Source of the DNA: a virus
Strand: one strand, 5' to 3'
Length of the DNA: 64,000 nucleotides
Virus record (IMG/VR): IMGVR_UViG_3300017992_000019
Span: 1-64,000 of that record
Shown: piece after piece, positions 1 to 64,000 of the stretch
How positions within the stretch are numbered: the stretch's first letter is position 1
Layout: every line of letters starts with the position of its first letter
Notes under the pieces: model-generated
Seen by the model: the letters and a program-made list of their open reading frames with translations, nothing else
The model's database searches: none
Told to the model about the DNA's origin: nothing
Translations under genes and position numbers: made by a program

Positions 1-693
1 ACCCACGCCACCCCCCGACCGATCCCTCACCCTCCCGCGCTCACTGTGCCAACGCACACCGACCCCCCGGCAAATTCCCCCGCGGCGCGCGAGGCGCGCC
101 TCCCCCCTCGAGCACTCCCCCCAACCCCCCGAAACCCTGCACTTTCCCCGACGGCCGGAACGTCCGGTAAGAGATATTATGTTGACTTGTGATGCAACCC
201 CGCGGAAACATTGGAACACTAGACCCGGGTTTTCAGAAGTCCAACAAGGCCGCGGTGTTCCGATGCACCCCCCACTCCGATCGAAACCGGGCACCTCGCC
301 GGGGCACCGCCCCTGCCAGGCCCGCGCGGCGTGCGCGATATTTTCCCACAAACCCCCCTTGTGTGGCCGGCTGTCGGGCAGGGTGGGAGGCCGTGCGAGG
401 GAGGGAGTGAGGGCGCGGTCGGCGCGGGTTGGCCGGTGGGTCGCCGGAGAGGGCGCGAGAGCGCCGGGAGGCGGCGAGGCGATAGGAGGCCGCGAGAGGG
501 CGCCGGGTGGGAGGTCGAGGGTGTCGGGTCGTGACCGGGTCGGAGGGCACGGGAGGCCGAGGGAGAGGCGGCGAGGGCCCGGGTTTGGAGGTTGGAGGGT
601 CCGCGAGAGGGCAGTTGCGAGGGTCGCCGGGAGGAGTCGGAGGTCAACGAGCGGGTCGCCGGGTGCCAGGTGGCCGGCCGTGACCGGGCGAGA

Positions 694-798
694 GGTCGTT
701 TTGTCGGCGTTGCGGTGACCGGTGGGAGGTCGAGAGTCGGCGCGGCGGGTCGTGCCGGGTGGGAGCTCGAGCCGGTGGTCGTTTTGTCGGCGTTGCGG
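694..798. repeat. 22-bp direct repeat, two copies 83 bp apart
   Basis: A 22-bp word beginning GGTCGTTTTGTCGGCG occurs at 694-715 and again at 777-798. It lies in noncoding DNA with other short repeats around it. The copies are identical. Function unknown; this could be local duplication. Confidence 0.75.
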
Positions 799-1170
799 GT
801 CACCCGGTGGGAGCTCACCTCGAGGGCCGGGGCCCGAAATATACCCGTTTTCAAAATGCCTTGAATCGGGCTGTAACTGGCTTGTAATGCGTCGGGCGGT
901 TTCGTCGTTTCTTGGGTGTCGAAATTCGGGGCCGTGAGGCAGGTTTTGAGGCATTCTGTGATCAACATGGATAGAGGCTCGAGGAGGGTCTCGCCGGGAT
1001 CTCGGGTGCCTCGGGTCTCGACTGGCACCTCGGCGCGAGGAGGGCGCCCGGATTTCACCGAGGAGGGCAACCTCGGGCCGGTGCTCACCCGGTGGGAGCC
1101 GATCCCGGTGGTTGCCGGCCGGCCGGATCCGGGGCCGCGGCCGGGTGGGAGTGTTCCCCGGTGGCCGGCC

Positions 1171-1223
1171 GTTCACAGGATCCGGCCGCACGTTCACAGG
1201 ATCCGGCCGCACGTTCACGGATC
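1171..1223. repeat. 21-bp tandem repeat, about 2.5 copies
   Basis: A 21-bp unit beginning GTTCACAGGATCC runs at 1171-1191 and 1192-1212, followed by a partial third copy from 1213. The unit contains a GGATCC palindrome. The repeat is direct and has no spacers, so it is not CRISPR-like. Confidence 0.8.
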
Positions 1224-2200
1224 GGCGTTCCTGTTCACGCTCGGGAGCTCGAGCTCGGCCGCGGATCCCGTCGCCGAAGGATCGGGATCCCGTCGGGAGA
1301 GGATCTCTCCGGTGAGGCCGGCGCCCGGCTGGATCAAAAGTGGCCCGCGCTCGAGGATCCCGGCGCCTCCGGGGAGGAGGTTGACCGAGCTTGCCCGACG
1401 GGGCCATGAGCGGTCAAGATAGCAGGGCCGGCGCCCGGCTGTCAACCCCCGGGGCCCGGCTGGATCCCCCGGTGGTCGCCGGTGGTCGCCGGTGCCTCCC
1501 GGGTCGCCGGTGCTCACCCGGTGATCAGGATCCTGTTTCGGTGGTCGCCGGCGCTCACCCCCCGGGGCACGGGTGCCTCGGGGCCCGGCCGGACAGTCGC
1601 CGGCCGGGTCATGGTGGATCGCGGGCGCGAGGCGTCGGGCTCATACCTGCAAGACGCACGACGGCCGGAAATCTGAAAGTCAGGCGAGAAAAAACGCAAC
1701 ATCCGGGCCGATCCGGGGCCGTTTCTCAATAGAGGGCTCGACGGTGAAAACTGCCCGGGAGGCCGCGCAACGCTCCTCGGAGGTCAACAGGTCTCGAGGT
1801 CGAAAAGGCGCCGGAGACCGGAGATTCGAGCTCGAGACGGGAATTCCCGCGGGATCGGAGGATAACCCCGCGGCCGCTCACCTCACGCCGGCGCCTCCCG
1901 GGCGAGATATCGACAATTTACACCCGATCGAATGTCGTGTCAAGCCCATGAATGGCGGAAATCGACAGAAATTACGGCGATTTATCAATCATTCCGAATG
2001 TTATTCCTATTCGAGTGTTCCGTGAGCTGGATCACGGGGCCCGAAAATGTGCAATTTCCCGGGCAGTTATGAGCAAAAACGAGGGTTTATCCCGCGTTCC
2101 CCGGCGCAAGTTCCCACAATCAGGAGGGTTTGCAGGGCGCAAGCCGTCGCGCGCGTCGAGGTCGCCGGGTTGGCACGGGTTTTGCCCTATCGGCCGGATC

Positions 2201-2300
2201 TCGCAAAATGTGCAAGCTCACACCGTGCAAAATGTACTTATTGCACACCGTTTTCGCGGTGTGTCAACTCACACTCCCTTGAAAACTAAGCGTTTCAAGT
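2201..2300 (+). promoter_or_regulatory. Upstream control region with activator-like dyad, promoter 1
   Basis: Three elements are visible. A 24-bp word (2201-2224, TCGCAAAATGTGCAA then CTCACACC) recurs with one mismatch at 4370-4393. A 22-bp dyad, GTGCAA-N10-TTGCAC with GTAC at its centre (2225-2246), pairs at 9 of 11 positions. A CACACCG-N6-CGGTGTG inverted repeat lies at 2244-2263. The dyad ends 54 nt before the -24 element, about 80-100 bp upstream of the expected start, where bacterial enhancer-binding proteins usually bind. A related dyad sits at the same 54-nt distance upstream of the third sigma-54 promoter. Confidence 0.65.
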
Positions 2301-2317
2301 TTGGCACGCGGTTTGCA
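2301..2317 (+). promoter_or_regulatory. Sigma-54 (-24/-12) promoter 1
   Basis: TTGGCACGCGGTTTGCA matches the sigma-54 consensus: invariant GG (2303-2304) and GC (2315-2316) separated by exactly 10 nt, with the preferred TTGGCACG and TTGCA flanks. The predicted start is near 2328, only about 3 nt before an ATG at 2331, so the first transcript could be leaderless. The sequence on to ACACTATAnAGnACATG is shared with promoter 2. It should drive the small-protein and DpdA-like operon. Confidence 0.85.
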
Positions 2318-2330
2318 CACTATAAAAGAC

Positions 2331-2471
2331 ATGAGCACGCGCAAGACAAACAAAATCAAGCGGTTGGTCGCGGCGGTCGCCTTGTTGGTCGCGGTCAACG
2401 GCAATGTCGCGAAACCCCGCGAAATCAAAGTCGAAAACAACCGCCCGGTCGCCGGGTCAACGTCTAACTGA
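2331..2471 (+). CDS. Small membrane or secreted protein, first gene after sigma-54 promoter 1
   Basis: The product is 46 residues, starting MSTRKTNKIKRL. A basic N terminus is followed by a hydrophobic Ala/Val/Leu stretch at about residues 12-22, like a signal anchor, then a short polar tail. Its ATG lies about 15 nt after the -12 GC of the promoter, leaving almost no leader and no ribosome binding site, so translation may be leaderless. The stop codon overlaps the GAGGAGG ribosome binding site of the next gene, suggesting coupling. No family is recognised. The ORF could instead act as a coupling leader for the downstream gene. Confidence 0.5.
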   Translation: MSTRKTNKIKRLVAAVALLVAVNGNVAKPREIKVENNRPVAGSTSN

Positions 2472-2481
2472 GGAGGAAACA

Positions 2482-2730
2482 ATGACTTTCGAGAATGCAA
2501 TCGCTTTCGCCGACGCAATCGTCAAGGAAAACCCCTTTCAGAACAAAGACCTCCGGGCTTTCGTCGTCGCCGCAAAGTGCATCCTCAAGTCGGTCGAGAC
2601 TGGCAAGGGTCGCGGCCTGATCCCCCGTATGCTCAAGACTGTCAACGATTTCGCCTTTGATTGCGAGGACTTGACCGGCGCCGTCAAGGTGATCGCCGAG
2701 ACCGCTTTTGACGCCGCTCGCAAGGTCTAA
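2482..2730 (+). CDS. Hypothetical protein, 82 aa
   Basis: The start was chosen at ATG 2482 because GAGGAGGAAACA precedes it at ideal spacing; an upstream in-frame start at 2404 lacks a ribosome binding site. The protein is soluble-looking and mostly helical, with alternating charged and aliphatic residues (FVVAAKCILKSVETGKGRG in the middle) and no recognisable motif. It is the second gene of the operon from sigma-54 promoter 1 and is followed after 25 nt by another small gene. Function unknown. Confidence 0.75.
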   Translation: MTFENAIAFADAIVKENPFQNKDLRAFVVAAKCILKSVETGKGRGLIPRMLKTVNDFAFDCEDLTGAVKVIAETAFDAARKV

Positions 2731-2755
2731 ACCCCTGGAAAACGAGGAGAAACCA

Positions 2756-3103
2756 ATGAATACCAACGAAATCCCGCAGGTCGACGCACCCTCGACGCAC
2801 GTGTCGAGATTCTTGCCCGAGGCAACCGCGGCGCTCAACGGCCGGGTTTTCCGGGTCGACTTCGAGAAATACAGTCGGAGCGGAAACAAGCTCCGGCGCA
2901 AGGCTCGCGACGTGCGGATCGTCGAGGCGGTCTCCGACCGGTGGGTCGAGGCCGTTGTCGGCGGGTACGACACCCGGACCGGCGCGCTCGAGACTTGGAT
3001 CGAGTTTGACTCCCCGCTCCGCGGCGACTCCCAGGCAACCGCGGCGGTCTGCAAGGCCGCGCTCCGGGCGCTCGCGATCCTTTCTGGCCGGAGGGAGTCA
3101 TGA
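2756..3103 (+). CDS. Hypothetical protein, 115 aa
   Basis: Starts at ATG 2756 after GAGGAGAAACC. The central region (about residues 28-85) looks like mixed beta strands with many charged residues, and the C terminus is a short helix. No catalytic or metal-binding motif is visible. The gene overlaps the next one by ATGA (3100-3103), so the pair is probably translationally coupled. It lies in the operon that ends with the DpdA-like gene; whether it takes part in the same process is not known. Confidence 0.75.
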   Translation: MNTNEIPQVDAPSTHVSRFLPEATAALNGRVFRVDFEKYSRSGNKLRRKARDVRIVEAVSDRWVEAVVGGYDTRTGALETWIEFDSPLRGDSQATAAVCKAALRALAILSGRRES

Positions 3104-3291
3104 GTTCCCCCCGGTGGTTGCCGGCCGACCTCACCGAGGATCAGGTCAAGGCGGTCAACGCGCTCGCCGGCGCGATCGATTTCGAGATCGACACCGCGGC
3201 CGCGATCGCCGTCGCGATCCTCGAGGAGGTCAACGCTCACCGCGAGGCCCGCAAGGTCAACGACCTCCTCGCCGAGGAGCTCGAGTCGTGA
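3100..3291 (+). CDS. Hypothetical protein, 63 aa
   Basis: A small acidic, helix-rich protein (many Ala, Glu, Asp, Val) without Cys or a membrane segment. It is coupled by 4-nt overlaps on both sides: ATGA with the upstream gene and GTGA with the downstream DpdA-like gene. The length and composition suggest a small helical accessory or regulatory protein. No family recognised. Confidence 0.7.
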   Translation: MSSPRWLPADLTEDQVKAVNALAGAIDFEIDTAAAIAVAILEEVNAHREARKVNDLLAEELES

Positions 3292-4361
3292 TCTACTTCG
3301 CGAGCGGATCCAATCGGCCCGGCGAGATCCGGGGATTCTCCGAGGTCGATCACCCGATCGGTGTGGTCGCCGACGAGATCCTCGGGTCGACGTCCGCGCT
3401 CGAGGAATTGCTCGCGCTCGCCGGGACAGGGATCCCGGTTTTCGTCGACTCCGGCGCTTTTTCCGAGGTCGCTTTCGGTCCGGCCGGGCCCCGGGTGGTC
3501 AAGCCGATCTCCCCGGCCGACTGGCGCGAGCGTCTCGCATTGTATGAGACCCTCGCGGCCGCGCTCGGGCCGTCGTTGTATGTCGTCGCGCCGGACATGG
3601 TCGGATTCCCCGAGGAGACGCTCGAGAGGCTCGAGACCTACCGCGAGGAGATCGCCCGGATCGCCGCGCTCGGCGCCCGGGTGCTCGTCGCTCTGCAAGG
3701 CGAGGACAAGGCCGACTTTTGGCGCCGGGTGCTCGAGCTCGAGCTCGCTCCCGTCGACTCGCTTGTGCCGGCGCTCCCAATGAAGAAAAACGCAACCTCC
3801 GACGAGGCCGTGCTCGACTTCGCGCGCCGGTGCCGGCCGGGCGCCGTGCACCTCCTCGGACTCGGCGCCGCAAATCGCCGGGCGCCGGCGCTCGTCGAGG
3901 CGCTCGAGTGTTCCGGGGTCGAGGTCTCGCTCGACTCAAACCTGATCCGGGCGAACGTCGGTCGCGGCCGCAACCCGCGCAAGCTCACCCGCGCGCTCGA
4001 CGTCGTCGCCGATGATCTCCTCGGGTACGCTTTCGCCGAGGGCGCGCCGGCCGGGGCAATGGGCACGGCCGGAGACTACACCGACGAAATCGCCGACCCG
4101 TCCGGCTGGATCACCCCGAAACTCGCGCAACAGGTCGCCGACGAGCTCGCGCTCACCGACGAGGAGCGGCGCCGGTGGTTGAGAGACCCGGCCGGGTTTC
4201 TCGCCGACGACGTCAACGGCGAGGGGTTGGCCCGGTGGGAGTTGCCCGAGGTCTCGGCCGCGCTGGATCGGGCATGGCAGGCGGTACACTGGCGGGCGAC
4301 AACCCCCGAGCGCAAGCGGCGCGCAATCAAGGCCGCTTTCCCAAAGAAAACGGAGAGTTGA
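3288..4361 (+). CDS. DpdA/TGT-like deazaguanine base-exchange protein
   Basis: A 357-residue protein starting at GTG 3288 (GTGA overlap with the upstream stop). Features match the tRNA-guanine transglycosylase-like DpdA group: FVDSGAFSE with D54-S55-G56-A57-F58, VVAPDMVGF next, then VHLLGLG and a late SLDSN with D216. In TGT enzymes the first Asp belongs to the DSG signature and a later Asp is the nucleophile. Phage DpdA proteins exchange guanine in DNA for 7-deazaguanine derivatives that protect against restriction. Here that function is inferred from motifs only. The canonical TGT zinc site is not visible. FolE, QueD and QueE genes for precursor synthesis are absent from the window, so the substrate would come from the host or another part of the genome. 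Confidence 0.6.
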   Translation: MIYFASGSNRPGEIRGFSEVDHPIGVVADEILGSTSALEELLALAGTGIPVFVDSGAFSEVAFGPAGPRVVKPISPADWRERLALYETLAAALGPSLYVVAPDMVGFPEETLERLETYREEIARIAALGARVLVALQGEDKADFWRRVLELELAPVDSLVPALPMKKNATSDEAVLDFARRCRPGAVHLLGLGAANRRAPALVEALECSGVEVSLDSNLIRANVGRGRNPRKLTRALDVVADDLLGYAFAEGAPAGAMGTAGDYTDEIADPSGWITPKLAQQVADELALTDEERRRWLRDPAGFLADDVNGEGLARWELPEVSAALDRAWQAVHWRATTPERKRRAIKAAFPKKTES

Positions 4362-4369
4362 GGGAGGGG

Positions 4370-4538
4370 TCGCAAAATGTGCAATCTCACACCAAAAACT
4401 TCCCTCGCAAACCCCCGAAAACGCGCAATTTCGCAAAATTGCATGGCAAAAAGTGCATGGTCGCAAGTATTGCGGGGATTTTTCGCCCTTTTGACGCAAC
4501 CGGGCAATGTGAAAACGCACACTTACAGCCGGTGTGCT
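4370..4538 (+). promoter_or_regulatory. Upstream control region of sigma-54 promoter 2
   Basis: The region between the DpdA-like gene and promoter 2 is AT-richer than its surroundings. It starts with a 24-bp word (4370-4393) shared with promoter 1. It contains an 18-bp inverted repeat GCAATTT-N4-AAATTGC (4425-4442) and several TGTGCAA/GTGCAT half-site-like words. A CGGTGTG-N6-CACACCG inverted repeat (4530-4549) overlaps the -24 element. The same 7-mers occur in opposite order upstream of promoter 1. This arrangement would suit an activator upstream and a repressor or second regulator over the promoter. Confidence 0.55.
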
Positions 4539-4555
4539 TTGGCACACCGTTTGCA
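4539..4555 (+). promoter_or_regulatory. Sigma-54 (-24/-12) promoter 2
   Basis: TTGGCACACCGTTTGCA has GG at 4541-4542 and GC at 4553-4554 with 10 nt between, the obligatory sigma-54 spacing. The next bases, ACACTATAGAGGACATG, match the same position of promoter 1 almost exactly, including an ATG 15 nt after the GC. It should drive the operon with the PP-loop ATPase. Confidence 0.85.
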
Positions 4556-4601
4556 CACTATAGAGGACATGACCGACGTGACGCAAACCAAGGAGGAGAC
4601 A

Positions 4602-4778
4602 ATGAGCAAGGGACACAAGGCCGGGACGGTGGATCTCAACGCCGACGTGAGCAACCTCACAGGTCAAGACCTCCTGATCGAAATGGGCCGGCGCTCCTCC
4701 GAGTGCGAGGCTCGCAAGGCTTTCAAGGCGAAGCTCGACGCGCGGATCGCCGCGTATCGCGAAAGGAGCGGATCATGA
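4602..4778 (+). CDS. Hypothetical protein, 58 aa
   Basis: ATG 4602 is preferred because AAGGAGGAGACA precedes it. An in-frame ATG at 4569 sits at the predicted start of the sigma-54 transcript and could give a leaderless form with 11 extra residues (MTDVTQTKEET). The protein is small, charged and helical, ending in a basic stretch with AKLDARIAAYRERSGS. No family recognised. The stop overlaps the next ATG (ATGA), so the two genes are probably coupled. Confidence 0.7.
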   Translation: MSKGHKAGTVDLNADVSNLTGQDLLIEMGRRSSECEARKAFKAKLDARIAAYRERSGS

Positions 4779-5092
4779 GCAAGGCGAAACTGGAAACGAG
4801 CAAGGTTGCCATGTGTGCAGCGACCGCTTGGTCGCAGATTTCGATCGGCGTCAAGATGTCATGCGGCGCTCGCAACGCCGTCTCCGCTCCGACCTACCTC
4901 ATGTTCGAGGTCGGCCGGCGCACCGCTCGCCGGATCGTCAAGGTCGCGATCACCCTGGATCCCGAGGACACCTACTCGGTCGAGCGGATCGTGATCGACC
5001 GCAAGACTTTCGAGAGCAAGGTCGAGGCGAGCGTCTCCGGCGTGTACTGCGACAACCTCTCCGCGGTCGTGCTCGACCTCGGGGATCGGTAG
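4775..5092 (+). CDS. Hypothetical protein, 105 aa
   Basis: Starts at ATG 4775 after GAAAGGAGC, overlapping the upstream stop by 4 nt. The middle is beta-rich (TYLMFEVGRRTARRIVKVAITL), with three Cys residues that are not arranged as a zinc site. No known motif. It sits directly upstream of the PP-loop ATPase in the operon driven by sigma-54 promoter 2, so it may be an accessory factor, but nothing in the sequence assigns a function. Confidence 0.7.
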   Translation: MSKAKLETSKVAMCAATAWSQISIGVKMSCGARNAVSAPTYLMFEVGRRTARRIVKVAITLDPEDTYSVERIVIDRKTFESKVEASVSGVYCDNLSAVVLDLGDR

Positions 5093-5101
5093 GAGGCGGT
5101 C

Positions 5102-6349
5102 ATGCAGACCAAGTGCCAACATTGCAACGAGACGATCAAGGGCGACCCGGCCGACGCCGCGGTCTCTCACGGGATCTGTGATACGTGTTGGATCCGGGAG
5201 CACACCGACAACCGCGTGATCCTCTCTTACGGAATGGGCGTCGACTCGACGGCGCTCCTCCTCCGGTGGTTGGAGGATCCGACCTCGCGCGATTTCGAGC
5301 TCGAGGATCTGATCGTGATCACCGCACAGGTCGGCGACGAATTCGACTCGACCGCGGACTTGTGCCGCGAGCACATCCTCCCGAGACTCCGCGAGGCCGG
5401 CGTGCGGTTCGTGCAAGTTGCACGCTCCGGTCTGCTCGAGGCCGAGGGGATCGACGTGCTCGAGGACTCGCGCGAGCCGGCCGGGATCCATATCGACGGT
5501 GTCTACAAGTTGAGCGACGAGCTCCGCGCGGCCGCGACGATCCCGACCTCGGGCGGCGTGAGAAAGTGCTCGATCAAATACAAGGGTTGGGTGCTCGACA
5601 AGTGGATCGGCGACGAGCTCGAGGGTCGAGAGTTCCGGCACGTGATCGGTTTCAACTCCGAGGAGACCCGGCGCCGTGACAAGGATCAGTTTTACGGCGG
5701 CGACACTCCCGGCCGGATCGGCTGGTATCCCTTGATCGAGTGGGGTTGGTCTCGCGCAAAGTGCGTCGACTACATCCGAGAGGTGACCGGCGTCGAGTGG
5801 CGCAAGTCGGCGTGCTCCTTTTGTCCGTTCTCTCGAGGTTGCGGCGAGGCCGTCGGCCGGTACGTCGAGGAGCCCGAGGGCGCCGCGGCCGCGCTCGAGA
5901 TCGAGGAGGTCGCGCTCCGCTTCAATCCCCGAATGATGCTTTTCAAATCGAAGTCGCTCCGGTCGGTGATCGAGAAGTCGGGCAACGCCGAGGCGCTCGA
6001 GCTTTTCGAGGCGCGCCTCAACGCGCTCAAGTGGACCGTGTATCGGATGCGCCGGGTCATGCTTCCCAGGAAAGCAGACCCGAGCAAGCGCGGCCGCACC
6101 GAGCGATCGATCGTCCGCAATAACGGCGACGACGGCCGGGCCGGCGACATGACACGCGCCGAGGCCGAGGGCAGGATCGGCGGGCGCCGGGCCCGGGTGC
6201 GAGACACCGGCGAGGGATTCCCCCGGATCGAGGAGTATCTCGTCGCGGCGCCCGTGTACGTGACCGAGAAGTCGGGCCGGTACGGGGTCGAGAAATTCGA
6301 GGAGCTCCTCGCGACTGCCGAGGCCATGCTCGAAAGGGGATCGTCGTGA
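5102..6349 (+). CDS. PP-loop ATP pyrophosphatase (PAPS reductase/DndC/QueC-like)
   Basis: A 415-residue protein. The PP-loop is LSYGMGVDSTALLL (S42, G44, G46, D48, S49, T50), the adenylating motif of N-type ATP pyrophosphatases such as PAPS reductase, DndC and QueC. An N-terminal zinc knuckle (C5-C8, C26-C29) and a CSFCPF motif (C238, C241) could bind metal or carry sulfur. A conserved GVRKCSIKYK segment precedes the core C-terminal part. The last 80 or so residues are basic and poorly conserved in appearance. The substrate cannot be read from the sequence. Its neighbour, the DpdA-like gene in the preceding sigma-54 operon, makes a nucleobase-modifying role (adenylating a 7-deazaguanine carboxylate, or thiolation) the most interesting possibility. 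Confidence 0.7.
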   Translation: MQTKCQHCNETIKGDPADAAVSHGICDTCWIREHTDNRVILSYGMGVDSTALLLRWLEDPTSRDFELEDLIVITAQVGDEFDSTADLCREHILPRLREAGVRFVQVARSGLLEAEGIDVLEDSREPAGIHIDGVYKLSDELRAAATIPTSGGVRKCSIKYKGWVLDKWIGDELEGREFRHVIGFNSEETRRRDKDQFYGGDTPGRIGWYPLIEWGWSRAKCVDYIREVTGVEWRKSACSFCPFSRGCGEAVGRYVEEPEGAAAALEIEEVALRFNPRMMLFKSKSLRSVIEKSGNAEALELFEARLNALKWTVYRMRRVMLPRKADPSKRGRTERSIVRNNGDDGRAGDMTRAEAEGRIGGRRARVRDTGEGFPRIEEYLVAAPVYVTEKSGRYGVEKFEELLATAEAMLERGSS

Positions 6350-6546
6350 CCGACTTTCCGATCGAATGCCTGAAATGCCCGATGCGCGGGATCGCGCGTC
6401 TCAACCCGGGCGGCAAGATCCTCTATACGCCGGCCGGCTGGAAACTCGAGACGCGCCGGAATGGGATCGTCTGGATCTGTCCGGCGTGCCTCAACGATAA
6501 CCGAGACCCGCGTGATTTCGTGCCGGGCCGGAGGAGGGAATCATGA
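6346..6546 (+). CDS. Small zinc-ribbon-like protein, 66 aa
   Basis: Starts at GTG 6346, overlapping the upstream gene. Two cysteine pairs (CLKC near residue 6 and CPAC near residue 45) could form one zinc site, with a short beta-like segment between them. It is coupled to the next gene by an ATGA overlap. Probably a small nucleic-acid- or protein-binding zinc protein. No specific family recognised. Confidence 0.65.
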   Translation: MTDFPIECLKCPMRGIARLNPGGKILYTPAGWKLETRRNGIVWICPACLNDNRDPRDFVPGRRRES

Positions 6547-7127
6547 AATGCCCAAAGTGCGACCGAGTGATCCTTGTGTACGGCGTCGGTCTCTCGCGCG
6601 CATACACCGTCGGGAAACACTACGGCCGCGGCGCGTGGAAACCGTGGGTCGTAAAAGACGCGCGGCACGTTTCAAAGCTCAAGCTCTGCAAGCCGTGCGC
6701 GCAACTCGAGGCGAGCGCACGCAACAACCGGAGACGTGCGAAGCTCTCGCCGTCGGTCTTGACCGCGGCAATGAGGATCGGGGAATTCCTCGGCAAGCTC
6801 GGCCGGCCGGACGATTCGGTTTATCGCGCCGTGATCACAATGACCGAGGAGTTCTACTTGCACGTCGAGGCGCTCGAGGTTGACTCGGTGCGCTCCTACT
6901 CGCCGGCCGGGCAACAGGCACTCGCGAAAGTGTGGGAGGCCGCGGAGAGGATCGAGGGCAAGCGGCCGCGGTATCGCGTGACTCTCGACCTCACCTCGTT
7001 GCAATATCTGATCGAGATCGGTGATTTCCTCGCCGAGACATGGCGGGATGAATTCGGATCGAAAGGAAAGGCGCTCGCGCGCTACATGAAAAACCTGAAA
7101 CCCAAACTCGAGGCGTTGTTGCCTTGA
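6543..7127 (+). CDS. Hypothetical protein with N-terminal zinc site, 194 aa
   Basis: The N terminus carries CPKC (residues 3-6) and CKPC (around residue 51), consistent with one zinc-binding unit. The rest is predicted helical and soluble, with a C-terminal segment of alternating charges (YRVTLDLTSLQYLIEIGDF) and a basic tail. It begins with an ATGA overlap and closes the operon before the HTH gene. Function unknown; a DNA- or RNA-associated role is a guess from the zinc site and basic charge. Confidence 0.65.
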   Translation: MKCPKCDRVILVYGVGLSRAYTVGKHYGRGAWKPWVVKDARHVSKLKLCKPCAQLEASARNNRRRAKLSPSVLTAAMRIGEFLGKLGRPDDSVYRAVITMTEEFYLHVEALEVDSVRSYSPAGQQALAKVWEAAERIEGKRPRYRVTLDLTSLQYLIEIGDFLAETWRDEFGSKGKALARYMKNLKPKLEALLP

Positions 7128-7139
7128 AAGGAGAGAGTC

Positions 7140-7466
7140 ATGCCGAAAGGACAGTTGATCTTTTACTTTGGCAAGGGCATGAGCAAGAGTCGCCGGCGTT
7201 CGTCGGTTGAGCTCGCGATCATGCTGGCGGTCGACCGACTCGGATCGGATCGCAAGGTGTGCGAGGCGTGCGGTGTCTCGCGCAACGTGCTCGGCCGTTG
7301 GCGCCGAGGCGCCCAACCGCAAACGCAAAACCTGCAAGTGCTCGCGTCGCTCGCCGGCATCCCGGCCGCGTGGTTGCGCGAGGGTCTCGCCGATCTCGAG
7401 CCGGCACCCGGGGCCGAGAAATCCCCGGAGAGCTCGCCGGCGCCCGAGGCCGAGGCCAACCCCTAG
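7140..7466 (+). CDS. HTH DNA-binding regulator (XRE-like)
   Basis: 108 residues, start ATG 7140 after AAAGGAGAGAG. Residues about 22-75 read as a compact helix-turn-helix domain: LAIMLAVDRLGSDRKVCEACGVSRNVLGRWRRG, then LASLAGIPAAWLREG, the spacing typical of Cro/CI-type folds. The C terminus is a disordered Pro/Ala/Glu tail. Candidate targets are the sigma-54 regions upstream or the intergenic region just downstream (7467-7613). It has no AAA+ domain, so it cannot itself be a sigma-54 activator; a repressor or late switch is more likely. Confidence 0.65.
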   Translation: MPKGQLIFYFGKGMSKSRRRSSVELAIMLAVDRLGSDRKVCEACGVSRNVLGRWRRGAQPQTQNLQVLASLAGIPAAWLREGLADLEPAPGAEKSPESSPAPEAEANP

Positions 7467-7505
7467 ACCGACCCGGTCGGCACACCCTCACGCTCTGCAA
7501 TCGTC

Positions 7506-7552
7506 TCTCACCGGTGTCGTGAATGACACCGGTCGAGAGACGGTGTCTCTTG
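7506..7552. repeat. Double-hairpin element, copy A
   Basis: Stem 1 is GGTGTC-N6-GACACC, then 6 nt, then stem 2 GAGAC-N3-GTCTC. Here the first stem is extended outward to about 16 bp (GTCTCTC/GAGAGAC) with one bulge. Two other copies, at about 24272 and 60008, have identical stems and identical loop and spacer lengths but different loop bases. This copy is intergenic, between the HTH gene and the putative TerS gene, just upstream of a possible sigma-70 promoter. It might be a transcription attenuator, a protein-binding RNA, or a dispersed repeat. Confidence 0.7.
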
Positions 7553-7558
7553 AAGGTC

Positions 7559-7588
7559 TTGACGGGCCGGTTTTTGCCCTGCTACCAT
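7559..7588 (+). promoter_or_regulatory. Possible sigma-70 promoter upstream of the morphogenesis genes
   Basis: TTGACG (7559-7564) and TACCAT (7583-7588) are separated by 18 nt. The AAGGTCTTGAC context recurs at 21014-21025, where TTGACA is followed 18 nt later by CACAAT. If used, it would start near 7595, just before the GGAGGG ribosome binding site of the putative TerS gene, and serve as a late-gene promoter. Confidence 0.4.
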
Positions 7589-7613
7589 GCAACCAATCGG
7601 AGGGCGCCGACGA

Positions 7614-8237
7614 TTGACAGATCGTCTTGACATAGAAAAACTCGAGCACGCCGGCCGGGTCGCGAATGTCCTATCGAAGATCGAGGAGGGCAAGACCGAC
7701 TCGGAGATCATGGGCGAGCTCTCCCTCGAGGCCGAGGTATACTACCAGATCAAAAACGAGGCACTTGCTCTCGAGGCCGACAATCTCCGCGGTCGACGCA
7801 CCGAGGAGATATACGCTCAATATGTGATTCAGCAAGCCGGTTGCATTCGCGACCTCACCGAAATGAGCAAAAAGTTCGACAGCAAAAAACACTACACCGC
7901 GCTCGTCTCGGCCGTGAAAGCGCGTTCCGATATTTACGACAAGGTGATCAAGGTCGGGCAAGACTTTGGTCTGATCGAAAGGAAAGCGGAGCGACGCGAG
8001 CTCGCGGTCGGGGTTGTCGTTGCCAAACTTGGCGACGAGGAATTGCGAGCGACGATCGCGCATGAGCTCCTCAAGCTCGAGGAGCTTATGCAATCGATCG
8101 GTGACGCAAACTTGATCGATATCGATCCCGGAACACTTCACCGCTCCGCTCCGTTGCTACCACCCGGAGAGAAACCGCGCACGAATAAGGCGAAAGCCAA
8201 CAAGGTGCACCGCGGCCGAAAGGTGGTCAAGGAGTGA
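7614..8237 (+). CDS. Probable terminase small subunit
   Basis: The start is placed at TTG 7614 because GGAGGG lies 9 nt upstream. The in-frame ATG 7587 has no ribosome binding site and overlaps the possible -10 element. The 207-residue protein is highly helical: an N-terminal region that could hold an HTH (LSKIEEGKTDSEIMGELS), a long central helical part (TALVSAVKARSDIYDKVIKVGQDFGLI) and a basic C-terminal tail. This layout fits phage small terminases, which recognise packaging DNA and regulate the large subunit. It lies upstream of the large terminase, though with eight genes between. No decisive motif exists, so the call rests on shape and position. Confidence 0.5.
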   Translation: MTDRLDIEKLEHAGRVANVLSKIEEGKTDSEIMGELSLEAEVYYQIKNEALALEADNLRGRRTEEIYAQYVIQQAGCIRDLTEMSKKFDSKKHYTALVSAVKARSDIYDKVIKVGQDFGLIERKAERRELAVGVVVAKLGDEELRATIAHELLKLEELMQSIGDANLIDIDPGTLHRSAPLLPPGEKPRTNKAKANKVHRGRKVVKE

Positions 8238-8243
8238 GAGCGA

Positions 8244-8816
8244 ATGTCCGAAAAACGATTGACGGTTTGTGTCGACCTCAACGGGGTGCTTGACACTTAC
8301 AAGGGTTGGCAGGGTTCCGAGCATTGGGATCCCCCGCGGCCGGGCGCTTATGAGTTCCTCGAGGAGCTCAACACCCGAGGGTTTCGAGTTGTGATCCTCT
8401 CGACGAAAGATCCCGCGGGTGTCGACGCATGGTTGCGCTCACATGGTCTCGCCGAGTATGTCGACGAGGTCACCGATCGCAAGGTGCCGGCGATCGCATA
8501 CGTCGACGATCGCGCCGTCCGTTTTTGCGGTGACTACAAGCAAGCACTCGCCGAGATCAACAATCCTCCATTCTGGAAAGCCGAGACGTCGGCGCCCGGT
8601 TGCATAACACCCGAGGCGCTCGCGCAAGCGTTCCACGAAACCTATGAGCGACTTGCTCCCTTTTTCGAGTATTCGACGCGCAAGGCGAGCTCGGTGCCGT
8701 GGGCAAAGGTGCCGCAAAAAAATCGCGACCTCATGGTCGCGACTGCCCGCGACGTGCTCAAGTGGATCCAGGATCAAGAGAGAAATTCCGACGAGGAGGC
8801 AACCGATCCCGGGTAG
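8244..8816 (+). CDS. HAD-like phosphatase family protein
   Basis: 190 residues. HAD motif I reads VCVDLNGVLD, with D11 as nucleophile and N13 in place of the usual second Asp; motif II is ILSTKD (S53/T54); K80 may serve as motif III; motif IV is YVDDRAV (D88-D89). Cap insertions are minimal. The C-terminal 90 residues are extra and helical. The D-to-N change in motif I removes the general acid of classical phosphatases. Catalysis may therefore be altered, or the protein may act on a different leaving group. The substrate is unknown. It lies between the putative TerS and a terminator. Confidence 0.65.
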   Translation: MSEKRLTVCVDLNGVLDTYKGWQGSEHWDPPRPGAYEFLEELNTRGFRVVILSTKDPAGVDAWLRSHGLAEYVDEVTDRKVPAIAYVDDRAVRFCGDYKQALAEINNPPFWKAETSAPGCITPEALAQAFHETYERLAPFFEYSTRKASSVPWAKVPQKNRDLMVATARDVLKWIQDQERNSDEEATDPG

Positions 8817-8835
8817 TGTTCCAAAACCAGATCCT

Positions 8836-8860
8836 CGGCCGGCCGCGCGCCGGCCGTTTT
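8836..8860 (+). terminator. Rho-independent terminator after the HAD gene
   Basis: A perfect 8-bp GC stem CGGCCGGC/GCCGGCCG with a 5-nt loop (8836-8856) is followed by TTTT. It lies 20 nt after the HAD stop and before the next ribosome binding site. Confidence 0.7.
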
Positions 8861-8876
8861 CAGTTTGGAGGATCGC

Positions 8877-9137
8877 ATGACCAAGGATTTCAAGTTTCAA
8901 CTCGGGCCGCTCGCATGGGGCGAACGCGGAGTGCGACGCACTCCTCGGGGAGGTTACTCGACAACATCGATCGACGGGTGGGTCTGGTTGTTTCTTGGTC
9001 TTTGGTTGAGGAGAAACCGAAACCATGATCAGGATGGGAGACAAACTGATCTGCGATCGAGAATGTCCTTTTGTCAACGAGTGCCCGTACTACGGATTTT
9101 CAGTGAGTGGGCACGCCTCGCATTGCGAGGTGGTTGA
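8877..9137 (+). CDS. Uncertain small gene, 86 aa, overlapping the next
   Basis: ATG 8877 has a good ribosome binding site (TTTGGAGGATCGC). The first 45 or so codons read like a real protein (MTKDFKFQLGPLAWGERG, then a Trp-rich hydrophobic GWVWLFLGLWL segment that could be one membrane span). The last 38 codons overlap the next gene out of frame and look like shadow sequence. The gene may be real and simply overlap. Its true end could also be earlier through a frameshift near 9010. Confidence 0.4.
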   Translation: MTKDFKFQLGPLAWGERGVRRTPRGGYSTTSIDGWVWLFLGLWLRRNRNHDQDGRQTDLRSRMSFCQRVPVLRIFSEWARLALRGG

Positions 9138-9243
9138 CGTCAACCCCCCTCATGCCGTTGTCGCAACACCGATCGCGGAAACAAGATCAGTCGAACGCAC
9201 CGTGCAGACTTTCAAGGTGCAACCTCACTTGCGGGAGGTGTGA
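9025..9243 (+). CDS. Cysteine-rich small protein, 72 aa
   Basis: ATG 9025 follows GAGGAGAAACC. Four Cys residues in the first half (CDRECPFVNECPYYG and HCE) could bind zinc or form a small cluster; the C terminus is Val/Thr-rich. It precedes the membrane zincin by 2 nt. No family recognised. Confidence 0.55.
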   Translation: MIRMGDKLICDRECPFVNECPYYGFSVSGHASHCEVVDVNPPHAVVATPIAETRSVERTVQTFKVQPHLREV

Positions 9244-9245
9244 CA

Positions 9246-9974
9246 ATGGCGAAAGCAAATCTTTTCGACGCCGGGGTGCAGTTGGTCAAACAGACGATCC
9301 CGGATTTCGAGATCAGGTACAAAAACGAGTCGTGGTCGAGCAAGGTGCTCGCGGTGCTTGTCTGGATCTTCAATCGCGACTATCTCAAAAAGTACACAAC
9401 AACGCGATACCCGAGAGTCTATTTTCCCTCGAGGGAATTCGTCTCGGGAAATACGACGCGCGCTTTCAAGATCCTAATGCACGAATTTGTGCACCTATGG
9501 GATCGAAAATCAAAAGGTTGGTTTCGATTCACGCTCGGATATCTTTTCCCTCAGATCCTCGCGCTTGTTTTTCTCGTGCTCCTTGTCGTTGCACTCGTTG
9601 CGCCGACGCCGGGCCCGGTCGCGTGGATCAAGTGGGTCGTGGTTGCCGTGCTCGGGATCGGAACGCTCGTCTCGGTCGCGCCGCTCCCGGCGCCGCTCCG
9701 CACAAAGCTCGAGCTCCGCGGGTATGCAATGAATCTCGCGGTCAACTTTTGGAGGCATGGATCGATCCGCGAGTCGTCGTTCGATTGGATCATTCCGAAG
9801 TTTACCGGGTGGGATTATTACCGGATGTGGCCGTATGAAAACGACGTTCGGCGCCGGCTGGTAAACCTCAAGCTCGCGATCGAGGACGGCCGGATCCGGC
9901 ACGAGGATCAGGAGGGGGGCACGGCGATCCCGTATGCTCTCGTCGAGGACTTGATCAAGGATCTGGACAAGTAG
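9246..9974 (+). CDS. Membrane-associated zincin-like metallopeptidase
   Basis: 242 residues. ATG 9246 is preferred over an in-frame GTG at 9240 because GGGAGGT precedes it. The zinc motif HEFVH is at residues 79-83 (MHEFVHLWD), followed by two hydrophobic segments (about 105-130 and 138-162) that should span the membrane. The region after them (RGYAMNLAVNFW) could supply the third ligand, but this is not certain. HExxH proteins of this shape in phages are uncharacterised. Possible roles are host membrane or periplasmic protein cleavage, or modification of the cell during infection. The gene stands apart from the lysis cassette. Confidence 0.6.
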   Translation: MAKANLFDAGVQLVKQTIPDFEIRYKNESWSSKVLAVLVWIFNRDYLKKYTTTRYPRVYFPSREFVSGNTTRAFKILMHEFVHLWDRKSKGWFRFTLGYLFPQILALVFLVLLVVALVAPTPGPVAWIKWVVVAVLGIGTLVSVAPLPAPLRTKLELRGYAMNLAVNFWRHGSIRESSFDWIIPKFTGWDYYRMWPYENDVRRRLVNLKLAIEDGRIRHEDQEGGTAIPYALVEDLIKDLDK

Positions 9975-10020
9975 GTTTTTCATGTGGTAACAGGGATCAT
10001 TCGGCGCCGGAGGATCGTGC

Positions 10021-10308
10021 ATGACCGAGGAGGGCAAACCGGAAGTTCATTTTGCAACGTGGACGATCTGGAAACTCCCGCCCGAGGAGGAGGGCAAGCG
10101 TTGGCGAATGCAATGCAGTACATGCGGCGACGATCTCGAGCTCGCCGTTGTGTTCCCCTTGCAAGCTCTCCGACTCTGTCCTCGTTGTGTCAAAAAGATC
10201 CACGGTCAACTAATCAACCAAGCCCCCAGTTCCGAAACCGGGACAGGCCCGGCATGTGGCCTAGTGTCGACGCCGTCAAGGGGCGATACACCGAAAAAGG
10301 AGGTGTAG
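10021..10308 (+). CDS. Zinc-ribbon protein, 95 aa
   Basis: Two CxxC pairs, CSTC (about residues 37-40) and CPRC (about 58-61), make a treble-clef or ribbon-like zinc site in an otherwise charged protein with a disordered C-terminal tail. Start ATG 10021 has GGAGGATCG upstream. It ends 1 nt before the next start. Function unknown. Small zinc ribbons are common in phages and can act as transcription or packaging accessories. Confidence 0.6.
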   Translation: MTEEGKPEVHFATWTIWKLPPEEEGKRWRMQCSTCGDDLELAVVFPLQALRLCPRCVKKIHGQLINQAPSSETGTGPACGLVSTPSRGDTPKKEV

Positions 10309-10309
10309 G

Positions 10310-10621
10310 ATGGGCTCAGGAGTTTCTCGCAAAGTGACAGGTTCCTTTTACGGGACAGGATCGGATCTCAACGTGCGGACCGTTGGGTTCCGGCCGTCGT
10401 ATGTCCGAATCCTCAACGTCGACGGTGACGCCGACGCCGAATGGATCGAAGGCATGGCCGACGATTCCATGCGGAAGGTTGTCACGTCCGGCGCGGGCAC
10501 GACCGACATTTCGCTCGTGACCTCCGACGGGATCACCCCGTTGTCCGACGGATTCACGCTCGGGTCGGATTCCGACCTCAACGTGAGCGGTGAGCTCGTG
10601 CGGTACGTCGCGATCGACTAG
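10310..10621 (+). CDS. Putative small virion structural protein, 103 aa
   Basis: A beta-rich protein (VTGSFYGTGSDLNVR, GFRPSYVRILNVDGD, EWIEGM) with no Cys or catalytic motif. The pattern of a GF-P-YVR-I-N strand after a G-T-G turn resembles small decoration or fibre domains seen in other phages, from memory rather than a search. A good ribosome binding site (AAAGGAGGTGTAGG) suggests strong expression. It is followed by a large inverted repeat and then two paralogous structural genes. Confidence 0.5.
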   Translation: MGSGVSRKVTGSFYGTGSDLNVRTVGFRPSYVRILNVDGDADAEWIEGMADDSMRKVVTSGAGTTDISLVTSDGITPLSDGFTLGSDSDLNVSGELVRYVAID

Positions 10622-10640
10622 ATCGTCGGCCCGCAAGGTT

Positions 10641-10729
10641 GAGGAGACCGACCGAAGGTTCCGATCGATTGACCTCCCTTTCCCCCCCGGGGAGAATTTC
10701 GCGACGGCCGGAGGTCGGTCTCCTCTTTT
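10641..10729 (+). terminator. 13-bp inverted repeat with U-run
   Basis: GAGGAGACCGACC (10641-10653) pairs perfectly with GGTCGGTCTCCTC (10713-10725), which is followed by TTTT. The 59-nt loop contains smaller GC hairpins. This may terminate or attenuate transcription between two small structural genes. The long loop is unusual for a simple terminator. Confidence 0.55.
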
Positions 10730-10747
10730 CCCACAAAGGAGAACGCA

Positions 10748-11140
10748 ATGCCCGCAGAAGAAATCCAAAGCGCGCCAAAACGGGCACCCGAATTCGTGAC
10801 GCACAGATTCCTCGACAATGCAAACGATCCTCTCAACGTGACCGACAAGGCAACCGGGATCAACATGGCCGGGAAACGGTACGCCGCGATCCAGGTGCAC
10901 CCGGACGGCGGATCAAATCCGGCCGTGAGCGTGCACTTTTGGTCGGAGGCATTCGGGAAATTTGTTCAGGAGCACACCGCGCTCGACTTCGCAGCAAAGG
11001 GCGTCGACGTGCCGTGGGCAACGACTGTCGAGTGTCTCGGCCGGATCATGTTGGTCAAGATCACGGGCGGCAACTACGATGCGATTCCGGCCGGCAAGAA
11101 ATGCCGGATCTTAGTTGCCGGTTTCGACGGTCACGACTGA
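10748..11140 (+). CDS. Putative virion protein, paralogue 1
   Basis: 130 residues after AAAGGAGAACGCA. It is clearly paralogous with the next gene: both contain APEFVxHRFLxxANDP, then GINMxGxR, then AVSVHFWS, GKFxxEHTxxDFAAK and VECLGRIMLVK in the same order. The protein is beta-rich and lacks catalytic residues. Tandem paralogues before the large terminase, with strong ribosome binding sites, fit decoration or accessory head or tail proteins made in large amounts. No named family recognised. Confidence 0.6.
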   Translation: MPAEEIQSAPKRAPEFVTHRFLDNANDPLNVTDKATGINMAGKRYAAIQVHPDGGSNPAVSVHFWSEAFGKFVQEHTALDFAAKGVDVPWATTVECLGRIMLVKITGGNYDAIPAGKKCRILVAGFDGHD

Positions 11141-11150
11141 GGAGAGGATC

Positions 11151-11534
11151 ATGAGTTTAGTCAATCAGAGCTCGCCGAAACAGGCGCCGGAATTTGTGCA
11201 CCATAGGTTTCTCGAGGAGGCCAACGACCCGGCCGACGTGACGACAAGGGGATCCGGGATCAACATGCAAGGCAATCGTTTTGCATTGATCGACGTGAAA
11301 CCCGAGGGCGGTGCGACGCCGGCCGTGAGCGTTCATTTTTGGTCGGCATCGGTCGGAAAGTTTCTCGCGGAACACACCTCGATCGACTTTGCCGCGAAAG
11401 CGGCAAATGTTGGCTGGCAAGCGGTGGTCGAGTGTCTCGGTCGGATCATGTTGGTCAAGGTCACGAGCGGCAACGGCGGTGCCGGAGAGAAAACGACGAT
11501 CTCGGTCGCAGGTTTCGACGAGCACGTGCGATAA
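11151..11534 (+). CDS. Putative virion protein, paralogue 2
   Basis: 127 residues. ATG 11151 follows GAGGAGAGGATC. By eye it is roughly half identical to the preceding gene along its length and must come from a tandem duplication. Differences cluster at the termini and in the segment after the conserved LVKxTxGN. The duplication suggests either a hetero-oligomer or divergence in binding specificity. Confidence 0.6.
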   Translation: MSLVNQSSPKQAPEFVHHRFLEEANDPADVTTRGSGINMQGNRFALIDVKPEGGATPAVSVHFWSASVGKFLAEHTSIDFAAKAANVGWQAVVECLGRIMLVKVTSGNGGAGEKTTISVAGFDEHVR

Positions 11535-11546
11535 AAGGCGGCGTGT

Positions 11547-13025
11547 ATGGGTGGATCGGTTGTACCGTTGCTCGAGGGCAACCCTCGAGCTCTAGCAGAC
11601 GCGACACGCGCGCAACTCGAGGATCTCTATTCTCATTATAGAGGCATGAGCAACGAGTTGATCCGGCGTGCGGTGATCGAACGCAACCGGATCGATATCC
11701 TTGCGGTCATGATCCTCGGGTATGAAGTGCAACCGTTTCACCTTGCAATGTTGATCTATCAATTCGCACACCCCGACAATCTGCAACTTGTCTACCGCGG
11801 CGCCGGCAAGTCGACGATCTGTACCGTGGTCAAAGCGATTCACCTCCTCCTCAAGAATCCCGACTTGCGGATCCTCCTCGCGAGCAAGACAACGAGCAAC
11901 GCGAAATCGTTTCTCAAGGAGATCAAGAATCACTTTGAGGGCAACCAACGACTCGCGGATATTTTCGGCGAGTATTACGATCCGCGGCGCGTCTCGAAGT
12001 GGGACGAATTCGAGATCGAGGTGCTCCCGCGGACCAAGCCATACAAGGAGCCGTCGATCGCGTGTTGTGGTTGTGACGCGACGATCGTCTCGCGACACGT
12101 CGACGTGATCATTGCAGACGACTTGATCGACGAGGAGAACAGCCGGACGCGCTACATGCGCGAGAAAGTGCGGACGTGGTACTACCAAACCCTCGAGCCG
12201 TGTCTCGAGCCTCCCGACTCGGAGGTCGAGCACCGCGGAGAATACCACCGACTCGGAACGCGGTATCACTACGACGACCTATACGGTCACTTGATCCTCA
12301 ACGAGCTCAAGGAGCATCACCAGATCATTCCGGCGCTCGACGAGGAGGGGCGATCCCCTTGGCCGGAGAAACACACGCCGGCATGGTTTGAGAGCAAGAA
12401 AGAAAAGTCGGGCACGATCATTTTCAACGCGCAATATCAATGCGACACCGAGGCAATGAAAGGCGCGGTGTTCCAATACGACGATTGCCAGATCATTGAC
12501 GACGCCGACATACCGCGATCGCTTCGCATTTATCAGGGCACCGACCTCGCCGTGAGTGAAAAGGAGACCCGGGACAACGCGCAATTCGCGACGGTCATGA
12601 TCGGGTTGGATATCTCCGACAACATTTACGTGCTCGATTATTTCCTCGGTTACCTTTCGTTTCCAAAGCAGACGAAAAAGGCGCTTGAGTTGTATGATAC
12701 GCACGACCCGATCCGATCGGGTGTCGAGTCGAATGCGTACCAAAAAGCGTTCTACCAGCAAGTCAAGCACGAGGATCGCAACCTTCGATTTATCCCGATC
12801 TATACCGACAAGGACAAAATGACCCGCGCGCTCAAGTTGCAACCTCTATTCGAGGGCAAGCGGGTTTTTTTCCGGCGCAACATGGCGCCGTTGATCGATC
12901 AGTTCGTGCTTTTCCCGGGGTACAAACTCCGCGACGGGCTCGACGCATTCGATCTCGCATATCGCACGAGTCGCAAGAGAAAAAAAAGGAGAGCCGGCCG
13001 GTCGGAGGAGCCCGGTCTCCTTTAG
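11547..13025 (+). CDS. terL: Terminase large subunit
   Basis: 492 residues. ATPase: Walker A-like YRGAGKST at about residues 86-93, Walker B VDVIIADD around 187-194. The ATPase centre is followed by an RNase H-like nuclease: GTDLAVS (about residue 332, first catalytic Asp) and a C-terminal DAFDLAYR (last acidic residue). It translocates DNA into the prohead and cleaves concatemers at the portal vertex. Start ATG 11547 leaves a 12-nt gap after the preceding gene. The basic C-terminal tail (RKRKKRRAGR) may contact the portal or DNA. The portal gene follows immediately, the usual order. Confidence 0.92.
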   Translation: MGGSVVPLLEGNPRALADATRAQLEDLYSHYRGMSNELIRRAVIERNRIDILAVMILGYEVQPFHLAMLIYQFAHPDNLQLVYRGAGKSTICTVVKAIHLLLKNPDLRILLASKTTSNAKSFLKEIKNHFEGNQRLADIFGEYYDPRRVSKWDEFEIEVLPRTKPYKEPSIACCGCDATIVSRHVDVIIADDLIDEENSRTRYMREKVRTWYYQTLEPCLEPPDSEVEHRGEYHRLGTRYHYDDLYGHLILNELKEHHQIIPALDEEGRSPWPEKHTPAWFESKKEKSGTIIFNAQYQCDTEAMKGAVFQYDDCQIIDDADIPRSLRIYQGTDLAVSEKETRDNAQFATVMIGLDISDNIYVLDYFLGYLSFPKQTKKALELYDTHDPIRSGVESNAYQKAFYQQVKHEDRNLRFIPIYTDKDKMTRALKLQPLFEGKRVFFRRNMAPLIDQFVLFPGYKLRDGLDAFDLAYRTSRKRKKRRAGRSEEPGLL

Positions 13026-13034
13026 GAGGAAACA

Positions 13035-14798
13035 ATGACCGACGCCGCGAAAAAAACACAAAAGGAATTCTCCGGCCGGAGCGCAAGGCGCAACGTCCGA
13101 GCTCTCGTCTTTCCGATTCGCAAGCAAGAGTCGATCACCGAGACCGCGAAAGGAAAGTCGAAACAACTGCCCGAGGATCCTCTCGAGAATCTGATCGAGA
13201 CGGGCGAAGTGATCGAGCCTCCTTTCGAGATGCTCACCCTTGCCATGTTATCGGAACACTCAACCGAGCTCGGGCAATGTATCGCGGCAATGGAAACCAA
13301 CATTGAAGCATTCGGGCATCGGTTGATCCCGCGGGTCAATATCGAAAAGCCCGACCTCACCGACGACGAGAAAAAGATCGTCGGGCAAGTCAAGGCCGAG
13401 AGGATCCAGCTCGACAACTTTTTTGCGTATGCCGCGTTCCCTGATTCCTTTACCAAGTTTCGACGCAAGCTCCGCGTCGATCTCGAGCACACGGGGAACG
13501 CTTATTTTGAGGTGATCCGAAACGTCGCCGGCAAGATCCAAGCATTCTCGCACGTGCCGTCGTATCAAATGCGACTCGCGAAGCTCGAGCCCGATTTCGA
13601 TCTGTACGACGTGCCAATGTTGCAGATCCAAAAAGACGGTTCGATCGCAATTGAGACGATCAAGGCGAGTCGTCGCTTTCGCCGTTTCGTACAAGGCCGG
13701 ATATTGCACCGGCGCGATCTTTCTTTTGCCGGTGGTCTTGCAGTCCGTTGGTTCAAGGAATTCGGAGACCCGAGGCACTATGATTGCGACACCGGCGAAA
13801 TGGAATCCGAAAAGAAAAAGATTCCGGTCGAGAAACGCGCAAACGAGATCGTGCACCTCAAGCTCTACTCGTCGCGTTCGCCGTATGGGATCCCCCGGTA
13901 CGTCGGCAACCTGCTTTCGATCTTCGGCGATCGTGCGTCCGAGGAGATCAACTATATTACGTTTTCAAACAACAACATCCCGTCAATGTTTCTCCTTGTG
14001 AGCAACGGACAACTCACTCAAGGGTCGATCGACAGGATCAAGGATTTCACCGAGGCGCAGATCCAGGGGCAAGACAATTTTTCAAAGTTCATTATCGTCG
14101 AGGCCGAGTCGCCGGAGGTCGAGGGAGAGGATTCCGGGCAAGTCAAGATCGACGTCAAGCCTCTCACCTCGGAACAGCACAAGGATGCTCTATTTCAAAA
14201 CTACTCGAAAAACAACCAAGACAAGATCCGGCGCGCGTTCCGGTTGCCTCCTCTCCTCGTCGGCCGGACCGACGAATACACGAGAGCAACGGTCGAGGCG
14301 TCGCGGCGCATGGCCGACGAGCAAGTGTTCGCGCCGGAGCGCGACGACTTTGACGACTTCATAAATTTGAGGATCTTTCCTGCAATGGGTTACCCGTTGC
14401 ATCGGTACAAAACCAACTCACCCAACACGACCGACAACACCGAGCTTGTCAAGATCCTCGCCGGCGCCGAGAAAACGGGCGGCATGACTCCGAGGATCGC
14501 GCGGATCATGCTCGAGGATATCCTCGGGTTTGAGCTCCCTCCTTTCCCGGAAGGTTTCCCGGTCGACCGGCCTTTCTCCGAGACAATGGCGCAGGCCGTG
14601 AAAAACAAGGCCGACCCTGCCGAGGTTGGTCAACAGGTGACCGCGCTCAAGGCGATCGAAATGCTCACCGGATCAGACCTCCCCGATCTTTTCGAGGAGG
14701 CGGCAACGGTCGATCGTCTCGAGCGTATGCGCGAGCGTCTTGAAAAGCGTTGGCGCGAGGAGGTCGAGGCGATTCCTCACGAGCACGGGGAGGAGTAG
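13035..14798 (+). CDS. Portal protein (PBSX-like family)
   Basis: 587 residues after a TAGGAGGAAACA ribosome binding site. Order and length match phage portals: an N-terminal arm, the wing (HTGNAYFEVIRN, FSHVPSYQMRLAKLEPDFD), the conserved LKLYSSRSPYGIPRYVGNL segment and NNNIPSMFLLVSNG before the stem/clip region, and a long helical C terminus. The segment SPYGIPR is characteristic of the PBSX portal family. It forms the dodecameric DNA channel, docks TerL and nucleates the procapsid. It ends directly at the next start codon. Confidence 0.88.
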   Translation: MTDAAKKTQKEFSGRSARRNVRALVFPIRKQESITETAKGKSKQLPEDPLENLIETGEVIEPPFEMLTLAMLSEHSTELGQCIAAMETNIEAFGHRLIPRVNIEKPDLTDDEKKIVGQVKAERIQLDNFFAYAAFPDSFTKFRRKLRVDLEHTGNAYFEVIRNVAGKIQAFSHVPSYQMRLAKLEPDFDLYDVPMLQIQKDGSIAIETIKASRRFRRFVQGRILHRRDLSFAGGLAVRWFKEFGDPRHYDCDTGEMESEKKKIPVEKRANEIVHLKLYSSRSPYGIPRYVGNLLSIFGDRASEEINYITFSNNNIPSMFLLVSNGQLTQGSIDRIKDFTEAQIQGQDNFSKFIIVEAESPEVEGEDSGQVKIDVKPLTSEQHKDALFQNYSKNNQDKIRRAFRLPPLLVGRTDEYTRATVEASRRMADEQVFAPERDDFDDFINLRIFPAMGYPLHRYKTNSPNTTDNTELVKILAGAEKTGGMTPRIARIMLEDILGFELPPFPEGFPVDRPFSETMAQAVKNKADPAEVGQQVTALKAIEMLTGSDLPDLFEEAATVDRLERMRERLEKRWREEVEAIPHEHGEE

Positions 14799-17489
14799 TT
14801 GACAGCAGAGCTCGACAGATTGCACGACGGGCTCGCGGCCGTCGACGCGATAATCGCGAAAGCGATCGGGATCTCCGAGGTTGCACGGATCGCGCGGATC
14901 GAAACCCGACTCCGCGAGTATCTCAACGCGAAATGGAACGCTCGCAAGCGACGCGCGGTTGAGCGCGCGGGTAGCATGGCACGCGCCGGCAAGAGTGCGG
15001 CCGAGATTTCGCGAGCGGTCAAGGGGATCATGTCCGGGTGGGCCCGGGAGATCGCGCCGAGGTACAAGCGAGACTTTCGAGAAATATATAGACTCGCGCG
15101 GATCGCCGGCTGGAAAAAAGGCGGGCGCCTCACTCGTGGAACACTTGCGTACAAGGGACCGTCGCCTTTCACGGCCGAAGTCAAAAAAGGTGATCTATGG
15201 TCGATCCCGATCCAAGAGGTCACGAGCGAGGACACCTCGGTCAACACGATCCCGAGCGTGTTTCGTCGGGCGAAGTTTCGCCGAGGCCGGGTCAATGCCG
15301 ATATAGGCGGCGGCAAGTATGAGACCGCGACCCGATATCTCTCCGGCCGGGGCGTGACAAACGTCGTTTGGGATCCTTTTGCGCGCACGCCGGAGCATAA
15401 CAAGAAAGCGGCCGCGCGGATCCGCAACGGAGGGGCGGCGACTGCGACGGTCGCGAATGTGCTCAACGTGATCAAGGATCCGAAAGCACGCGACCGGGTG
15501 ATCCGACAGGCTGCAAACGCCGTCGGGAAAAACGGGGTCGCGTATTTCCAGGTATACGAGGGCGACGGATCCGGCAAGGGGGGCAAGACCGATCGCGGTT
15601 GGCAGGCAAACAAGTCTCTCTCGGCATACGTCGAATCGATCGCTCGGGTGTTCCGGTACGTGATCCCGCGCAACGGATATCTCGAGGCCCGGCAACGCAA
15701 CCCGGAGGAGATCAAGGAGCTCGAGAAAGCAACGGTGCCTCGTGCGGCCGTCGCGCTCCCGACTTTCGACGTTGTCGACACGGCCGCGGCCGGAGCTCTC
15801 GTCGATCGTCAAGTGTTCTGGATCGGTCGACATTACGACGACAACATTTCACAGTCGATCCGAGACACCGCTCGCGGATCTCTCATTGAAGCGGGCACGA
15901 ATCGGCAACGCGCCGGCGAGCTCATGCAACAACGGGTCGCGGAAAACCTCTCGCACGTCCGCACTCCGCGAGGTTGGCACGGGACGCAAGCACAGTATTT
16001 CGAGGGACTCGCGGCCAACGCCGCAACCGTCGGCCGGGTGCATGGTCAAATGCGTTCCTTTATCGATCTCGGGATCACGAAATACGAGATCCGAAATCCG
16101 AGCGACTCTCGCACGTGCCGAGTGTGCGCGCACATGGACGGAAAGGTTTTCACCGTCGCGCAAGGCGCGCAGCAAATGCAACAGGAGCTCGCGATCGCGG
16201 AGATCCCCGGACAGTCGCCGGAGGAGTATCGCGACGCGGTCAAGGCCGTGCACCCGTGGATCCAAGATTCAAACCGCGGCATGGAAAAGCTCAACAACAT
16301 CGGATCGGGGTTGCCAGGTAAGCAGGGCCCGGCCGACGCGCAGGCATACGCCGAGGCCGGTCTCTCGCTCCCTCCGTATCATTACCGGTGCCGGTGCACG
16401 GTCGACGTCTCGACCGAGGCCGGATCGTGGGAGGCGTTCGGCGCCGAGTCGGTGCCGATTCCGACACCTCCCGGGGTCAAGCCTCCGACGAAACCGTTTC
16501 CTCCTTTCAAGACGCACCCGACGAAACCGATCAACACTTTTTCGACGCAACGGTTGTCGGCCGCGCTCGGTCGCAAGATCAGGACGACAGCCGGCAACGC
16601 GAAAGCCGGGGTTGCGATCACACCGCAGGCACAGATCGCGGCACGACAGGAGCTCAACGGGTTGCTTGCCGAGTATGGTCTTGTTTCCAAAGACGCGATC
16701 CGCGGTCTCGACGACGCGATCGCAATGCTCGAAGTGCTCGAGACCGAGCACATGGTCGGCGTTTTGGGAACGCATAGCTGGCAAGGAGCGATCAGAATGC
16801 GCTCGTCGTCGATCGACGACGCGATTGATCTACTCGACGGCAAGATCAAGCCGGCGAAAGCCGGGACGATGCAAGCGATCAAGAATCAAGATCGTGTGCA
16901 TGGTATGAAAACTCTCGTGCACGAGGGAGTGCATGGTCACAGTCCGTTATTGTCCGAGGCTTATTACGGCATGGGAGTTCCGCTCGAGGAGGGTGCAGTC
17001 GAGTTGACCGCTCAACGGATCATGAAAGACAAGTTCGGGTTGCTATGGCAAGAGGTGCGAGCATCCGACTACAAGGAGTATGTCGAGGCACTTGCGGACA
17101 CGGTCGAGGGAGCGTTCAAAAAAGTGGTCGGCCGGCGCAAGGCATGGCAAGCCTACTCCGACAAGTTCGTCGAGGAGTCGAAAGTCATTCCATACAGGAA
17201 AAGCAACGTCGGCCGGCACCTCGCGTCGGATGCAACGATCAGAATGCAAAGCACGTCTCATTTCATATCAACGCATAAACAGTTTCTCGACGACTTCGCG
17301 GCCGCGGTTGAGGTGCCGTCGGAGCTCACGGCCGGGTTGAGCAAGCAACAGATCAAGGAGCTCACCGAAAAGATCCGCAAGGAGGTTCGGGAGAGGTCGG
17401 AGAAAAAATTAGTCACCGCGGTACGCAAGCGCGCGAAGCGGCGAGGCGACCCGGTGCCGAAAGCAAGATACATGCGATTTTCGGGGTGA
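14799..17489 (+). CDS. MuF-type head protein fused to methyltransferase-like and zincin domains
   Basis: 896 residues, starting at TTG 14799 directly after the portal stop (ribosome binding site GGGGAGGAG). Three parts are visible. Residues about 130-290 look like a class I methyltransferase: ADIGGGKYE (D168, G170-172) as motif I, a VLNVI segment, then GVAYFQVYEGDG. Residues about 330-545 are the SPP1 gp7/MuF head-morphogenesis domain, with SRTCRVCAHMDGKVF and YHYRCRCTVDV cysteines. Residues about 600-800 hold a zincin: HEGVH at 708-712 and a downstream LEEGAVEL (E730/E731/E735) as possible third ligand. MuF proteins bind the portal and a few copies enter the head; C-terminal effector domains are known on MuF proteins. 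Being packaged and injected is inference. Confidence 0.8.
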   Translation: MTAELDRLHDGLAAVDAIIAKAIGISEVARIARIETRLREYLNAKWNARKRRAVERAGSMARAGKSAAEISRAVKGIMSGWAREIAPRYKRDFREIYRLARIAGWKKGGRLTRGTLAYKGPSPFTAEVKKGDLWSIPIQEVTSEDTSVNTIPSVFRRAKFRRGRVNADIGGGKYETATRYLSGRGVTNVVWDPFARTPEHNKKAAARIRNGGAATATVANVLNVIKDPKARDRVIRQAANAVGKNGVAYFQVYEGDGSGKGGKTDRGWQANKSLSAYVESIARVFRYVIPRNGYLEARQRNPEEIKELEKATVPRAAVALPTFDVVDTAAAGALVDRQVFWIGRHYDDNISQSIRDTARGSLIEAGTNRQRAGELMQQRVAENLSHVRTPRGWHGTQAQYFEGLAANAATVGRVHGQMRSFIDLGITKYEIRNPSDSRTCRVCAHMDGKVFTVAQGAQQMQQELAIAEIPGQSPEEYRDAVKAVHPWIQDSNRGMEKLNNIGSGLPGKQGPADAQAYAEAGLSLPPYHYRCRCTVDVSTEAGSWEAFGAESVPIPTPPGVKPPTKPFPPFKTHPTKPINTFSTQRLSAALGRKIRTTAGNAKAGVAITPQAQIAARQELNGLLAEYGLVSKDAIRGLDDAIAMLEVLETEHMVGVLGTHSWQGAIRMRSSSIDDAIDLLDGKIKPAKAGTMQAIKNQDRVHGMKTLVHEGVHGHSPLLSEAYYGMGVPLEEGAVELTAQRIMKDKFGLLWQEVRASDYKEYVEALADTVEGAFKKVVGRRKAWQAYSDKFVEESKVIPYRKSNVGRHLASDATIRMQSTSHFISTHKQFLDDFAAAVEVPSELTAGLSKQQIKELTEKIRKEVRERSEKKLVTAVRKRAKRRGDPVPKARYMRFSG

Positions 17490-17492
17490 GAA

Positions 17493-17705
17493 ATGCCAGA
17501 GTCGATCTATGAATTGGAACGCAACGACGTCGAGGGATCACTTGAGGTCGCGGAGCTTGCGATCAAAAACAAAACTTACGACGAGGCACTCGCGCACGAG
17601 CTCCTCATGTTACACGACGGCGACTCGAGGATCCTCATTATCGAAAAACTCAAGGAGTTGTTGACTCGGCATCGGTACGTGCCGAAAGATAAGATCACGA
17701 GGTGA
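17493..17705 (+). CDS. Hypothetical protein, 70 aa
   Basis: A small acidic, helical protein between the two giant fusion genes, 3 nt after one and 3 nt before the other. No motif. The tight spacing suggests co-translation with the head genes. It might be an assembly factor for one of its neighbours, but this is only positional. Confidence 0.6.
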   Translation: MPESIYELERNDVEGSLEVAELAIKNKTYDEALAHELLMLHDGDSRILIIEKLKELLTRHRYVPKDKITR

Positions 17706-17708
17706 GAC

Positions 17709-20700
17709 ATGGGAAAGCAACGACGACAAGTTGACCCGACGCCGGCGCCGCAACCGGGGCCGAGGTCTCGAAAGCGGCGAGCTCGCGTTCCGGGCGAGCG
17801 AGGTGTCGCTCACCCGGTGATCAAGTCGATCGACACGCCGGCGCTTGACGACGGCGGCAAGCTCGCGCCGGCGAAAGGCAAGGGAGGAACACTCCTCGTC
17901 GAGGATCAGGAGGAGGTCACTTTCGCGCCGGTGATTTTCAAGGGCGAGTTTGAGGTCGTGAAACAGATCCGCAACGACGCCTCGAAAATCTTTGTATGCT
18001 TTCGATTGCCCGAGGCGATCCGCACAAAGCTCTCGGAGCTTTCAACCGCACTCGTGAAAGATCGCGCGGATCCCGAGGACGTCGATCACGTGACCTTGTT
18101 GTATGTGCCGAGCGACAAGGAGATCACCGAGGAGGTCGCAAGCAAGGCCGCGGCGGCGGCGAGAGACGCGCTCAAGAAATTCGAGCTCGGGCCGGTCAAG
18201 GCCCGGTTGCAGGGTTGGGGATATTTCGACGGCGCCGAGAAAGGCGAGGAGCGGAGCACCGCGCTCGTTGCTCTCCTTGACGCTCCCGGGTTGGCCGAGG
18301 TGCACCTCGTGCTCAAGGCCGCGCTCACCGAGGCCGGTCTCCCGGCCGACGAGCAGACACACGGGTTTGTTCCGCACGCGACGCTCGCATATCTCGAGGC
18401 CGGCGAGCGGATCGAGAATCTCCCGGAGCTCGGCGACGAGATCGTGATCAACGAGCTTGAGCTCGTGCACTCTGAGACCTACCGGATCCCGATCGGAGGC
18501 AAGGTCGAGAAATCGGATCCGCGTTCCGACACGCCGTGGGATCCCTCTCACCTCGAGGACCGAGCGAGCGAGCAACTTGTCGCTCGACATTGGGATTTGC
18601 ACCTCGAGTTTCGGCAACCCGGCCGGCCGACGAGTGCGCTTGTCAACGAGCACGCGCGGATCGTCGACGAGCTTTTCGGCCGCGGTGTGAAACATCCGGC
18701 ACCGCCCGACAACGGGCTCGACGATCTCTCGGAGGATTTCGAGGAGTATGAGAGCAAGCAACCCGACTGGACACGACCCATGCGACCAAAGATCCTCGAC
18801 GACCTCGAGAAACGGGTCGATCCGAATCCGGGAGTGTTTGCCTCGCCGGGAGGCAAGGCGCGGATCGCCGAGGCGCTTGTCAAGATGCTCCCGTCGCATT
18901 CAACCTATGTCGAGCCTTTTGCCGGAGGCGCCGCGGTGCTTTTCAAAAAGGAGCCGTGCGACGTCGAGGTGCTCAACGATCTCGACGAGTCGATCGTGCA
19001 AGCGTACAAAGACGTCAAGGCGATCACGAACGCCGAGCTCGAGCAACTCCGGGGCAAGGATTGGGTCGGCAAGCGTGCGACGTTCCGGCGACTGCACAAA
19101 TCGCAACCGAGCAACCGGGTCGAGCGGTTGTATAAATTCTTGTACGTCTCGTTTTTCTCCTACGGGTCGACGCGCGGCAAGGGATACAACCCGGTTCGCG
19201 ACGGCCGCAACCCGGTTGACACGATACTCGGCCGGATCGAGCGCGGCCGCAAGCGACTCAAGGGAGTGCGTCTCATGTGCGGCGACTACGCCGCGACGAT
19301 CAAAGCGCACGACAGCAAGGGAACGGTTTTCTTTCTCGATCCGCCGTATGCCGGTTATTGTGCCGACCTCGGCGAGGGCAAGTTCGACGAGGAGAAATTC
19401 GTCGAGACGCTCAAGAATCTCAAGGGCAAGTTTGTCTTGACCTACGGCGCGAGATCGAAACTCATGTCGAAACTTCGCGCGGCCGGATTCAAGATCAAGC
19501 GGATCGCGATCCCCCGCACCGGTCTCGGTCTCACGTCGCGCGACGAGAAAGGCGAACGCCGCACCGATCTCACGACGCTCGTTGTCTCGAATTTCGAGAC
19601 GACAAAAAAGGCCGCGGCCGGAGAGGAATTCCTCGTCGACGTGACCGACGGCGAGATCGTCGAGCTCGAGAAACGACTCGACCCGGAGGCGCCGCGGCGA
19701 TTCACGGTTCACCGACACTGGCGCGGCGGCGAGTCGCACGTTGACTTGAGGATCGAAAAGGGCAACCTCCTCGAGGGTTGGTCACTCGAGCAGAATCCGA
19801 CCAACGCGGAGCCCGTCGAGACACTCGCGGCCGCGCAGGAAATCGGCGGCGATTGGTTCCAACGGGAGGAGACCGCGGCCGTGCGAAAGGACTTGCACCC
19901 GCTCAAGTGGCTTGACGTCGAGGGCGTGACCAAGCGAGGCGAGGGCGGGCAGGATCCGATCGGCGGCAACTCGGAATTTCCGGGTGTGTTTCATATTGTC
20001 GAGAAAGGTCTCGCCGAAATCGGAGCGGTCAAGCCGTGGTTGCGCGAGTTTTGGTTGCACGGCGAGCTCGGCCGGTGCCGGTTGATTCTCAAGCAAGTCG
20101 CTTTTCCGATCGTGAAAGCACGACACTCGAGGTCGCGTTGCATGTTTGAAGGGTGCAAGCGAGCTCCCGAGGTCGACGTGTTGTGGGCCGACGGCCGCGG
20201 GCGCGCGTGGTTTTGCGAGGAGCACCTCGAGGCATGGAAACAGGGATTCAAGGATCGCGGTGTCGAGGGATATCTCGAGATCGTCGGTGAGAAAAAAGTC
20301 ACGACCGGAGAGGTGCCGGAGAAATGGGCCGACGTGCACAAGGGCGTCGACGTGGTCGTCGTGACCAAGGAGATCCCACCGAGCGAAATTGGATCGAGGT
20401 GGATCGCAACCCGGCCGGAGAATCCGATGCCGTATGTGCTCGGGCTTGACGCGGTCGAAAAGGGTTGGATCCCTCCGACCGGGATCTCCGCGCTCCCGGC
20501 CGGCGTCCGAAAACAGATCCCGGAGGCGTTCCGATATTGGGAAAAGGAGAACGCTCTCGAGACTCGCGATCGACTTGTCGAGGAGATCCAGGACGGCAAG
20601 ATCAAGGTCAACCTCACGAAACGGATCGACATGGTCGAGGCGCAACTCGAGGTTCCGATCCAGAAAGTCGACACCGACAAGCGACTCGTGACCGGCGTTG

Positions 20701-21014
20701 TGCTCGAGCCCGACGAGGTCGACGCACAAGGCGACACGATCGACGAGGAGGCGATCGAGCGAGCGGCGCATAATTTCCTCGCGAGGTACAACAAGGAAAC
20801 CGAGATCGGCAACCTACACAAGATTTTCGGGCAAAACGGTCTCGAGCTCGTCGAGAGTTGGATCGCGCCGGTCGATATGAAGCTCGGCAAGGGAAAAGTC
20901 AAACGCGGAACGTGGCTTATGACAATTCGCGTGCTCAACGATCACACGTGGCAACAGGTCAAGACAGGCGAGATCACGGGTCTCTCGATCGGCGGCACCG
21001 CGTCGGTTATATGA
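17709..21014 (+). CDS. Giant fusion: 2H phosphoesterase, DNA adenine methyltransferase, LigD-like segments, XkdF prohead protease
   Basis: 1101 residues with no internal stop. Domains in order: a basic N terminus; a 2H phosphoesterase (HVTL at H127, HATL at H223); a LigD phosphoesterase-like HWDLHLEFR near 293; a D12-class DNA adenine methyltransferase, about 358-635 (YVEPFAGGAAVLF as motif I, DPPY at 544-547); a second LigD-like unit (VHRHWRGG, HVDLRIE) near 660; a ligase-like WLHGELGRCRLILKQ; a Cys/His zinc finger near 811-843; and a C-terminal XkdF-like protease, about 975-1101 (DEVDAQGDTID, GNLHKIF, GLSIGG). The last domain matures the head. The others could act on nucleic acid after co-packaging. 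All key motifs of the methyltransferase and 2H parts are intact. Confidence 0.82.
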   Translation: MGKQRRQVDPTPAPQPGPRSRKRRARVPGERGVAHPVIKSIDTPALDDGGKLAPAKGKGGTLLVEDQEEVTFAPVIFKGEFEVVKQIRNDASKIFVCFRLPEAIRTKLSELSTALVKDRADPEDVDHVTLLYVPSDKEITEEVASKAAAAARDALKKFELGPVKARLQGWGYFDGAEKGEERSTALVALLDAPGLAEVHLVLKAALTEAGLPADEQTHGFVPHATLAYLEAGERIENLPELGDEIVINELELVHSETYRIPIGGKVEKSDPRSDTPWDPSHLEDRASEQLVARHWDLHLEFRQPGRPTSALVNEHARIVDELFGRGVKHPAPPDNGLDDLSEDFEEYESKQPDWTRPMRPKILDDLEKRVDPNPGVFASPGGKARIAEALVKMLPSHSTYVEPFAGGAAVLFKKEPCDVEVLNDLDESIVQAYKDVKAITNAELEQLRGKDWVGKRATFRRLHKSQPSNRVERLYKFLYVSFFSYGSTRGKGYNPVRDGRNPVDTILGRIERGRKRLKGVRLMCGDYAATIKAHDSKGTVFFLDPPYAGYCADLGEGKFDEEKFVETLKNLKGKFVLTYGARSKLMSKLRAAGFKIKRIAIPRTGLGLTSRDEKGERRTDLTTLVVSNFETTKKAAAGEEFLVDVTDGEIVELEKRLDPEAPRRFTVHRHWRGGESHVDLRIEKGNLLEGWSLEQNPTNAEPVETLAAAQEIGGDWFQREETAAVRKDLHPLKWLDVEGVTKRGEGGQDPIGGNSEFPGVFHIVEKGLAEIGAVKPWLREFWLHGELGRCRLILKQVAFPIVKARHSRSRCMFEGCKRAPEVDVLWADGRGRAWFCEEHLEAWKQGFKDRGVEGYLEIVGEKKVTTGEVPEKWADVHKGVDVVVVTKEIPPSEIGSRWIATRPENPMPYVLGLDAVEKGWIPPTGISALPAGVRKQIPEAFRYWEKENALETRDRLVEEIQDGKIKVNLTKRIDMVEAQLEVPIQKVDTDKRLVTGVVLEPDEVDAQGDTIDEEAIERAAHNFLARYNKETEIGNLHKIFGQNGLELVESWIAPVDMKLGKGKVKRGTWLMTIRVLNDHTWQQVKTGEITGLSIGGTASVI

Positions 21015-21241
21015 AAGGTCTTGACATGGGGCGTTCGACCTTGGCACAATTGCAGCAATCGAAAGGCGTTCGGCAGTCGGAGATCATGGCGAAATACGAC
21101 GAGAGCATTCAGGCGCGGAAATTTTACGGACAGGTGATCCTCACCTATGAGGACGGCAACCTTGTCAACGTGAAAGAAACGCGCAACCTGAAACCCGATC
21201 AACTCGTGCGGGTGCTCGGCGACAACAACGTCGACGTTTGA
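21011..21241 (+). CDS. DUF2292-like small protein, 76 aa
   Basis: The start at ATG 21011 overlaps the upstream TGA (ATGA). Alternatives in frame are ATG 21026 and ATG 21086 (GGAGATC upstream), the latter giving a 51-residue form. The C-terminal half, FYGQVILTYEDGNLVNVKETRNLK, resembles the small DUF2292 family, as recalled. A TTGACA-N18-CACAAT pair at 21021-21050 inside the gene could be a promoter. The gene sits between the protease and scaffold genes and is closed by a terminator. Function unknown. Confidence 0.55.
   Translation: MKGLDMGRSTLAQLQQSKGVRQSEIMAKYDESIQARKFYGQVILTYEDGNLVNVKETRNLKPDQLVRVLGDNNVDV
21021..21050 (+). promoter_or_regulatory. Possible sigma-70 promoter, low confidence
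   Basis: TTGACA (21021-21026) and CACAAT (21045-21050) are 18 nt apart. The upstream AAGGTCTTGAC matches the context of the possible promoter at 7559. It lies within the first codons of a small gene, so it could equally be coincidental. Confidence 0.25.
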
Positions 21242-21275
21242 GGTTTTGAAAAGCTAGAGGGTATCGGATCAACCG

Positions 21276-21312
21276 AGCCCCGATGTGTGCTCCGCGCATG
21301 TCGGGGCTTTTT
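21276..21312 (+). terminator. Rho-independent terminator between protease and scaffold genes
   Basis: AGCCCCGA (21276-21283) pairs with TCGGGGCT (21301-21308). The interior extends the stem through G-U pairs to a small TCC loop, and TTTT follows at 21309-21312. It separates the protease block from the scaffold and capsid block and may set their expression ratio. Confidence 0.8.
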
Positions 21313-21328
21313 GCGTTTTGAGGTTGCC

Positions 21329-22273
21329 ATGTCCGAAAAAGCAAAGCGACGGTTGCTTGAGGTTGAAGTTGACGAGGTTTCGCTCGTAGATCGAGCGGCC
21401 AATTTGAGACGGTTCCTAGTAATCAAACGACTGGAGGAAAAAGAAATGGGAGCTTTCAAAAAAGACGAGATCAAGAAAGGCGAGGAGATGACCGAGGAGG
21501 AAAAGAAGAAAGCCGAGGAGGCCAAGAAAGCCGAGGAGGCCAAGAAAGCCGAAGCGGTCAAGAAATCCGAGGAGGAGATCAAGGAGATCCTCAAGGCCAT
21601 GAACCCGGCCGCGGTTGCCGGGATGCTCCGCGGTCTCAAGGGCGCACCCAAGGAGGCGGTCGACGCTCTGATCCAGTGGGCCGAAGGTCAGGCGAAAAAG
21701 GCCGAGACCAAGAAGTCGGCCGACGGTGACGGCGACGATCCTCCCGCGGATCCTCCCGCGGATCCCCCGGCCGATCCCGAGCCGGCCGATCCCCCCGCGG
21801 ATCCCCCGGCCGATCCCGAGCCGGCCGAAGTCAAGAAAGCGGCCGTCGAGATCCACGACGACGGCACCGTGATCGTCAACGGCGCTCCGGTGGTCAAGGG
21901 CAAGACGTTCACCCCCTCGCGCAACAGCGCGATCAAGGAGGTGATCGGCAAGCTGATCAAGCTGGCCGGCGACGTCGGTGATTCCGAGACCCTCAAAGCG
22001 ATCGCCGACATGGTCAAGGAGCTCCCCGACGACGCGAATCCGGGACAAGGAGTCAAGGCCGTCGGCACGGCCGGAGGCGTCGCGCTCAAGAAAGCCGAGG
22101 AGGAGATCGAGAAACTTCGCAAGGAGCTCGACGAGGCCAAAGCGGAACGCGCCGACGTGACCAAACGACTCGACGAGATCGAAAAGACCCGCGAGCCGAG
22201 CAAGTCGGTCGACGGCGACGGCGGCACCGACAAAGAAACCATGAAAAAGGAGTTTTGGGACGGCGTGATCTAG
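21329..22273 (+). CDS. Capsid scaffold-like protein ending in FWDGVI
   Basis: 314 residues from ATG 21329. The N terminus (EVDEVSLVDRAANLRRFLVIKR) matches the leader found in XkdF-type protease/scaffold proteins, although the protease domain sits in the 1101-residue fusion upstream. Next come a Lys/Glu coiled coil (about 45-85), a repeat of DPPA/DPEPA units (about 137-166), a small folded part and a second coiled coil (about 255-300). The last residues, KKEFWDGVI, recur at the ends of two other proteins in the window. Length, charge, coiled coils and position directly before the major capsid gene fit a scaffold. The terminal peptide may bind the capsid shell. Confidence 0.75.
   Translation: MSEKAKRRLLEVEVDEVSLVDRAANLRRFLVIKRLEEKEMGAFKKDEIKKGEEMTEEEKKKAEEAKKAEEAKKAEAVKKSEEEIKEILKAMNPAAVAGMLRGLKGAPKEAVDALIQWAEGQAKKAETKKSADGDGDDPPADPPADPPADPEPADPPADPPADPEPAEVKKAAVEIHDDGTVIVNGAPVVKGKTFTPSRNSAIKEVIGKLIKLAGDVGDSETLKAIADMVKELPDDANPGQGVKAVGTAGGVALKKAEEEIEKLRKELDEAKAERADVTKRLDEIEKTREPSKSVDGDGGTDKETMKKEFWDGVI
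21737..21826 (+). repeat. GATCCxCCCGCG-type tandem repeat coding DPPA/DPEPA
   Basis: Seven consecutive units, five of 12 nt (DPPA) and two of 15 nt (DPEPA), arranged 3 short, 1 long, 2 short, 1 long. Each unit starts with GATC. The repeat makes a rigid Pro-rich linker in the scaffold-like protein and is a likely site for length variation between relatives. Confidence 0.85.
22253..22273 (+). repeat. FWDGVI-coding repeat, copy 1
   Basis: TTTTGGGACGGCGTGATC followed by TAG encodes the last residues (FWDGVI, stop) of the scaffold-like protein. The same 21 nt recur at 30303-30323 (two changes, stop TGA) and 36438-36458 (identical), always at the very end of a gene and in the same frame. Confidence 0.9.
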
Positions 22274-22353
22274 CACGTCGACCGGAGCTCTCTCAACCGA
22301 TCTAAGAAGTCAAAGGATCACTTTCGATCGAACCTTTCAAGGAGGAATCAGTC

Positions 22354-23562
22354 ATGCCCGAAAGAGTCTCAAACGAGGAGTTGGTGCAGAAAGCCCTGAT
22401 CGAGACCGGTGCGCTCTCGGCGGCCGGCAAACTCAACCCGGCGCAAGCCGACAAATTCATCGACTATGTTGTCGATGAGAGCGTGTTGAAAAACAACGCG
22501 CGCGTCGAGCGGTTCCGCAACGAGACGCTCGAGATCGACAAGATCGGGATCGGCCGGCGCGTCGCGTTGCCGAAAGCCGAAGCGGCCGACCCCGGTCTCC
22601 GGCGCGGGATCGAGACGAGCAAGATCGTGCTCGAGCCCCGGACCGTCGCGGTGCCTTTCGAGGTCTCCGACGAGTTCCTCGAAATCAATCTCGAGGGTCA
22701 GGCACTAGCCGACAAGATTGTGCAGCTTATGGCGCGCCAGTTTTCAAACGACCTCGAGGAGTTGTATTTGTTCGCCGACTCCCTCGGGCCGTCGATCGTC
22801 GAGAGCGACTATCGCTCGGGCGGATCGGCAACTCAGCACGTCAAAGACGAGTATCTCGGTCTCCTGCCAAGTCCGGGCGGGTGGTTGCGTCGTGCCGACT
22901 CCGGTCACGTCGTGGATCACGAGGGCGCAAACATCGGTCTGTCGGTGTTCGGCAAGATGCTCCGCAACATGCCGCAGAAATTCAGGCGCAACAAGGCCGC
23001 GCTCCGGTTTTTCATTGCGCCGGATCTTTCTCAGTTGTACGTCGAGAAACTGAGCACCCGGGCAACCGGTCTCGGCGACGCCTCGGCGGCGGGCGCCGAT
23101 CACCGGCCGTATGGTGTGCAGTTGGTCGAGGTGCCGTTGTTCTCGTTCCTGCCCAAGGTCGTCGAGCACGTGACCTTGACCAACGAGGATCCGATCGCGC
23201 TCCGGTACAAGCCGGTTCAGAATGAGGTCGTGACTCCGTCCGATCTCGCCGGCACCCCGACGACTCCGTATGTCGAGGGCACCGACTACAACATGGATTA
23301 TGCCAACGGGACGATCGCTCGCGACGCCGGAGGCTCGCTCCCGACGCCGGTCACCGTCAAGATCACTTACGAGGCGAATCCTCAACTGTTGCTCACGCAT
23401 CAGTCGAATTTCGTTCTCGGCATCGGGCGGGATATCAAGATCGAAAAGGATCGCGATATCTACCGCGGTGTCTGGTCTTACATGGTCACCGCAAAGGTTG
23501 CCGCGCAGTTCGAGGAAACCGATGCGTTGGTCAAGGGCGTCAACATCGGCCAGGGCGTGTAA
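22354..23562 (+). CDS. Major capsid protein (HK97-fold, inferred)
   Basis: 402 residues from ATG 22354 after AAGGAGGAATCAGTC. The layout is a major head protein: N-terminal helices, then RVALPKAEAADPG and a VPFEVSDEFLEINLEG segment typical of the spine helix and E-loop transition, a GLLPSPGGWLRR loop, the Pro-rich QLVEVPLFSF and the terminal QSNFVLGIGRDIKIEKDRDIYRG. Directly behind the scaffold, with a strong ribosome binding site and a 3' hairpin, it is the expected place for the most abundant virion protein. The fold is inferred from pattern and position. Confidence 0.85.
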   Translation: MPERVSNEELVQKALIETGALSAAGKLNPAQADKFIDYVVDESVLKNNARVERFRNETLEIDKIGIGRRVALPKAEAADPGLRRGIETSKIVLEPRTVAVPFEVSDEFLEINLEGQALADKIVQLMARQFSNDLEELYLFADSLGPSIVESDYRSGGSATQHVKDEYLGLLPSPGGWLRRADSGHVVDHEGANIGLSVFGKMLRNMPQKFRRNKAALRFFIAPDLSQLYVEKLSTRATGLGDASAAGADHRPYGVQLVEVPLFSFLPKVVEHVTLTNEDPIALRYKPVQNEVVTPSDLAGTPTTPYVEGTDYNMDYANGTIARDAGGSLPTPVTVKITYEANPQLLLTHQSNFVLGIGRDIKIEKDRDIYRGVWSYMVTAKVAAQFEETDALVKGVNIGQGV

Positions 23563-23603
23563 GCAAGCGCCAGTGATCGAGCGACGCTCACAGGAAACCC
23601 CCC

Positions 23604-23632
23604 GGCGAGTGCACGAATGAGGTGTGCTCGCC
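23604..23632 (+). promoter_or_regulatory. Hairpin after the major capsid gene
   Basis: GGCGAG (23604-23609) pairs with CTCGCC (23627-23632) with further partial pairing inside. There is no U-run, so it is more likely an mRNA-stabilising or processing hairpin than a terminator. Confidence 0.4.
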
Positions 23633-23680
23633 GTGGGTGTTCCGATTTCGGGCTATCGCTTGGGCAAGGAGGATCTCAAG

Positions 23681-24052
23681 ATGGCACGATCAAGAGTCAC
23701 ACTCAAAGAGGGTCGATCTTTTTCGACCGCGCGCCGGACTTTTTTGCTAGACCGGCCGGTGATCATCGGGAACGAAACCGAGATCGCCGAGCTCAAGGGG
23801 AACAGTCGTTTCGAGGTCGAGGATCTCGACTCCCCGGGTCCGGCAAAGCAGAAAGCGACCAAGCCTCCCCCGGCAAAACCGGAGACCAAGCCGGAGACCA
23901 AGCCGGAGGAGAAATCGGCGCCGACCTCGGGACCGATCACGACCTCGTCTCTCGCGAAGTCGACCGAGTCGACCTCGAAACCGGCGAAGTCGAAACCCGC
24001 GAAGCGGAGCAAGGCGAAGTCGGGCAAGAAAAAGTCAACCAAGAAAGGATAG
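23681..24052 (+). CDS. Small protein with folded N-terminal half and Lys-rich tail
   Basis: ATG 23681 follows AAGGAGGATCTCAAG. The first 55 residues look folded (VTLKEGRSFSTARRTFLLDRPVIIG). Residues about 58-123 are a Pro/Lys/Ser/Thr low-complexity tail ending in repeated K-S-K-K. The following gene has the same plan, a short N-terminal domain (RIQVAAGRPFQV against RVTLKEGRSFST) plus a tail, so the two may be diverged paralogues. The position after the capsid gene suggests a head or head-completion protein; the basic tail could touch packaged DNA. Confidence 0.6.
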   Translation: MARSRVTLKEGRSFSTARRTFLLDRPVIIGNETEIAELKGNSRFEVEDLDSPGPAKQKATKPPPAKPETKPETKPEEKSAPTSGPITTSSLAKSTESTSKPAKSKPAKRSKAKSGKKKSTKKG

Positions 24053-24058
24053 GTCGAC

Positions 24059-24598
24059 ATGGCGCGAGTGAGAATCCAGGTTGCGGCCGGTCGACCTTTC
24101 CAGGTCGACGATTTCGGGCCCGAGGTGTCGCGCTCTCGAGAGGGCGCGATCTACTTCCGGCCGGGCGTGCTCACGGTCACGACCGAGGAGCTCGAGCACG
24201 TCCGGGCGAAGTATCCCGAGCACGGGGCCCGGATTCGGGTGCTCGGGTGGGTCAAGGAGGCCGGTGTCGCGGGTGACACCCCCCGGGAGACACCGTCTCC
24301 CGGCCGGCCGGCTGAAAAGCCCCAGGAGGCGCCCGAGGCGCCGGCCGCGGGCGAGGAGCCGGGCAAGACCGAGGAGCCGTCGGAGACGGCCGGAGACGCC
24401 TCGACAGGGGCAAAACAGGCGCCCGAGGCGCCAGAAACAGCCGAAAAGCCGAGCTCGAGCACCGAGGAGGCACCACCGGTCGGCGAGGCCGGCACCGGCG
24501 AGTCGAAACCCGACTCGGCCGAGGAGGCCGACAAGGGCAAGGGCAAGGAGAGCGGCAAGGGAAAGCGCAAGCGTAGGAGCAAGAAAAAGTCGAGTTGA
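24059..24598 (+). CDS. Small folded domain with long Glu/Pro/Ala tail and basic end
   Basis: 179 residues. The N-terminal 65 residues resemble those of the preceding gene and include PGVLTVTTEELEHVRAKYPEHG. The remaining 110 or so are a disordered acidic tail closed by a very basic GKGKRKRRSKKKSS. The double-hairpin element copy B lies at the junction (24272-24304) and supplies the peptide AGVAGDTPRETPSPG. Likely a virion-associated protein by position. The acidic and basic blocks resemble nucleic-acid mimicry or binding, but this is conjecture. Confidence 0.55.
   Translation: MARVRIQVAAGRPFQVDDFGPEVSRSREGAIYFRPGVLTVTTEELEHVRAKYPEHGARIRVLGWVKEAGVAGDTPRETPSPGRPAEKPQEAPEAPAAGEEPGKTEEPSETAGDASTGAKQAPEAPETAEKPSSSTEEAPPVGEAGTGESKPDSAEEADKGKGKESGKGKRKRRSKKKSS
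24272..24304. repeat. Double-hairpin element, copy B (inside a gene)
   Basis: GGTGTC-N6-GACACC, 6 nt, GAGAC-N3-GTCTC. Stems and spacings equal copies A and C; loop bases differ. It falls where the folded domain meets the low-complexity tail of its host gene, and is read in the same frame as copy C. Confidence 0.7.
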
Positions 24599-24637
24599 TT
24601 GCGACCTCGTTTGGCGGTGCTCAAGAGGAGTCGCGCA

Positions 24638-24997
24638 TTGTTACGGGTACACACATGCGACGGTTTGACCTCAACATTTGACCTCGAGGACAAGGAGCAA
24701 GCGGAGCGGTGGTTGCAATTGTTGAAAGATCCAAAGTTCCAAGAGTCGATCACGGGATTGACGATCTCGCACCGCGGGGTTTTGTTTTCTCTGTCGAGGC
24801 CGCAAGGATTCCAGCGTCAATTTTATTTCGCCGAAAGGGTCGAACCCGTCCCTCAGAAAAAGATAAAGGGGGGCGAGCGCCTCCTGTGCTATGCCGACGA
24901 CGTCCGAGTCGGTCTCATGGTGCACGAAGCGCAACGAGCGGTTCGAGTAACACTCAACAAAACCGGACGACAAAGGTTCAACCCTTTCTTACGATAG
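24638..24997 (+). CDS. Hypothetical head-region protein, about 119 aa
   Basis: TTG 24638 is proposed as start because AGAGGAG lies 7 nt upstream; an upstream TTG at 24599 in the same frame has no ribosome binding site. The protein reads as alpha/beta: LLRVHTCDGLTSTFDLEDKEQAERWLQLL, then TGLTISHRGVLFSLSRPQG, FYFAERVEP and a basic end. No family motif. It may be a head-completion or decoration factor by position only. Confidence 0.55.
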   Translation: MLRVHTCDGLTSTFDLEDKEQAERWLQLLKDPKFQESITGLTISHRGVLFSLSRPQGFQRQFYFAERVEPVPQKKIKGGERLLCYADDVRVGLMVHEAQRAVRVTLNKTGRQRFNPFLR

Positions 24998-25007
24998 GAG
25001 GTTTCAA

Positions 25008-26534
25008 ATGACAGTTTCCTTGCAACGTGTGGATCAGATCCACAAACCGGACAACTTCGACGATTCCCTCAACGCCGCGTCGGTCGCGGGCATCGAAGGG
25101 TCGGCGGTCGACTATGCCGATTTCGTGACCGGTATTCTCTCGCAGATCAAGAGGATCATTCACGGGAGCGCGGCCGGCAATTGGCACGATGACATTGAGA
25201 GTGCGGCCGACTCAATGGTCGACCTCTACAACCGGGCGACACTCGAGGGCAAGAACATCCTTGTAAATCGCCTCAACCTCAACGACGTCTCGGTGCCGGC
25301 GACGCAAAACTACGTCGCCTTGACTGGCACCGGCAAGCCCGACAAGAACATTGCGATCTCGGTTTCCAATCAAGGAGCCGTGACCGCGCAACTCGCCGGC
25401 GCGATCGGGTCGCACAGTCTCGACGAGATTTCCGGGTCGAATGCGCTCCGGCCAAAGAGTCTCGTCGCGGTTTTCGACGGATCGACAGGAGATCCGATCC
25501 TGTCCTCCGGCCGTCGGGTATGGGCTTTGTTGCAGGTCGGATCGGCCGCGACCGACGGAAATGCGTTCGGCGACACCGGCAACGATCAGGGTCAACTCTC
25601 ATTCGTGAGAGCAAACTCGACCTACGCCGATCTTGAGGCGTGTCCGGTCGCGGATATCGAAAGCACCGATATCGTGTATGCGTTCACGTGGCGCGACGAT
25701 CTCAACGACATGCCCGAGGAGTTTTTCCGGGGCGATATCGAAAGCGCGGATCCTCAGTCCGGCGTCGTGGTATCCCTCGACTCGGCATACGACGGCGGGC
25801 AATACATGGAGGTCGACGGCAACGACGTCGACATTCGTCTAGCCGACACGAAATCGTGGATCTTCCGCAACGGCGCGGCGGGACAGATCATCTTTCAGTT
25901 GACCCGCAACGACACGACCGGCGACACCCTCACGCTCACCCTCGACGGTCTCGACGTCAACGTGCCGTCGGGGCAAACGAGTTTCTCGCAGGGGATCGTG
26001 GTCGACGACGACGATCAGGATATCAACATCGGCGTGACTCAGGGAGAGATCGACTCGACCGCGCTCACCGTCGAAGCAACCGCGGGCGACTTGCTCGCGA
26101 AAGCCTCGGCCGACGTGAAATTCCAGACCGTGCGCGAAACGACCGCGTTGCCTCTCGACGACGCGACGACCGGCGCGATCTCCGGCGTGGGATCCGGGAG
26201 TCATGCGTCGATCGCGGCCGCGATCAAGGATGCTTACGAAAACGGCGGCGTCGATCTGACTCTCAAGATCACCGTGCTCGCGAGCAACTACGGGCAAGGC
26301 GTCAACATCCCGGGAGCGATTCAGGATATCACGGCGAATCCGATCGACATGACCTCCCCGTCGACGGTCGAGCAACTTGTGTTCCTCAACGGGCGCCTCT
26401 TGCACGGCGGCAGCGTCACAACCAAAAACGACGTTTATGTCGGCGACACTCCGGGGTCGGGCGACATAAAGGTCGATTTCCCGAAGGGAGTAAAATCGGG
26501 CGACGTGATCATTTCGGCGGTATTGGCGCAGTAA
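25008..26534 (+). CDS. Large head-decoration or fibre-like structural protein
   Basis: 508 residues after AGGAGGTTTCAA. The N-terminal 60 or so residues are helical (SAVDYADFVTGILSQIKRII). The rest is beta-rich with many Asp, Gly and Thr (FSQGIVVDDDDQDINIGVTQGEIDSTALTVEATAG), resembling fibre or decoration modules. No enzymatic motif. The position between capsid and neck genes suggests a head fibre or outer decoration protein. Family not recognised. Confidence 0.6.
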   Translation: MTVSLQRVDQIHKPDNFDDSLNAASVAGIEGSAVDYADFVTGILSQIKRIIHGSAAGNWHDDIESAADSMVDLYNRATLEGKNILVNRLNLNDVSVPATQNYVALTGTGKPDKNIAISVSNQGAVTAQLAGAIGSHSLDEISGSNALRPKSLVAVFDGSTGDPILSSGRRVWALLQVGSAATDGNAFGDTGNDQGQLSFVRANSTYADLEACPVADIESTDIVYAFTWRDDLNDMPEEFFRGDIESADPQSGVVVSLDSAYDGGQYMEVDGNDVDIRLADTKSWIFRNGAAGQIIFQLTRNDTTGDTLTLTLDGLDVNVPSGQTSFSQGIVVDDDDQDINIGVTQGEIDSTALTVEATAGDLLAKASADVKFQTVRETTALPLDDATTGAISGVGSGSHASIAAAIKDAYENGGVDLTLKITVLASNYGQGVNIPGAIQDITANPIDMTSPSTVEQLVFLNGRLLHGGSVTTKNDVYVGDTPGSGDIKVDFPKGVKSGDVIISAVLAQ

Positions 26535-26593
26535 ACCGATAACCTTTTGACGCGATTGGCTCTCTTGAGAGAGCTCAAGCGAGAGGTGGAATC

Positions 26594-27136
26594 ATGGTTG
26601 ACAAACTCGAGGACATACACGACGACAGCGTGCGAGGCAAACTCACCGGCTTTCAAGAGAACGCCGACGAGCTCGGTGCGGAGATCCTCCGGTTGCGGAA
26701 AGCGGCCGAGGACAAGGCCGCACTTGTAACCGCGGCAAGCGCGATCGAGAAACGTCTCAAGGCAATATGGGACAAGGTCTCGGCGGATCTCAAGGCCGAG
26801 TTATTCGATCACGACGAGGCCAAGATTCGCGCGGACCAAGCGAGGATCATGGTCGAGACCGTGCGAGAGATCGTGCAGATCAATGCCGAGGAGGCCGCGT
26901 CAATGAAAGGCAAGGTTTCCGGCCTTACGCTCGCGGTCGACCGGATCCAGGCGAAGTTCAATCAGGAGGCCGCGAAGTATGAGCGGCACGCGGCAATGGA
27001 GGCCGAGGAGGATGCACTCGCGGCCGAGCGTGGTCGGTCTCGAGGTATTCCAAAACGGCAAAAGGCGAAGTCGAAACCACCGACGAAACGAAAGCCGGCG
27101 AAGCGCAAGCCGGCGAAAAGGAGCAAGCGGCGTTGA
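26594..27136 (+). CDS. Coiled-coil protein with basic C terminus, 180 aa
   Basis: ATG 26594 follows AGAGAGGTGGAATC. Residues 10-145 are almost entirely helical with heptad-like spacing and Glu/Ala/Lys richness. The last 30 residues are K/R/P-rich (RQKAKSKPPTKRKPAKRK), resembling histone-like tails. It overlaps the next gene. Possibly a virion protein contacting DNA, or an assembly factor. Confidence 0.55.
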   Translation: MVDKLEDIHDDSVRGKLTGFQENADELGAEILRLRKAAEDKAALVTAASAIEKRLKAIWDKVSADLKAELFDHDEAKIRADQARIMVETVREIVQINAEEAASMKGKVSGLTLAVDRIQAKFNQEAAKYERHAAMEAEEDALAAERGRSRGIPKRQKAKSKPPTKRKPAKRKPAKRSKRR

Positions 27137-27594
27137 GCCCGACACCCGACAGATTTCCTGGCACCCGGGAGGAAACCGAGATCAAGATCCTCCCCGAGAG
27201 CTCGGATCCCTCCGAGGAGGGAGTGATCCGGCTTGTGTCGGGAAACTTTCGTATGCGAGACGGGCTCGGAGTTTTCAACCCGCGTTCCGGGAGCGGTGGT
27301 CTCACCGAGGGCGATCACAAGGTGCTCGATTTTCTCGGGCACGCGATCGTCGAGGATGCTTACGAGGAGATCACTTACACCGGGAGCAAGGTCTCGAATG
27401 TCACGATCTGGACCGACTCGGGCAAGACGATCAAGATCCGCGAGTATCAATACACTTACTCGGGAAGCAAGATCAGCACCGAGACGATCATTCAATACAA
27501 CGGATCGGGAGTCGAGGTTGAGCGGTTGGTTTTGACGTACACTTTCACCGGTAACAAGGTGTCGAGTATCGACTATGAATACTCGACACCATAG
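27133..27594 (+). CDS. Beta-rich structural protein, 153 aa
   Basis: Starts at TTG 27133 overlapping the upstream TGA. The C-terminal 80 residues contain three similar Tyr/Thr/Ser-rich beta units (EEITYTGSKVSNVTIW, REYQYTYSGSKISTETI, VLTYTFTGNKVSSIDYEYS), like YD/KGS-type repeats seen in fibre proteins. Probably a virion surface protein. The weak start may keep its level below that of the upstream gene. Confidence 0.55.
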   Translation: MSPTPDRFPGTREETEIKILPESSDPSEEGVIRLVSGNFRMRDGLGVFNPRSGSGGLTEGDHKVLDFLGHAIVEDAYEEITYTGSKVSNVTIWTDSGKTIKIREYQYTYSGSKISTETIIQYNGSGVEVERLVLTYTFTGNKVSSIDYEYSTP

Positions 27595-27605
27595 GAGCTC
27601 GGATC

Positions 27606-28208
27606 ATGCCGGTTGTGATCCCAGGACAGACATTCCCGGTCGCGCTATTCGACGACGTCAACGAGATTGCGCTCGCGGTTGCCGATGGGGTTGCACTTCC
27701 GGCGAACACTCGCGGATTGATCATTGCGTCGGTCGACGGCGCGGGCGACGTGCATTTTGTTCAATCGGACAGCGAGGGCAACTTGCGGGTCGCGAGTCAA
27801 CCCCCGCAACCTCCGGCCGGCACGACCGAGTTTGTGCTTGCCGTCCCGGATGGGAGTCTCGAGATTTCGGCGCCTCCCGATTATCACGAAACGGAGTCGT
27901 CGGTGATCGGGAGCTCCGTCGATTTGTATTTGCAGTCATTCACCGCGGGCGCGGGAGGAGATCCGAGCGAGCGAGGGAGTCGGATCGATATCTTATGGCG
28001 CGAGGGAGCGGGCCCGACCGATCACGTGGTCGAGCGGGTCTATATCTCGGGACAGTCGGTCACGATCACCTTGCCGGACGTGCACAAGGCGCGCGACGGC
28101 CAGGCGTTGACCGGCGACGGCACGACAACGAAACTCGTGATCCGCAGATATCGTTTGTCGAATGCAGATCAAGAGGTTGACGCAGTCGTGAGAGGTTATA
28201 CCGAGTAG
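27606..28208 (+). CDS. Putative virion protein, 200 aa
   Basis: ATG 27606 after TAGGAGCTCGGATC. A beta-rich protein with segments GLIIASVDGAGDVHFVQSDSEGNLRV and VYISGQSVTITLPDVH; no Cys, no motif. It belongs to a run of six structural-looking genes with short gaps. Role (decoration, head fibre or neck) not determinable. Confidence 0.5.
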   Translation: MPVVIPGQTFPVALFDDVNEIALAVADGVALPANTRGLIIASVDGAGDVHFVQSDSEGNLRVASQPPQPPAGTTEFVLAVPDGSLEISAPPDYHETESSVIGSSVDLYLQSFTAGAGGDPSERGSRIDILWREGAGPTDHVVERVYISGQSVTITLPDVHKARDGQALTGDGTTTKLVIRRYRLSNADQEVDAVVRGYTE

Positions 28209-28217
28209 GAGAATTGA

Positions 28218-28901
28218 ATGCCGGTTCAGGTACAAGGCACAGTTGATCTTGACGCGCACGTGGCACCCGGCCGCGTGAAAATGCACCAAGACCTCTCGAT
28301 CATGATCAACCCGTTTTCGTATGAGGTCGACGGCAAACGGAATCACTACGCCGGCGTTTTGGGACAGTCGGTCACCGACGACGCGACAAACTATGTCTAC
28401 CTCAACACGGCCGGCACCTTGCAAGTCAACACGACCGGGTTCCCGGACGAATCGCATATCCGACTCGCTCGGGTGATCACCCTCGACGGATTGATCCGGG
28501 ACATTATCGACGAGCGCGTGCTCCTCACCGGATCTCTGGATCTCGAGATCACGTATGCGACGAGCGGCGGGCAGAGCTCGACAACCGAGACGACCTATCA
28601 ACAGAAACTCCGACTCACGACGCCGGATCTCCCATTGGGCGACTACTTGATCGAGTGGTATGCCGAGGTCAAGCACAGCAACGCGACGCAAAGTGAGTAT
28701 GTGCAAGCGAGGGTTGAGGTCGACGATACCAGTGAGATCGGGATCTGCGAATGGTGTTTTCCGGCATGGGACGATTTCGGAGGCATGTCGTTTGCCGAGA
28801 GCGTTTCCGGCGTGCACACTTTCGATCTCGACTTTCGCATACAAGGCGGCGGGACGGCATATATTCGGCGAGCTCGGATGCTCTTTAGGAGGCTCAAGTG
28901 A
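28218..28901 (+). CDS. Putative virion protein, 227 aa
   Basis: ATG 28218 follows TAGGAGAATTGA. The N-terminal half contains DLSIMINPFSYEVDGKRNHYAGV; the C-terminal half contains TTPDLPLGDYLIEWYAEV and HTFDLDFRIQGGGTAYIRRARMLFRR, a jelly-roll-like beta pattern common in phage adhesion or decoration proteins. The 3' end overlaps the next gene by 4 nt. Confidence 0.5.
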   Translation: MPVQVQGTVDLDAHVAPGRVKMHQDLSIMINPFSYEVDGKRNHYAGVLGQSVTDDATNYVYLNTAGTLQVNTTGFPDESHIRLARVITLDGLIRDIIDERVLLTGSLDLEITYATSGGQSSTTETTYQQKLRLTTPDLPLGDYLIEWYAEVKHSNATQSEYVQARVEVDDTSEIGICEWCFPAWDDFGGMSFAESVSGVHTFDLDFRIQGGGTAYIRRARMLFRRLK

Positions 28902-29512
28902 GTTTCAAAACCACAAAGAGCTTGACCGATTTCGCGAACGATGCGATCGACGCCGACAAGTTTTTCGCGGAGCACGCCGCGAGCTCGATCGCCGTCAAGC
29001 TGATCATGATCGAAGTGCAAGACGACGGCGCCGTCGATCTGTATCACGAATCAGAACCAACGACCTCGGAGAAAACGACTCTCGACACGTTGGTCGCGTC
29101 GCACGACGGGCAACCGACGATGAAATTCCGATACCTCGCGCCGACAAAGTTGGTTCCGGGCGAGGTCGACGTGACAGAAAACGCAAACTGGCAAGACCTC
29201 GGCGCGACCGTGACGACTCTCGGGAGTTTTGTTTCTGATGCGTCGAAAGCATGGGGCCGAGTTGTCGGCGAGGTGAAAGCAGACGGATCCGGCGCGGAGT
29301 TGAGAGTGATCCGGGAGAGCGACGGCGCGGTGCTCATGGCCGCGGTGCACAGCGTGAGCGACACGGCCGAGGCATGGGTGCACGTGCAATTTTGGGTCAC
29401 ACAAAACCAGCCGACCGACACCGATTGCTTTATCTTGCAAGCCCGGCGAAACGGAGCAACGTCGTTCAAGGTGCGTTATGCGAGCATGTCGTTGCTTGAG
29501 AGGTTTGAATGA
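28898..29512 (+). CDS. Putative virion protein, 204 aa
   Basis: GTG 28898 (GTGA overlap). The N-terminal 90 residues include a helical start and KFRYLAPTKLVPG; the rest is a beta-rich domain (AWGRVVGEVKADGSGAELRV, AWVHVQFWVTQNQ, SFKVRYASMSLLER) resembling the preceding gene's C-terminal module. Probably part of the same surface complex. It ends with an ATGA overlap. Confidence 0.5.
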   Translation: MSFKTTKSLTDFANDAIDADKFFAEHAASSIAVKLIMIEVQDDGAVDLYHESEPTTSEKTTLDTLVASHDGQPTMKFRYLAPTKLVPGEVDVTENANWQDLGATVTTLGSFVSDASKAWGRVVGEVKADGSGAELRVIRESDGAVLMAAVHSVSDTAEAWVHVQFWVTQNQPTDTDCFILQARRNGATSFKVRYASMSLLERFE

Positions 29513-29733
29513 GCAAGCGTTCCACATGGCCGAAGTGGGTCACGATCGGGATTCTGATCACGGTCGCGGTGATCCTGATCGGTTGGGATATATACGTCGC
29601 AGTCAACGACGAGGAGGGCGACACGATCTCCGAGATCCTGTTGTGGGTCGGCGAGCACCCGATCCTCCCTTTCGCGTTTGGTGTGCTCATGGGTCACTTG
29701 TTTTGGCCGCAGTATAAGAGGCGCGAGGCATGA
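29509..29733 (+). CDS. Two-span membrane protein, 74 aa
   Basis: Residues 10-30 (WVTIGILITVAVILIGWDIYV) and 52-66 (PFAFGVLMGHLFWPQ) are hydrophobic, joined by an acidic DEEGDTISE loop. The final GHLFWPQYKRR pattern is recalled from small phage membrane proteins. It lies within virion genes, 29 kb from the lysis cassette, so besides holin-like activity a superinfection-exclusion role is possible. Confidence 0.6.
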   Translation: MSKRSTWPKWVTIGILITVAVILIGWDIYVAVNDEEGDTISEILLWVGEHPILPFAFGVLMGHLFWPQYKRREA

Positions 29734-30032
29734 CCGATTATCACGAAAGCAAGGTCGTCGCTTTGATCGGCGTTCCGAATGGGGCCACAAAGCAATTCAC
29801 GGCACCCTCGGCATTCGTTGCGGGATCCTTTCGCCTTGTGCTCAACGGTCAAGTCTATGAGCCGACCGACGACAAGTTCGGTTGGACCGAGATCAGCGAC
29901 ACGGTTGTCGAGCTCACGACGGCGCCGCGCACCGGCGACGTCTTGCAGGCTTTTTATCAAGAGCTTTCGGCCGTGCCGGGAGTCGGCAACGTGAAAGGAT
30001 CTCCCTTTCACCCGACCGACTCTTACCCATAG
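29730..30032 (+). CDS. Small beta-rich structural protein, 100 aa
   Basis: ATGA-coupled to the membrane protein. Contains FRLVLNGQVYEPTDDKFGWTEISDTVVELTTAPRTGDVLQAFYQE, split by short turns. This LNG-x-Y...P-x-x-GD-x-L pattern is frequent in phage tail or neck proteins with a beta sandwich. Role unassigned. Confidence 0.55.
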   Translation: MTDYHESKVVALIGVPNGATKQFTAPSAFVAGSFRLVLNGQVYEPTDDKFGWTEISDTVVELTTAPRTGDVLQAFYQELSAVPGVGNVKGSPFHPTDSYP

Positions 30033-30041
30033 GAGAGGACA

Positions 30042-30323
30042 ATGCCGTTTCCCAACGAGCACGCCGCGAGGCAAAAGGATCCGGGACGGTACAAGTCGTT
30101 TCGTCGGATGCGGCCGAAAGGTTTCCCGGCCGGGATCGATGCGATCATTGGGATCCTTGGTCGCGGGTTGAGCGAGATCCAGTCGTTGCGATTCGACAAG
30201 GAGAAATGGTCACCGGAGGCCGCGCGCAAGTGGCTCAAGGAGCACGGGTTCAAGACCGAGCTCGAGCCCGCGGGCAAGCCAAAGGAGAAAGTCGAAAAGA
30301 CGTTTTGGGACGGGGTGATCTGA
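30042..30323 (+). CDS. Capsid-protease-type accessory domain ending in FWDGVI, 93 aa
   Basis: The body (PNEHAARQKDPGRYKSFRRM, GIDAIIG, then RFDKEKWSPEAARKWLKEHGFK) matches, from memory, a small domain often appended to phage capsid-protease and scaffold proteins. Here it stands alone. It ends VEKTFWDGVI, the same terminal peptide as the scaffold-like protein and the zinc-ribbon protein at 36228. The combination suggests a protein that is carried into the head or binds the shell. ATG 30042 follows TAGGAGAGGACA. Confidence 0.65.
   Translation: MPFPNEHAARQKDPGRYKSFRRMRPKGFPAGIDAIIGILGRGLSEIQSLRFDKEKWSPEAARKWLKEHGFKTELEPAGKPKEKVEKTFWDGVI
30303..30323 (+). repeat. FWDGVI-coding repeat, copy 2
   Basis: TTTTGGGACGGGGTGATC plus TGA at the 3' end of the 93-residue protein. 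It differs from copies 1 and 3 by one base in the Gly codon and by the stop codon. Confidence 0.9.
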
Positions 30324-30324
30324 C

Positions 30325-30510
30325 ATGAGACGGATCGCGATTCTGTTGACGGTGCTCGCGGCGTTCGCGTTCGGGTGTGCGACGTCAAGCAAGGGAGCGA
30401 AAAAGGAGACCGAGGTCGAGGAGCCGAAGGAAAAGAAAGCCGACGACGAGCTCCCGGCGTGGTCAAAATTTCCCGAGGAGAAAACCGACGACGAGGAATC
30501 CGAGGAGTAG
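30325..30510 (+). CDS. Small lipoprotein, 61 aa
   Basis: The N terminus MRRIAILLTVLAAFAFGC is a lipoprotein signal peptide with C18 as the lipidation site. The mature part is a short, highly charged Lys/Glu/Asp chain. The start is 1 nt after the upstream stop, so translation should be coupled. It is unlike an o-spanin (no Pro-rich region, no partner nearby). A superinfection-exclusion lipoprotein that blocks a host receptor, or a virion- or envelope-altering moron gene, is more likely; not proven. Confidence 0.65.
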   Translation: MRRIAILLTVLAAFAFGCATSSKGAKKETEVEEPKEKKADDELPAWSKFPEEKTDDEESEE

Positions 30511-30513
30511 GTT

Positions 30514-31611
30514 ATGCCGGCGCTTGCAAGAGGACAGGAAAACACACCGTCGATCATCAATTGGTTTACGACGGTCAACGGTGTGCTCACCGATATGTTC
30601 GCGGTCGAGTTTCAGATTTGGGATATCACCGGAGGGTTGCCGGGCACCGTGATCTTTCCGACACCGGGCGACGCGAATGATTGGGAGGATGTGACAAGCA
30701 ACGCGGGTCACTACTCGGTCGGGCACTATTACGCATACGACTCGGGCAACGCGCAAGGCTGGACTCCCGGACTCGCCGAGCCGATCGGAACGCACCGGAT
30801 CAAGTGGCGTTGGAAAGCGACGGCCGCGGCGCCGTACCAATCCGACGCCGAGGATTTCGAGGTGCTTGTGCAGTCGGCCGGGAGCTCGACCGACACGTAC
30901 ATTTCGGTTCAAGACGTGCGCGACGAGGGTCTCGACGTTGCGACGTATCCCGACGACAAGGTGCTCGCCTATATCAATATCTGGCAAGCATTTCTCGAGC
31001 GCGCGTGCCGGCAATGGTTCAACGCGCGGTCGTTGATCCTCGAGGTCGACGGCGACGAGACCGACACGATCTTTCTCGGCGTGCCGATCATTTCGATCGA
31101 CTACGTCAAGATCAACAACTCGGGCGAGGAGCTCGACGAGACGTTGTATCGGGTCTACAACCGCAACGGAACGCTCGACGACAGGCACAACCCGAAAATC
31201 TGCCTTGTCGGGCCCGACGCCTATCAAGATATTTTCGTTGCGCCGGTCACATGGGGCCGGTTGCGGTTTCAGAAAGGGCGACAGAATCAGGAGATCAAGG
31301 GGATCTTTGGGTACGTCGAAAGCGACGGGTCAACCCCGCACCTGATCAAGCGCGCGCTCCTCAAGCTAGTGATCGAGAAACTCACCGAGCCGATCTATGA
31401 TGCCGCGGCCGGGAGCTCGGTCGCGCCGATCCTCGGGTCGATCCTCGAGGAGGAAACCGACGATCACCGAATCAAGTATTCCGGGGCCCCGGTTACGGAA
31501 CGCCGGCCGGGTCTCTCGGGGATCACCGAGGATCCCGAGATCCTCGACATAATCAAATTGTATCGGGCGCCGATCGGAGTCGCGGCGCCGTCGCATTGGA
31601 GTATCACGTGA
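30514..31611 (+). CDS. Head-tail connector (adaptor) protein with N-terminal extension
   Basis: 365 residues. Residues 1-125 are a beta-rich extension (FAVEFQIWDITGG, HRIKWRWKA). From about 130 the protein has the gp6/gp15-type connector signature: VQDVRDEGLDVATYPDDKVLAYINIWQAFLERACRQWF split into helices, followed by LILEVDGDETDTIFLGVPIISIDYV and a C-terminal helical part. Connectors of this type dock below the portal ring. The next genes are neck proteins, agreeing with the call. Confidence 0.7.
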   Translation: MPALARGQENTPSIINWFTTVNGVLTDMFAVEFQIWDITGGLPGTVIFPTPGDANDWEDVTSNAGHYSVGHYYAYDSGNAQGWTPGLAEPIGTHRIKWRWKATAAAPYQSDAEDFEVLVQSAGSSTDTYISVQDVRDEGLDVATYPDDKVLAYINIWQAFLERACRQWFNARSLILEVDGDETDTIFLGVPIISIDYVKINNSGEELDETLYRVYNRNGTLDDRHNPKICLVGPDAYQDIFVAPVTWGRLRFQKGRQNQEIKGIFGYVESDGSTPHLIKRALLKLVIEKLTEPIYDAAAGSSVAPILGSILEEETDDHRIKYSGAPVTERRPGLSGITEDPEILDIIKLYRAPIGVAAPSHWSIT

Positions 31612-32015
31612 CCTTGCCTCGTCTCATACACCCGATCGACGTGACGATCGAAAAGATCGTCAAGGCGTCGACGTATTACGACGAGGATGCCCGCGAGCCG
31701 ATCCAGCAGGCCGCGCGGGCGGTGCCGGTGGTTGTCAAGGGTCAACCGAAATGGACTCGGCAGTTCGGGCTTGACATGGAAAAGGGAGGAGCTCGAGAGA
31801 CCGCGGCCGGGTACGTGCTATTCCGCAAGGTCGATCTCGACGCGGTGAGCGTTACGCTCGAGGACAACGATCGGATCACGAAAATGGGGCACGTCGAGTG
31901 CGACGTGTATGTGATCCGGCTGGAATGGACCGGGCACTATCCCGATCAGGACGGGCCGAGCATGGTCAAGGCGCATTTCACAGATCGGCGACCGTCAAAG
32001 GGAGTCGAGGACTAA
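31608..32015 (+). CDS. Neck/stopper-type protein, 135 aa
   Basis: GTG 31608 is chosen (TTGGAG upstream, GTGA overlap with the connector stop); an in-frame TTG at 31596 is less likely. Contains PRLIHPIDVTIEKIV, a KGQPKWTRQFG segment, and a small beta barrel: AGYVLFRKVDLDAVSVTLEDNDRI and CDVYVIRLEWTGHY. The length and small-barrel pattern fit head-completion stopper proteins. Coupled to the next gene by a TAATG overlap. Confidence 0.6.
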   Translation: MTLPRLIHPIDVTIEKIVKASTYYDEDAREPIQQAARAVPVVVKGQPKWTRQFGLDMEKGGARETAAGYVLFRKVDLDAVSVTLEDNDRITKMGHVECDVYVIRLEWTGHYPDQDGPSMVKAHFTDRRPSKGVED

Positions 32016-32635
32016 TGCCGCGCGGTGCTATCAGATTGACCGGCAATTGGGCCGGGTTCAAGAAAGCTCTCGAGGGCCGGACTTTCACCACGGCCGCGCG
32101 GAAAAACATGCGCCGGGCAATGGGACTCGTCGGCACACTCGTTGCTCGGGAGGTCCGAGAGCAAATCAAGCGCGGCCGGTACAAGGCAAACGCCGCTCTC
32201 ACCGTTGCGCTCAAGGGAAGCAACGAGCCGCTCAAGGGCAAGAGGACCGGCGAGCTCTGGCAGGCGATCACTCACAAGGTGATCGACGATTTCACCGTTT
32301 TCGTCGGAGTGCTCCGCACGTCCGGCGATTACAACGTCGCGGCCGCGGTGCATCAAGGGGTTTCGATTGGAGTCACTCCGCGAATGCGCGCTATGTTTTG
32401 GGCGCTCTGGAAAATGACTCTAGGCGTTCCGGGAGCGGAGCTCACCTCGAAACGGGCCGAGCAACTTTGGTCGTGGAATAAGGTTTGGTATCCGATCTCG
32501 AGAGCAACGCAAGCGATCGTGATTCCTCCTCGGCCGTTTATGGCTCGAGCGTTTCGCAGTCGAGGCACGCAACGGATCGTGCAAAAGGTTTTGACTGAGG
32601 CGCTCGACGCGACGTTTCAGGAGTTGGTAAAGTGA
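32015..32635 (+). CDS. HK97 gp10-like / virion morphogenesis neck protein
   Basis: 206 residues from ATG 32015. The first helix pair, GFKKALEGRTF then NMRRAMGLVGTLVAREVREQIKRG, and the late PPRPFMARAF resemble the HK97 gp10-like and Mu virion-morphogenesis families, where PxRPF-like motifs are conserved. Between them are helices with W residues. These proteins sit at the head-tail junction. Placement after connector and stopper supports the call. Confidence 0.65.
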   Translation: MPRGAIRLTGNWAGFKKALEGRTFTTAARKNMRRAMGLVGTLVAREVREQIKRGRYKANAALTVALKGSNEPLKGKRTGELWQAITHKVIDDFTVFVGVLRTSGDYNVAAAVHQGVSIGVTPRMRAMFWALWKMTLGVPGAELTSKRAEQLWSWNKVWYPISRATQAIVIPPRPFMARAFRSRGTQRIVQKVLTEALDATFQELVK

Positions 32636-33882
32636 GGCTCAAGAAACTAATCAAGGAGCTCTGTTTCGAGGAGAGCGTGCGAAGTAAGATCACGCTCGGA
32701 GCCGACACCCGTTTGCATCCCGAGTCGAGTTGGTTGCAACTCCTCGCCGATATCAACGGTGCGTATCCGACGACCGACGATCTCACCGTCAAGACATGGG
32801 TCACGAATCCGCAAAGTGTTCGTCAATGGCTCGGTTTCGAGGCCGACGTCGCGCACACCGAGATCGACGGTTCGGTCGTGACCTCGGTCAAGTTTCGTCT
32901 CGGTGACGGCACCTCCGAATTCTATTGGGACGGCGGCGCGTGGTCCGCGGCCGGCGCCTCGGATTGGAACACCGAGGAGGAGATCGCCGACAACATTTCG
33001 GACTTTCCCGCGACCGAGCGCAAGATCCAGGTCGTGATCAACCTCAAGTCTACCAGCACGGCCGCGACTCCATTAGTGACCCGGATCAAGATCCTGTATG
33101 CCTCCGATATCGAATTTCAAGAGGATCTGATCTATCGGTCGCTTGTGCGGTTGCTCCGAAACGAGATCCGGGTCAAGGGTCGGCACGTGATCACGCTTTC
33201 GAGCGCGACCGACACGATCGATCTCGCCGACACATACCCGATCGAGACGCCGTACAACATCCGATCGATCGACGGGGTATTCAACCACACCGACGATTCG
33301 GAACACTGGACCGACTTGTTTTCGAGTTATAACCCGACGACCAAGGTGATCACGCTTTCGTCGACGGTCGCGGCCGGCAAGGTCGTCTGGATCGATTTCC
33401 TTTGGGAGCCCGAGGTCGCGGTCACGACTTCGCAAGACTACTCGGAGGTCGAGAAAGTTCCGTCGCTCATAATCGACGACATTGGTTTGATCGACGCGGT
33501 CGAGCGGGCCCGGCCGGAGTATGTGATCAACAAGTCGGCCGGGACCGGCGTCAAGGTGCCGGGCCCGTTGCAAGGGGATCTCGATCTCGTCTTGCACTTG
33601 ATCACCGACAAGGGCGTCGATCAAATGCGTTTCGCCGACGAGGTCAAGCGGTTTTTCTCGAATCACCCGCAACTCGTATCAACCGGCCTCGACGAGGAAT
33701 ACGACTTATGGTTGTTCGACGAGTACGACATGACCACGGCGGCAAACCGCGGAGACATACACACCGGGCGCATGAGAGCGCAGATCCGAAACGTCTTGTT
33801 TTTTGTCCGGGAGTCGGAGGATATTTACCCGGTCGAGAAATTTATTTTGTCGGGTGATTTTGACACGATCATTCAGGCTTGA
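32632..33882 (+). CDS. Neck or tail-terminator-associated structural protein, 416 aa
   Basis: Starts at GTG 32632 overlapping the previous gene. The N-terminal third is beta-rich with SVKFRLGDGTSEFYWDGGAW; a central helical part starts at FQEDLIYRSLVRLLRNE; the C-terminal part (DLDLVLHLITDKGVDQMRFADEVKRFF) is alpha/beta, as in tail terminator proteins. Just upstream of the sheath gene is where a tail-terminator or completion protein is expected. The family is not certain. Confidence 0.55.
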   Translation: MRLKKLIKELCFEESVRSKITLGADTRLHPESSWLQLLADINGAYPTTDDLTVKTWVTNPQSVRQWLGFEADVAHTEIDGSVVTSVKFRLGDGTSEFYWDGGAWSAAGASDWNTEEEIADNISDFPATERKIQVVINLKSTSTAATPLVTRIKILYASDIEFQEDLIYRSLVRLLRNEIRVKGRHVITLSSATDTIDLADTYPIETPYNIRSIDGVFNHTDDSEHWTDLFSSYNPTTKVITLSSTVAAGKVVWIDFLWEPEVAVTTSQDYSEVEKVPSLIIDDIGLIDAVERARPEYVINKSAGTGVKVPGPLQGDLDLVLHLITDKGVDQMRFADEVKRFFSNHPQLVSTGLDEEYDLWLFDEYDMTTAANRGDIHTGRMRAQIRNVLFFVRESEDIYPVEKFILSGDFDTIIQA

Positions 33883-33902
33883 ATTTCAAAGGAGGAAACA
33901 AA

Positions 33903-36194
33903 ATGTGTGCTCAGAGAAGAATCGGACCCGTTCGCGGCGCAGGCGTTGCGATCGTGGAAAAGGAAGGCGACAAACCGATCGAGGCGGGAGCTCTTGGGTG
34001 GGCGGCGTATGCCGGGATTCTGGAAAAGGGCGACGTCGGCAAGCTGATCCAAGCGAGCTCGAAAAAGGCGTTCGAGAAAAAGTGCGGCGGGTATATCGAC
34101 GACTCGTTGCTCCCGGATGCCTGTTTCGACTACTACGATCTCGCTCGCGGCGCCGGCGGTCTGTTGCTTGTGAGGGTCACCGACGGAAACGAGTTGCCGT
34201 CGGAGGTGACCTTGTATGCCCGACGCACAACTCAGTCGCCTATGGGAACGCTCAAGGCGAAAAACGGGGGTCGGTGGGGCGGCAAGGCTAACAAGTACAC
34301 CGACGACATGCCCAACGGCGGCGCGACCGACCTCACGAACACGACCCTCGACACCGGGCAGGCCATGAAAACCGACGAGTGGAAAGGCGGATACGTCGAG
34401 CTCGCCGAGGTGCCGAATGTGCAGTATCCGATCATCGGCAACGACGACGCCGGCGTGATCACCGTCGCCGCGGATCAGACCATGCTCGACGACTGGACGG
34501 CCGGAGGCGCGACCGACGATCGGTTTTATCTTGTGCTCGAAAACGAGGGCAAGATGCTCTCCTATGAGATCCGCGACGGCGAGGAGAATCCCGACACCGA
34601 GTTCGGGCTTTTCATTTATGTCGACGGCGCGCTCGCGAACAATTGGGCCAACCTGTCGACCGATCCCGCGTCGCCGAGGTATTGGGTCAACGTGATCAAC
34701 AACGACGGCAACAACGCCGAGATCGAGGTCGTCGATCTCTGGACCGGAGCACACGTCGCGGACGTCCGGCCGGCGAATCACTACGGCGAGATCGACACCG
34801 TGACCGCGACGGTCTTGACCGCGGTGATCCATGAGTTCAACCCGGCCGCGACCGGAGACGGCAACGGCACGTGTGCGCTCGGGACCACGACCGACGACAT
34901 GGTCGCGCAGACCTTGACGATCACTTTCACCGACCCGACCACATACGACGTCGTCTCCGACAAGTTCGGCACGGTCGCGAGCGGTGAGACCGTCGGCACT
35001 CAAACGGATCCAAACAACAAGTGGACACCTCCGTTCACCCTCACGGCCGGAGCGACCGCATGGGAGGCCGCGGACGTCGCGACCTTGACCTACAAGCCGT
35101 TCGTGCCGGACTCGTTGATCGACGGGTACGTGTACCCGGACAAGGTCAATGCGAAGCGTGAGAAGTATCGGATCGTCGACAACGATCACGACACGATCAC
35201 CGCGGCACCGGGATCCGACCTCACCGTGAGCGGCGCGCCGGCCGACGAGTTCCTCGTCGTCGCTCCGCTGGAAATGGAGGGAGGCCGCGACGGGATCGCC
35301 GACCTCACCGACGCGGACTATATCGCCGCGTGGGACACCGCGACCTCGTTGTTCAATCAGATCCACGGCAAGAATCTCGGGCTTGTGAAAATGGCAACGC
35401 CGGGGATCACCTCGACCGCGGTGCAGAAAGCCGGGATCGCATACGCCGACGCGAAAAACCATCAGTATCGGATCGAGGTGCCGGACACGACCACGACCGA
35501 GGAGTCGGCGGATCTGTACGTCAACGACACGATCGGGCGTTCCGATTTCGCCGTCGTGAATTTCCCGTCGTATGCGTATGTCACCGATCCCGACGACGAC
35601 GGATCGGGCAAGCGCAAGCTCGTCTCATGCACCGGCATGATCCACGGCCGGGAGGCGCGCACGGCGGTCGACTACACCGGGTATCACAAGGCCGGCGCCG
35701 GCGTCGATCAGATCCTCCCGTCGATCCTCGAGCTCCCGACGGGAGACACGATCCTCGACGAGGAGTATCTCAACCCGCTCGGGATCGGTCTGATCAAAAA
35801 GGTCAAGGGCAATTTCGTCCTGTGGGGCGATCGCACCTTGCACGTCGATCCCGCGTGGAAGTGGAAGCATCAACGCGAGATGCTCTCGTATTACGAGAAC
35901 GTGCTCCGCGAGTCGTTCGACTGGATCATTTTCATGATCAACGATCCGGTCACCGAGAAAATGGCGCTCACTTCCATGAAAACCTTTTTCCTGCCGGAGT
36001 GGCGCAAGCGTGCGCTCCGCGGCGACACTTTCGAGGAGGCGGCGCGGATCAAGATCGACAGCGAGATCAACACCGACGTCGTGCGCGCGGCCGGCGAAAT
36101 GTACGCGCAAGTCGCGTTGCAACTGGCCGACACCGTCGAGCGGTTCATCATCGAAATCGGCAAGCAGGGAATTTTCGAGTCGGTTGCCGCGTAG
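33903..36194 (+). CDS. Contractile tail sheath protein
   Basis: 763 residues from ATG 33903 after AAAGGAGGAAACAAA. The N terminus includes GPVRGAGVAIVEKEGDKPIEAG, GYIDDSLLPD and GAGGLLLVRVTDG. Large beta-rich insertions follow in the middle. The C terminus has the sheath core: GKNLGLVKMATPGITSTAVQKAGIAYAD, split by loops, and the final FDWIIFMINDPVTEKMALTSM with the ADTVERFIIEIGKQ helix, matching the domain that links sheath subunits. It drives contraction onto the tube. The gene is long for the family because of the inserted domains. Confidence 0.88.
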   Translation: MCAQRRIGPVRGAGVAIVEKEGDKPIEAGALGWAAYAGILEKGDVGKLIQASSKKAFEKKCGGYIDDSLLPDACFDYYDLARGAGGLLLVRVTDGNELPSEVTLYARRTTQSPMGTLKAKNGGRWGGKANKYTDDMPNGGATDLTNTTLDTGQAMKTDEWKGGYVELAEVPNVQYPIIGNDDAGVITVAADQTMLDDWTAGGATDDRFYLVLENEGKMLSYEIRDGEENPDTEFGLFIYVDGALANNWANLSTDPASPRYWVNVINNDGNNAEIEVVDLWTGAHVADVRPANHYGEIDTVTATVLTAVIHEFNPAATGDGNGTCALGTTTDDMVAQTLTITFTDPTTYDVVSDKFGTVASGETVGTQTDPNNKWTPPFTLTAGATAWEAADVATLTYKPFVPDSLIDGYVYPDKVNAKREKYRIVDNDHDTITAAPGSDLTVSGAPADEFLVVAPLEMEGGRDGIADLTDADYIAAWDTATSLFNQIHGKNLGLVKMATPGITSTAVQKAGIAYADAKNHQYRIEVPDTTTTEESADLYVNDTIGRSDFAVVNFPSYAYVTDPDDDGSGKRKLVSCTGMIHGREARTAVDYTGYHKAGAGVDQILPSILELPTGDTILDEEYLNPLGIGLIKKVKGNFVLWGDRTLHVDPAWKWKHQREMLSYYENVLRESFDWIIFMINDPVTEKMALTSMKTFFLPEWRKRALRGDTFEEAARIKIDSEINTDVVRAAGEMYAQVALQLADTVERFIIEIGKQGIFESVAA

Positions 36195-36227
36195 GTGTTC
36201 CGGTAGGGGGGGATCGGGAGGCCGATC

Positions 36228-36458
36228 ATGGTAGACGTGAAAAAGCAACGCGGACAAGGCGGGCCCCCGCAACGACAGGGCGGCAAGGCAACTTGCGAAT
36301 GTCCGAAGTGTGGGTTTGTCATGGAACACACCGAGCGCGGAACACCTTGCATCAAATTCAAGTGCCCGAAGTGCGGCGCCACGATGGGACCGCCCGGAGG
36401 CGAGCACGGATTCAAAAAAGAGGAAACCAAAAAAGGTTTTTGGGACGGCGTGATCTAG
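36228..36458 (+). CDS. Double-CxxC zinc-ribbon protein ending in FWDGVI, 76 aa
   Basis: The body holds CECPKCG (residues 23-29), a Cys near 41 and CPKCGATMG (about 46-54), giving a rubredoxin- or ribbon-like zinc site. The disordered N terminus is KKQRGQGGPPQRQ and the C terminus is KKGFWDGVI. The last six residues equal those of the scaffold-like and 93-residue proteins. The gene lies between sheath and tube genes, an unusual place for a zinc ribbon. The shared tail suggests that it travels with, or into, the capsid. Confidence 0.7.
   Translation: MVDVKKQRGQGGPPQRQGGKATCECPKCGFVMEHTERGTPCIKFKCPKCGATMGPPGGEHGFKKEETKKGFWDGVI
36438..36458 (+). repeat. FWDGVI-coding repeat, copy 3
   Basis: Identical over 21 nt to copy 1 at 22253-22273, including the TAG stop, although the host genes are otherwise unrelated. 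Confidence 0.9.
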
Positions 36459-36494
36459 CGTCGCACCGAAACGAAAAAACAAGGAGGATCAGTC

Positions 36495-36704
36495 ATGGCG
36501 GTAACACTGAAAAAGTATGTGGGAGACGGCGGCGCAGGTCTTGACGACTCAATGGGATTCGACAACCTGTACGACGTGCTCAAGGCACTCGCCGACGCGC
36601 AAAACGATCTGGTGACGCAGTTCAATCAGTTCCGGGCCGACTACAACGCGAGCACGGTGCCGACGACCTCGACCGATTTGGCGTCGGCCGTGACCGTCGA
36701 GTAG
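36495..36704 (+). CDS. Small tail-region protein, 69 aa
   Basis: Starts at ATG 36495 after AAGGAGGATCAGTC, a strong ribosome binding site. A short helical protein (FDNLYDVLKALADAQNDLVTQFNQFRADYNAS) with no motif, between sheath and tube genes. Good initiation signals and small size suggest a structural or chaperone role. Not recognised. Confidence 0.6.
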   Translation: MAVTLKKYVGDGGAGLDDSMGFDNLYDVLKALADAQNDLVTQFNQFRADYNASTVPTTSTDLASAVTVE

Positions 36705-36721
36705 GCAACTCAACCCGGTCA

Positions 36722-36744
36722 AAGGATCTTGTAGAGGGATCCTT
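36722..36744 (+). promoter_or_regulatory. Small hairpin before the tube gene
   Basis: AAGGATC (36722-36728) pairs with GATCCTT (36738-36744) in the leader of the tail tube gene, just upstream of its ribosome binding site. It may affect mRNA stability or termination; no U-run follows. Confidence 0.35.
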
Positions 36745-36762
36745 GCCGAAAGGAGAAAGGCA

Positions 36763-37200
36763 ATGAAAGGCGTATTGCAGAAAGATCACATCCCGGTCAA
36801 CAAGTATCAGTTGCTTGTGCTCGGGATGCCGGCGCTAACCTTCACCGAGATTTCGGGGATCGAGGAGGAGTTGCAGACGACCGAGCTCCCGGATCGCACG
36901 ACCGCCAGTGGAGGGCACACGGGCCCGGTCGAGTTCACCGCGCAAACTCCGCTCTGGCATACGATCGAGCGGATCGCGCTCGAGGCGTGGCTCGTCGAGG
37001 GACAGGATCCCGTTTCGCCTCTTTACAAAAAAGAGGCGACCCTTGTGTTGCAGTCGATCTCGGGACAGACGATCGCGACCTACTCAATGCTCGGGTTGTA
37101 CGTGAGCAAGAGAGGTCTCCCGGATCTCGCAATGGAAAACGAGGGCGAGGGCGCTTTCATCGAATGGACTTTCAAAGCGGATCAGTTGCTCCCGGTCTAA
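36763..37200 (+). CDS. Tail tube protein (T4 gp19-like)
   Basis: 145 residues after AAAGGAGAAAGGCA. The pattern YQLLVLGMPALTFTEISGIEEE, then TELPDRT, then VEFTAQTPLW, then the KKEATLVLQS and FIEWTFKADQLLP strands is that of the gp19 tube family, in which the first strand block and the SGI segment are conserved. It forms the rigid inner tube of the contractile tail. It sits between sheath and chaperone genes, the standard order. Confidence 0.82.
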   Translation: MKGVLQKDHIPVNKYQLLVLGMPALTFTEISGIEEELQTTELPDRTTASGGHTGPVEFTAQTPLWHTIERIALEAWLVEGQDPVSPLYKKEATLVLQSISGQTIATYSMLGLYVSKRGLPDLAMENEGEGAFIEWTFKADQLLPV

Positions 37201-37239
37201 CCGTCGACGCAACGACCCCGCAAGGTTTTGACCTATCAA

Positions 37240-37255
37240 GATCGCTCCGGCGATC
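37240..37255 (+). promoter_or_regulatory. GATCGC hairpin with TCCG tetraloop before the chaperone gene
   Basis: GATCGC (37240-37245), TCCG, GCGATC (37250-37255) form a compact hairpin ending just upstream of the TTGGAGG ribosome binding site of the next gene. It might limit initiation. Confidence 0.35.
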
Positions 37256-37270
37256 GATTGGAGGTAAACC

Positions 37271-38101
37271 ATGCAACCCAACGAACCCGGAAACAAGATC
37301 AATCGGACAACCCTCGGCGAGCACGGTTTGAAGCTCCCGATCGGTGTTCTCGACAGCAAGACCGGAAACCTCGGCAAGGTTTTCGAGGTCCGGCCGTGGC
37401 GCCTCAAAGAGGAACGCGAGATCGGAAAGATCCGAGCGGCCAACGAGCACGCCTCGGTCGCGGAGTATGTCGCAATGGTCCTCGCGACCATGTGCATACG
37501 ATTCGGCAACCACGATTTCGAGAAAATGAAATTCGAGGAGCGACGGTTGCTCCTTTCAACCGCGTACATGGCCGACGTGTTTTATGCTTACGTGTGGTTG
37601 AGAAAAGACGCGGTCGGAAACGAGTTGAAACTCGATCTCACGTGCGGGAGTTGCCGGTCGAAATTCGATTTCGTCGGAGACCTCAACTCGGTCGAGGTTG
37701 GCTCGATCGACAAGATTGACGACGGAAATTGGTCGTACAAGCTCAAGACGCCGATCGAGATCCGCGGCAAGCTGATCGGCGAATTCAAGCTCGGCCCGGC
37801 GAGGTGGAACACTCTCGAGACGATCCCGGCCGGCACTCGTCGGTTCGATACTGGCGCCGCGAAGTCGGCGATCATCCGGGGATCGATCATTGAGCTCGGC
37901 GAGCTCGGAGCGATCCCGGTGACCGACAACGAGCTTGACGAGCTCACGAAATACGATCTCGAGCGGATCACAACCCTGATCAACGATCGACCGATCGGCC
38001 CGACCATGTCGGTCGAGGGCAAGTGCACCTCATGCGGAGCACCTTTCGAGCACGCGATCGAATGGGCGACCGATGATTTTTTCGCACCTTCCTCGAGTTG
38101 A
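37271..38101 (+). CDS. Tail assembly chaperone, zero-frame product
   Basis: 276 residues from ATG 37271 after TTGGAGG. Helical middle (FEVRPWRLKEEREIGKIRAANEHASVAEYV in two helices), a CGSC pair near residue 120 and a CTSCGAPF pair near residue 256 that could bind zinc. Its position between tube and tape measure is where phages place the chaperone pair made by frameshifting. The frame ends at TGA 38099-38101 just after a T-TTT-TTC site, and the -1 frame stays open to 38265. Also resembles, in size and cysteine content, T4-like baseplate hub assembly proteins. Confidence 0.65.
   Translation: MQPNEPGNKINRTTLGEHGLKLPIGVLDSKTGNLGKVFEVRPWRLKEEREIGKIRAANEHASVAEYVAMVLATMCIRFGNHDFEKMKFEERRLLLSTAYMADVFYAYVWLRKDAVGNELKLDLTCGSCRSKFDFVGDLNSVEVGSIDKIDDGNWSYKLKTPIEIRGKLIGEFKLGPARWNTLETIPAGTRRFDTGAAKSAIIRGSIIELGELGAIPVTDNELDELTKYDLERITTLINDRPIGPTMSVEGKCTSCGAPFEHAIEWATDDFFAPSSS
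38077..38083 (+). promoter_or_regulatory. Slippery heptamer for -1 frameshifting
   Basis: T-TTT-TTC at 38077-38083 is read as (GA)T TTT TTC in the zero frame and fits X-XXY-YYZ. After a -1 slip, reading continues at CGC (38083). Downstream, GGAGGAGGATCTCC/CTCCTCGAGGAG-type inverted repeats (about 38103-38130) could form stimulating structure. Confidence 0.7.
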
Positions 38102-38265
38102 GAAAGGAGGAGGATCTCCTCGAGGAGGCGTTCGTGTTCATGTATTACCTGCCGGGGATCACGTTTCAAGACCTCCTCGGCATGACCTCGAGAGAGAGGT
38201 TATGGTTGTTGAAACGACTTGCAAAGGAGCTCAAGAGTCGCCCGCGCATGTCGCGTTTTTTCTAG
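38083..38265 (+). CDS. Tail assembly chaperone, -1 frame extension
   Basis: After the slip the frame codes about 60 residues, RTFLELRKEEDLLEEAFVF then MYYLPGITFQDLLGMTSRER and WLLKRLAKELKSRP, up to TAG 38263-38265. The sequence is clearly protein-like (helical, amphipathic, with W and LLG-type motifs seen in other chaperone extensions) and has no strong start of its own at the frameshift. An internal AAAGGAGGAGG upstream of GTG/ATG codons near 38134-38140 could allow separate initiation instead. The tape measure gene follows after 12 nt. Confidence 0.65.
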   Translation, partial: RTFLELRKEEDLLEEAFVFMYYLPGITFQDLLGMTSRERLWLLKRLAKELKSRPRMSRFF

Positions 38266-38277
38266 GAGGTTGATCAA

Positions 38278-40932
38278 GTGGCGCTCACGAAAGTCGGTCT
38301 AGGCGCGGAAATCAACGTCAACCCGCGAGGAGCGGTCAAGGGCATGGGACAGGCCCGGGATGCAATGGGCCGTTTCACAAAGTCGACGGGCGACGCGACA
38401 GCCGCGATCGGCCGGACCGAGTCGGCCGCGACTCGTGCCGCGCAGAGAATCGGGCAGGCTTTCGTCAAGGCCGGCGACAAGATTGACAAGTTCGGGCAGT
38501 CAATGCGTTCCGTTGCAATGGCGACGGCCGGAGCAACGGTCGTCGTCGGCGCCGGCGTCAAGCAAGCGGCCGACTTTGAACAAGGCATGGCCGATCTCGG
38601 TGCCGTTGTTGTTGCCGGTAAGAATCCCCCGGCCGACGCAATGGAGCAACTCACGGCGAAAGCTAAAGAGATGGGGATCATCACCGCTTTCTCCGCGAGC
38701 GAAGCGGCCGACGCAATGCAAGAGCTCGCTCGAGCCGGTGCGACTGTCGAGGAGAATGTCGGCGGGATCAAGGGAGTGCTCGACCTCGCGGCCGCGGGGA
38801 ACGTGTCGTATCAAGAATCGGCAATGATCGTCGCCAATATCACCCGGGCAATGGGACGATCGTTCAAAGACTCGACGCAACTTGCCGACGTGCTCGCAAT
38901 GACCTCGGCGCGGACCAATGTCACCGTGACCTCACTCGGCGACGCGTTCCGATACGCGGCGCCGCAAGCGAAAGTCATGGGCATGAGTGCCGAGGAAACC
39001 GCGGCCGTGCTCGGAAAGCTCGGCGACGCGGGTCTCAAGGGATCGATCGGCGGCACCTCCTTTACAAACATGATGGTCAAGCTCACGAAACCGAGTGAGA
39101 AAGCCAAAAAGATAATGAAGAAGTTTCGGATCGAGCTCGAGAATACCGACGGCACTCTCAAGCCGATCTCCGATATCGTCGGGCAGTTTTCGTCAAAGCT
39201 CAAAGGCATGACAAGCTCGGTTGATCGCGCGGCGATCATGACCGAGATTTTCGGGATCCGCGGACAAAAGGCGTTCGCCGCACTCATGCAAGCCGGCGAG
39301 CAATCGATCGCCGAAATGGTTTCGGATCTCGAGCAAGCCTCCGGCGTCGCCGACAAGATGGCGCAAACCCGTCTCGCCTCTCTCAAGGGGCAACTCAAAA
39401 TGATGGCGGCATCGGTCGAGGGTCTCTCGATCGAATTGTTTTCGGGACTCGGCGAGGGAATGCGAGGCACGGTCACCGAGGCAACGGCGGGTCTCAATAA
39501 CATTCTGTATGCCGTGCAAGGTCTCAAGGCGGCACAAAAGGAGGGAGCGGATCAACAGGCGGTTGTCAACAAGTTGACCGAAAAATACGGCGAGACTGTC
39601 GTTGCAGTCGCACAGGGGATCATGGACGCGATCCAGTTTATGAAAGACGCTTGGAACGCGGTCGTCGACACGATCAAGTCGGTTGGCCGGGCGCTCGAGT
39701 CGGTGCTCGGCAAGCGAGGCGTTCGGGTGCTCGTCGGGATCATTGGCAAGGTGACCATGCTCGCGGCCGTGATTGCACCGATCGCCGCGGTGCTCGCCGG
39801 GATCGCGTTTGTGCTCAAGGCGGTCGTGTGGCCGGCGATTATCAAGACCGGCAAGATCGTCAACTCGACTTTCGGGAAGTGGCTGATCCTCCTCACTCTC
39901 GTCGCAAAGTTCATCGGAGACGTGAGCGAGAAAGCCGGCAAGAAAGACGCGGCCGTGCAAGCGAGGATCGATCGACTCCGGTCTCGGAACGCGGAGCGAC
40001 AAAAGCTCTATGCTTGGAAAGCGTCGCGGGCCGACAGGGCGGCGGATAGTGCGAGACTTGCATCGGCTGAAAAGACATTCCAGCGAGCGCAACAATTGCG
40101 AGATCGAGGTTCCATAAGCGAGGCGCATTTCGCGAATCAGAAAAAGATCTATGCCTCCGAAGTCGATCGACATTCCTCAACGAGCTATGAGCACCAAACT
40201 CTCAAGGCCGTCGAAATGGCGCAGACCGCGGGCGACAAGTACCAAGAGGTCGCGCAAGGCGCGGTCGACGCCGCGGGCACCGCGTCGGAGGCATGGGTCA
40301 AGGGCGCCGGCGACGTCAAGAATGGAGTCGCGCAGATCACCGCGGCCGAGGAGGAGCTCGCCGACGAGCACACCGGGTTGATCGGTCTTTTCGTTGACGG
40401 TTGGGATCTGATCACCGACGGCGCCGTGCTCGCGTATGAGGGTCTCGGCGGCACGACCGAGAGGGTCAAGCAACAACGGATCGAAATGATGCTCCTCAAC
40501 AAGGAGTATGATCGCCTCGCGGCCAAGTGGTCGAGGCGCACCGGTGAATTTCGAGCGCCGGGCGCGCTAGATGTTTTGGGGCAAATGGTACATGAGGCAA
40601 TGGAGGAGGGGCGGATCAAGGGCGAAATGGAACGCGAAAAGGAGCTCATGCGGATCGAGAAACAAAAGGAGAGGGACAAGAGAGAGCAAGAGGAATGGAC
40701 AAAAGAGTTTCATGGAAAGTTCGACGATTGGGCGAAAGCTCAACGCGAGGCCGAGACAAACGTCAACATCAAAAACACGATGTGTCTTGACGGCAAGGCG
40801 GTCTCATGGGCTCTCACGAAACAGCAACAGGAGATCCAGCAACGGGCCGGCGCGAAGTCGACCAAGTATCAGCAAACCCTTTCGCGGCAACACGGCGCAC
40901 TCCCGGGCACGGTCAACGTGAGCTCGTCGTAA
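38278..40932 (+). CDS. Tail tape measure protein (TP901-like)
   Basis: 884 residues, GTG 38278 after TAGGAGGTTGATC. Starts with NPRGAVKGMGQARDAMGRF, then the TP901 core: ADFEQGMADLGAVV, MGIITAFSASEAADAMQELARAG, ALTMTSARTNVT-like segments and the IGGTSFTNMMVKL motif. Hydrophobic helices around 475-515 (VTMLAAVIAPIAAVLAGIAFVL) may insert into the host membrane. Coiled-coil rich C-terminal third ending in a TMCLDGKAVSWAL segment. The length implies a tail of roughly 130 nm at 1.5 A per residue, a rule of thumb only. Confidence 0.9.
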   Translation: MALTKVGLGAEINVNPRGAVKGMGQARDAMGRFTKSTGDATAAIGRTESAATRAAQRIGQAFVKAGDKIDKFGQSMRSVAMATAGATVVVGAGVKQAADFEQGMADLGAVVVAGKNPPADAMEQLTAKAKEMGIITAFSASEAADAMQELARAGATVEENVGGIKGVLDLAAAGNVSYQESAMIVANITRAMGRSFKDSTQLADVLAMTSARTNVTVTSLGDAFRYAAPQAKVMGMSAEETAAVLGKLGDAGLKGSIGGTSFTNMMVKLTKPSEKAKKIMKKFRIELENTDGTLKPISDIVGQFSSKLKGMTSSVDRAAIMTEIFGIRGQKAFAALMQAGEQSIAEMVSDLEQASGVADKMAQTRLASLKGQLKMMAASVEGLSIELFSGLGEGMRGTVTEATAGLNNILYAVQGLKAAQKEGADQQAVVNKLTEKYGETVVAVAQGIMDAIQFMKDAWNAVVDTIKSVGRALESVLGKRGVRVLVGIIGKVTMLAAVIAPIAAVLAGIAFVLKAVVWPAIIKTGKIVNSTFGKWLILLTLVAKFIGDVSEKAGKKDAAVQARIDRLRSRNAERQKLYAWKASRADRAADSARLASAEKTFQRAQQLRDRGSISEAHFANQKKIYASEVDRHSSTSYEHQTLKAVEMAQTAGDKYQEVAQGAVDAAGTASEAWVKGAGDVKNGVAQITAAEEELADEHTGLIGLFVDGWDLITDGAVLAYEGLGGTTERVKQQRIEMMLLNKEYDRLAAKWSRRTGEFRAPGALDVLGQMVHEAMEEGRIKGEMEREKELMRIEKQKERDKREQEEWTKEFHGKFDDWAKAQREAETNVNIKNTMCLDGKAVSWALTKQQQEIQQRAGAKSTKYQQTLSRQHGALPGTVNVSSS

Positions 40933-40942
40933 GGAGAGGACA

Positions 40943-41728
40943 ATGCCGGGTATAAAATTCAAGTTGCCGGAGCTCGAGAGTTGGTTCCTTGCCAACGACG
41001 AAACCCTCGAGGAGTTTCAAGGGCAGTTTCCCCCGCAGGATATCGCGCACGAAATCACCGCGGCGTGGGGCGAGGATACGGCACTCAACCGGCAACACAC
41101 GATCCTTTCGTTTCTGCACGGCAACGCGGAGACGCTCTCATTCCAGGCGAGGCTTTACGCGCTCGACGCGCTCGACGACGTAACAAAGCGTTTCAAGATG
41201 CTCGTCGGTTGGGTGAAACGAGATCCCGATCTGAAACGACCTCCGATCCTGCAATTCTGGATCGGGAACGCGGCCGTGAGTTTTCGCCGGTGCATCCTCG
41301 AGGCCGTGACCGGGATCGTGTATCACAGTTTCCGAAACGACGGGAGCCCGCGCGATATCGAATTTACCCTCAACTTGCGCGAGTATCACCCTTATGAGTT
41401 TGTGTTTCAGACACCCGGCGAGACAGGTCAAACCCGATACCACCGGGCCCGGTTGCACGATTACTATGAATGGCTCGCGCAACGCGAATACCGCGATCCC
41501 ATGAAAGGGATCCAGATCCGCAACGCGCACCCGGACAAGCCAAACTTGCAACCGGCCGATGTCGTCGTAATGCCGAGCAAGGATAATCTCGAGACCGGGT
41601 CGCCGGCGCCGAGCTCGATCGCATTGTCAACCGCTTTCGGCCGGGCCGACACTCCGCAACGGTCGCTCCGGCTTTCGACATTTGACTCGAGAAATCGATC
41701 TTTCACCTCGTTGATCCAAGGAGTTTGA
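40943..41728 (+). CDS. Baseplate hub-proximal protein, 261 aa
   Basis: ATG 40943 follows AAGGAGAGGACA. The first two thirds form a beta/alpha domain with HTILSFLHGNAETLSFQARLYALDALDD and WVKRDPDLKRPPILQFWIGN, the layout of LysM-linked tail proteins that join tube and baseplate (gp53- or CIS-tube-like). The C terminus includes a LysM-like remnant around YEWLAQREYRDPMKGIQIRNAHPDKPNLQPADVVVMP, read in pieces, before a disordered tail. It lies between tape measure and hub genes, the expected place. Confidence 0.65.
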   Translation: MPGIKFKLPELESWFLANDETLEEFQGQFPPQDIAHEITAAWGEDTALNRQHTILSFLHGNAETLSFQARLYALDALDDVTKRFKMLVGWVKRDPDLKRPPILQFWIGNAAVSFRRCILEAVTGIVYHSFRNDGSPRDIEFTLNLREYHPYEFVFQTPGETGQTRYHRARLHDYYEWLAQREYRDPMKGIQIRNAHPDKPNLQPADVVVMPSKDNLETGSPAPSSIALSTAFGRADTPQRSLRLSTFDSRNRSFTSLIQGV

Positions 41729-41729
41729 A

Positions 41730-42944
41730 GTGCCCGAGCTCGCAATACGACCCGACCCGTCGCCGAATTTCAATATTCGGGTGCAGGGGTATAAGCTCGA
41801 TCAGCGGGTCTTGCAATTTATCAAGACGGTCGAGGTCGAGCGTTCGGATTCGATCGTCGATCAATGCAAAATTTCGATGGTCGATCCCAACGGGATCGTT
41901 TCGAGCTCGAAAGTGTTTGCACCCGGCAACGAGATCGAGATCGACGTAGGTTGGAAAAACCTGTTGAACGTGGGCCGCTTTATTCTCATGCCGGCGAAAG
42001 TCTCGTTTCCGCTCGACGGAAACCAGACATACGATATCACCGGTTACAGCCGCGACTTTTTTCTCGGCGAGTCTCGGCCGGAGACGGGGAACGCGATCCC
42101 TCAAAAGAAAGGACAGAAACGAGATCACCCTACGATGTGGGAGGATGCGACGGTCGAGGAGATTCTCGAGTCGATCGCGGAGCGTTGGGGATTGACTCTT
42201 GAGGTCGACCCGGTGAAAATTCAACCCGGGAATATCATTCAAGGCGCGAAAACAACCGACCTCGAATTTCTGCATATCCTCTCGAATCTTTCGGGCATGG
42301 TTTTCTGGATCGATTATGATCCATACGGTGAGGGGAAAGGGTGGTATCTGCATTTCAGAGACAGCGACAAAGTCTACCAAGAACAGATCCCGATGAGGAA
42401 ATACCAGTACAACGCGGGCGACAAGTCGACGCTCCTCAACTTCGAGCCCGACGTTTTGTTTCAATCGCATTGGACTCAACTAAGAGTGCAAGCGGCAATT
42501 CGGCACCCGTTGCTCGGCGTGATCGGGAACGAGGATGTGCTCGTCGCGGTCGATAGCAAGACGGCCGAGGGTTGGGAGATCGCTTATGAGGGTGAGCTCC
42601 TCGAGCAGATACCCGACGACGTCGAGGATCCGTCGGCCGAGGCGGTCAAGATCCTGATCGGTGATTACAGTTTCCGAGTGATCCCCTATCAGGAGATCAA
42701 GAGTCGAGCCGACCTCGAGGTATGGGCGCTCGGTTGGTTTGCTCGCAATCGAAACGAATTCATAGTCGGCAACGGCGCGGTGATCGGGGATCCCGAGCTC
42801 GACTGTCGGCAAATACATGAGCTCCGCGGTCTCGGCCCGATGTTCGACGGGCGGTATTACTTCTCGAGAGTGCGACACCTCCTCGAGGCCGATCGGACTT
42901 ATCAATGCGAGTTCACCGCTCGCAAGGTGCTTCCGGGGTTATAA
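41730..42944 (+). CDS. Baseplate hub protein (gpD/gp27-like)
   Basis: 404 residues from GTG 41730. Features: NFNIRVQGYKLDQRVLQFIKTVEVERS, GNEIEIDVGW, DITGYSRDF, then TVEEILESIAERWGL and GAKTTDLEFLHILSNLSGMVFW, and a C-terminal GDPELDCRQIHELRGLGPMFDGRYYFSRVRH. This matches late control gene D / gp27 hub proteins, which make the barrel at the tip of the tube and carry the spike. The spike gene follows without gap. Confidence 0.78.
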   Translation: MPELAIRPDPSPNFNIRVQGYKLDQRVLQFIKTVEVERSDSIVDQCKISMVDPNGIVSSSKVFAPGNEIEIDVGWKNLLNVGRFILMPAKVSFPLDGNQTYDITGYSRDFFLGESRPETGNAIPQKKGQKRDHPTMWEDATVEEILESIAERWGLTLEVDPVKIQPGNIIQGAKTTDLEFLHILSNLSGMVFWIDYDPYGEGKGWYLHFRDSDKVYQEQIPMRKYQYNAGDKSTLLNFEPDVLFQSHWTQLRVQAAIRHPLLGVIGNEDVLVAVDSKTAEGWEIAYEGELLEQIPDDVEDPSAEAVKILIGDYSFRVIPYQEIKSRADLEVWALGWFARNRNEFIVGNGAVIGDPELDCRQIHELRGLGPMFDGRYYFSRVRHLLEADRTYQCEFTARKVLPGL

Positions 42945-43838
42945 ATGGCACGGTGGGAACGATATCTTGCAAGAGTAGTTGCCAACGACGACGAGGCGAA
43001 GCGCGGCCGGATCCGGGTTGTGTGTCCCGACTTTACCGGGGATTCCGATAAGCAACTCCCGATCTGGATCGAGCCGGCTTACGATTGGGGTTGGTTTGTC
43101 GTGCCGGACGTCGACGAGCTCGTCGAGATCGAAGTGCTCGAGCAACAGGAAACCGACGACGTCATCGGTCAAAGCTCGGTTGTCAACCCGGTGATCAAGT
43201 GGCGCCAGAAACGCGAGTATCACGTCGAGGAGATCAAAGCAGGGATCGAGAAAGACGTTCCGATTCCACCGACGCCGGTGCATGAGGATTTCACCGCGAG
43301 CAATTACGGCAAGCGGAGAGGATTTGCGACCCCAAACGGTCACGTGCTCATGTTCGACGACACCGAGGGCTCGCAACAGATCAACTTGACATGGCACGCG
43401 CTCGAGGGAGACGAGGACAAATACTCGTTTCTTTCTTTCCTGCCCGACGGGTCAATCGTGCTCGGCAACAAGAAAGGGTCAATGATCTTTCTGAACGCCG
43501 AGGCCGGCGAGGTGAGCATAATCGACGAGCACGGCAACCTGATCTCGAGCAACGCCGACGGCATGAAAATGATCGACGCGACCGGCAACGTGATCGAGCT
43601 CAAGGATCAAGCGGTGCAAGTGCTCGGGCAAGGTTCGGTCGTGATCAACTGCAAGACGGCGCAACTCAAGGCCGGTGCCGTCGAGCTCGGCGACGGGGCC
43701 GACACTCCGGTCATGAGGGGCGACGATTGGAAACTTTGGGCCGAGAATCACATTCACGCAACCGGAGTCGGGCCGTCGGATAAACCGACGGTTCCTCCTC
43801 CGGCGACGATATTGTCGACGGTGGTCAAAACGAAATGA
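42945..43838 (+). CDS. Baseplate spike protein (gp5/VgrG/gpV-like)
   Basis: 297 residues starting directly after the hub stop. The N terminus is an OB-fold: YLARVVANDDEAKRGRIRVVCP, LPIWIEPAYDWGWFVVPDVDELVEIEV, as in gp5 and Mu gp45-type spikes. The C-terminal half shows the repetitive beta-helix pattern (IDATGNVIELKDQAVQVLGQGSVVINCKTAQLKAG) of membrane-piercing spikes, then a short tail. It has no lysozyme domain. A proline-rich small protein follows and may cap it. Confidence 0.8.
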   Translation: MARWERYLARVVANDDEAKRGRIRVVCPDFTGDSDKQLPIWIEPAYDWGWFVVPDVDELVEIEVLEQQETDDVIGQSSVVNPVIKWRQKREYHVEEIKAGIEKDVPIPPTPVHEDFTASNYGKRRGFATPNGHVLMFDDTEGSQQINLTWHALEGDEDKYSFLSFLPDGSIVLGNKKGSMIFLNAEAGEVSIIDEHGNLISSNADGMKMIDATGNVIELKDQAVQVLGQGSVVINCKTAQLKAGAVELGDGADTPVMRGDDWKLWAENHIHATGVGPSDKPTVPPPATILSTVVKTK

Positions 43839-43847
43839 GCGGAGACC

Positions 43848-44201
43848 ATGACCGAGAGCAAGTGCGCTATACCGGCAATCCCGATTCCGCCGTTGCCGAT
43901 CCCGGTGCCTCCGGCGATCCCGGCCGTGCCGGCGATCCCCTCGATCCCCGCGCTCCCGGTTGGGATCCCTCCGATCCCTCTCCCGCCGTTGCCGATTCCG
44001 CCGTTGCCGATCCCGGTGCCTCCGGCCGTACCACCGATCCCGGCGATCCCTTCGATCCCGGTGCTTCCGGTTGGGATCCCTCCGATCCCTCTCCCACCGT
44101 TGCCGATTCCACCGTTGCCAGTTCCGATCCCTCCGGCCGTGCCTCCTATCCCGGCAATACCGGCGATCCCGTTGTTGCCTCCTTGTCCGCTGGATCCGTG
44201 A
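43848..44201 (+). CDS. Pro/Ile-repeat protein, candidate spike-tip protein, 117 aa
   Basis: After MTESKCA the protein is built almost entirely of IP/VP/LP units: PLPIPVPPAIPAVPAIPSIP, then a GIPPIPLPPLPIP block twice. It ends PPCPLDP. Pro makes up nearly half the residues. Such a chain should form an extended polyproline rod. It begins 9 nt after the spike gene's stop and precedes gp25-like and J-like genes, exactly where PAAR-type tip proteins are found. It lacks PAAR motifs, so a tip, linker or membrane-active peptide role is inferred. Two Cys (residue 6 and near the end) could crosslink. Confidence 0.65.
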   Translation: MTESKCAIPAIPIPPLPIPVPPAIPAVPAIPSIPALPVGIPPIPLPPLPIPPLPIPVPPAVPPIPAIPSIPVLPVGIPPIPLPPLPIPPLPVPIPPAVPPIPAIPAIPLLPPCPLDP

Positions 44202-44211
44202 GGAGGTGACC

Positions 44212-44778
44212 GTGCTCGATCAGACAAAGCTCGAGACTGAATTCCGAAAGCTCATGGATCCCGACTACGGCGGGTTCGTGGGTTTCCCACCGACCAAAGA
44301 CGACGCCGGCGACGCATTCGCCGACGCATACGACGCCTATGCGACCGACGCGGTCGACGAGAGCGGCGATCCGGTCGTGACCGTCAACAAGGCAGGCTTT
44401 GCCGGCATACTCAAGGCCGGGCTCGGGCCCAACCTCCCGGCCTCGGCGGCGGCGCAAATTTTCGACGATGCTTTCGTCGCATTTTGGACCGGGGGAATCT
44501 TTGCAATCGGAACGCCTCCTCAAGGAATTCCGCCTTGCCCGAATAACCCGTCGACGCCGATGGTCACCGAGGTGTCAAGTCTTGTTTCGACGATCACGAC
44601 CGGGATGCTCAAGGGATTGCTCGAGACGGAATTTGCGATCTTGACCGACAACGGCGCGGCGAAAGCGGCCGCGCTTGCCGGGTGGTTTCATGCCGCGACA
44701 ACGACCGCGATCTTTGTTTTGATCACAGGGGTTGACGGAGTAGGTTCAGGAGTGACTAACCTATGCACGATCACATGA
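44212..44778 (+). CDS. Baseplate-region protein, 188 aa
   Basis: GTG 44212 with AGGAGGTGACC upstream is the best start. A mainly helical, Ala/Asp-rich protein: FAGILKAGLGPNLPASAAAQIFDDAFVAFWTGGIFAIG, split by a turn, and VTEVSSLVSTITTGMLKGLL. There are two near-repeated halves by length, each with an L-E-T-E-F-x-x-L start (residues about 6-12 and 138-144). No motif for an enzyme. It may be a baseplate or spike-associated component. Confidence 0.6.
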   Translation: MLDQTKLETEFRKLMDPDYGGFVGFPPTKDDAGDAFADAYDAYATDAVDESGDPVVTVNKAGFAGILKAGLGPNLPASAAAQIFDDAFVAFWTGGIFAIGTPPQGIPPCPNNPSTPMVTEVSSLVSTITTGMLKGLLETEFAILTDNGAAKAAALAGWFHAATTTAIFVLITGVDGVGSGVTNLCTIT

Positions 44779-44787
44779 GGTGAGGAA

Positions 44788-45168
44788 ATGCCGAAGGGTC
44801 TAAAATTGCCGGTGGGTGTCGACGCGACGGGCGGGCTTGCGATCGTCGAGAGCGAGGAGCAAAACCAGAACGTGATCTTTTGCGCGCTCGCCGACTGCGA
44901 CAACGACAACGCATTTCAGCAAGACCTCGGGATCGGCGCCGACATGATTTTCGATTTGCAAGACGAGCGAGTGAGAGCTCGCATTATCAACAGGGTGCTC
45001 GACGCTTTCGATACCTTTGAGGCGCAACACCGATTCAAGCTCCGCACCGATTCGATCCGATGGACCGAGGACGGGGAGACCGGCGAGCTCAAGCTCGAGT
45101 TTCTCTACCACGATCTCGAGAGCGACGAGGAGCAAGCGTTCGCCCGGAATTTCCAGTCGACTAAGTAG
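44788..45168 (+). CDS. Baseplate wedge protein, gp25-like
   Basis: 126 residues after GAGGTGAGGAA. The pattern fits gp25/W-type wedge proteins: a short strand start with GLKLPVGVDATGGLAIV, an NAFQQDLGIGADMIFDLQDERVRARIINRVLDAF helix pair and final strands with LKLEFLYHDLES. It lacks clear lysozyme catalytic residues, as do other phage members. It anchors sheath to baseplate and is followed by the J-like gene, the usual pair. Confidence 0.7.
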   Translation: MPKGLKLPVGVDATGGLAIVESEEQNQNVIFCALADCDNDNAFQQDLGIGADMIFDLQDERVRARIINRVLDAFDTFEAQHRFKLRTDSIRWTEDGETGELKLEFLYHDLESDEEQAFARNFQSTK

Positions 45169-45179
45169 GAGGCGAGGCA

Positions 45180-47342
45180 ATGCCAACGACGATCACGATC
45201 CCCGACTTCGATTTCTCGGGCTTTTATTACGGACAGATTCTCGACGCTCTGATCGACTACAAGCGCCGCAACTTACCCGAGCACACCGACGAGAGCGAGT
45301 ATGATGCGCTGATCCAGATCCTCCGAGCGTTCGCACTCGTCGGTCACCTCAACAACGTCTTGATCGATCTCGTTGCCAATGAGTCGACACTCCCGACGGC
45401 AAAGCTCACCGAGACGGTGCGAAACATGCTCCGACTGATCGACTATGAGCTCGCGACCGCGTCGCCGGCGCAAGTCGATCTCGTTTGGGAGCTCTCGAAA
45501 GTCTTTACCACGGCCGCGACGTTGATCAACGAGGGGGCCCAGGCCGCGACCGAGAGGACCGGCACCGAGTCGCCGGTATGGTTTGAGGTGCTCACCGCGC
45601 TCGAGATCGCCCGGTCGGATCAACTCTCAAAAGTGTTCGCCTTGCAGGGCACGACCTACACCGATTACACCGACGAGGCAAATTCCCAAACGACGCCGGC
45701 CGACGATTGGGATCCGTGGTCGAGCGGTCCGAGCAACGGCGACGCGATCTATTTCGGGCACTCCGATCTCATGTGGGATCAGCTCGGGTTATGGCTCACG
45801 ACTGTCGCGGCCGGGATCAGTGGGGTATGGGAGTATTACGACGGCGAGTATCGAAAGGAAAATCCCTCGAGCGTGAGCGAGGTCGCCGGGCAACTCGAGT
45901 TCGATCTCACAAGTTACCTCGGGAGCTCCAACCGGGCCGGAACGCAGATCAGGATCCAACTCAACGAAACGACGGCATACGAGGACACGATCGTTATATG
46001 GACCGGCACGATCAACAAGGCCGTGACCAGTTTTCTCGGGCAAGTCACACCGAGCACGGATCCCGAGGATTATTCTGTCGGGTCGGCATGGGAGGAGCTC
46101 GACGATCTCGACGACGGCACCTCGGATCTTACTTCCAACGGCGACGTGACTTTCACCTTGCCGCAAGGTCTCCTTGCCAATTGGCGCAAGACGACAGTCA
46201 ACAACGTCGAGGCATATTGGTTGCGGTATCGCGTGATCGAAGCGTCCGCGGTTACTCTCCCGACGATCCAGTATGCGAGGATCGATCAGGGGAAGCAATA
46301 CGCGCTCACGCCGGCGACGCAAGGCCGGTCGATCGTCGAGACGGCGCTCGCGAGCTCCGACGGCGCCGCAAACCAGGAATTCGAGACGACGAAAGACTAC
46401 TATGTCAACGGCACAATGGAGGCCGACGTTGACGGGGAGGCGTGGTCACTCGTTGACAATTTTCTGACAAGCACGCCGACGTCGAAACACTTTCGCGTCG
46501 TGATCAGCGGCAACGACCGAGCGACGATCGTGTTCGGCGACGGTGTCAACGGCAGGATCCCACCGGTCGGGGTTGGTAATATCGACGCGACCTACCGATA
46601 CCTACCGAGCGGCAAGACCGACGGCAATGTCGGTTCCGACACGATCACGGTCAACAAGTCGGGCGTGACCTACGTCAACAAGGTTTGGAATCCGAGACCC
46701 GCGGCCGGGTGGTCGGAGGCCGAGGGCGCCGACGAGGAATCCCTCGAGCGTGCCAAGATTGCCGGGCCGGCGTCTCTCCGCACCGGAACGATCGCGGTCG
46801 GGCCGGGCGACGTTGAGACCTTGACGAAAAACTACGTCGACGACGACGGGGCCCGGCCGTTTTCGAGAGCGAAAGCGATCGAGGAGGGTTTCGGGCCCAA
46901 GACGATCGAGCTCATTGTCGTCGCCTCGGGAGGAGCACAGGCAACCAATTCGCAGATCGAAAACCTCGAGGAGTATTTCAACGGGAATCAATACACGCAC
47001 CCACCGGTCGAAAAGCATATCGTTGCAAATCAGGAGGTGCGCGTTGTCAATTTCACCGAGAAAGTGATCGACATTGAGGCAACGGTGCACGGGTTGGTCA
47101 CGCTCGAGACGATCGAGAATCGTCTCGCGGCCGTATTCCAGCCGGAGGCACTCAAGGCCGACGGGGTTTCGTATGAGTGGGAATTCGGCGAGGAGGTTCC
47201 GACCTCGAGGATCATACATGAGATTTTCGAGGTCTCGGAAAATATCACGCGGGTTGACCTCACGACACCCGCGTCGAACGTCGCACTTCAAACCCGGGAG
47301 CTCCCGGTTTTGGGAACGCTTACGATCACGATTGTCGAATAG
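45180..47342 (+). CDS. Baseplate wedge protein J-like (gp6-like)
   Basis: 720 residues after AGGAGGCGAGGCA. The N-terminal helical part (FYYGQILDALIDYKRRNLPEHTDESEYDALIQILRAFALVGHLNNVLIDL, in pieces) and the following ETVRNMLRLIDYELATASPAQVDLV match the wedge core. Later, the VFGDGVNGRIPPVG motif and the SLRTGTIAVGPGDVETL motif are those of baseplate J proteins. The family is usually 350-450 residues; here a beta-rich insertion of about 250 residues lies between core halves. It builds the six wedges that trigger sheath contraction. Confidence 0.82.
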   Translation: MPTTITIPDFDFSGFYYGQILDALIDYKRRNLPEHTDESEYDALIQILRAFALVGHLNNVLIDLVANESTLPTAKLTETVRNMLRLIDYELATASPAQVDLVWELSKVFTTAATLINEGAQAATERTGTESPVWFEVLTALEIARSDQLSKVFALQGTTYTDYTDEANSQTTPADDWDPWSSGPSNGDAIYFGHSDLMWDQLGLWLTTVAAGISGVWEYYDGEYRKENPSSVSEVAGQLEFDLTSYLGSSNRAGTQIRIQLNETTAYEDTIVIWTGTINKAVTSFLGQVTPSTDPEDYSVGSAWEELDDLDDGTSDLTSNGDVTFTLPQGLLANWRKTTVNNVEAYWLRYRVIEASAVTLPTIQYARIDQGKQYALTPATQGRSIVETALASSDGAANQEFETTKDYYVNGTMEADVDGEAWSLVDNFLTSTPTSKHFRVVISGNDRATIVFGDGVNGRIPPVGVGNIDATYRYLPSGKTDGNVGSDTITVNKSGVTYVNKVWNPRPAAGWSEAEGADEESLERAKIAGPASLRTGTIAVGPGDVETLTKNYVDDDGARPFSRAKAIEEGFGPKTIELIVVASGGAQATNSQIENLEEYFNGNQYTHPPVEKHIVANQEVRVVNFTEKVIDIEATVHGLVTLETIENRLAAVFQPEALKADGVSYEWEFGEEVPTSRIIHEIFEVSENITRVDLTTPASNVALQTRELPVLGTLTITIVE

Positions 47343-47354
47343 GAGGATCGGTCA

Positions 47355-49250
47355 ATGTCATACAAAGGAAAAGTGTATACGGTGCACAATGCGGTTGAGC
47401 TTGTCGAGACTGTCAAGGATCACCTCGTCGCGTGTGGTTGGTCTCTTGTCGGGCCGAGCACGGATCTCGCGTCGAGGCAGGCGCAAGACGACGAGCACGC
47501 GCATATCCTCGGGTGGTTTCTGCACTCCGACGGCGAGAGCGGGCAAGACGATATCAATTTGCACGGGCACGTCAATGTCACCCGGTTGTCACAACACGTC
47601 GGGCCGCTTTTTACGTTCCTCAACGGTGCGATCACCGATCCCGACGCGACGACAATCTCGGTCGACGATGCCTCCGACATTACGGTCGGGGCGTATATCA
47701 AGATCGGGGCCGAGTCGATCTATGTCGGCAACAAGTCGGGCAACGATCTGATCAACTGCATTCGAGGAGCTCTCGGATCGACGAAAGCAACTCACTCCGA
47801 CAACGACGTCGTTTCGATCTTGTACGAAACGGTCAACGGTGAGACGTATCCGGTTTTCGAGCTCTTTGCGTTCCGGGATCTCTCCAACGCGATCGCGGCG
47901 TCGAGCGGTGCGGTCACTCACACTATGGGGCAGTCGAGCACGACCGGCACCGTTGCCAATATGGGCGGATACGGCGACGACCGGTTCAACTACACGACTC
48001 TTGTCCGGGTAAATGATCCCGACGGCGGCGGGCCGGGTGTTCCGGGACCGGACCACGGCAAAATGAGGTGGTGTCGAAATTACGTTTCGACCGACGGGTC
48101 TCTCGCCTATCAGAAGTTTCTTTCTGCACCCGGTGCGGTTGATCTTGATATTGTCTCGGGTGGTTTCTTGCCGTGCATGTCGAGACGTATGTCGTCCGGG
48201 GGATCGAATCACACAAGGCAACTCGGGATTCCGTATCGACCGAGCTCGCCGCGATCGACCTCGGGTTATCCGATCTGGATCTACGGGAGCAAAGACGGTT
48301 TTGTCATGGTCGTGTTGCAGGGATCGGACTACTCCGCGTATTACTACGGGCGTTATGAGCCGTTGGGCGACGCGCTCAAGACCAATGTCACCGCGGGGAA
48401 CGACGTCTCGGCCGGCGCGCTCACCTTGTACGTCGACAACACCGACATTTTTCAAGAGGACGGGTGTTATCGGATCGTCTCGCAAAATTATTTAGATTGG
48501 GCCGCGAACGAGGATCGCTCGGCGGATACGCTCATGGGTGCGTCGCCGGGCGATTGGGATGATTTCGATGCCGACGAGATCGCGACCGAGCTTGTGCAAG
48601 TCGCGTCGATCAACCCGGGCGCCGGCACGATCACCTTGCACCTCCCGACGATTTACAGTTACAAGGCCGGCGCGGTGATCGGCATGAATCCCGTTCCGGT
48701 CTTGCGACCGTCGTGCGGCGACGGGGCGAGTGCCACAAACCGGGACATGTTTCGATCGGAGGCAAACGGCAAGTGTGTGCATACTCCTTTCAGGCCGGTT
48801 CCCTCGAGTCGGTATCAGTCACTCTCACCGACGCACCGATCGTCGTATCGTTGTTTCGCGGACGAAAGCACTCCTTGGACTCCGAGGACAGCCCAAGGTG
48901 AGATTTACTATCCTTTTTGTTGGGACTCTACGACCTACGAGCCCGCGCATTGGGCCGAAATTTCGAGTGCGAACAGAGAACGGATGCACAACCGACTACC
49001 GGTGCAACCTTTTGCGTTCTCGAAACACCAAACGACCGGGACAGAGACGAGCACCTACGGGCCCGATTACAACGATTGGAATTCCAGCCTCGGAACGATC
49101 CCGATGATCTATCGGATGCCGTCCTCGTTGAGTGCGGCCGACGAGGACACGGTCAAGTCGACTTTCGAGGGATCGCAAGAGGACTTCCGAGTTTTCTATC
49201 TCGACATTGCGGCGATTTGGGTTGCCGTCGGGCCCGAGATTTGGCCGTAA
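47355..49250 (+). CDS. Large tail/baseplate structural protein, 631 aa
   Basis: Starts at ATG 47355 after TAGGAGGATCGGTCA. Contains AHILGWFLHSDGESGQDDINLHGHVNVTRLSQ, a hydrophobic-core segment TTISVDDASDITVGAYIKIGAESIYVG that resembles Ig-like or viral surface-cleft domains, then a Ser/Thr/Arg-rich middle and a W/Y-rich end. No enzymatic motif. It lies between the wedge gene and fibre genes and may be a peripheral baseplate protein. Confidence 0.6.
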   Translation: MSYKGKVYTVHNAVELVETVKDHLVACGWSLVGPSTDLASRQAQDDEHAHILGWFLHSDGESGQDDINLHGHVNVTRLSQHVGPLFTFLNGAITDPDATTISVDDASDITVGAYIKIGAESIYVGNKSGNDLINCIRGALGSTKATHSDNDVVSILYETVNGETYPVFELFAFRDLSNAIAASSGAVTHTMGQSSTTGTVANMGGYGDDRFNYTTLVRVNDPDGGGPGVPGPDHGKMRWCRNYVSTDGSLAYQKFLSAPGAVDLDIVSGGFLPCMSRRMSSGGSNHTRQLGIPYRPSSPRSTSGYPIWIYGSKDGFVMVVLQGSDYSAYYYGRYEPLGDALKTNVTAGNDVSAGALTLYVDNTDIFQEDGCYRIVSQNYLDWAANEDRSADTLMGASPGDWDDFDADEIATELVQVASINPGAGTITLHLPTIYSYKAGAVIGMNPVPVLRPSCGDGASATNRDMFRSEANGKCVHTPFRPVPSSRYQSLSPTHRSSYRCFADESTPWTPRTAQGEIYYPFCWDSTTYEPAHWAEISSANRERMHNRLPVQPFAFSKHQTTGTETSTYGPDYNDWNSSLGTIPMIYRMPSSLSAADEDTVKSTFEGSQEDFRVFYLDIAAIWVAVGPEIWP

Positions 49251-49280
49251 GGAGCGTTCCGATCGCGAGGGAGTGAGCTC

Positions 49281-51734
49281 ATGTCAATGCGAATACCAGT
49301 CGACCGCGCTCATTGGGAGTTCGACGGAGTTGCGGCCGCGCTCAAGCTCCTCGGCACCGACGCCGAGGCGCCTCGTTTTGATCCGGCGCAAAACGGAAAC
49401 GATTTCACCGTTGCCGGTTTCATTTCTCCCGACACGATCGCGGCCGGCGCGCGTGGTATCTTTGGCAAGTGGGTCACCTCGGGAGATAAGCGAAGCTGGC
49501 TGATCCAACAGTTCGGAGACGACCTCGAGTTTTTCATTTCGCAAACCGGAGCGGCCGGCACACTTTCCACGGTGAGCGTCCCGAATTGTTTGAGCGAGGG
49601 AGCGAAATCGTTTTTCTGTGCTCGGTACAAACACGTCGGGGCCGGCACAAGCGAAATGAAACTCCGGGTCGACGGCACCGAGAACACTCTCGGCACGGCG
49701 GTCGGCCCGGTGTATTCCTCGACCTCGGCCGACTTACTGATCGGCCGGGTCGACTCCTCGTTTTTCTCGGGTAAAAAGTTCTGGCTTGCATACTGGAATC
49801 GGCGACTCACCGACGCCGAGGCCGCGGGTCTCGACAACGGAACGATCTTGCCGCAACAACTCAAGCCCGACGGGTACATTGATTTTCACCGGGCAGTCGC
49901 CGCGACCTACGAAATGGATCTCCCGTGGTATACGGGGATCGATCTTACGGTCGAGGGATCACCCGAGAAAGGCGAGGAATACCTCTATTCTGATCACTAT
50001 AATTTTGACGGTGTCGGCGACGCACTCCGATTGCTTGGCACCGATGCGAACGCTTTGATCTTCGATCCTCAATCGCAGAACGACGACTTTACGATCTTTG
50101 TGCGTTTCACCCCCGACTCGATCACCACGTATCAGGGTCTACTCAGCAAATGGAATAATGCGGGAGGCAATTATCGGTCTTATGCTTTGATCGTGACCGA
50201 CGCGGGAGGGATCCGGTTTTATCTTTCCAAAGATGGGATCAGCGGATCGCAATCTATCACTATTCCGTCTTGCTTGGCAGTCGGGCAGGAAACGGTTGTT
50301 GTTGCTAGGTACACGTATAACGGCGACGGCGATCCCGCGACTCGAATGGATCTAGCTGTTTGGAGGGCGCCGACTTGGTCCGAAAATTCGGACAGCCTAA
50401 CGTCTGCATCGGGGCCGGTTTTTTCAACGACCTCGGCCGATGTGCAGATCGGAGATTACGACGCGGCAGTCGATCGCTATTTAGACGCAGACAAGGAGAT
50501 CCTCGCGTTTTTCAACCGGCGCCTTTCTGATTATGAAACGAACGCGGTGAGGCGTGGTTGGGTTGATCCTCGAGACGTTCCCGACTGTGACTACCTCACG
50601 ACTTTTCACCGTCGGGTCGGAACGACAATGCGTTCCGATGTGCCGGCCGACGGGTCGATCGAGTTTACTGTCGAGGGAAATCCGACTCACTCGAGCCCGG
50701 CCGGAGTATCAACGGTCGATGTTGTGAAAGGCCGGATATTGCCTTTCGATCGAGGAGAGAGAATCAACGGAGACTTGCTTGACTCATGGCACACGTTTGA
50801 CGGTCTTGGTGACTACTGGAAAATTCTCGGGAGTGATCCACAAGCCGACGATTTCGACGGCCGGCACACTCTCGGTTTCACCGTGTTCGGTTTCGCCGAC
50901 GTTGTGGATCTGTCGACAACCTACGGCAACGGATTGATCACGAAATACAACACGGCCGGGAATCATCGGTGTTGGGGAATTTTTCAGGAGGACTCGAATC
51001 TTTACGCGGCGATTTCAAAAAACGGCGCATACAACGAGGGAGTCGATTCAAGCAAGCTCGGATTTCCCGGGAGTCTTGTTGCGGCAACACCGTTTTTCTG
51101 TGCGTTGACTTATCGGTATATCGGCGCCGGCGTCGGTCGCATGAGGTTTTACATGGGATTTGTTGGGGCGGCGACGCTCAACAAACTCGAGAATCTCTCG
51201 GCCGTCGGAGACGTGCACCTCGACACCTCGGCCGACGTTGCGATCGGATATCATCACGGCGCCGCAACTGATCACGAATGGGACGGCAAGATTTACGCGA
51301 CCGGATATATCGCGCGCGAGCTCGCGGATCTTGATATCCGTCGACTCTGGCGGCAAACGGTCATGCCTTGGACACTCTCGGATCATGAGGCGACTATGTA
51401 TTTTCGCAAGGCGGCGACCGCAACATACGTCGAGGAATGGGGCGGTCATACCTGGACACGCAACGGCGCGCCGACACCGGGAGGCACGGGCGGCGAGATC
51501 AATATCATTACGGGAAAAACTCATTTTCCCATTTCAACCGTGAGGCAGGAAACCGCCAACATGAAAGTTCACCCAAGGGCAACAGCGCAAGAGAAAGGCC
51601 GGATCCTGATCCCGGATCCGAGTATTTGGATCCCCGGGTTGTGTCAGGAAACCGCCAACATGAAAGTTCACCCGCGAGCAACGGCACAAGAGAAAGGCCG
51701 GATCCTGATCCAGCGTAAGAAACGGAGTTTGTGA
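49281..51734 (+). CDS. Triple LamG/concanavalin-like adhesion protein
   Basis: 817 residues from ATG 49281. Three similar modules begin near residues 13, 239 and 504 with W/Y/H-x-FDGxxxxLKLLGTD-type starts, each followed by FTVxGFxxPD, GxxxKWN, RSW, and an AYWNRRL-like end: the jelly-roll shape of LamG domains. Such modules bind sugars or surface proteins and suit receptor recognition. The last 70 residues hold two near-identical copies of a 22-residue segment, also resembling the start of the next gene. Probably a tail-tip or fibre adhesin. Confidence 0.72.
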   Translation: MSMRIPVDRAHWEFDGVAAALKLLGTDAEAPRFDPAQNGNDFTVAGFISPDTIAAGARGIFGKWVTSGDKRSWLIQQFGDDLEFFISQTGAAGTLSTVSVPNCLSEGAKSFFCARYKHVGAGTSEMKLRVDGTENTLGTAVGPVYSSTSADLLIGRVDSSFFSGKKFWLAYWNRRLTDAEAAGLDNGTILPQQLKPDGYIDFHRAVAATYEMDLPWYTGIDLTVEGSPEKGEEYLYSDHYNFDGVGDALRLLGTDANALIFDPQSQNDDFTIFVRFTPDSITTYQGLLSKWNNAGGNYRSYALIVTDAGGIRFYLSKDGISGSQSITIPSCLAVGQETVVVARYTYNGDGDPATRMDLAVWRAPTWSENSDSLTSASGPVFSTTSADVQIGDYDAAVDRYLDADKEILAFFNRRLSDYETNAVRRGWVDPRDVPDCDYLTTFHRRVGTTMRSDVPADGSIEFTVEGNPTHSSPAGVSTVDVVKGRILPFDRGERINGDLLDSWHTFDGLGDYWKILGSDPQADDFDGRHTLGFTVFGFADVVDLSTTYGNGLITKYNTAGNHRCWGIFQEDSNLYAAISKNGAYNEGVDSSKLGFPGSLVAATPFFCALTYRYIGAGVGRMRFYMGFVGAATLNKLENLSAVGDVHLDTSADVAIGYHHGAATDHEWDGKIYATGYIARELADLDIRRLWRQTVMPWTLSDHEATMYFRKAATATYVEEWGGHTWTRNGAPTPGGTGGEINIITGKTHFPISTVRQETANMKVHPRATAQEKGRILIPDPSIWIPGLCQETANMKVHPRATAQEKGRILIQRKKRSL
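51546..51711 (+). repeat. 67-bp direct repeat, 99-bp period, at the 3' end of the LamG gene
   Basis: Copies at 51546-51612 and 51645-51711 are nearly identical. Each contains CCAACATGAAAGTTCACCC and ends GGCCGGATCCTGATCC. Both are read in the same frame. A shorter homologous stretch, GAGAAAGGGCGAATTCTC, begins the next gene at about 51741. The pattern looks like repeated capture of a gene-start segment. Confidence 0.88.
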
Positions 51735-51735
51735 C

Positions 51736-52968
51736 ATGGCAGAGAAAGGGCGAATTCTCCGACCCGATCGCGAGAGTGCGGGTCAATACGGAACGCCGAA
51801 AGTCGAAAAGGCCGAAGCGATCGACGAGCTCACCGTGCGGGTTACTTTCGATCAGGACATGGAACGCGACGACTCGGGCGCGACCGACGACGCGACCAAT
51901 CCGGCAAACTACACTTTCGTCGTGACTGGCGGTGTTTCGGTCTCGGCCGTGTCGTGCTCGGTTGCTCGAGACTTCCCGACGTGGATCGATATCACGCTCA
52001 ACCGGGAAATGACCGCGAGCTCACAGATCGAGGTCACCGTTGCGTCGACGGTCAAGTCGAGTCGCGGCGTCAACATGGATCCGAATTACGACTCGTATGA
52101 GTTCACCGGGTACGGTATCCGGCCGACAGTCGACAGCGCAACGGCCGTCGACGGGGTGATCGTGTACGTCGATTTTGACGAGGATATGAATCAGAACGCC
52201 GCGTTGACTCTTGCGACGAATTACGTGCTCACCTCGCCGACCGATCCCACACCTCCCGGCGTTGACGAGGTGCGGATCCAAACGGGCTCGAGGGTCGAGC
52301 TCTGGCTCGACTCTGCACTCGAGATCGGCGACGACTACACGGTCACCGTGAGCAACGTCGAGGATCTCGCCGGAAATCCGATCCAGGGACCACCCAACAA
52401 CCAAGCCGATTTTGTCGGTGTTGCGATCGTGACCAAGCTCGAGAGCGCGGTGCCTCGAGACGAGAACACCGTGCGGTTGACTTTCGATCGACAAATGAAG
52501 CGTGCGGATCTCGCCGACATTGGCAATTTTACACTCGAGCCGATCGAGGCCGGCGCCGCGATTCTGTATTACAGCGGCGTTTTGTTGCCGGCCGACACAT
52601 ACCCGACTTATGTTGATATCGTGTGTTCCGAAATGACCGACGGGAAAGACTACCGCGCGACGGTCGACCCGTCGGTTCGGGATAAATGGGACAACACGAT
52701 CTCACCGCTTTTCGATACGCAAGATTTCGAGGGTGTCGGGACCGAGCCGAGGATCGTTCGGGTTGTTGCGTCGACTCTCAACAAGTGCACCGTCGTTTTC
52801 GACGAGAGCATGAGAGACAACGCCGACCTCCGGGATCCGGCGCGGTATTCATTTGACAAGGGGTTGCAAGTTCTAGCGGTGCTCGACGTGCGAGGGAGCG
52901 AGGTTGATCTCTCGACGTCCGAGCAGACAGCCGGGGAGCTCTACACCTTGACGATCTCGCAACCGTAG
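51736..52968 (+). CDS. Ig-like (SbsA/Big-type) repeat tail protein, 410 aa
   Basis: Starts at ATG 51736, 1 nt after the preceding stop. After MAEKGRILRPDRES come four similar beta modules, each about 95 residues, with the pattern T-V-x-V-x-F-D-x-x-M-x-x-D...NYxFV...L...YTVTVSxVxDxxGN, typical of SbsA/Big_5 Ig-like domains (VRVTFDQDMERDD, IVYVDFDEDMNQN, VRLTFDRQMKRAD, CTVVFDESMRDN). No catalytic residue. Likely a spacer or adhesin on the tail. Confidence 0.75.
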   Translation: MAEKGRILRPDRESAGQYGTPKVEKAEAIDELTVRVTFDQDMERDDSGATDDATNPANYTFVVTGGVSVSAVSCSVARDFPTWIDITLNREMTASSQIEVTVASTVKSSRGVNMDPNYDSYEFTGYGIRPTVDSATAVDGVIVYVDFDEDMNQNAALTLATNYVLTSPTDPTPPGVDEVRIQTGSRVELWLDSALEIGDDYTVTVSNVEDLAGNPIQGPPNNQADFVGVAIVTKLESAVPRDENTVRLTFDRQMKRADLADIGNFTLEPIEAGAAILYYSGVLLPADTYPTYVDIVCSEMTDGKDYRATVDPSVRDKWDNTISPLFDTQDFEGVGTEPRIVRVVASTLNKCTVVFDESMRDNADLRDPARYSFDKGLQVLAVLDVRGSEVDLSTSEQTAGELYTLTISQP

Positions 52969-52979
52969 GAGTGTGAGCA

Positions 52980-54242
52980 ATGGCGATCACGGATCTGGCA
53001 TACAATCCTCTCTCGGTTGCGGGCTCGACCGCGGCAATGCTCGGATACCTCGAGCCGGTCGCCGGCGCCGAGGAGCTCAATCTCAGGATCTACGATTTCA
53101 TAATCAAGCCACACCGCGACGCGGATCAGACGAGAGAGGGCAAGCTGTTTTTGCAACGTATGCTCGAGGGCCCACAAGAGGCATGGAAAACGATCCAGTC
53201 AAAGATTTTCGCGCTCAAGGATCTATGGTCGGTGACCGATATCGACGACGAGCATTTGCAATACTTGCAACGGATCGTCGGCTGGACTTCCGACCTTGAC
53301 TATATCACCGAGCAACTCGACGCGGCGACGCTCCGGCGATTGATTGCGATCAGCGTTCCGATGTGGCGCTCGCGCACGACCGAGGATTCGCTCGTTGCGA
53401 TCATGAATACTCTCGTGCCGGCCCGAGCTCGAGTGCTCTCATGGTTCGACAAGCGGTGGATCCTTGATACGACGATCATGAGCGAGGAGCATCAAGGTCG
53501 GGATCCGTGGCTTGTGAGTTTCCCGGGCGGCACGGGCACCGACGAGTTTTGGTCGACGATCCGAGTCGTGGATCCGGGAGTCGAGGCAAGCAAGGATCTC
53601 CTGATCGATGTGATCAAACTTGTGCGGCCGTGCGGCGAGAGGTACGACGTCGTATGGCTCAAGTTCCTCGATCAATTCACGATCGACGGCGACGTGAGTC
53701 AATGGGATATCACAAGCGGCACTCCGACAGTCTCGGGCGGCAAAGTGAGCTTGACCGACAACTCGACCGAGGAGGGTATCGTTTGCAGCATTGAGGATTC
53801 CGACGAGTGGGAAAACTACGTCGTGACCGCGAGGGTCAAAGGCAACCACGACACGGGGCTCGGTTTCGGAGTTGCGTTCTATTTGCAATCGGTTTCACCG
53901 CGGACTTTTTATTACGTCGTGATCGACATACCGAATCAACAAGTGCTCCTTGCGAAATTCATTTCGGGAGCTTTCACTCCGCTTGTGAATTGGTATGCGA
54001 ACCCGGCCGGTCGGTTTCTCCTTTCCGACACATGGTACGGGTTGAGGATCCAGGCATCACCGGAAGGGGCGAACACGCGGATCAAGGTTTATCTCGACGG
54101 CGAGGAGATCATAAGCACGACCGATCCCGATCTCGACAAGGGTACGATCGCGGTTCTTCATTCTCTTTGCTCGGTCGAGTGTGACGAAATAGAGGTCTTG
54201 GGTCTCCCGGTTGACTCCGAGGAAATCCTGATCAACATATAG
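52980..54242 (+). CDS. Tail protein I-like wedge protein with C-terminal LamG-like domain
   Basis: 420 residues. The N-terminal 220 residues are helical with FLQRMLEGPQEAWKTIQSKIFALKDLWSVTDIDDEHLQYLQRIVGW and MWRSRTTEDSLVAIMNTLVPARARVLSWFD, as in P2 gpI-type proteins that join baseplate wedges to fibres. The C-terminal 185 residues are a beta sandwich (VVTARVKGNHDTGLGFGVAFYLQ, WYGLRIQASPEGANTRIKVYLDGEEI) like LamG/DUF1080. The fusion adds a binding domain to a baseplate component. The tail-fibre gene follows. Confidence 0.72.
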   Translation: MAITDLAYNPLSVAGSTAAMLGYLEPVAGAEELNLRIYDFIIKPHRDADQTREGKLFLQRMLEGPQEAWKTIQSKIFALKDLWSVTDIDDEHLQYLQRIVGWTSDLDYITEQLDAATLRRLIAISVPMWRSRTTEDSLVAIMNTLVPARARVLSWFDKRWILDTTIMSEEHQGRDPWLVSFPGGTGTDEFWSTIRVVDPGVEASKDLLIDVIKLVRPCGERYDVVWLKFLDQFTIDGDVSQWDITSGTPTVSGGKVSLTDNSTEEGIVCSIEDSDEWENYVVTARVKGNHDTGLGFGVAFYLQSVSPRTFYYVVIDIPNQQVLLAKFISGAFTPLVNWYANPAGRFLLSDTWYGLRIQASPEGANTRIKVYLDGEEIISTTDPDLDKGTIAVLHSLCSVECDEIEVLGLPVDSEEILINI

Positions 54243-54254
54243 GAGGATCTTGCT

Positions 54255-57200
54255 ATGGCGACAGGCGACAAATGGGCATGGATCACCGCTCAAAGAATTC
54301 TCGGGTACGATACTCTCCGCGACAACGTGATCGGGTTTTTCCGGGATTGGGACAAAGACATTCTCGCGTCGGTTTTTCGCGCGTCGGGATACTTCCAAGA
54401 AATTTCGATTGTCGGCGACGGTGCCAACAAGATCAAGCTCACCGGATACCCGACCGACGGCAACCCGAGCGGGATCGACGGCGCCGGCGAGCTCCTCGAT
54501 CTATACGCGAGATATCTCGACGTCGAGGATTTGCAATTCGAGAATATCACCGGCGAGACGTATCACGTCGCGCTCAAGGGTGCATATATCCCGACCGGGC
54601 TTTCGATCGGCCAGGGCGACGGAATGCCTCAATGGAACACCTTTGAGGAAATCGTCGGAGTGAGCAGCACGCCGGCCTCGGTCGTCGACAATGGCAACGG
54701 CACCTTGACTTTTGTTGTCGACACGGTCACCGAGGTAGGAGTATCGAATGCCGGCCGCAAGGTGATCGTCTATCGCACGACCCCGACCAAAAACGCCGTG
54801 ACCGAAGCGATCGCAAAGGAGGAGTGTACGGTCACATGGGACGGGAGCAACAACAAGATCACAACCGTCGGCGACCTCGGATTGCTTTCGGGCGAAACTC
54901 CGGTTTGGTCCGATTACACCGTTGTTCTAGTCGGGCCGCACATTGTGAGAGACACCGATCTCTCGGCCGACGATTCGTATGCGTATATCGGCACGGTCGA
55001 CGGCAACACCGGCGCGCAACCGTCGAGCTTTGACACGACCTTGCAAAACGTAATGAGCGTTCCGATCTCCGACCTCACACAGATCACAAGGTACGAAAGT
55101 TTTCCGACGCCGGATCGTCTCAAGGTTGACGTCAAAGCGGTCGCGGCCGAGGAGGGTGAGAATCTCGATCAGATCCGGGTCACCGGGTGGGATGGCGGCG
55201 GATCGAGCTTGGTTGTGTTCAGGGTCGACGAGCTCGGCAACGTGACGATCGAGGGCGACCTCGAGGTCAAGGGCACGACCACACAACAAGACGTCGTGCA
55301 AGTCAACGCCGACGAAACGATCACCGAGAATCTCACGTGCGGCGACGAGGACTCCGACTCGCATTTGATCAAGGGGATCTGGACACACAAGAACGCGGCC
55401 GAGACCGCGAATCTCTTGCAAGTGCATCCGACCAACGGAGTCGGGATCGGCACGACCGCGCATTTCTCCGGGTCTTATTCCATGTATGTCGACGGCGACG
55501 TCTTGTTTTCAGACGACGTGAGGTTTGCCGGCAACGCGATTCCGCACACCGCGGCGCAAGACCTCGGCGAGTCGGGCAACAAGTGGGCGAATCTGTACGT
55601 GTCGAATATCTATGCCGACGCAACCTCGGTCGGTGGTCACATGAACCCGGACACGACCGACGTTTACGACTTGGGAGAAAATACGACTCCGCTCCGTTGG
55701 CGCTCGATCTATGTCAATCATGCTTATATCATCGATCCGACGGAGGCGTTGCTTGCGATCCGCGAGCTCGACGCCTCTCTCAACGAAAAAAATTGGCAGG
55801 TCCGGGCGGCGGGAGGGGATCTTTATTTCGAGTGCGTCAACGATGCCGAGACACTTGCCGCGTCTTTTATGCAAATAACTCGGAGCGGACAGAACCCGAC
55901 CTCGTTGACCATGTTTGCCTCTATATTCGCAGGAACGTCCGGCCTTGAAATCGGGCAGAGCTCCGAGCCTTTCGAGTTTATTTATGGGCAAGACTGGCGC
56001 TCGGCCCGGCCGTCGGTTGGGACAAGTGAAAAAAATTGGCGCCAGTGGATCCAACAAGATTCGAGCGGCGATTATACCGGGCAAGAGGTCATGCGCTTTT
56101 CGACGTCAACCGACGCATGGGCACTCGGCACCGCTTTTCTCACGATTGCGCGCGTGGTCGACTCAACCGACGTCGACGAGGTCGTGCTCGCGAGCGACGG
56201 ATCGATCAAGCTCACTCCGGCGTCGGGAAGCGATCTTGACGTCGTGCTCCTTGGCGGCGGCAATCTTGTCGTCGTGGATCACAAGTTCACGGGTCAAGAT
56301 TTCTGGAATGTGAATGTAGGCAACAACCTCGGCACGACTTCATATCCTTGGGTCAGCGTGTACGGCGCGACGTATTACGCACAAGCGGATCAACCGAGGT
56401 ATCGCCTCGACGACACAAACACAACTTATGGAAACTGGCAACTTTGGATCGACGGTGTCGTCGCGAAATTTTCGTGCATGTCGGATGATTGGAGCACGGC
56501 GTACAACTTTATCACTTTCACTCGGAGCGGCGAGACTGTCGCAAGCGAGATCGGTCTCATTGCCGACGTCGTTTTCACCGGAGACGTCAAGAGCAATATC
56601 AAGCCGACGGATCCCGGCACTTACTCGCTCGGCGTCAATAACTACGAATGGGATCTCTTGCGGGTCAACGAGAGCGGGGTTATCTGGCGCACAACCGACG
56701 TCGGTCTCACCATACATGAGCGCAAGTTCCGAATGATCGTTTCCAACATCGGCAACGCCGGAGTGTTCCGAATCCAGGGCATTGACGACAACGAGACCGC
56801 GCAGGCCGACGCAATTGTGATCACCAAAAACGACACGACGTACACGATCGACGACGTCTCGATCTACGGTGACACGATCAACTTGCAGGGCCCGACAACG
56901 GTCACCGGAAACCTAACGGCAACGGGCGGGCTTGAAACCCAAAACGACCCGGTGAGATTCCGCGGCATTGACGCGATCGGGAATTTCGAGATCGAGGGCG
57001 CAACGCCGACAATCCAGTTCGACCAAGACGATCAGGCCAACGATTATAAGTATTGGGACATAATCGTTTCGAGTGGATCGTTTCAACTCAGGAGTTACAA
57101 CCAAGCGCACTCGTCGTCTGAAACGGCGATCCAGGTCACGAAAGGCGGCACCTCGGATTATACGGTCGACCGGATTGCGTTCGTCTGTGATCGGATCACC

Positions 57201-57944
57201 GTCAACTCGTCGCTCACAACCGACGGGTTTGTGATATTCAGTGATCCGACCGACAACGTCTTGATCACCGGCAACGACGCGGCACTAATGTTTCGAGACG
57301 CCGGCGCCGGGAGTAACGAAAAGGTTTGGTCGATCTCCTTTGACGACTCGAGCGGCGATCTTGTGATCGGTGCGCGCGACGACGACTATACTTGGGGCAC
57401 CCATTGGGTGCAGTTCCACCGGGGCACCGGTTCCGGCCGGGTCGACTGGACACCGGGCGGCGGCGAAGCGGGGATCTCATTCCTTTCGTCTTTGCAATTA
57501 GAATCCTTGAGTACCAACGGCGAGACGGCGCTCCTTTTCGACGCGAGCGGATCCCATACCGACGCGCAAATGGGAATCGTGCACCAAGTCGTTTCGGGAT
57601 CTCCCGACAACATGCAATTGCAGTTTCGGATCTTCAAAAACTCGACGTGGGACGCGGTCACGAATTGGCCGCTTTCGATTCGATCGAAATATAACGCGGG
57701 CGACGGCGAGTGGCAGGCGAGCGGGATCCATGCACAGTGTCACCCGGATCAAGCGGGTCACCTTGCGCTCGTTGGGAACATGGCGCTCGCGATCAAAAAC
57801 GATGATCCCGGAGGGTATGGTACAAACCATGTCACCTTGACAGGAGTTACCTCGACTGGTACACCCTCGGGCACGGCGCGCTTTATGAAAGTCTATTGGG
57901 GCACAACTGCATATTACATTAGGATGTGGCCGACTCTAACCTAG
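54255..57944 (+). CDS. Long tail fibre protein, 1229 aa
   Basis: ATG 54255 after TAGGAGGATCTTGCT. The N-terminal 300 residues (YFQEISIVGDGANKIKLTG, DGMPQWNTFEEIVGVSS) probably bind the baseplate. The remaining 900 residues carry repeated fibre motifs: DLGESGNKWANLYVSN, SLGVNNYEWDLLRV, NNLGTTSYPWVSVYG and similar LG-x-x-W-x-x-x-Y units, alternating with F/I-rich strands (three QVRAAGGDLYFECVND-like modules). There is no clear intramolecular chaperone at the C terminus. The coiled-coil gene just downstream may help trimerisation. Confidence 0.78.
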   Translation: MATGDKWAWITAQRILGYDTLRDNVIGFFRDWDKDILASVFRASGYFQEISIVGDGANKIKLTGYPTDGNPSGIDGAGELLDLYARYLDVEDLQFENITGETYHVALKGAYIPTGLSIGQGDGMPQWNTFEEIVGVSSTPASVVDNGNGTLTFVVDTVTEVGVSNAGRKVIVYRTTPTKNAVTEAIAKEECTVTWDGSNNKITTVGDLGLLSGETPVWSDYTVVLVGPHIVRDTDLSADDSYAYIGTVDGNTGAQPSSFDTTLQNVMSVPISDLTQITRYESFPTPDRLKVDVKAVAAEEGENLDQIRVTGWDGGGSSLVVFRVDELGNVTIEGDLEVKGTTTQQDVVQVNADETITENLTCGDEDSDSHLIKGIWTHKNAAETANLLQVHPTNGVGIGTTAHFSGSYSMYVDGDVLFSDDVRFAGNAIPHTAAQDLGESGNKWANLYVSNIYADATSVGGHMNPDTTDVYDLGENTTPLRWRSIYVNHAYIIDPTEALLAIRELDASLNEKNWQVRAAGGDLYFECVNDAETLAASFMQITRSGQNPTSLTMFASIFAGTSGLEIGQSSEPFEFIYGQDWRSARPSVGTSEKNWRQWIQQDSSGDYTGQEVMRFSTSTDAWALGTAFLTIARVVDSTDVDEVVLASDGSIKLTPASGSDLDVVLLGGGNLVVVDHKFTGQDFWNVNVGNNLGTTSYPWVSVYGATYYAQADQPRYRLDDTNTTYGNWQLWIDGVVAKFSCMSDDWSTAYNFITFTRSGETVASEIGLIADVVFTGDVKSNIKPTDPGTYSLGVNNYEWDLLRVNESGVIWRTTDVGLTIHERKFRMIVSNIGNAGVFRIQGIDDNETAQADAIVITKNDTTYTIDDVSIYGDTINLQGPTTVTGNLTATGGLETQNDPVRFRGIDAIGNFEIEGATPTIQFDQDDQANDYKYWDIIVSSGSFQLRSYNQAHSSSETAIQVTKGGTSDYTVDRIAFVCDRITVNSSLTTDGFVIFSDPTDNVLITGNDAALMFRDAGAGSNEKVWSISFDDSSGDLVIGARDDDYTWGTHWVQFHRGTGSGRVDWTPGGGEAGISFLSSLQLESLSTNGETALLFDASGSHTDAQMGIVHQVVSGSPDNMQLQFRIFKNSTWDAVTNWPLSIRSKYNAGDGEWQASGIHAQCHPDQAGHLALVGNMALAIKNDDPGGYGTNHVTLTGVTSTGTPSGTARFMKVYWGTTAYYIRMWPTLT

Positions 57945-57995
57945 AACACTTTTTCCAATTGGCCGCGATAACGGCGGCACAAGGAGGAGAGACCA

Positions 57996-58424
57996 ATGCC
58001 AATGACAGAAAAACAGGTCAATGAGTACATGAGCAACTTGCTCGACGGAAAGATTCCGGCGCCGGCCGGGCTCGAGGGCGACGCCTTGAATCAGTTTCGC
58101 AAGATCACCGGCGAGCTCACCCAAACCGATCAGCGGTTGCGACTCGCGCAACGGGAAGTCGAGCAACTCACCGACAAGCTCAAGCAATTGGTCGGGCAAC
58201 GCACGGCGTATGTCAACATCCTGATCATGGCCGAGAACGCGAGGAGAGGCTCGGTCAAGCCGACACCTCCGACCGAAGATCCTCCGGCCGACGACAAGCC
58301 GGTCGACCTCGCCGGGCTCAAGGAAAAGATGGGAGCGGACAAGGTCGAGGTGACCGACGGCGAGGGCAACGTGCTCGACTCGACCGAGGAGGATTCCCCG
58401 GCCGCGGATACTCCGGCCGACTGA
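57996..58424 (+). CDS. Coiled-coil protein after the tail fibre, 142 aa
   Basis: ATG 57996 after AAGGAGGAGAGACCA. Residues about 30-75 form a coiled coil (TGELTQTDQRLRLAQREVEQLTDKLKQLV); the rest is disordered (PTPPTEDPPADDKPVD, EEDSPAADTPAD). The position between fibre and lysis genes fits a fibre-assembly chaperone or a small structural protein. No known family motif. Confidence 0.6.
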   Translation: MPMTEKQVNEYMSNLLDGKIPAPAGLEGDALNQFRKITGELTQTDQRLRLAQREVEQLTDKLKQLVGQRTAYVNILIMAENARRGSVKPTPPTEDPPADDKPVDLAGLKEKMGADKVEVTDGEGNVLDSTEEDSPAADTPAD

Positions 58425-58437
58425 GGAGGTTTCGATC

Positions 58438-59121
58438 ATGGCACTCAAGACCGGGAGCAAGGGCGAGGCCGTCCGCGAGGTGCAAGAGAACCTCAAGGTG
58501 CTCGGGTTGTACCATGCGCCGATCGACGGTGATTTCGGCCGACGCACCCGGGAGGCCGTGCTCGCATTTCAGGAACGCTTTTTCGTCGACGGGATCATTG
58601 ACAAGACAACCGAGCAAGCGATCAATGCCGCGGTTGTCGCGTGGTCGAAACGTGAGCGCGAGATCCTTGTGCCGGTGCCGAATGGACTCAAGGAGCTCGA
58701 GGCGAAGTTCTGCGAGATCGAGTTCAAGGAGGCCGGCGCCGGGTGGGTCGAGATCACAAACGACTTTCCCGAAAATATCGTGCGGCACGAATTCCCGGTC
58801 GTCGGAGTGCAATGCTTTCACCGCGACCTTGTGCCGGTGCTCGAGAAAGTGCTCGAGGAGATCAAGCACAAGGGTCTCGACGGTGAGATCCGACAGTTCG
58901 GCACGTGGGCACCTCGACACAAGATGCACGATTCCTCGAGAGGTCTCTCGACTCACTCATGGGGGATCGCGGTCGACGTGAATTGGGCAACCAACGCCGT
59001 CGGAACGCGCGGCGATCTCGACTCGGGGATCGTCGAGGCTTTCGAGCGTTTCGGTTTCGAGTGGGGCGGTCGTTGGCGATATAAAGATCCGATGCACTTT
59101 CAATATGTGACCGGGTACTGA
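58438..59121 (+). CDS. Endolysin: peptidoglycan-binding domain plus M15-like peptidase
   Basis: 227 residues after GAGGAGGTTTCGATC. N-terminal PG_binding_1 repeat: GSKGEAVREVQENLKVLGLYHAPIDGDFGRRTREAVLAFQE, split over two helices. C-terminal D-Ala-D-Ala/L-Ala-D-Glu carboxypeptidase of the M15 family: HSWGIAVDVNWA (His and Asp zinc ligands) and PMHFQY (third His). It cuts cross-bridge peptides of Gram-negative-type peptidoglycan. There is no signal peptide, so release depends on the holin-like genes that follow. Confidence 0.88.
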   Translation: MALKTGSKGEAVREVQENLKVLGLYHAPIDGDFGRRTREAVLAFQERFFVDGIIDKTTEQAINAAVVAWSKREREILVPVPNGLKELEAKFCEIEFKEAGAGWVEITNDFPENIVRHEFPVVGVQCFHRDLVPVLEKVLEEIKHKGLDGEIRQFGTWAPRHKMHDSSRGLSTHSWGIAVDVNWATNAVGTRGDLDSGIVEAFERFGFEWGGRWRYKDPMHFQYVTGY

Positions 59122-59144
59122 TACCCAAACGAAAGGAGGAGGTC

Positions 59145-59627
59145 ATGCGACGGAAAGCAAGAGGCATCGTTGCGTTCATCGTGGCATCGGTTGCCGCGGT
59201 GACTCTCACTCTGTACGCGGGAGCGGCGCTCTCGCAACCGGCCGATCAACCGGCCGTCGACGCGGGCACACCCGACGCCGGCGTTGTCACCGACACCGGC
59301 GCCGAGGAGGTCACGACCGATCAGATCAAGGAGGCGATCAAGAAAGCGATCGAGGATTGGGAAACCCTCGGTTGGATTGGCGGCATGGCCGCGGTGATCG
59401 GCGTGTTGCTCCTATTGCTACGTTTCAAACCTCTCGACAAGCTACTCGAGGACAAGGGGATCAAATGGATCAAACCCTATCTCGCAGTCGCACTCGGGGC
59501 GCTCGGTGGTTTCTTTTCCACGTTTGCGACGGGCAAGTCGATCCTGTTTTCGATCGTCGCCGGAATAGTCGCCGGGGTTGCGTCGCCGGGGTTGCACTTG
59601 CTCCTCACTAAGGGGAACAAGAGTTGA
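59145..59627 (+). CDS. Holin-like membrane protein with signal peptide, 160 aa
   Basis: ATG 59145 after AAAGGAGGAGGTC. N-terminal signal or anchor (GIVAFIVASVAAVTLTLYAGAALS), then a short acidic linker with DAGVVTDTGAEEVTTD, related to the peptide encoded by double-hairpin copy C. Three further hydrophobic segments (about 78-93, 112-129, 132-155). Position directly after the endolysin and membrane topology suggest a holin. It overlaps the next gene by 4 nt. Confidence 0.65.
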   Translation: MRRKARGIVAFIVASVAAVTLTLYAGAALSQPADQPAVDAGTPDAGVVTDTGAEEVTTDQIKEAIKKAIEDWETLGWIGGMAAVIGVLLLLLRFKPLDKLLEDKGIKWIKPYLAVALGALGGFFSTFATGKSILFSIVAGIVAGVASPGLHLLLTKGNKS

Positions 59628-59929
59628 CCCCGAAAGCCAACACGGCCGGCGACTGGTTCAAGAAATGGGGATTGTGGATCCTCCTCGTGCTCGCGGTGAT
59701 CCTCGTCTTGCTCGCGAAACTGTTTCCGAGCAACGGTGAGAAACCGAAAATCTTGCAGGCCGCGAAAGACGGAGCAAAGAAATTGCACGACGCGGCCGAC
59801 AAGGCACACGAGGAACACACCGCGGAAATGAAAAAGCGCGAGGAGGAGCTCGAGACGATCAAGGCGATCACCGACGAGGAGGAACGCTTGCGTCGCCTCG
59901 CCGAGTTCGCAAACCGGAGGTCGACATGA
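59624..59929 (+). CDS. Spanin- or holin-accessory-like membrane coiled coil, 101 aa
   Basis: Starts at TTG 59624 (TTGA overlap). One hydrophobic helix (WGLWILLVLAVILVLLAKLF) is followed by a long charged coiled coil (KKLHDAADKAHEEHTAEMKKREEELETIKAI). This is the layout of an inner-membrane spanin (Rz-like). An outer-membrane lipoprotein partner is not obvious nearby; the protein at 59926 might serve as one by another mechanism. Ends with an ATGA overlap. Confidence 0.6.
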   Translation: MTPKANTAGDWFKKWGLWILLVLAVILVLLAKLFPSNGEKPKILQAAKDGAKKLHDAADKAHEEHTAEMKKREEELETIKAITDEEERLRRLAEFANRRST

Positions 59930-60360
59930 GATTCCGATCCGCGGTTGTCGCTTTTCTCGTTGCTTTCTTGTCAGTCGCTCCGGCCGTGTTAGCAGATCCC
60001 CCGGCCGGTGTCTCCGACGACACCGGTGCGGAGACAGTGTCTCTCGACCCGGCCGACAAGCCGGCCGACGTGACACCTCTCCTCAAAGGCAAGCCCGCAC
60101 CTCACTCGGGTCTCCTTGTGCTCGAGGGTCGATTCACCCGGATGCTCAAAGCCGAGCAACGGGTCAAGACCGTCGACGGCACGCTCGAGATCGAGCGCAA
60201 ATTGCGCGCCGACCTCGAGGCGTTGTATACTAGGAAACTGGAGGAGGCGACCAAGCCGGAGCCGTGGTATAAGTCAGGTTGGATCTATTTCGGTCTCGGC
60301 GTTTTGGTCACCGTTGGCGCGATATACGGAGGCGCGCAGTTAGTCAAAGCGGCCAACTGA
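59926..60360 (+). CDS. Exported coiled-coil protein with C-terminal membrane helix, 144 aa
   Basis: Signal peptide MRFRSAVVAFLVAFLSVAPAVLA, cleavage likely after ALA. Next is the segment encoded by double-hairpin copy C (PAGVSDDTGAETVSLDP), a charged coiled coil (RFTRMLKAEQRVKTVDGTLEIERKLRADLEAL) and a final hydrophobic span (IYFGLGVLVTVGAIYGGAQL). Not a lipoprotein. Being between spanin-like and BhlA-like genes, it belongs to the lysis cassette. The fusion-protein (unimolecular spanin) topology, signal plus coil plus C-terminal TM, is a plausible reading. Confidence 0.6.
   Translation: MRFRSAVVAFLVAFLSVAPAVLADPPAGVSDDTGAETVSLDPADKPADVTPLLKGKPAPHSGLLVLEGRFTRMLKAEQRVKTVDGTLEIERKLRADLEALYTRKLEEATKPEPWYKSGWIYFGLGVLVTVGAIYGGAQLVKAAN
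60008..60045. repeat. Double-hairpin element, copy C (inside a gene)
   Basis: GGTGTC-N6-GACACC, 6 nt, GAGAC-N3-GTCTC, as in copies A and B. Copy C shares GACACCGGT and GTGTCTCT with copy A. It falls just after the signal peptide of its host gene and is read in the same frame as copy B. Confidence 0.7.
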
Positions 60361-60381
60361 AACGAGGCGGGATGCACTCCA

Positions 60382-60603
60382 ATGGAAACAGTCTTGATCG
60401 AGATCGCAAAGCAGGGCGGGTTCGCATTTGTCGCGGCGCTCGCGATCTGGTTTGCGTTGAAAAAAGATCGGCAAGTGTCGCAGCTATACGATCGACTCGA
60501 GCGAAAGTCAGAAAAGTACGTCGAGAAATATCAGGCGCTTTCGCGTGAGCTCAACGACACCGTCGCGGCACTTGCGGACGCACTCGATCTCGAGGTCGAG
60601 TGA
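60382..60603 (+). CDS. BhlA/UviB-type holin-like protein
   Basis: 73 residues, METVLIEIAKQGGFAFVAALAIWFALKKDRQ then a charged helix DRLERKSEKYVEKYQALSRELND. A single N-terminal hydrophobic span preceded by an IAKQGGFA motif and followed by K-K-D-R is the pattern of the BhlA bacteriocin/holin-like family. It forms or tunes membrane lesions for lysis. It is the last membrane gene of the cassette. Confidence 0.72.
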   Translation: METVLIEIAKQGGFAFVAALAIWFALKKDRQVSQLYDRLERKSEKYVEKYQALSRELNDTVAALADALDLEVE

Positions 60604-60626
60604 AACCGATCGGGGAGGTCTCTCCC

Positions 60627-61007
60627 ATGTGGCCGTTCTCGCGTTTCAGAAAAAAGAAAGTGCAAGTCGAAACCAAAAAAGAGGGGGGAAACGGGGAGGC
60701 AACCGACGTCGAGGTTGCACGCGAGAATCAAGTCACTCCTGTTGAGATTCTCCTCGCCGACTGCGAGGAGATCGAATCCCTTGACAGCGAGCCCGTAGTA
60801 GAGGACAACACCGGGGAGTTCCCCGAGGTCTACAACAAGCCGGGGATCGTCGTGAAAGAAAAAACGAGAGCTCAACGGCTACACAAACACGATTCACAAT
60901 CGCGGCGTGTCCTATGCGACATTGACAAACAGATCGAGCGGCTGAAAAAGATCCGGGAAAAGATCAAGGGAGGAACACTCAATGGGAAAGCAAAGGCGGA
61001 AACCTAA
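60627..61007 (+). CDS. Hypothetical charged protein, 126 aa
   Basis: ATG 60627 is preferred (GGGGAGGTC upstream); an in-frame GTG 60600 overlaps the preceding stop. The N terminus MWPFSRFRKKK is amphipathic and basic; the middle is acidic and disordered; the C terminus is a basic helix (IDKQIERLKKIREKIKGG). No motif. It overlaps the next gene by 26 nt. Confidence 0.55.
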   Translation: MWPFSRFRKKKVQVETKKEGGNGEATDVEVARENQVTPVEILLADCEEIESLDSEPVVEDNTGEFPEVYNKPGIVVKEKTRAQRLHKHDSQSRRVLCDIDKQIERLKKIREKIKGGTLNGKAKAET

Positions 61008-61308
61008 ATCGACGCCGACCTCGATCGAGATCCCACCGTGCGTCGGTTACTATGAGAAAGTCGAGATCGCTTGCGACGGCGACCCGGTCGGCGAAACCGA
61101 AATCGATCGGGTGCCGTGCTCGTGGCGAGACCATTGCCGCGCGTTCCGATCGCACCTTGAGCTCGCCGGACAATCGCCGGCGTCGCACATTGTCGAGGTG
61201 AGCAACGGCAACGGCCGACGGATTGGAAAACCAATCGCCGGCGAGGAGGCATTCCTCGAGTTGCTCGAGGAGAGTCTCCGCGGCTGGCAAGCAAGGGGGC
61301 AGGCATGA
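60982..61308 (+). CDS. Hypothetical protein, 108 aa
   Basis: ATG 60982 after GGGAGGAACACTCA. Three Cys (residues 20, 31, 46 or near) and HCR are scattered, without a clear zinc pattern; the C terminus is helical (FLELLEESLRGWQARG). It begins MGKQRRK, like the 1101-residue fusion at 17709 (MGKQRRQ), a short resemblance probably due to common gene-start sequence. Overlaps the next gene by 4 nt. Confidence 0.6.
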   Translation: MGKQRRKPKSTPTSIEIPPCVGYYEKVEIACDGDPVGETEIDRVPCSWRDHCRAFRSHLELAGQSPASHIVEVSNGNGRRIGKPIAGEEAFLELLEESLRGWQARGQA

Positions 61309-61685
61309 GCAAGACACGACGCGAACCCGAAGTGATCGACAACTCACCTCTCGTCGACGTCAAGATCGACGAGGTCGAATACAAGCTCACGCCGAAACGA
61401 CTCCGGGATCTTGCCGGCGACATGCTCCTCGAGGAGCTCCTCCGGGTCGGCAATCTCCTCGGCGAGGCCGAGTCGCGACTCGTGCTCGTCGACGCCGAGT
61501 ATCGATCGTTCCGCGGCGTTGCAGTCAAGGCCGAGCTCGACAAGGATCCGAAACTGTCCGAGTGGAAAATCAAGGCGCGGATCGAAGCGAGCGCGGAGTT
61601 CCAGAAATTCAAGATCGGGATCGCGAAAGCGACGCGCGAGGTGCACGTGCTCCGCGAGACCCTCGCGACTCTCCGACTCCGGTGA
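61305..61685 (+). CDS. Helical hypothetical protein, 126 aa
   Basis: ATGA overlap start at 61305. Reads as alpha-helical with charged heptads: LTPKRLRDLAGDMLLEELLRVGNLLGEAESRLVLVDAEY and KLSEWKIKARIEASAEFQKFKIGIAKATREVHVLRETLATL, in two long helices. Similar shapes occur in phage Gam-like or recombination-accessory proteins, but no residue pattern proves this. It is the last gene before a 1.3-kb noncoding region. Confidence 0.55.
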   Translation: MSKTRREPEVIDNSPLVDVKIDEVEYKLTPKRLRDLAGDMLLEELLRVGNLLGEAESRLVLVDAEYRSFRGVAVKAELDKDPKLSEWKIKARIEASAEFQKFKIGIAKATREVHVLRETLATLRLR

Positions 61686-62375
61686 TCGTCCGGCCGACTT
61701 GATTGTCGGGATCGGGCGAGACCTCCGAATCGAAAAACCGAGCTCGAGCTCGCGACCGGATCGCGAGACCCGGAACACCGATCCCGTGGCGACGGGATCG
61801 ACCTCCCGGCCGGGAGGGATCCAGCCGGGCACCCGGCCGGACTCCCACCGGGCCCCGGGCCGATCCAGCCGGGCGCCGGCGACCTCGAGGCCGACCTCCC
61901 GGCCGGGCCGGACTCCCACCGGCACCCACCGGCACCCACCGGCACCCACCGAGATCCACCGGCCGGATCCCTGATCTCGGGTCGAGCTCGAGGCCGACGG
62001 ATCTTTTTTCGGGTTTTTTCGGGCCCGGATCGCGGGTGCTCGTTGTGTGGTGCTCTGTGGCGCCTCACAGGACGGGCCGAGATCCGGGCGCAAACCCCGT
62101 GCCAGGCAGGGCCCCGGATCCCGGGAGACCGGGCGCGCCAGAATAGGCGCCTCGAGACGTCTCTCCGCGTCTCCTACGCTTGCCGGGCCGGACACGACCC
62201 GACACCCCGGATCCCAGGCCGGAGGCCGCACAGGGCCCGCAATCGCCTCGCGCGAATTTCCCAAACAAAACGAGGCACTTACAAGAGGGTGAGCGAAAAC
62301 TCGTTTTCGGTCAAGGGGTTGGCCGCTTGCAAGTATGCGTTCCGTAAGTGGAAAACGTACCGGCGAAAATAGTTG
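61686..62375. other. Noncoding GC-rich region with tandem repeats
   Basis: No supported gene. The region has a 10-bp tandem repeat GGCACCCACC (three copies within 61921-61952), several GGCCGGGAGG/CTCCCGGCC words and runs of T at 62006-62023. Its composition resembles 400-1900 at the left of the window. Becomes AT-richer from about 62260 toward the promoters. Confidence 0.55.
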
Positions 62376-62404
62376 TTGCAATACGCGAAACGGTGCCGTA
62401 TACT
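62376..62404 (+). promoter_or_regulatory. Sigma-70-type promoter upstream of the amidoligase region
   Basis: TTGCAA (62376-62381) and TATACT (62399-62404) with 17-nt spacing, a good -35/-10 pair. The predicted start is near 62411. It lies about 200 bp before sigma-54 promoter 3, so this gene may have a basal and an activated promoter. Confidence 0.5.
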
Positions 62405-62478
62405 GTAAACATGAGGCCGGAGACCAAGACAAGCCCGAAACTGTGCAACGGCACAGTTCTTGCCCTGGATCCCCTACC

Positions 62479-62579
62479 TCGCAAAAATGTTCAAAAGCAC
62501 ACTATGAAAAATGTACTTTTTACACACCGTTTCTGCACCGCGTCACGGGCTAACTCGCTGAAACATAAGAGTTCAGGAG
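62479..62579 (+). promoter_or_regulatory. Upstream control region with activator-like dyad, promoter 3
   Basis: A 22-bp dyad (62504-62525: ATGAAAAATGTACTTTTTACAC, split as 11+11) matches that of promoter 1 at 18 of 22 positions plus the next 7 (ACCGTTT). It also ends 54 nt before the -24 element. A TCGCAAAAATGTTCAA word at 62479 recalls the 24-bp word of promoters 1 and 2. Confidence 0.65.
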
Positions 62580-62596
62580 TTGGCACGCGGTTTGCA
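62580..62596 (+). promoter_or_regulatory. Sigma-54 (-24/-12) promoter 3
   Basis: TTGGCACGCGGTTTGCA, identical to promoter 1 over 17 nt: GG 62582-62583, 10 nt, GC 62594-62595. Transcription should start near 62607, giving a leader of about 370 nt before the amidoligase start. Confidence 0.85.
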
Positions 62597-62606
62597 GTAA
62601 CATACT

Positions 62607-62978
62607 AATAGTTGCTCATTGACAAAGGAACGGCGAAGCGAAGCAGGGACGGCCGGAAACAGTCCCACCGGGGCAACCCTCCCGGAGCTAGCAGGAAACA
62701 CCGAGACCAACAAAAGCTAGTGTGACCCTACGGGGCACGGGTAGACGGGCGAAGCAAGGAGGAGCCGACAATGCCTCCGAGACCCGGGCGACGAAACGGC
62801 CACATGACAAGCATGGGGCACGAGTAAAAAAGAGAGACGGCCGGCGAGAGTCGGCCACATGGGCGCGCACCGCGAGGCGGTCGCCGCGAGGTCGTACCTC
62901 GGCGCGCTCCTTTTGAGAGTTGAGAGATTGAAACCCTTTTGACCTTGTCGCGGACAAGGAAACCTTTTGGAGGATACC
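62607..62978 (+). ncRNA. Structured leader RNA upstream of the amidoligase gene (putative)
   Basis: From the expected start to the next large gene there are about 370 nt with several inverted repeats: GGGAC-N11-GTCCC (about 62648-62668), CTAGC-N23-GCTAG (about 62687-62719), GGCCG-N8-CGGCC (about 62849-62866) and CCTTGTC-GCG-GACAAGG (about 62943-62959). A mini-ORF with a strong ribosome binding site sits inside. It does not match a riboswitch class known to me. It could be a regulatory leader, an attenuator or a stable ncRNA. Confidence 0.4.
62771..62827 (+). CDS. Possible leader peptide, 18 aa
   Basis: ATG 62771 follows an ideal AAGGAGGAGCCGACA. The peptide is MPPRPGRRNGHMTSMGHE, basic and hydrophilic. 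The ribosome binding site is one of the best in the window, so translation is likely. Coding value as a protein is doubtful; a regulatory leader peptide within the long mRNA leader is more probable. Confidence 0.4.
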   Translation: MPPRPGRRNGHMTSMGHE

Positions 62979-63920
62979 ATGACCGCTAATATCGAAACCC
63001 TGAAGTCTCAGACCTTCGGCGTCGAAATTGAATTCGTAGGTTGCACCCAGGAACGCGCCGCTCGCGCGGTGCACTCCGTTGTCGGCGGTCGGATCTTCGA
63101 CCGCACCGTCGTTGCTCCCGACGGTCGCAAGTGGAAAGTCGTCTCCGACGGGTCGGTCGCCGGTGTCGGCGGCGAGCTCGTGACTCCGGTCCTCAAGTAC
63201 GACGACATGGAAACCCTGCAAGAGGTCGTGCGGGCCATGCGTCGCGCCGGTTGCCGCAAGCACTCCTCGGCCGGTATTCACGTGCACGTCGGCGCTCGCG
63301 ACATGACCGCCAAGCAGATCGTCAACGTGGTCAAGACTTGGAATCGGCAGGAACGGATCATTGTCAAGGCGCTCGACATTGAGGGTCGCACCTACGGCAC
63401 CAACGGTGCTCGCACTTGGGCCGCGTCTGCAAACCGCGACGTGATCCCCCGGATCCTCCGGTCCAAGCCTAAGACCATGAACAAGCTCGCGGCCGCTTGG
63501 TACGGCGAGAGCAACTATGAGTCGCGCACCTATCGCAAGTATGACTCGAGCCGGTATCACGCGATCAACCTGCACAACCTTTTTTATGGGTCGCACGGCA
63601 CCATCGAATTTCGTTGCTTCAACTCGACCATGCACGCCGGCGAAATCCGCTCCTACGTCGTGCTCGCTCTCGCAGTCGTCGCCAAGGGTCGCAACGGCCG
63701 CGGCGCCTCGGTTGAGCAGCGCGCTTTCAATCCCGAAACCGCGAAATTCGATTTTCGCCAGTGGATGATCAAGCTCGGCATGATCGGCGCCGAGTTCAAG
63801 AATGTCCGCAAGCACCTTATGAAGCGCCTCCCGGGATCCTCCCGGTCGGCCAACACTGGCCGGACTCGCGGCGGTCACGCTCGCCGGAACAACAACGTCG
63901 AGAATCACGCGAGCGTGTAA
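62979..63920 (+). CDS. Amidoligase (PF12224-type, glutamine-synthetase-like fold)
   Basis: 313 residues. ATG 62979 has TTGGAGGATACC upstream. Motifs of the Amidoligase_2 family are all present: FGVEIEFVG (E16, E18, metal/ATP), GGELVTPVL (E66), SAGIHVHVG (H101, H103), a Tyr/Arg/Ser-rich R-x-Y-R-K-Y-D...H-A-I-N-L segment, and GTIEFRCFNSTMHAGEI (E210, R212). These enzymes are predicted to form amide bonds using ATP; real substrates are largely unknown. Usually a glutamine amidotransferase or gamma-glutamylcyclotransferase lies next door; none is in the window. Here the gene stands alone behind a sigma-54 promoter shared in design with the DpdA and PP-loop operons. Confidence 0.78.
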   Translation: MTANIETLKSQTFGVEIEFVGCTQERAARAVHSVVGGRIFDRTVVAPDGRKWKVVSDGSVAGVGGELVTPVLKYDDMETLQEVVRAMRRAGCRKHSSAGIHVHVGARDMTAKQIVNVVKTWNRQERIIVKALDIEGRTYGTNGARTWAASANRDVIPRILRSKPKTMNKLAAAWYGESNYESRTYRKYDSSRYHAINLHNLFYGSHGTIEFRCFNSTMHAGEIRSYVVLALAVVAKGRNGRGASVEQRAFNPETAKFDFRQWMIKLGMIGAEFKNVRKHLMKRLPGSSRSANTGRTRGGHARRNNNVENHASV

Positions 63921-63933
63921 GTCAACCTCAACC

Positions 63934-63982
63934 CCGGGCGCTCCGGCGCCCGGGTGTCGAAACGCCGGCAACGCGCCGGCGT
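63934..63982 (+). terminator. Twin hairpins after the amidoligase gene
   Basis: CCCGGGCGC-TCCG-GCGCCCGGG (63934-63955) and ACGCCGGC-N5-GCCGGCGT (63962-63982). Both stems are perfect and GC-rich, but no U-run follows. They probably stop transcription or protect the 3' end. Confidence 0.5.
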
Positions 63983-64000
63983 CTATCGGGGATCGCCTCC

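What the first reader, a model, noticed from the sequence alone, without database searches (positions are those of the whole stretch)
17709..21014. Prohead protease fused to a 2H phosphoesterase, a DNA adenine methyltransferase and LigD-like domains
One 1101-codon frame holds two HxTL motifs (H127, H223), a D12 methyltransferase with motif I and DPPY (544), two LigD phosphoesterase-like segments, a zinc finger and a C-terminal XkdF-type protease. Prohead proteases act inside the immature shell, so their fused parts should end up inside the head. If the protease cuts itself free, a methyltransferase and an RNA-end- or cyclic-nucleotide-cleaving 2H enzyme would be packaged and injected with the DNA. 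P1 DarB is a known precedent for a packaged methylase. 2H enzymes can destroy 2-5A-type or cyclic signals used in anti-phage defence. The domains are seen; packaging and anti-defence roles are inference.
Basis: partly seen in the sequence, partly recalled or inferred. Interest (0 to 1): 0.9.

Follow-up and report, generated by a model that had tools for sequence, protein, structure and literature searches.

The report
Capsid protease carrying DNA-enzyme cargo
A virus gene fuses the protease that matures the capsid to several DNA- and RNA-acting enzymes, and it turns out to belong to a large, apparently undescribed family in which DNA-ligase and DNA-end-repair parts hang on the same protease, suggesting (not proving) that these viruses pack repair and protection enzymes into their particles.

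Summary
The 1101-codon frame is real. HMM and AlphaFold/Foldseek evidence confirm a LigT-type 2H phosphoesterase, a Dam-type D12 adenine methyltransferase, one LigD-type 3'-phosphoesterase (PE), a zinc-finger-like segment and a C-terminal XkdF prohead protease. A motif unique to the protein ('PYVx4AVxKxWxP') retrieved 59 viral contigs. Nearly all encode giant proteins or adjacent genes built as [MTase / metallo-beta-lactamase / 2H]-ATP-dependent DNA ligase-PE-motif-PE. In 19 contigs the protein ends in XkdF; in others a separate protease gene follows. They sit between the portal/MuF and scaffold/major capsid genes. The window protein is a ligase-less member. Relatives occur in archaeal virus ANMV-1 and in contigs binned to archaea. 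A motif EK[QR] is 8.5-fold enriched at domain junctions, as expected if the protease cuts the cargo free. Best reading: the protease carries DNA-protecting and end-repair enzymes into the prohead and releases them there. Packaging, cleavage, delivery and an anti-defence role of 2H are unproven. This resembles 'polyvalent proteins', but with an unreported vehicle (XkdF) and cargo core (ligase + LigD-PE).

The parts
17709..21014 (+). whole polyprotein P0001 (1101 aa)
17709..17975 (+). N-terminal basic, disordered leader (residues 1-89), pLDDT <50
17976..18488 (+). 2H phosphoesterase (LigT/CPDase type), H127xT and H223xT
18837..19514 (+). D12 (Dam-type) adenine methyltransferase, EPFAGG and DPPY544
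19689..20099 (+). LigD-type 3'-phosphoesterase (PE) domain with H-x7-H-x-D-x-R core
20124..20348 (+). zinc-finger-like segment Cx4C..Cx2H, shared with L032, L041, L071, L072
20400..20579 (+). 'PYVx4AVxKxWxP..G.SALP' module, hallmark of the family
20646..21011 (+). XkdF (Peptidase_S78_2) prohead protease; H1037 and S1093 invariant in 19/19 family members
18804..18818 (+). candidate processing site LEK|RV (residues 366-370) before the methyltransferase
19665..19679 (+). candidate processing site LEK|RL (residues 653-657) before the PE domain
13035..14798 (+). portal protein
14799..17489 (+). MuF-like minor head protein with weak methyltransferase-like segment
21287..22273 (+). scaffold-like protein with the N-terminal tag EVSLVDRAANLRRFLVIKR that usually precedes XkdF
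22354..23562 (+). major capsid-like protein (phrog_1623)

Best explanation
P0001 is a cargo-bearing prohead protease. Its C-terminal XkdF domain takes part in head assembly. It brings the N-terminal enzymes (2H, Dam-type methyltransferase, LigD-type phosphoesterase) into the prohead, cuts the linkers after K in [VLT]xK|[RQ] sites, and leaves the freed enzymes enclosed with the DNA. On infection, or while the DNA is inside the head, they protect and heal the genome: methylation against restriction, and trimming of 3' ends; in most relatives also ligation. Shown: the domains, their likely intact active-site motifs, the head-operon location, the recurrence of enzyme-XkdF fusions and the junction motif. 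Inferred: entry into the prohead, cleavage, retention, delivery and all enzyme activities.
For: Domains and folds. XkdF fused C-terminally in 19 other viral contigs from about 16 metagenomes, with open frames up to 1784 aa. Module shuffling upstream of a constant end: D12, C5 methyltransferase, 2H, metallo-beta-lactamase, ligase. Conserved head-gene order. The same protease in cultured phages is annotated as the capsid protease and lies at the same place, e.g. ICP1 gp125 next to scaffold, decoration and coat. EK[QR] at junctions 22 observed vs 4.75 expected, p = 2e-4; controls KE, RK and DK not enriched; found before three unrelated domains. PE motif conserved in nearly all members, ligase KxDG in nearly all. 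Precedents: packaged, processed P1 DdrB/DarA and 2H fused to MuF or portal (PMC5512222); prohead-protease-processed internal proteins in SPN3US, expected to be ejected (PMC10052503).
Against: No proteomics or assay. Propeptides cut by prohead proteases are generally expected to leave the head (PMC10052503), so freed cargo might be lost. P0001 lacks the 'EVSLVDRAANLRRFLVIK' tag that normally precedes XkdF; it is on the separate scaffold protein. Part of the EK[QR] signal before PE may be shared ancestry ('VEKQADPYM') rather than selection for cleavage. The cleavage specificity of XkdF is unknown to me. P0001 has no ligase, and none was found in its 94.9 kb record.
Confidence: 0.5

Rival explanations
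1. Late cytoplasmic polyprotein: the protease simply releases the enzymes in the infected cell, where they methylate and repair progeny DNA before or during packaging; nothing is carried in the virion.
For: Methyltransferase and ligase work equally well on progeny DNA; in many relatives ligase-PE is a gene separate from the protease.
Against: Does not explain why the enzymes are tied to a protease normally confined to the prohead, nor their constant place in the head operon even when split.
Confidence: 0.25
2. The enzymes act only inside the prohead, healing nicks and ends during packaging, and are not delivered to the next host.
For: Ligase plus 3'-phosphoesterase core in the family; position next to portal.
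Against: Ligase and methyltransferase need ATP or SAM, whose supply inside a filling head is doubtful (general knowledge); 2H has no obvious packaging role.
Confidence: 0.12
3. The N-terminal part is a giant propeptide or scaffold-like spacer whose enzyme folds are now structural and are discarded on maturation.
For: Propeptides of prohead-protease substrates usually leave the head (PMC10052503); L035 has lost the PE catalytic residues and the ligase.
Against: Active-site motifs of 2H, D12, PE and ligase are otherwise conserved across divergent relatives.
Confidence: 0.1
4. Assembly or frame error joining separate genes.
For: Metagenomic contig only.
Against: Second contig at 100% identity, uniform coding signature, 19 analogous fusions elsewhere.
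Confidence: 0.02

Closest known systems
Polyvalent proteins of phages and plasmids (Iyer et al. 2017, PMC5512222), e.g. P1 DdrB/DarA
   Same: Large multidomain proteins encoded with virion genes, including N6A methylases and 2H domains, sometimes fused to head proteins (MuF, portal) and carrying their own peptidase; some shown to be processed and packaged.
   Different: Here the vehicle is the XkdF prohead protease and the conserved core is ATP-dependent DNA ligase plus LigD-type phosphoesterase; that paper's text has no occurrence of XkdF, LigD or DNA ligase.
XkdF / Peptidase_S78_2 capsid proteases of cultured phages (ICP1 gp125, PVP-SE1, HSTV-1, HCTV-2, Lactococcus ul36-type)
   Same: Same protease family and same position between portal and scaffold/capsid genes.
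   Different: In the records inspected the protease gene is about 134-533 aa, alone or with a C-terminal extension, with no annotated enzyme cargo.
Bacterial/archaeal LigD and NHEJ phosphoesterase
   Same: PE fold and H-x7-H-x-D-x-R core; most relatives add a KxDG ligase plus OB-like segment.
   Different: No Ku in 49 records; order LIG-PE-PYV-PE, viral head context, fused protease; P0001 lacks ligase.
ANMV-1 virus protein AJP62006 ('ATP-dependent DNA ligase')
   Same: LIG-OB-PE-PYV-PE core, between portal-like and MuF-like genes.
   Different: No fused XkdF and no methyltransferase or 2H module.

Membership tests
XkdF (Peptidase_S78_2) prohead protease | Pfam PF14550 match above cut-off | tested here: met
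   112.6 vs 24 bits
XkdF (Peptidase_S78_2) prohead protease | located between portal and scaffold/major capsid genes | tested here: met
XkdF (Peptidase_S78_2) prohead protease | proteolytic activity | not testable with these tools
   candidate H1037 and S1093 invariant
2H phosphoesterase | two HxT/S motifs in a LigT-like fold | tested here: met
D12/Dam adenine methyltransferase | motif I (FxGG), DPPY and Dam fold | tested here: met
LigD 3'-phosphoesterase | PE fold and H/H/D/R metal-site motif | tested here: met
   Foldseek prob 1.00 to 3p43, 3n9d, 5dmp; motif; Pfam below cut-off
LigD / NHEJ system | ligase domain in the same protein or genome | tested here: not met
   absent from P0001 and from the 94.9 kb record; present in most relatives
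LigD / NHEJ system | Ku partner | tested here: not met
   0 of 49 records; records may be incomplete
Polyvalent phage protein | several unrelated enzyme domains in one virion-operon protein | tested here: met
Polyvalent phage protein | packaged and injected | not testable with these tools
   no proteome available

The most novel reading that the evidence does not exclude
A widespread lineage of tailed viruses of bacteria and archaea loads a LigD-like end-joining set (ATP-dependent ligase, 3'-phosphoesterases, metallo-beta-lactamase nuclease, DNA methyltransferases, sometimes 2H) into the capsid by fusing it to, or encoding it beside, the prohead protease. The protease then cuts the set free, so that the genome arrives with its own Ku-independent end-healing and modification kit.
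Probability: 0.35. Interest if true: 0.88.

Novelty: new variant of a known kind. Interest (0 to 1): 0.77.

Why it matters
Virion-borne effectors are usually recognised by MuF, portal or giant DarB-like carriers. A prohead protease acting as carrier would be a simple, general way to load and release cargo, and could be tested directly. It would also place a ligase/phosphoesterase end-repair core in virions, bearing on how linear viral genomes are protected, repaired or circularised on entry, including in uncultured archaeal viruses.

Tried and rejected
The first degenerate DNA pattern was off by one base; the corrected one worked. Phage-collection tblastn of whole P0001 finds mostly ordinary stand-alone Dam genes, and the N-terminal third finds nothing. 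'DNA methyltransferase' labels on short XkdF genes in phage records appear to be propagated misannotation: those genes match the XkdF domain. Rejected: LigD identity for residue ~294. A Ku-dependent NHEJ reading was rejected because no Ku was found. Most genome-contig hits in Cupriavidus, Azoarcus, Oxalobacteraceae and gut MAGs look like chance pattern matches: no other family module was found there. In the 5.39 million open papers searched, none was found that describes this fusion; subscription papers are not covered. XkdF itself has no recognisable solved relative by sequence.

Full report
Observation. The frame 17709-21014 on the + strand encodes 1101 residues. Pfam places XkdF/Peptidase_S78_2 at 984-1100 (E 1.6e-32), a D12 methyltransferase at 380-580 (1.8e-17) and a 2'-5' RNA ligase/2H domain at 105-238 (2.1e-10), all above curated cut-offs; LigD_N at 675-747 is below its cut-off. 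PHROGs agree. Codon-position GC is uniform through the gene, and another IMG/VR contig carries residues 116-1101 at 100% identity, so a frame error is very unlikely.

Structure. Two AlphaFold models were made with alignments of relatives. The N-terminal half (mean pLDDT 70; leader disordered) matches E. coli Dam, T4Dam and DpnM (E down to 1.6e-12) and 2H enzymes drCPDase, LigT and AKAP18, with the anti-CBASS nuclease Acb1 lower in the list. The C-terminal half (pLDDT 80) matches the LigD 3'-phosphoesterase structures 3p43, 3p4h, 3n9d and 5dmp at probability 1.00. Two relatives give a weak match to the C-terminal part of pyrimidine-dimer glycosylase.

The family. A tblastn hit to AJP62006 of the archaeal virus ANMV-1 exposed a conserved stretch, PYVx4AVxKxWxP. 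As a degenerate DNA pattern it retrieved 59 viral loci. Iterated HMMs built here give the architectures. The common order is [cargo]-(four-His module)-ligase-OB-PE-(Zn)-PYV-PE'-(XkdF). Examples: L072 (1584 aa) four-His, D12, ligase, PE, Zn, PYV, PE', XkdF; L048 (1784 aa) with two D12 domains; L034 with a C5 methyltransferase, and a neighbouring gene 2H-D12-four-His; L032 (1768 aa in the full record) 2H, four-His, ligase, PE, Zn, PYV, with XkdF in the same open frame; L070 (610 aa) PE-PYV-PE'-XkdF with a neighbouring metallo-beta-lactamase-ligase gene. Pfam confirms ligase, D12, C5, metallo-beta-lactamase and 2H modules. P0001 is the variant 2H-fourHis-D12-PE-Zn-PYV-XkdF, without ligase or second PE; no ligase was found elsewhere in its 94.9 kb record, which may be incomplete.

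Fused versus split. In 50 records, strong XkdF matches lie inside the cargo protein in 19 contigs (10 with open frames above 1100 aa; a few are near-duplicates). In about ten others a divergent protease lies in a gene of its own. PHROGs name those downstream genes head maturation proteases, and name the flanking genes portal, MuF-like, scaffold-protease and major head proteins (portal). So the block is tied to the head operon whether or not the protease is fused. In cultured phages XkdF is small (about 134-533 aa in the records inspected) with no annotated enzyme cargo; ICP1 annotates it as capsid protease beside scaffold, decoration and coat genes.

Hosts. Genome-collection hits with real family modules come from contigs binned as Thermoprotei, Methanosarcinales, Thermoplasmata, Deltaproteobacteria and Candidatus Hatepunaea. 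ANMV-1 was assigned an archaeal host by its authors (PMC4372165). The window's own host is unknown; its terminase is remote from all cultured phages, with ANMV-1 among the best E-values.

Processing. Linkers of P0001 carry VEK|SDP, LEK|RVDP, LEK|RLDP and LTK|RID. Across 52 de-duplicated proteins EK[QR] occurs 22 times within 30 residues upstream of domain starts against 4.75 expected from circular shifts (p = 2e-4, the floor of the test); KE, RK and DK show no enrichment. It precedes methyltransferase, PE and XkdF domains, which are unrelated. The scaffold protein of the window and nearly all fused relatives begin with ...VSLVDRAANLRRFLVIKR or a close form, another [VI]xK|R string. This fits a lysine-directed processing site but does not prove one; shared ancestry of the PE leader explains part of the count.

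Mechanism. The most economical reading is that the protease domain brings the enzymes into the prohead and cuts them free there. They then protect and heal the enclosed or injected DNA by methylation and 3'-end repair, with ligation in most relatives. Entry, cleavage, retention, delivery and enzyme activity are inferences. The anti-signalling role of 2H is possible (2H enzymes include Acb1; proposed for phage 2H in PMC5512222), but 2H is rare in the family (3 contigs), so it cannot be the family's main purpose. The ligase-PE core can. Absence of Ku in 49 records argues against a full NHEJ copy.

Comparison and novelty. The idea of packaged multidomain effectors is established as polyvalent proteins (PMC5512222). 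That paper mentions neither XkdF, LigD nor DNA ligase. The jumbo-phage survey calls XkdF a likely head-processing peptidase, unrelated to the usual prohead peptidase family, in one group of phages, with no mention of cargo in the passages found (PMC7824862). Within the open literature searched, the fusion family was not described. I therefore file it as a new variant of a known kind.

Noticed in passing
window 14799-17489 (+): The MuF-like minor head protein upstream is itself a mosaic: sub-threshold methyltransferase-like segment (residues 168-257), MuF motif (422-535) and, by eye, a HEGVH...EE zincin-like motif near residues 700-735. It may be a second cargo-bearing head protein.
   Followed up: partly
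L048:1312-5214 and L072:2133-4868: The corresponding upstream minor-head genes in relatives are 912-1301 aa; L072's shows intein/Hint matches, i.e. an intein in a head protein.
   Followed up: no
L030:2758-8571, L069:2397-6098: LAGLIDADG endonuclease domains lie inside the giant proteins, probably inteins splitting PE or ligase regions.
   Followed up: no
window 21718-21812 (-): ARAGORN calls a tRNA-Pro antisense inside the Pro/Ala/Asp-rich repeat of the scaffold gene; probably a false call from the repeat.
   Followed up: no
phage records such as PP551948.2, NC_018088.1, PP496416.1: Short XkdF proteases are widely annotated 'DNA methyltransferase', apparently copied from PHROG 1530, whose profile ends in an XkdF domain.
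   Followed up: partly
L046, L047, L054, L057, L070: Metallo-beta-lactamase domains (possibly SNM1/Artemis-type nucleases) join the ligase-PE block in several relatives.
   Followed up: no
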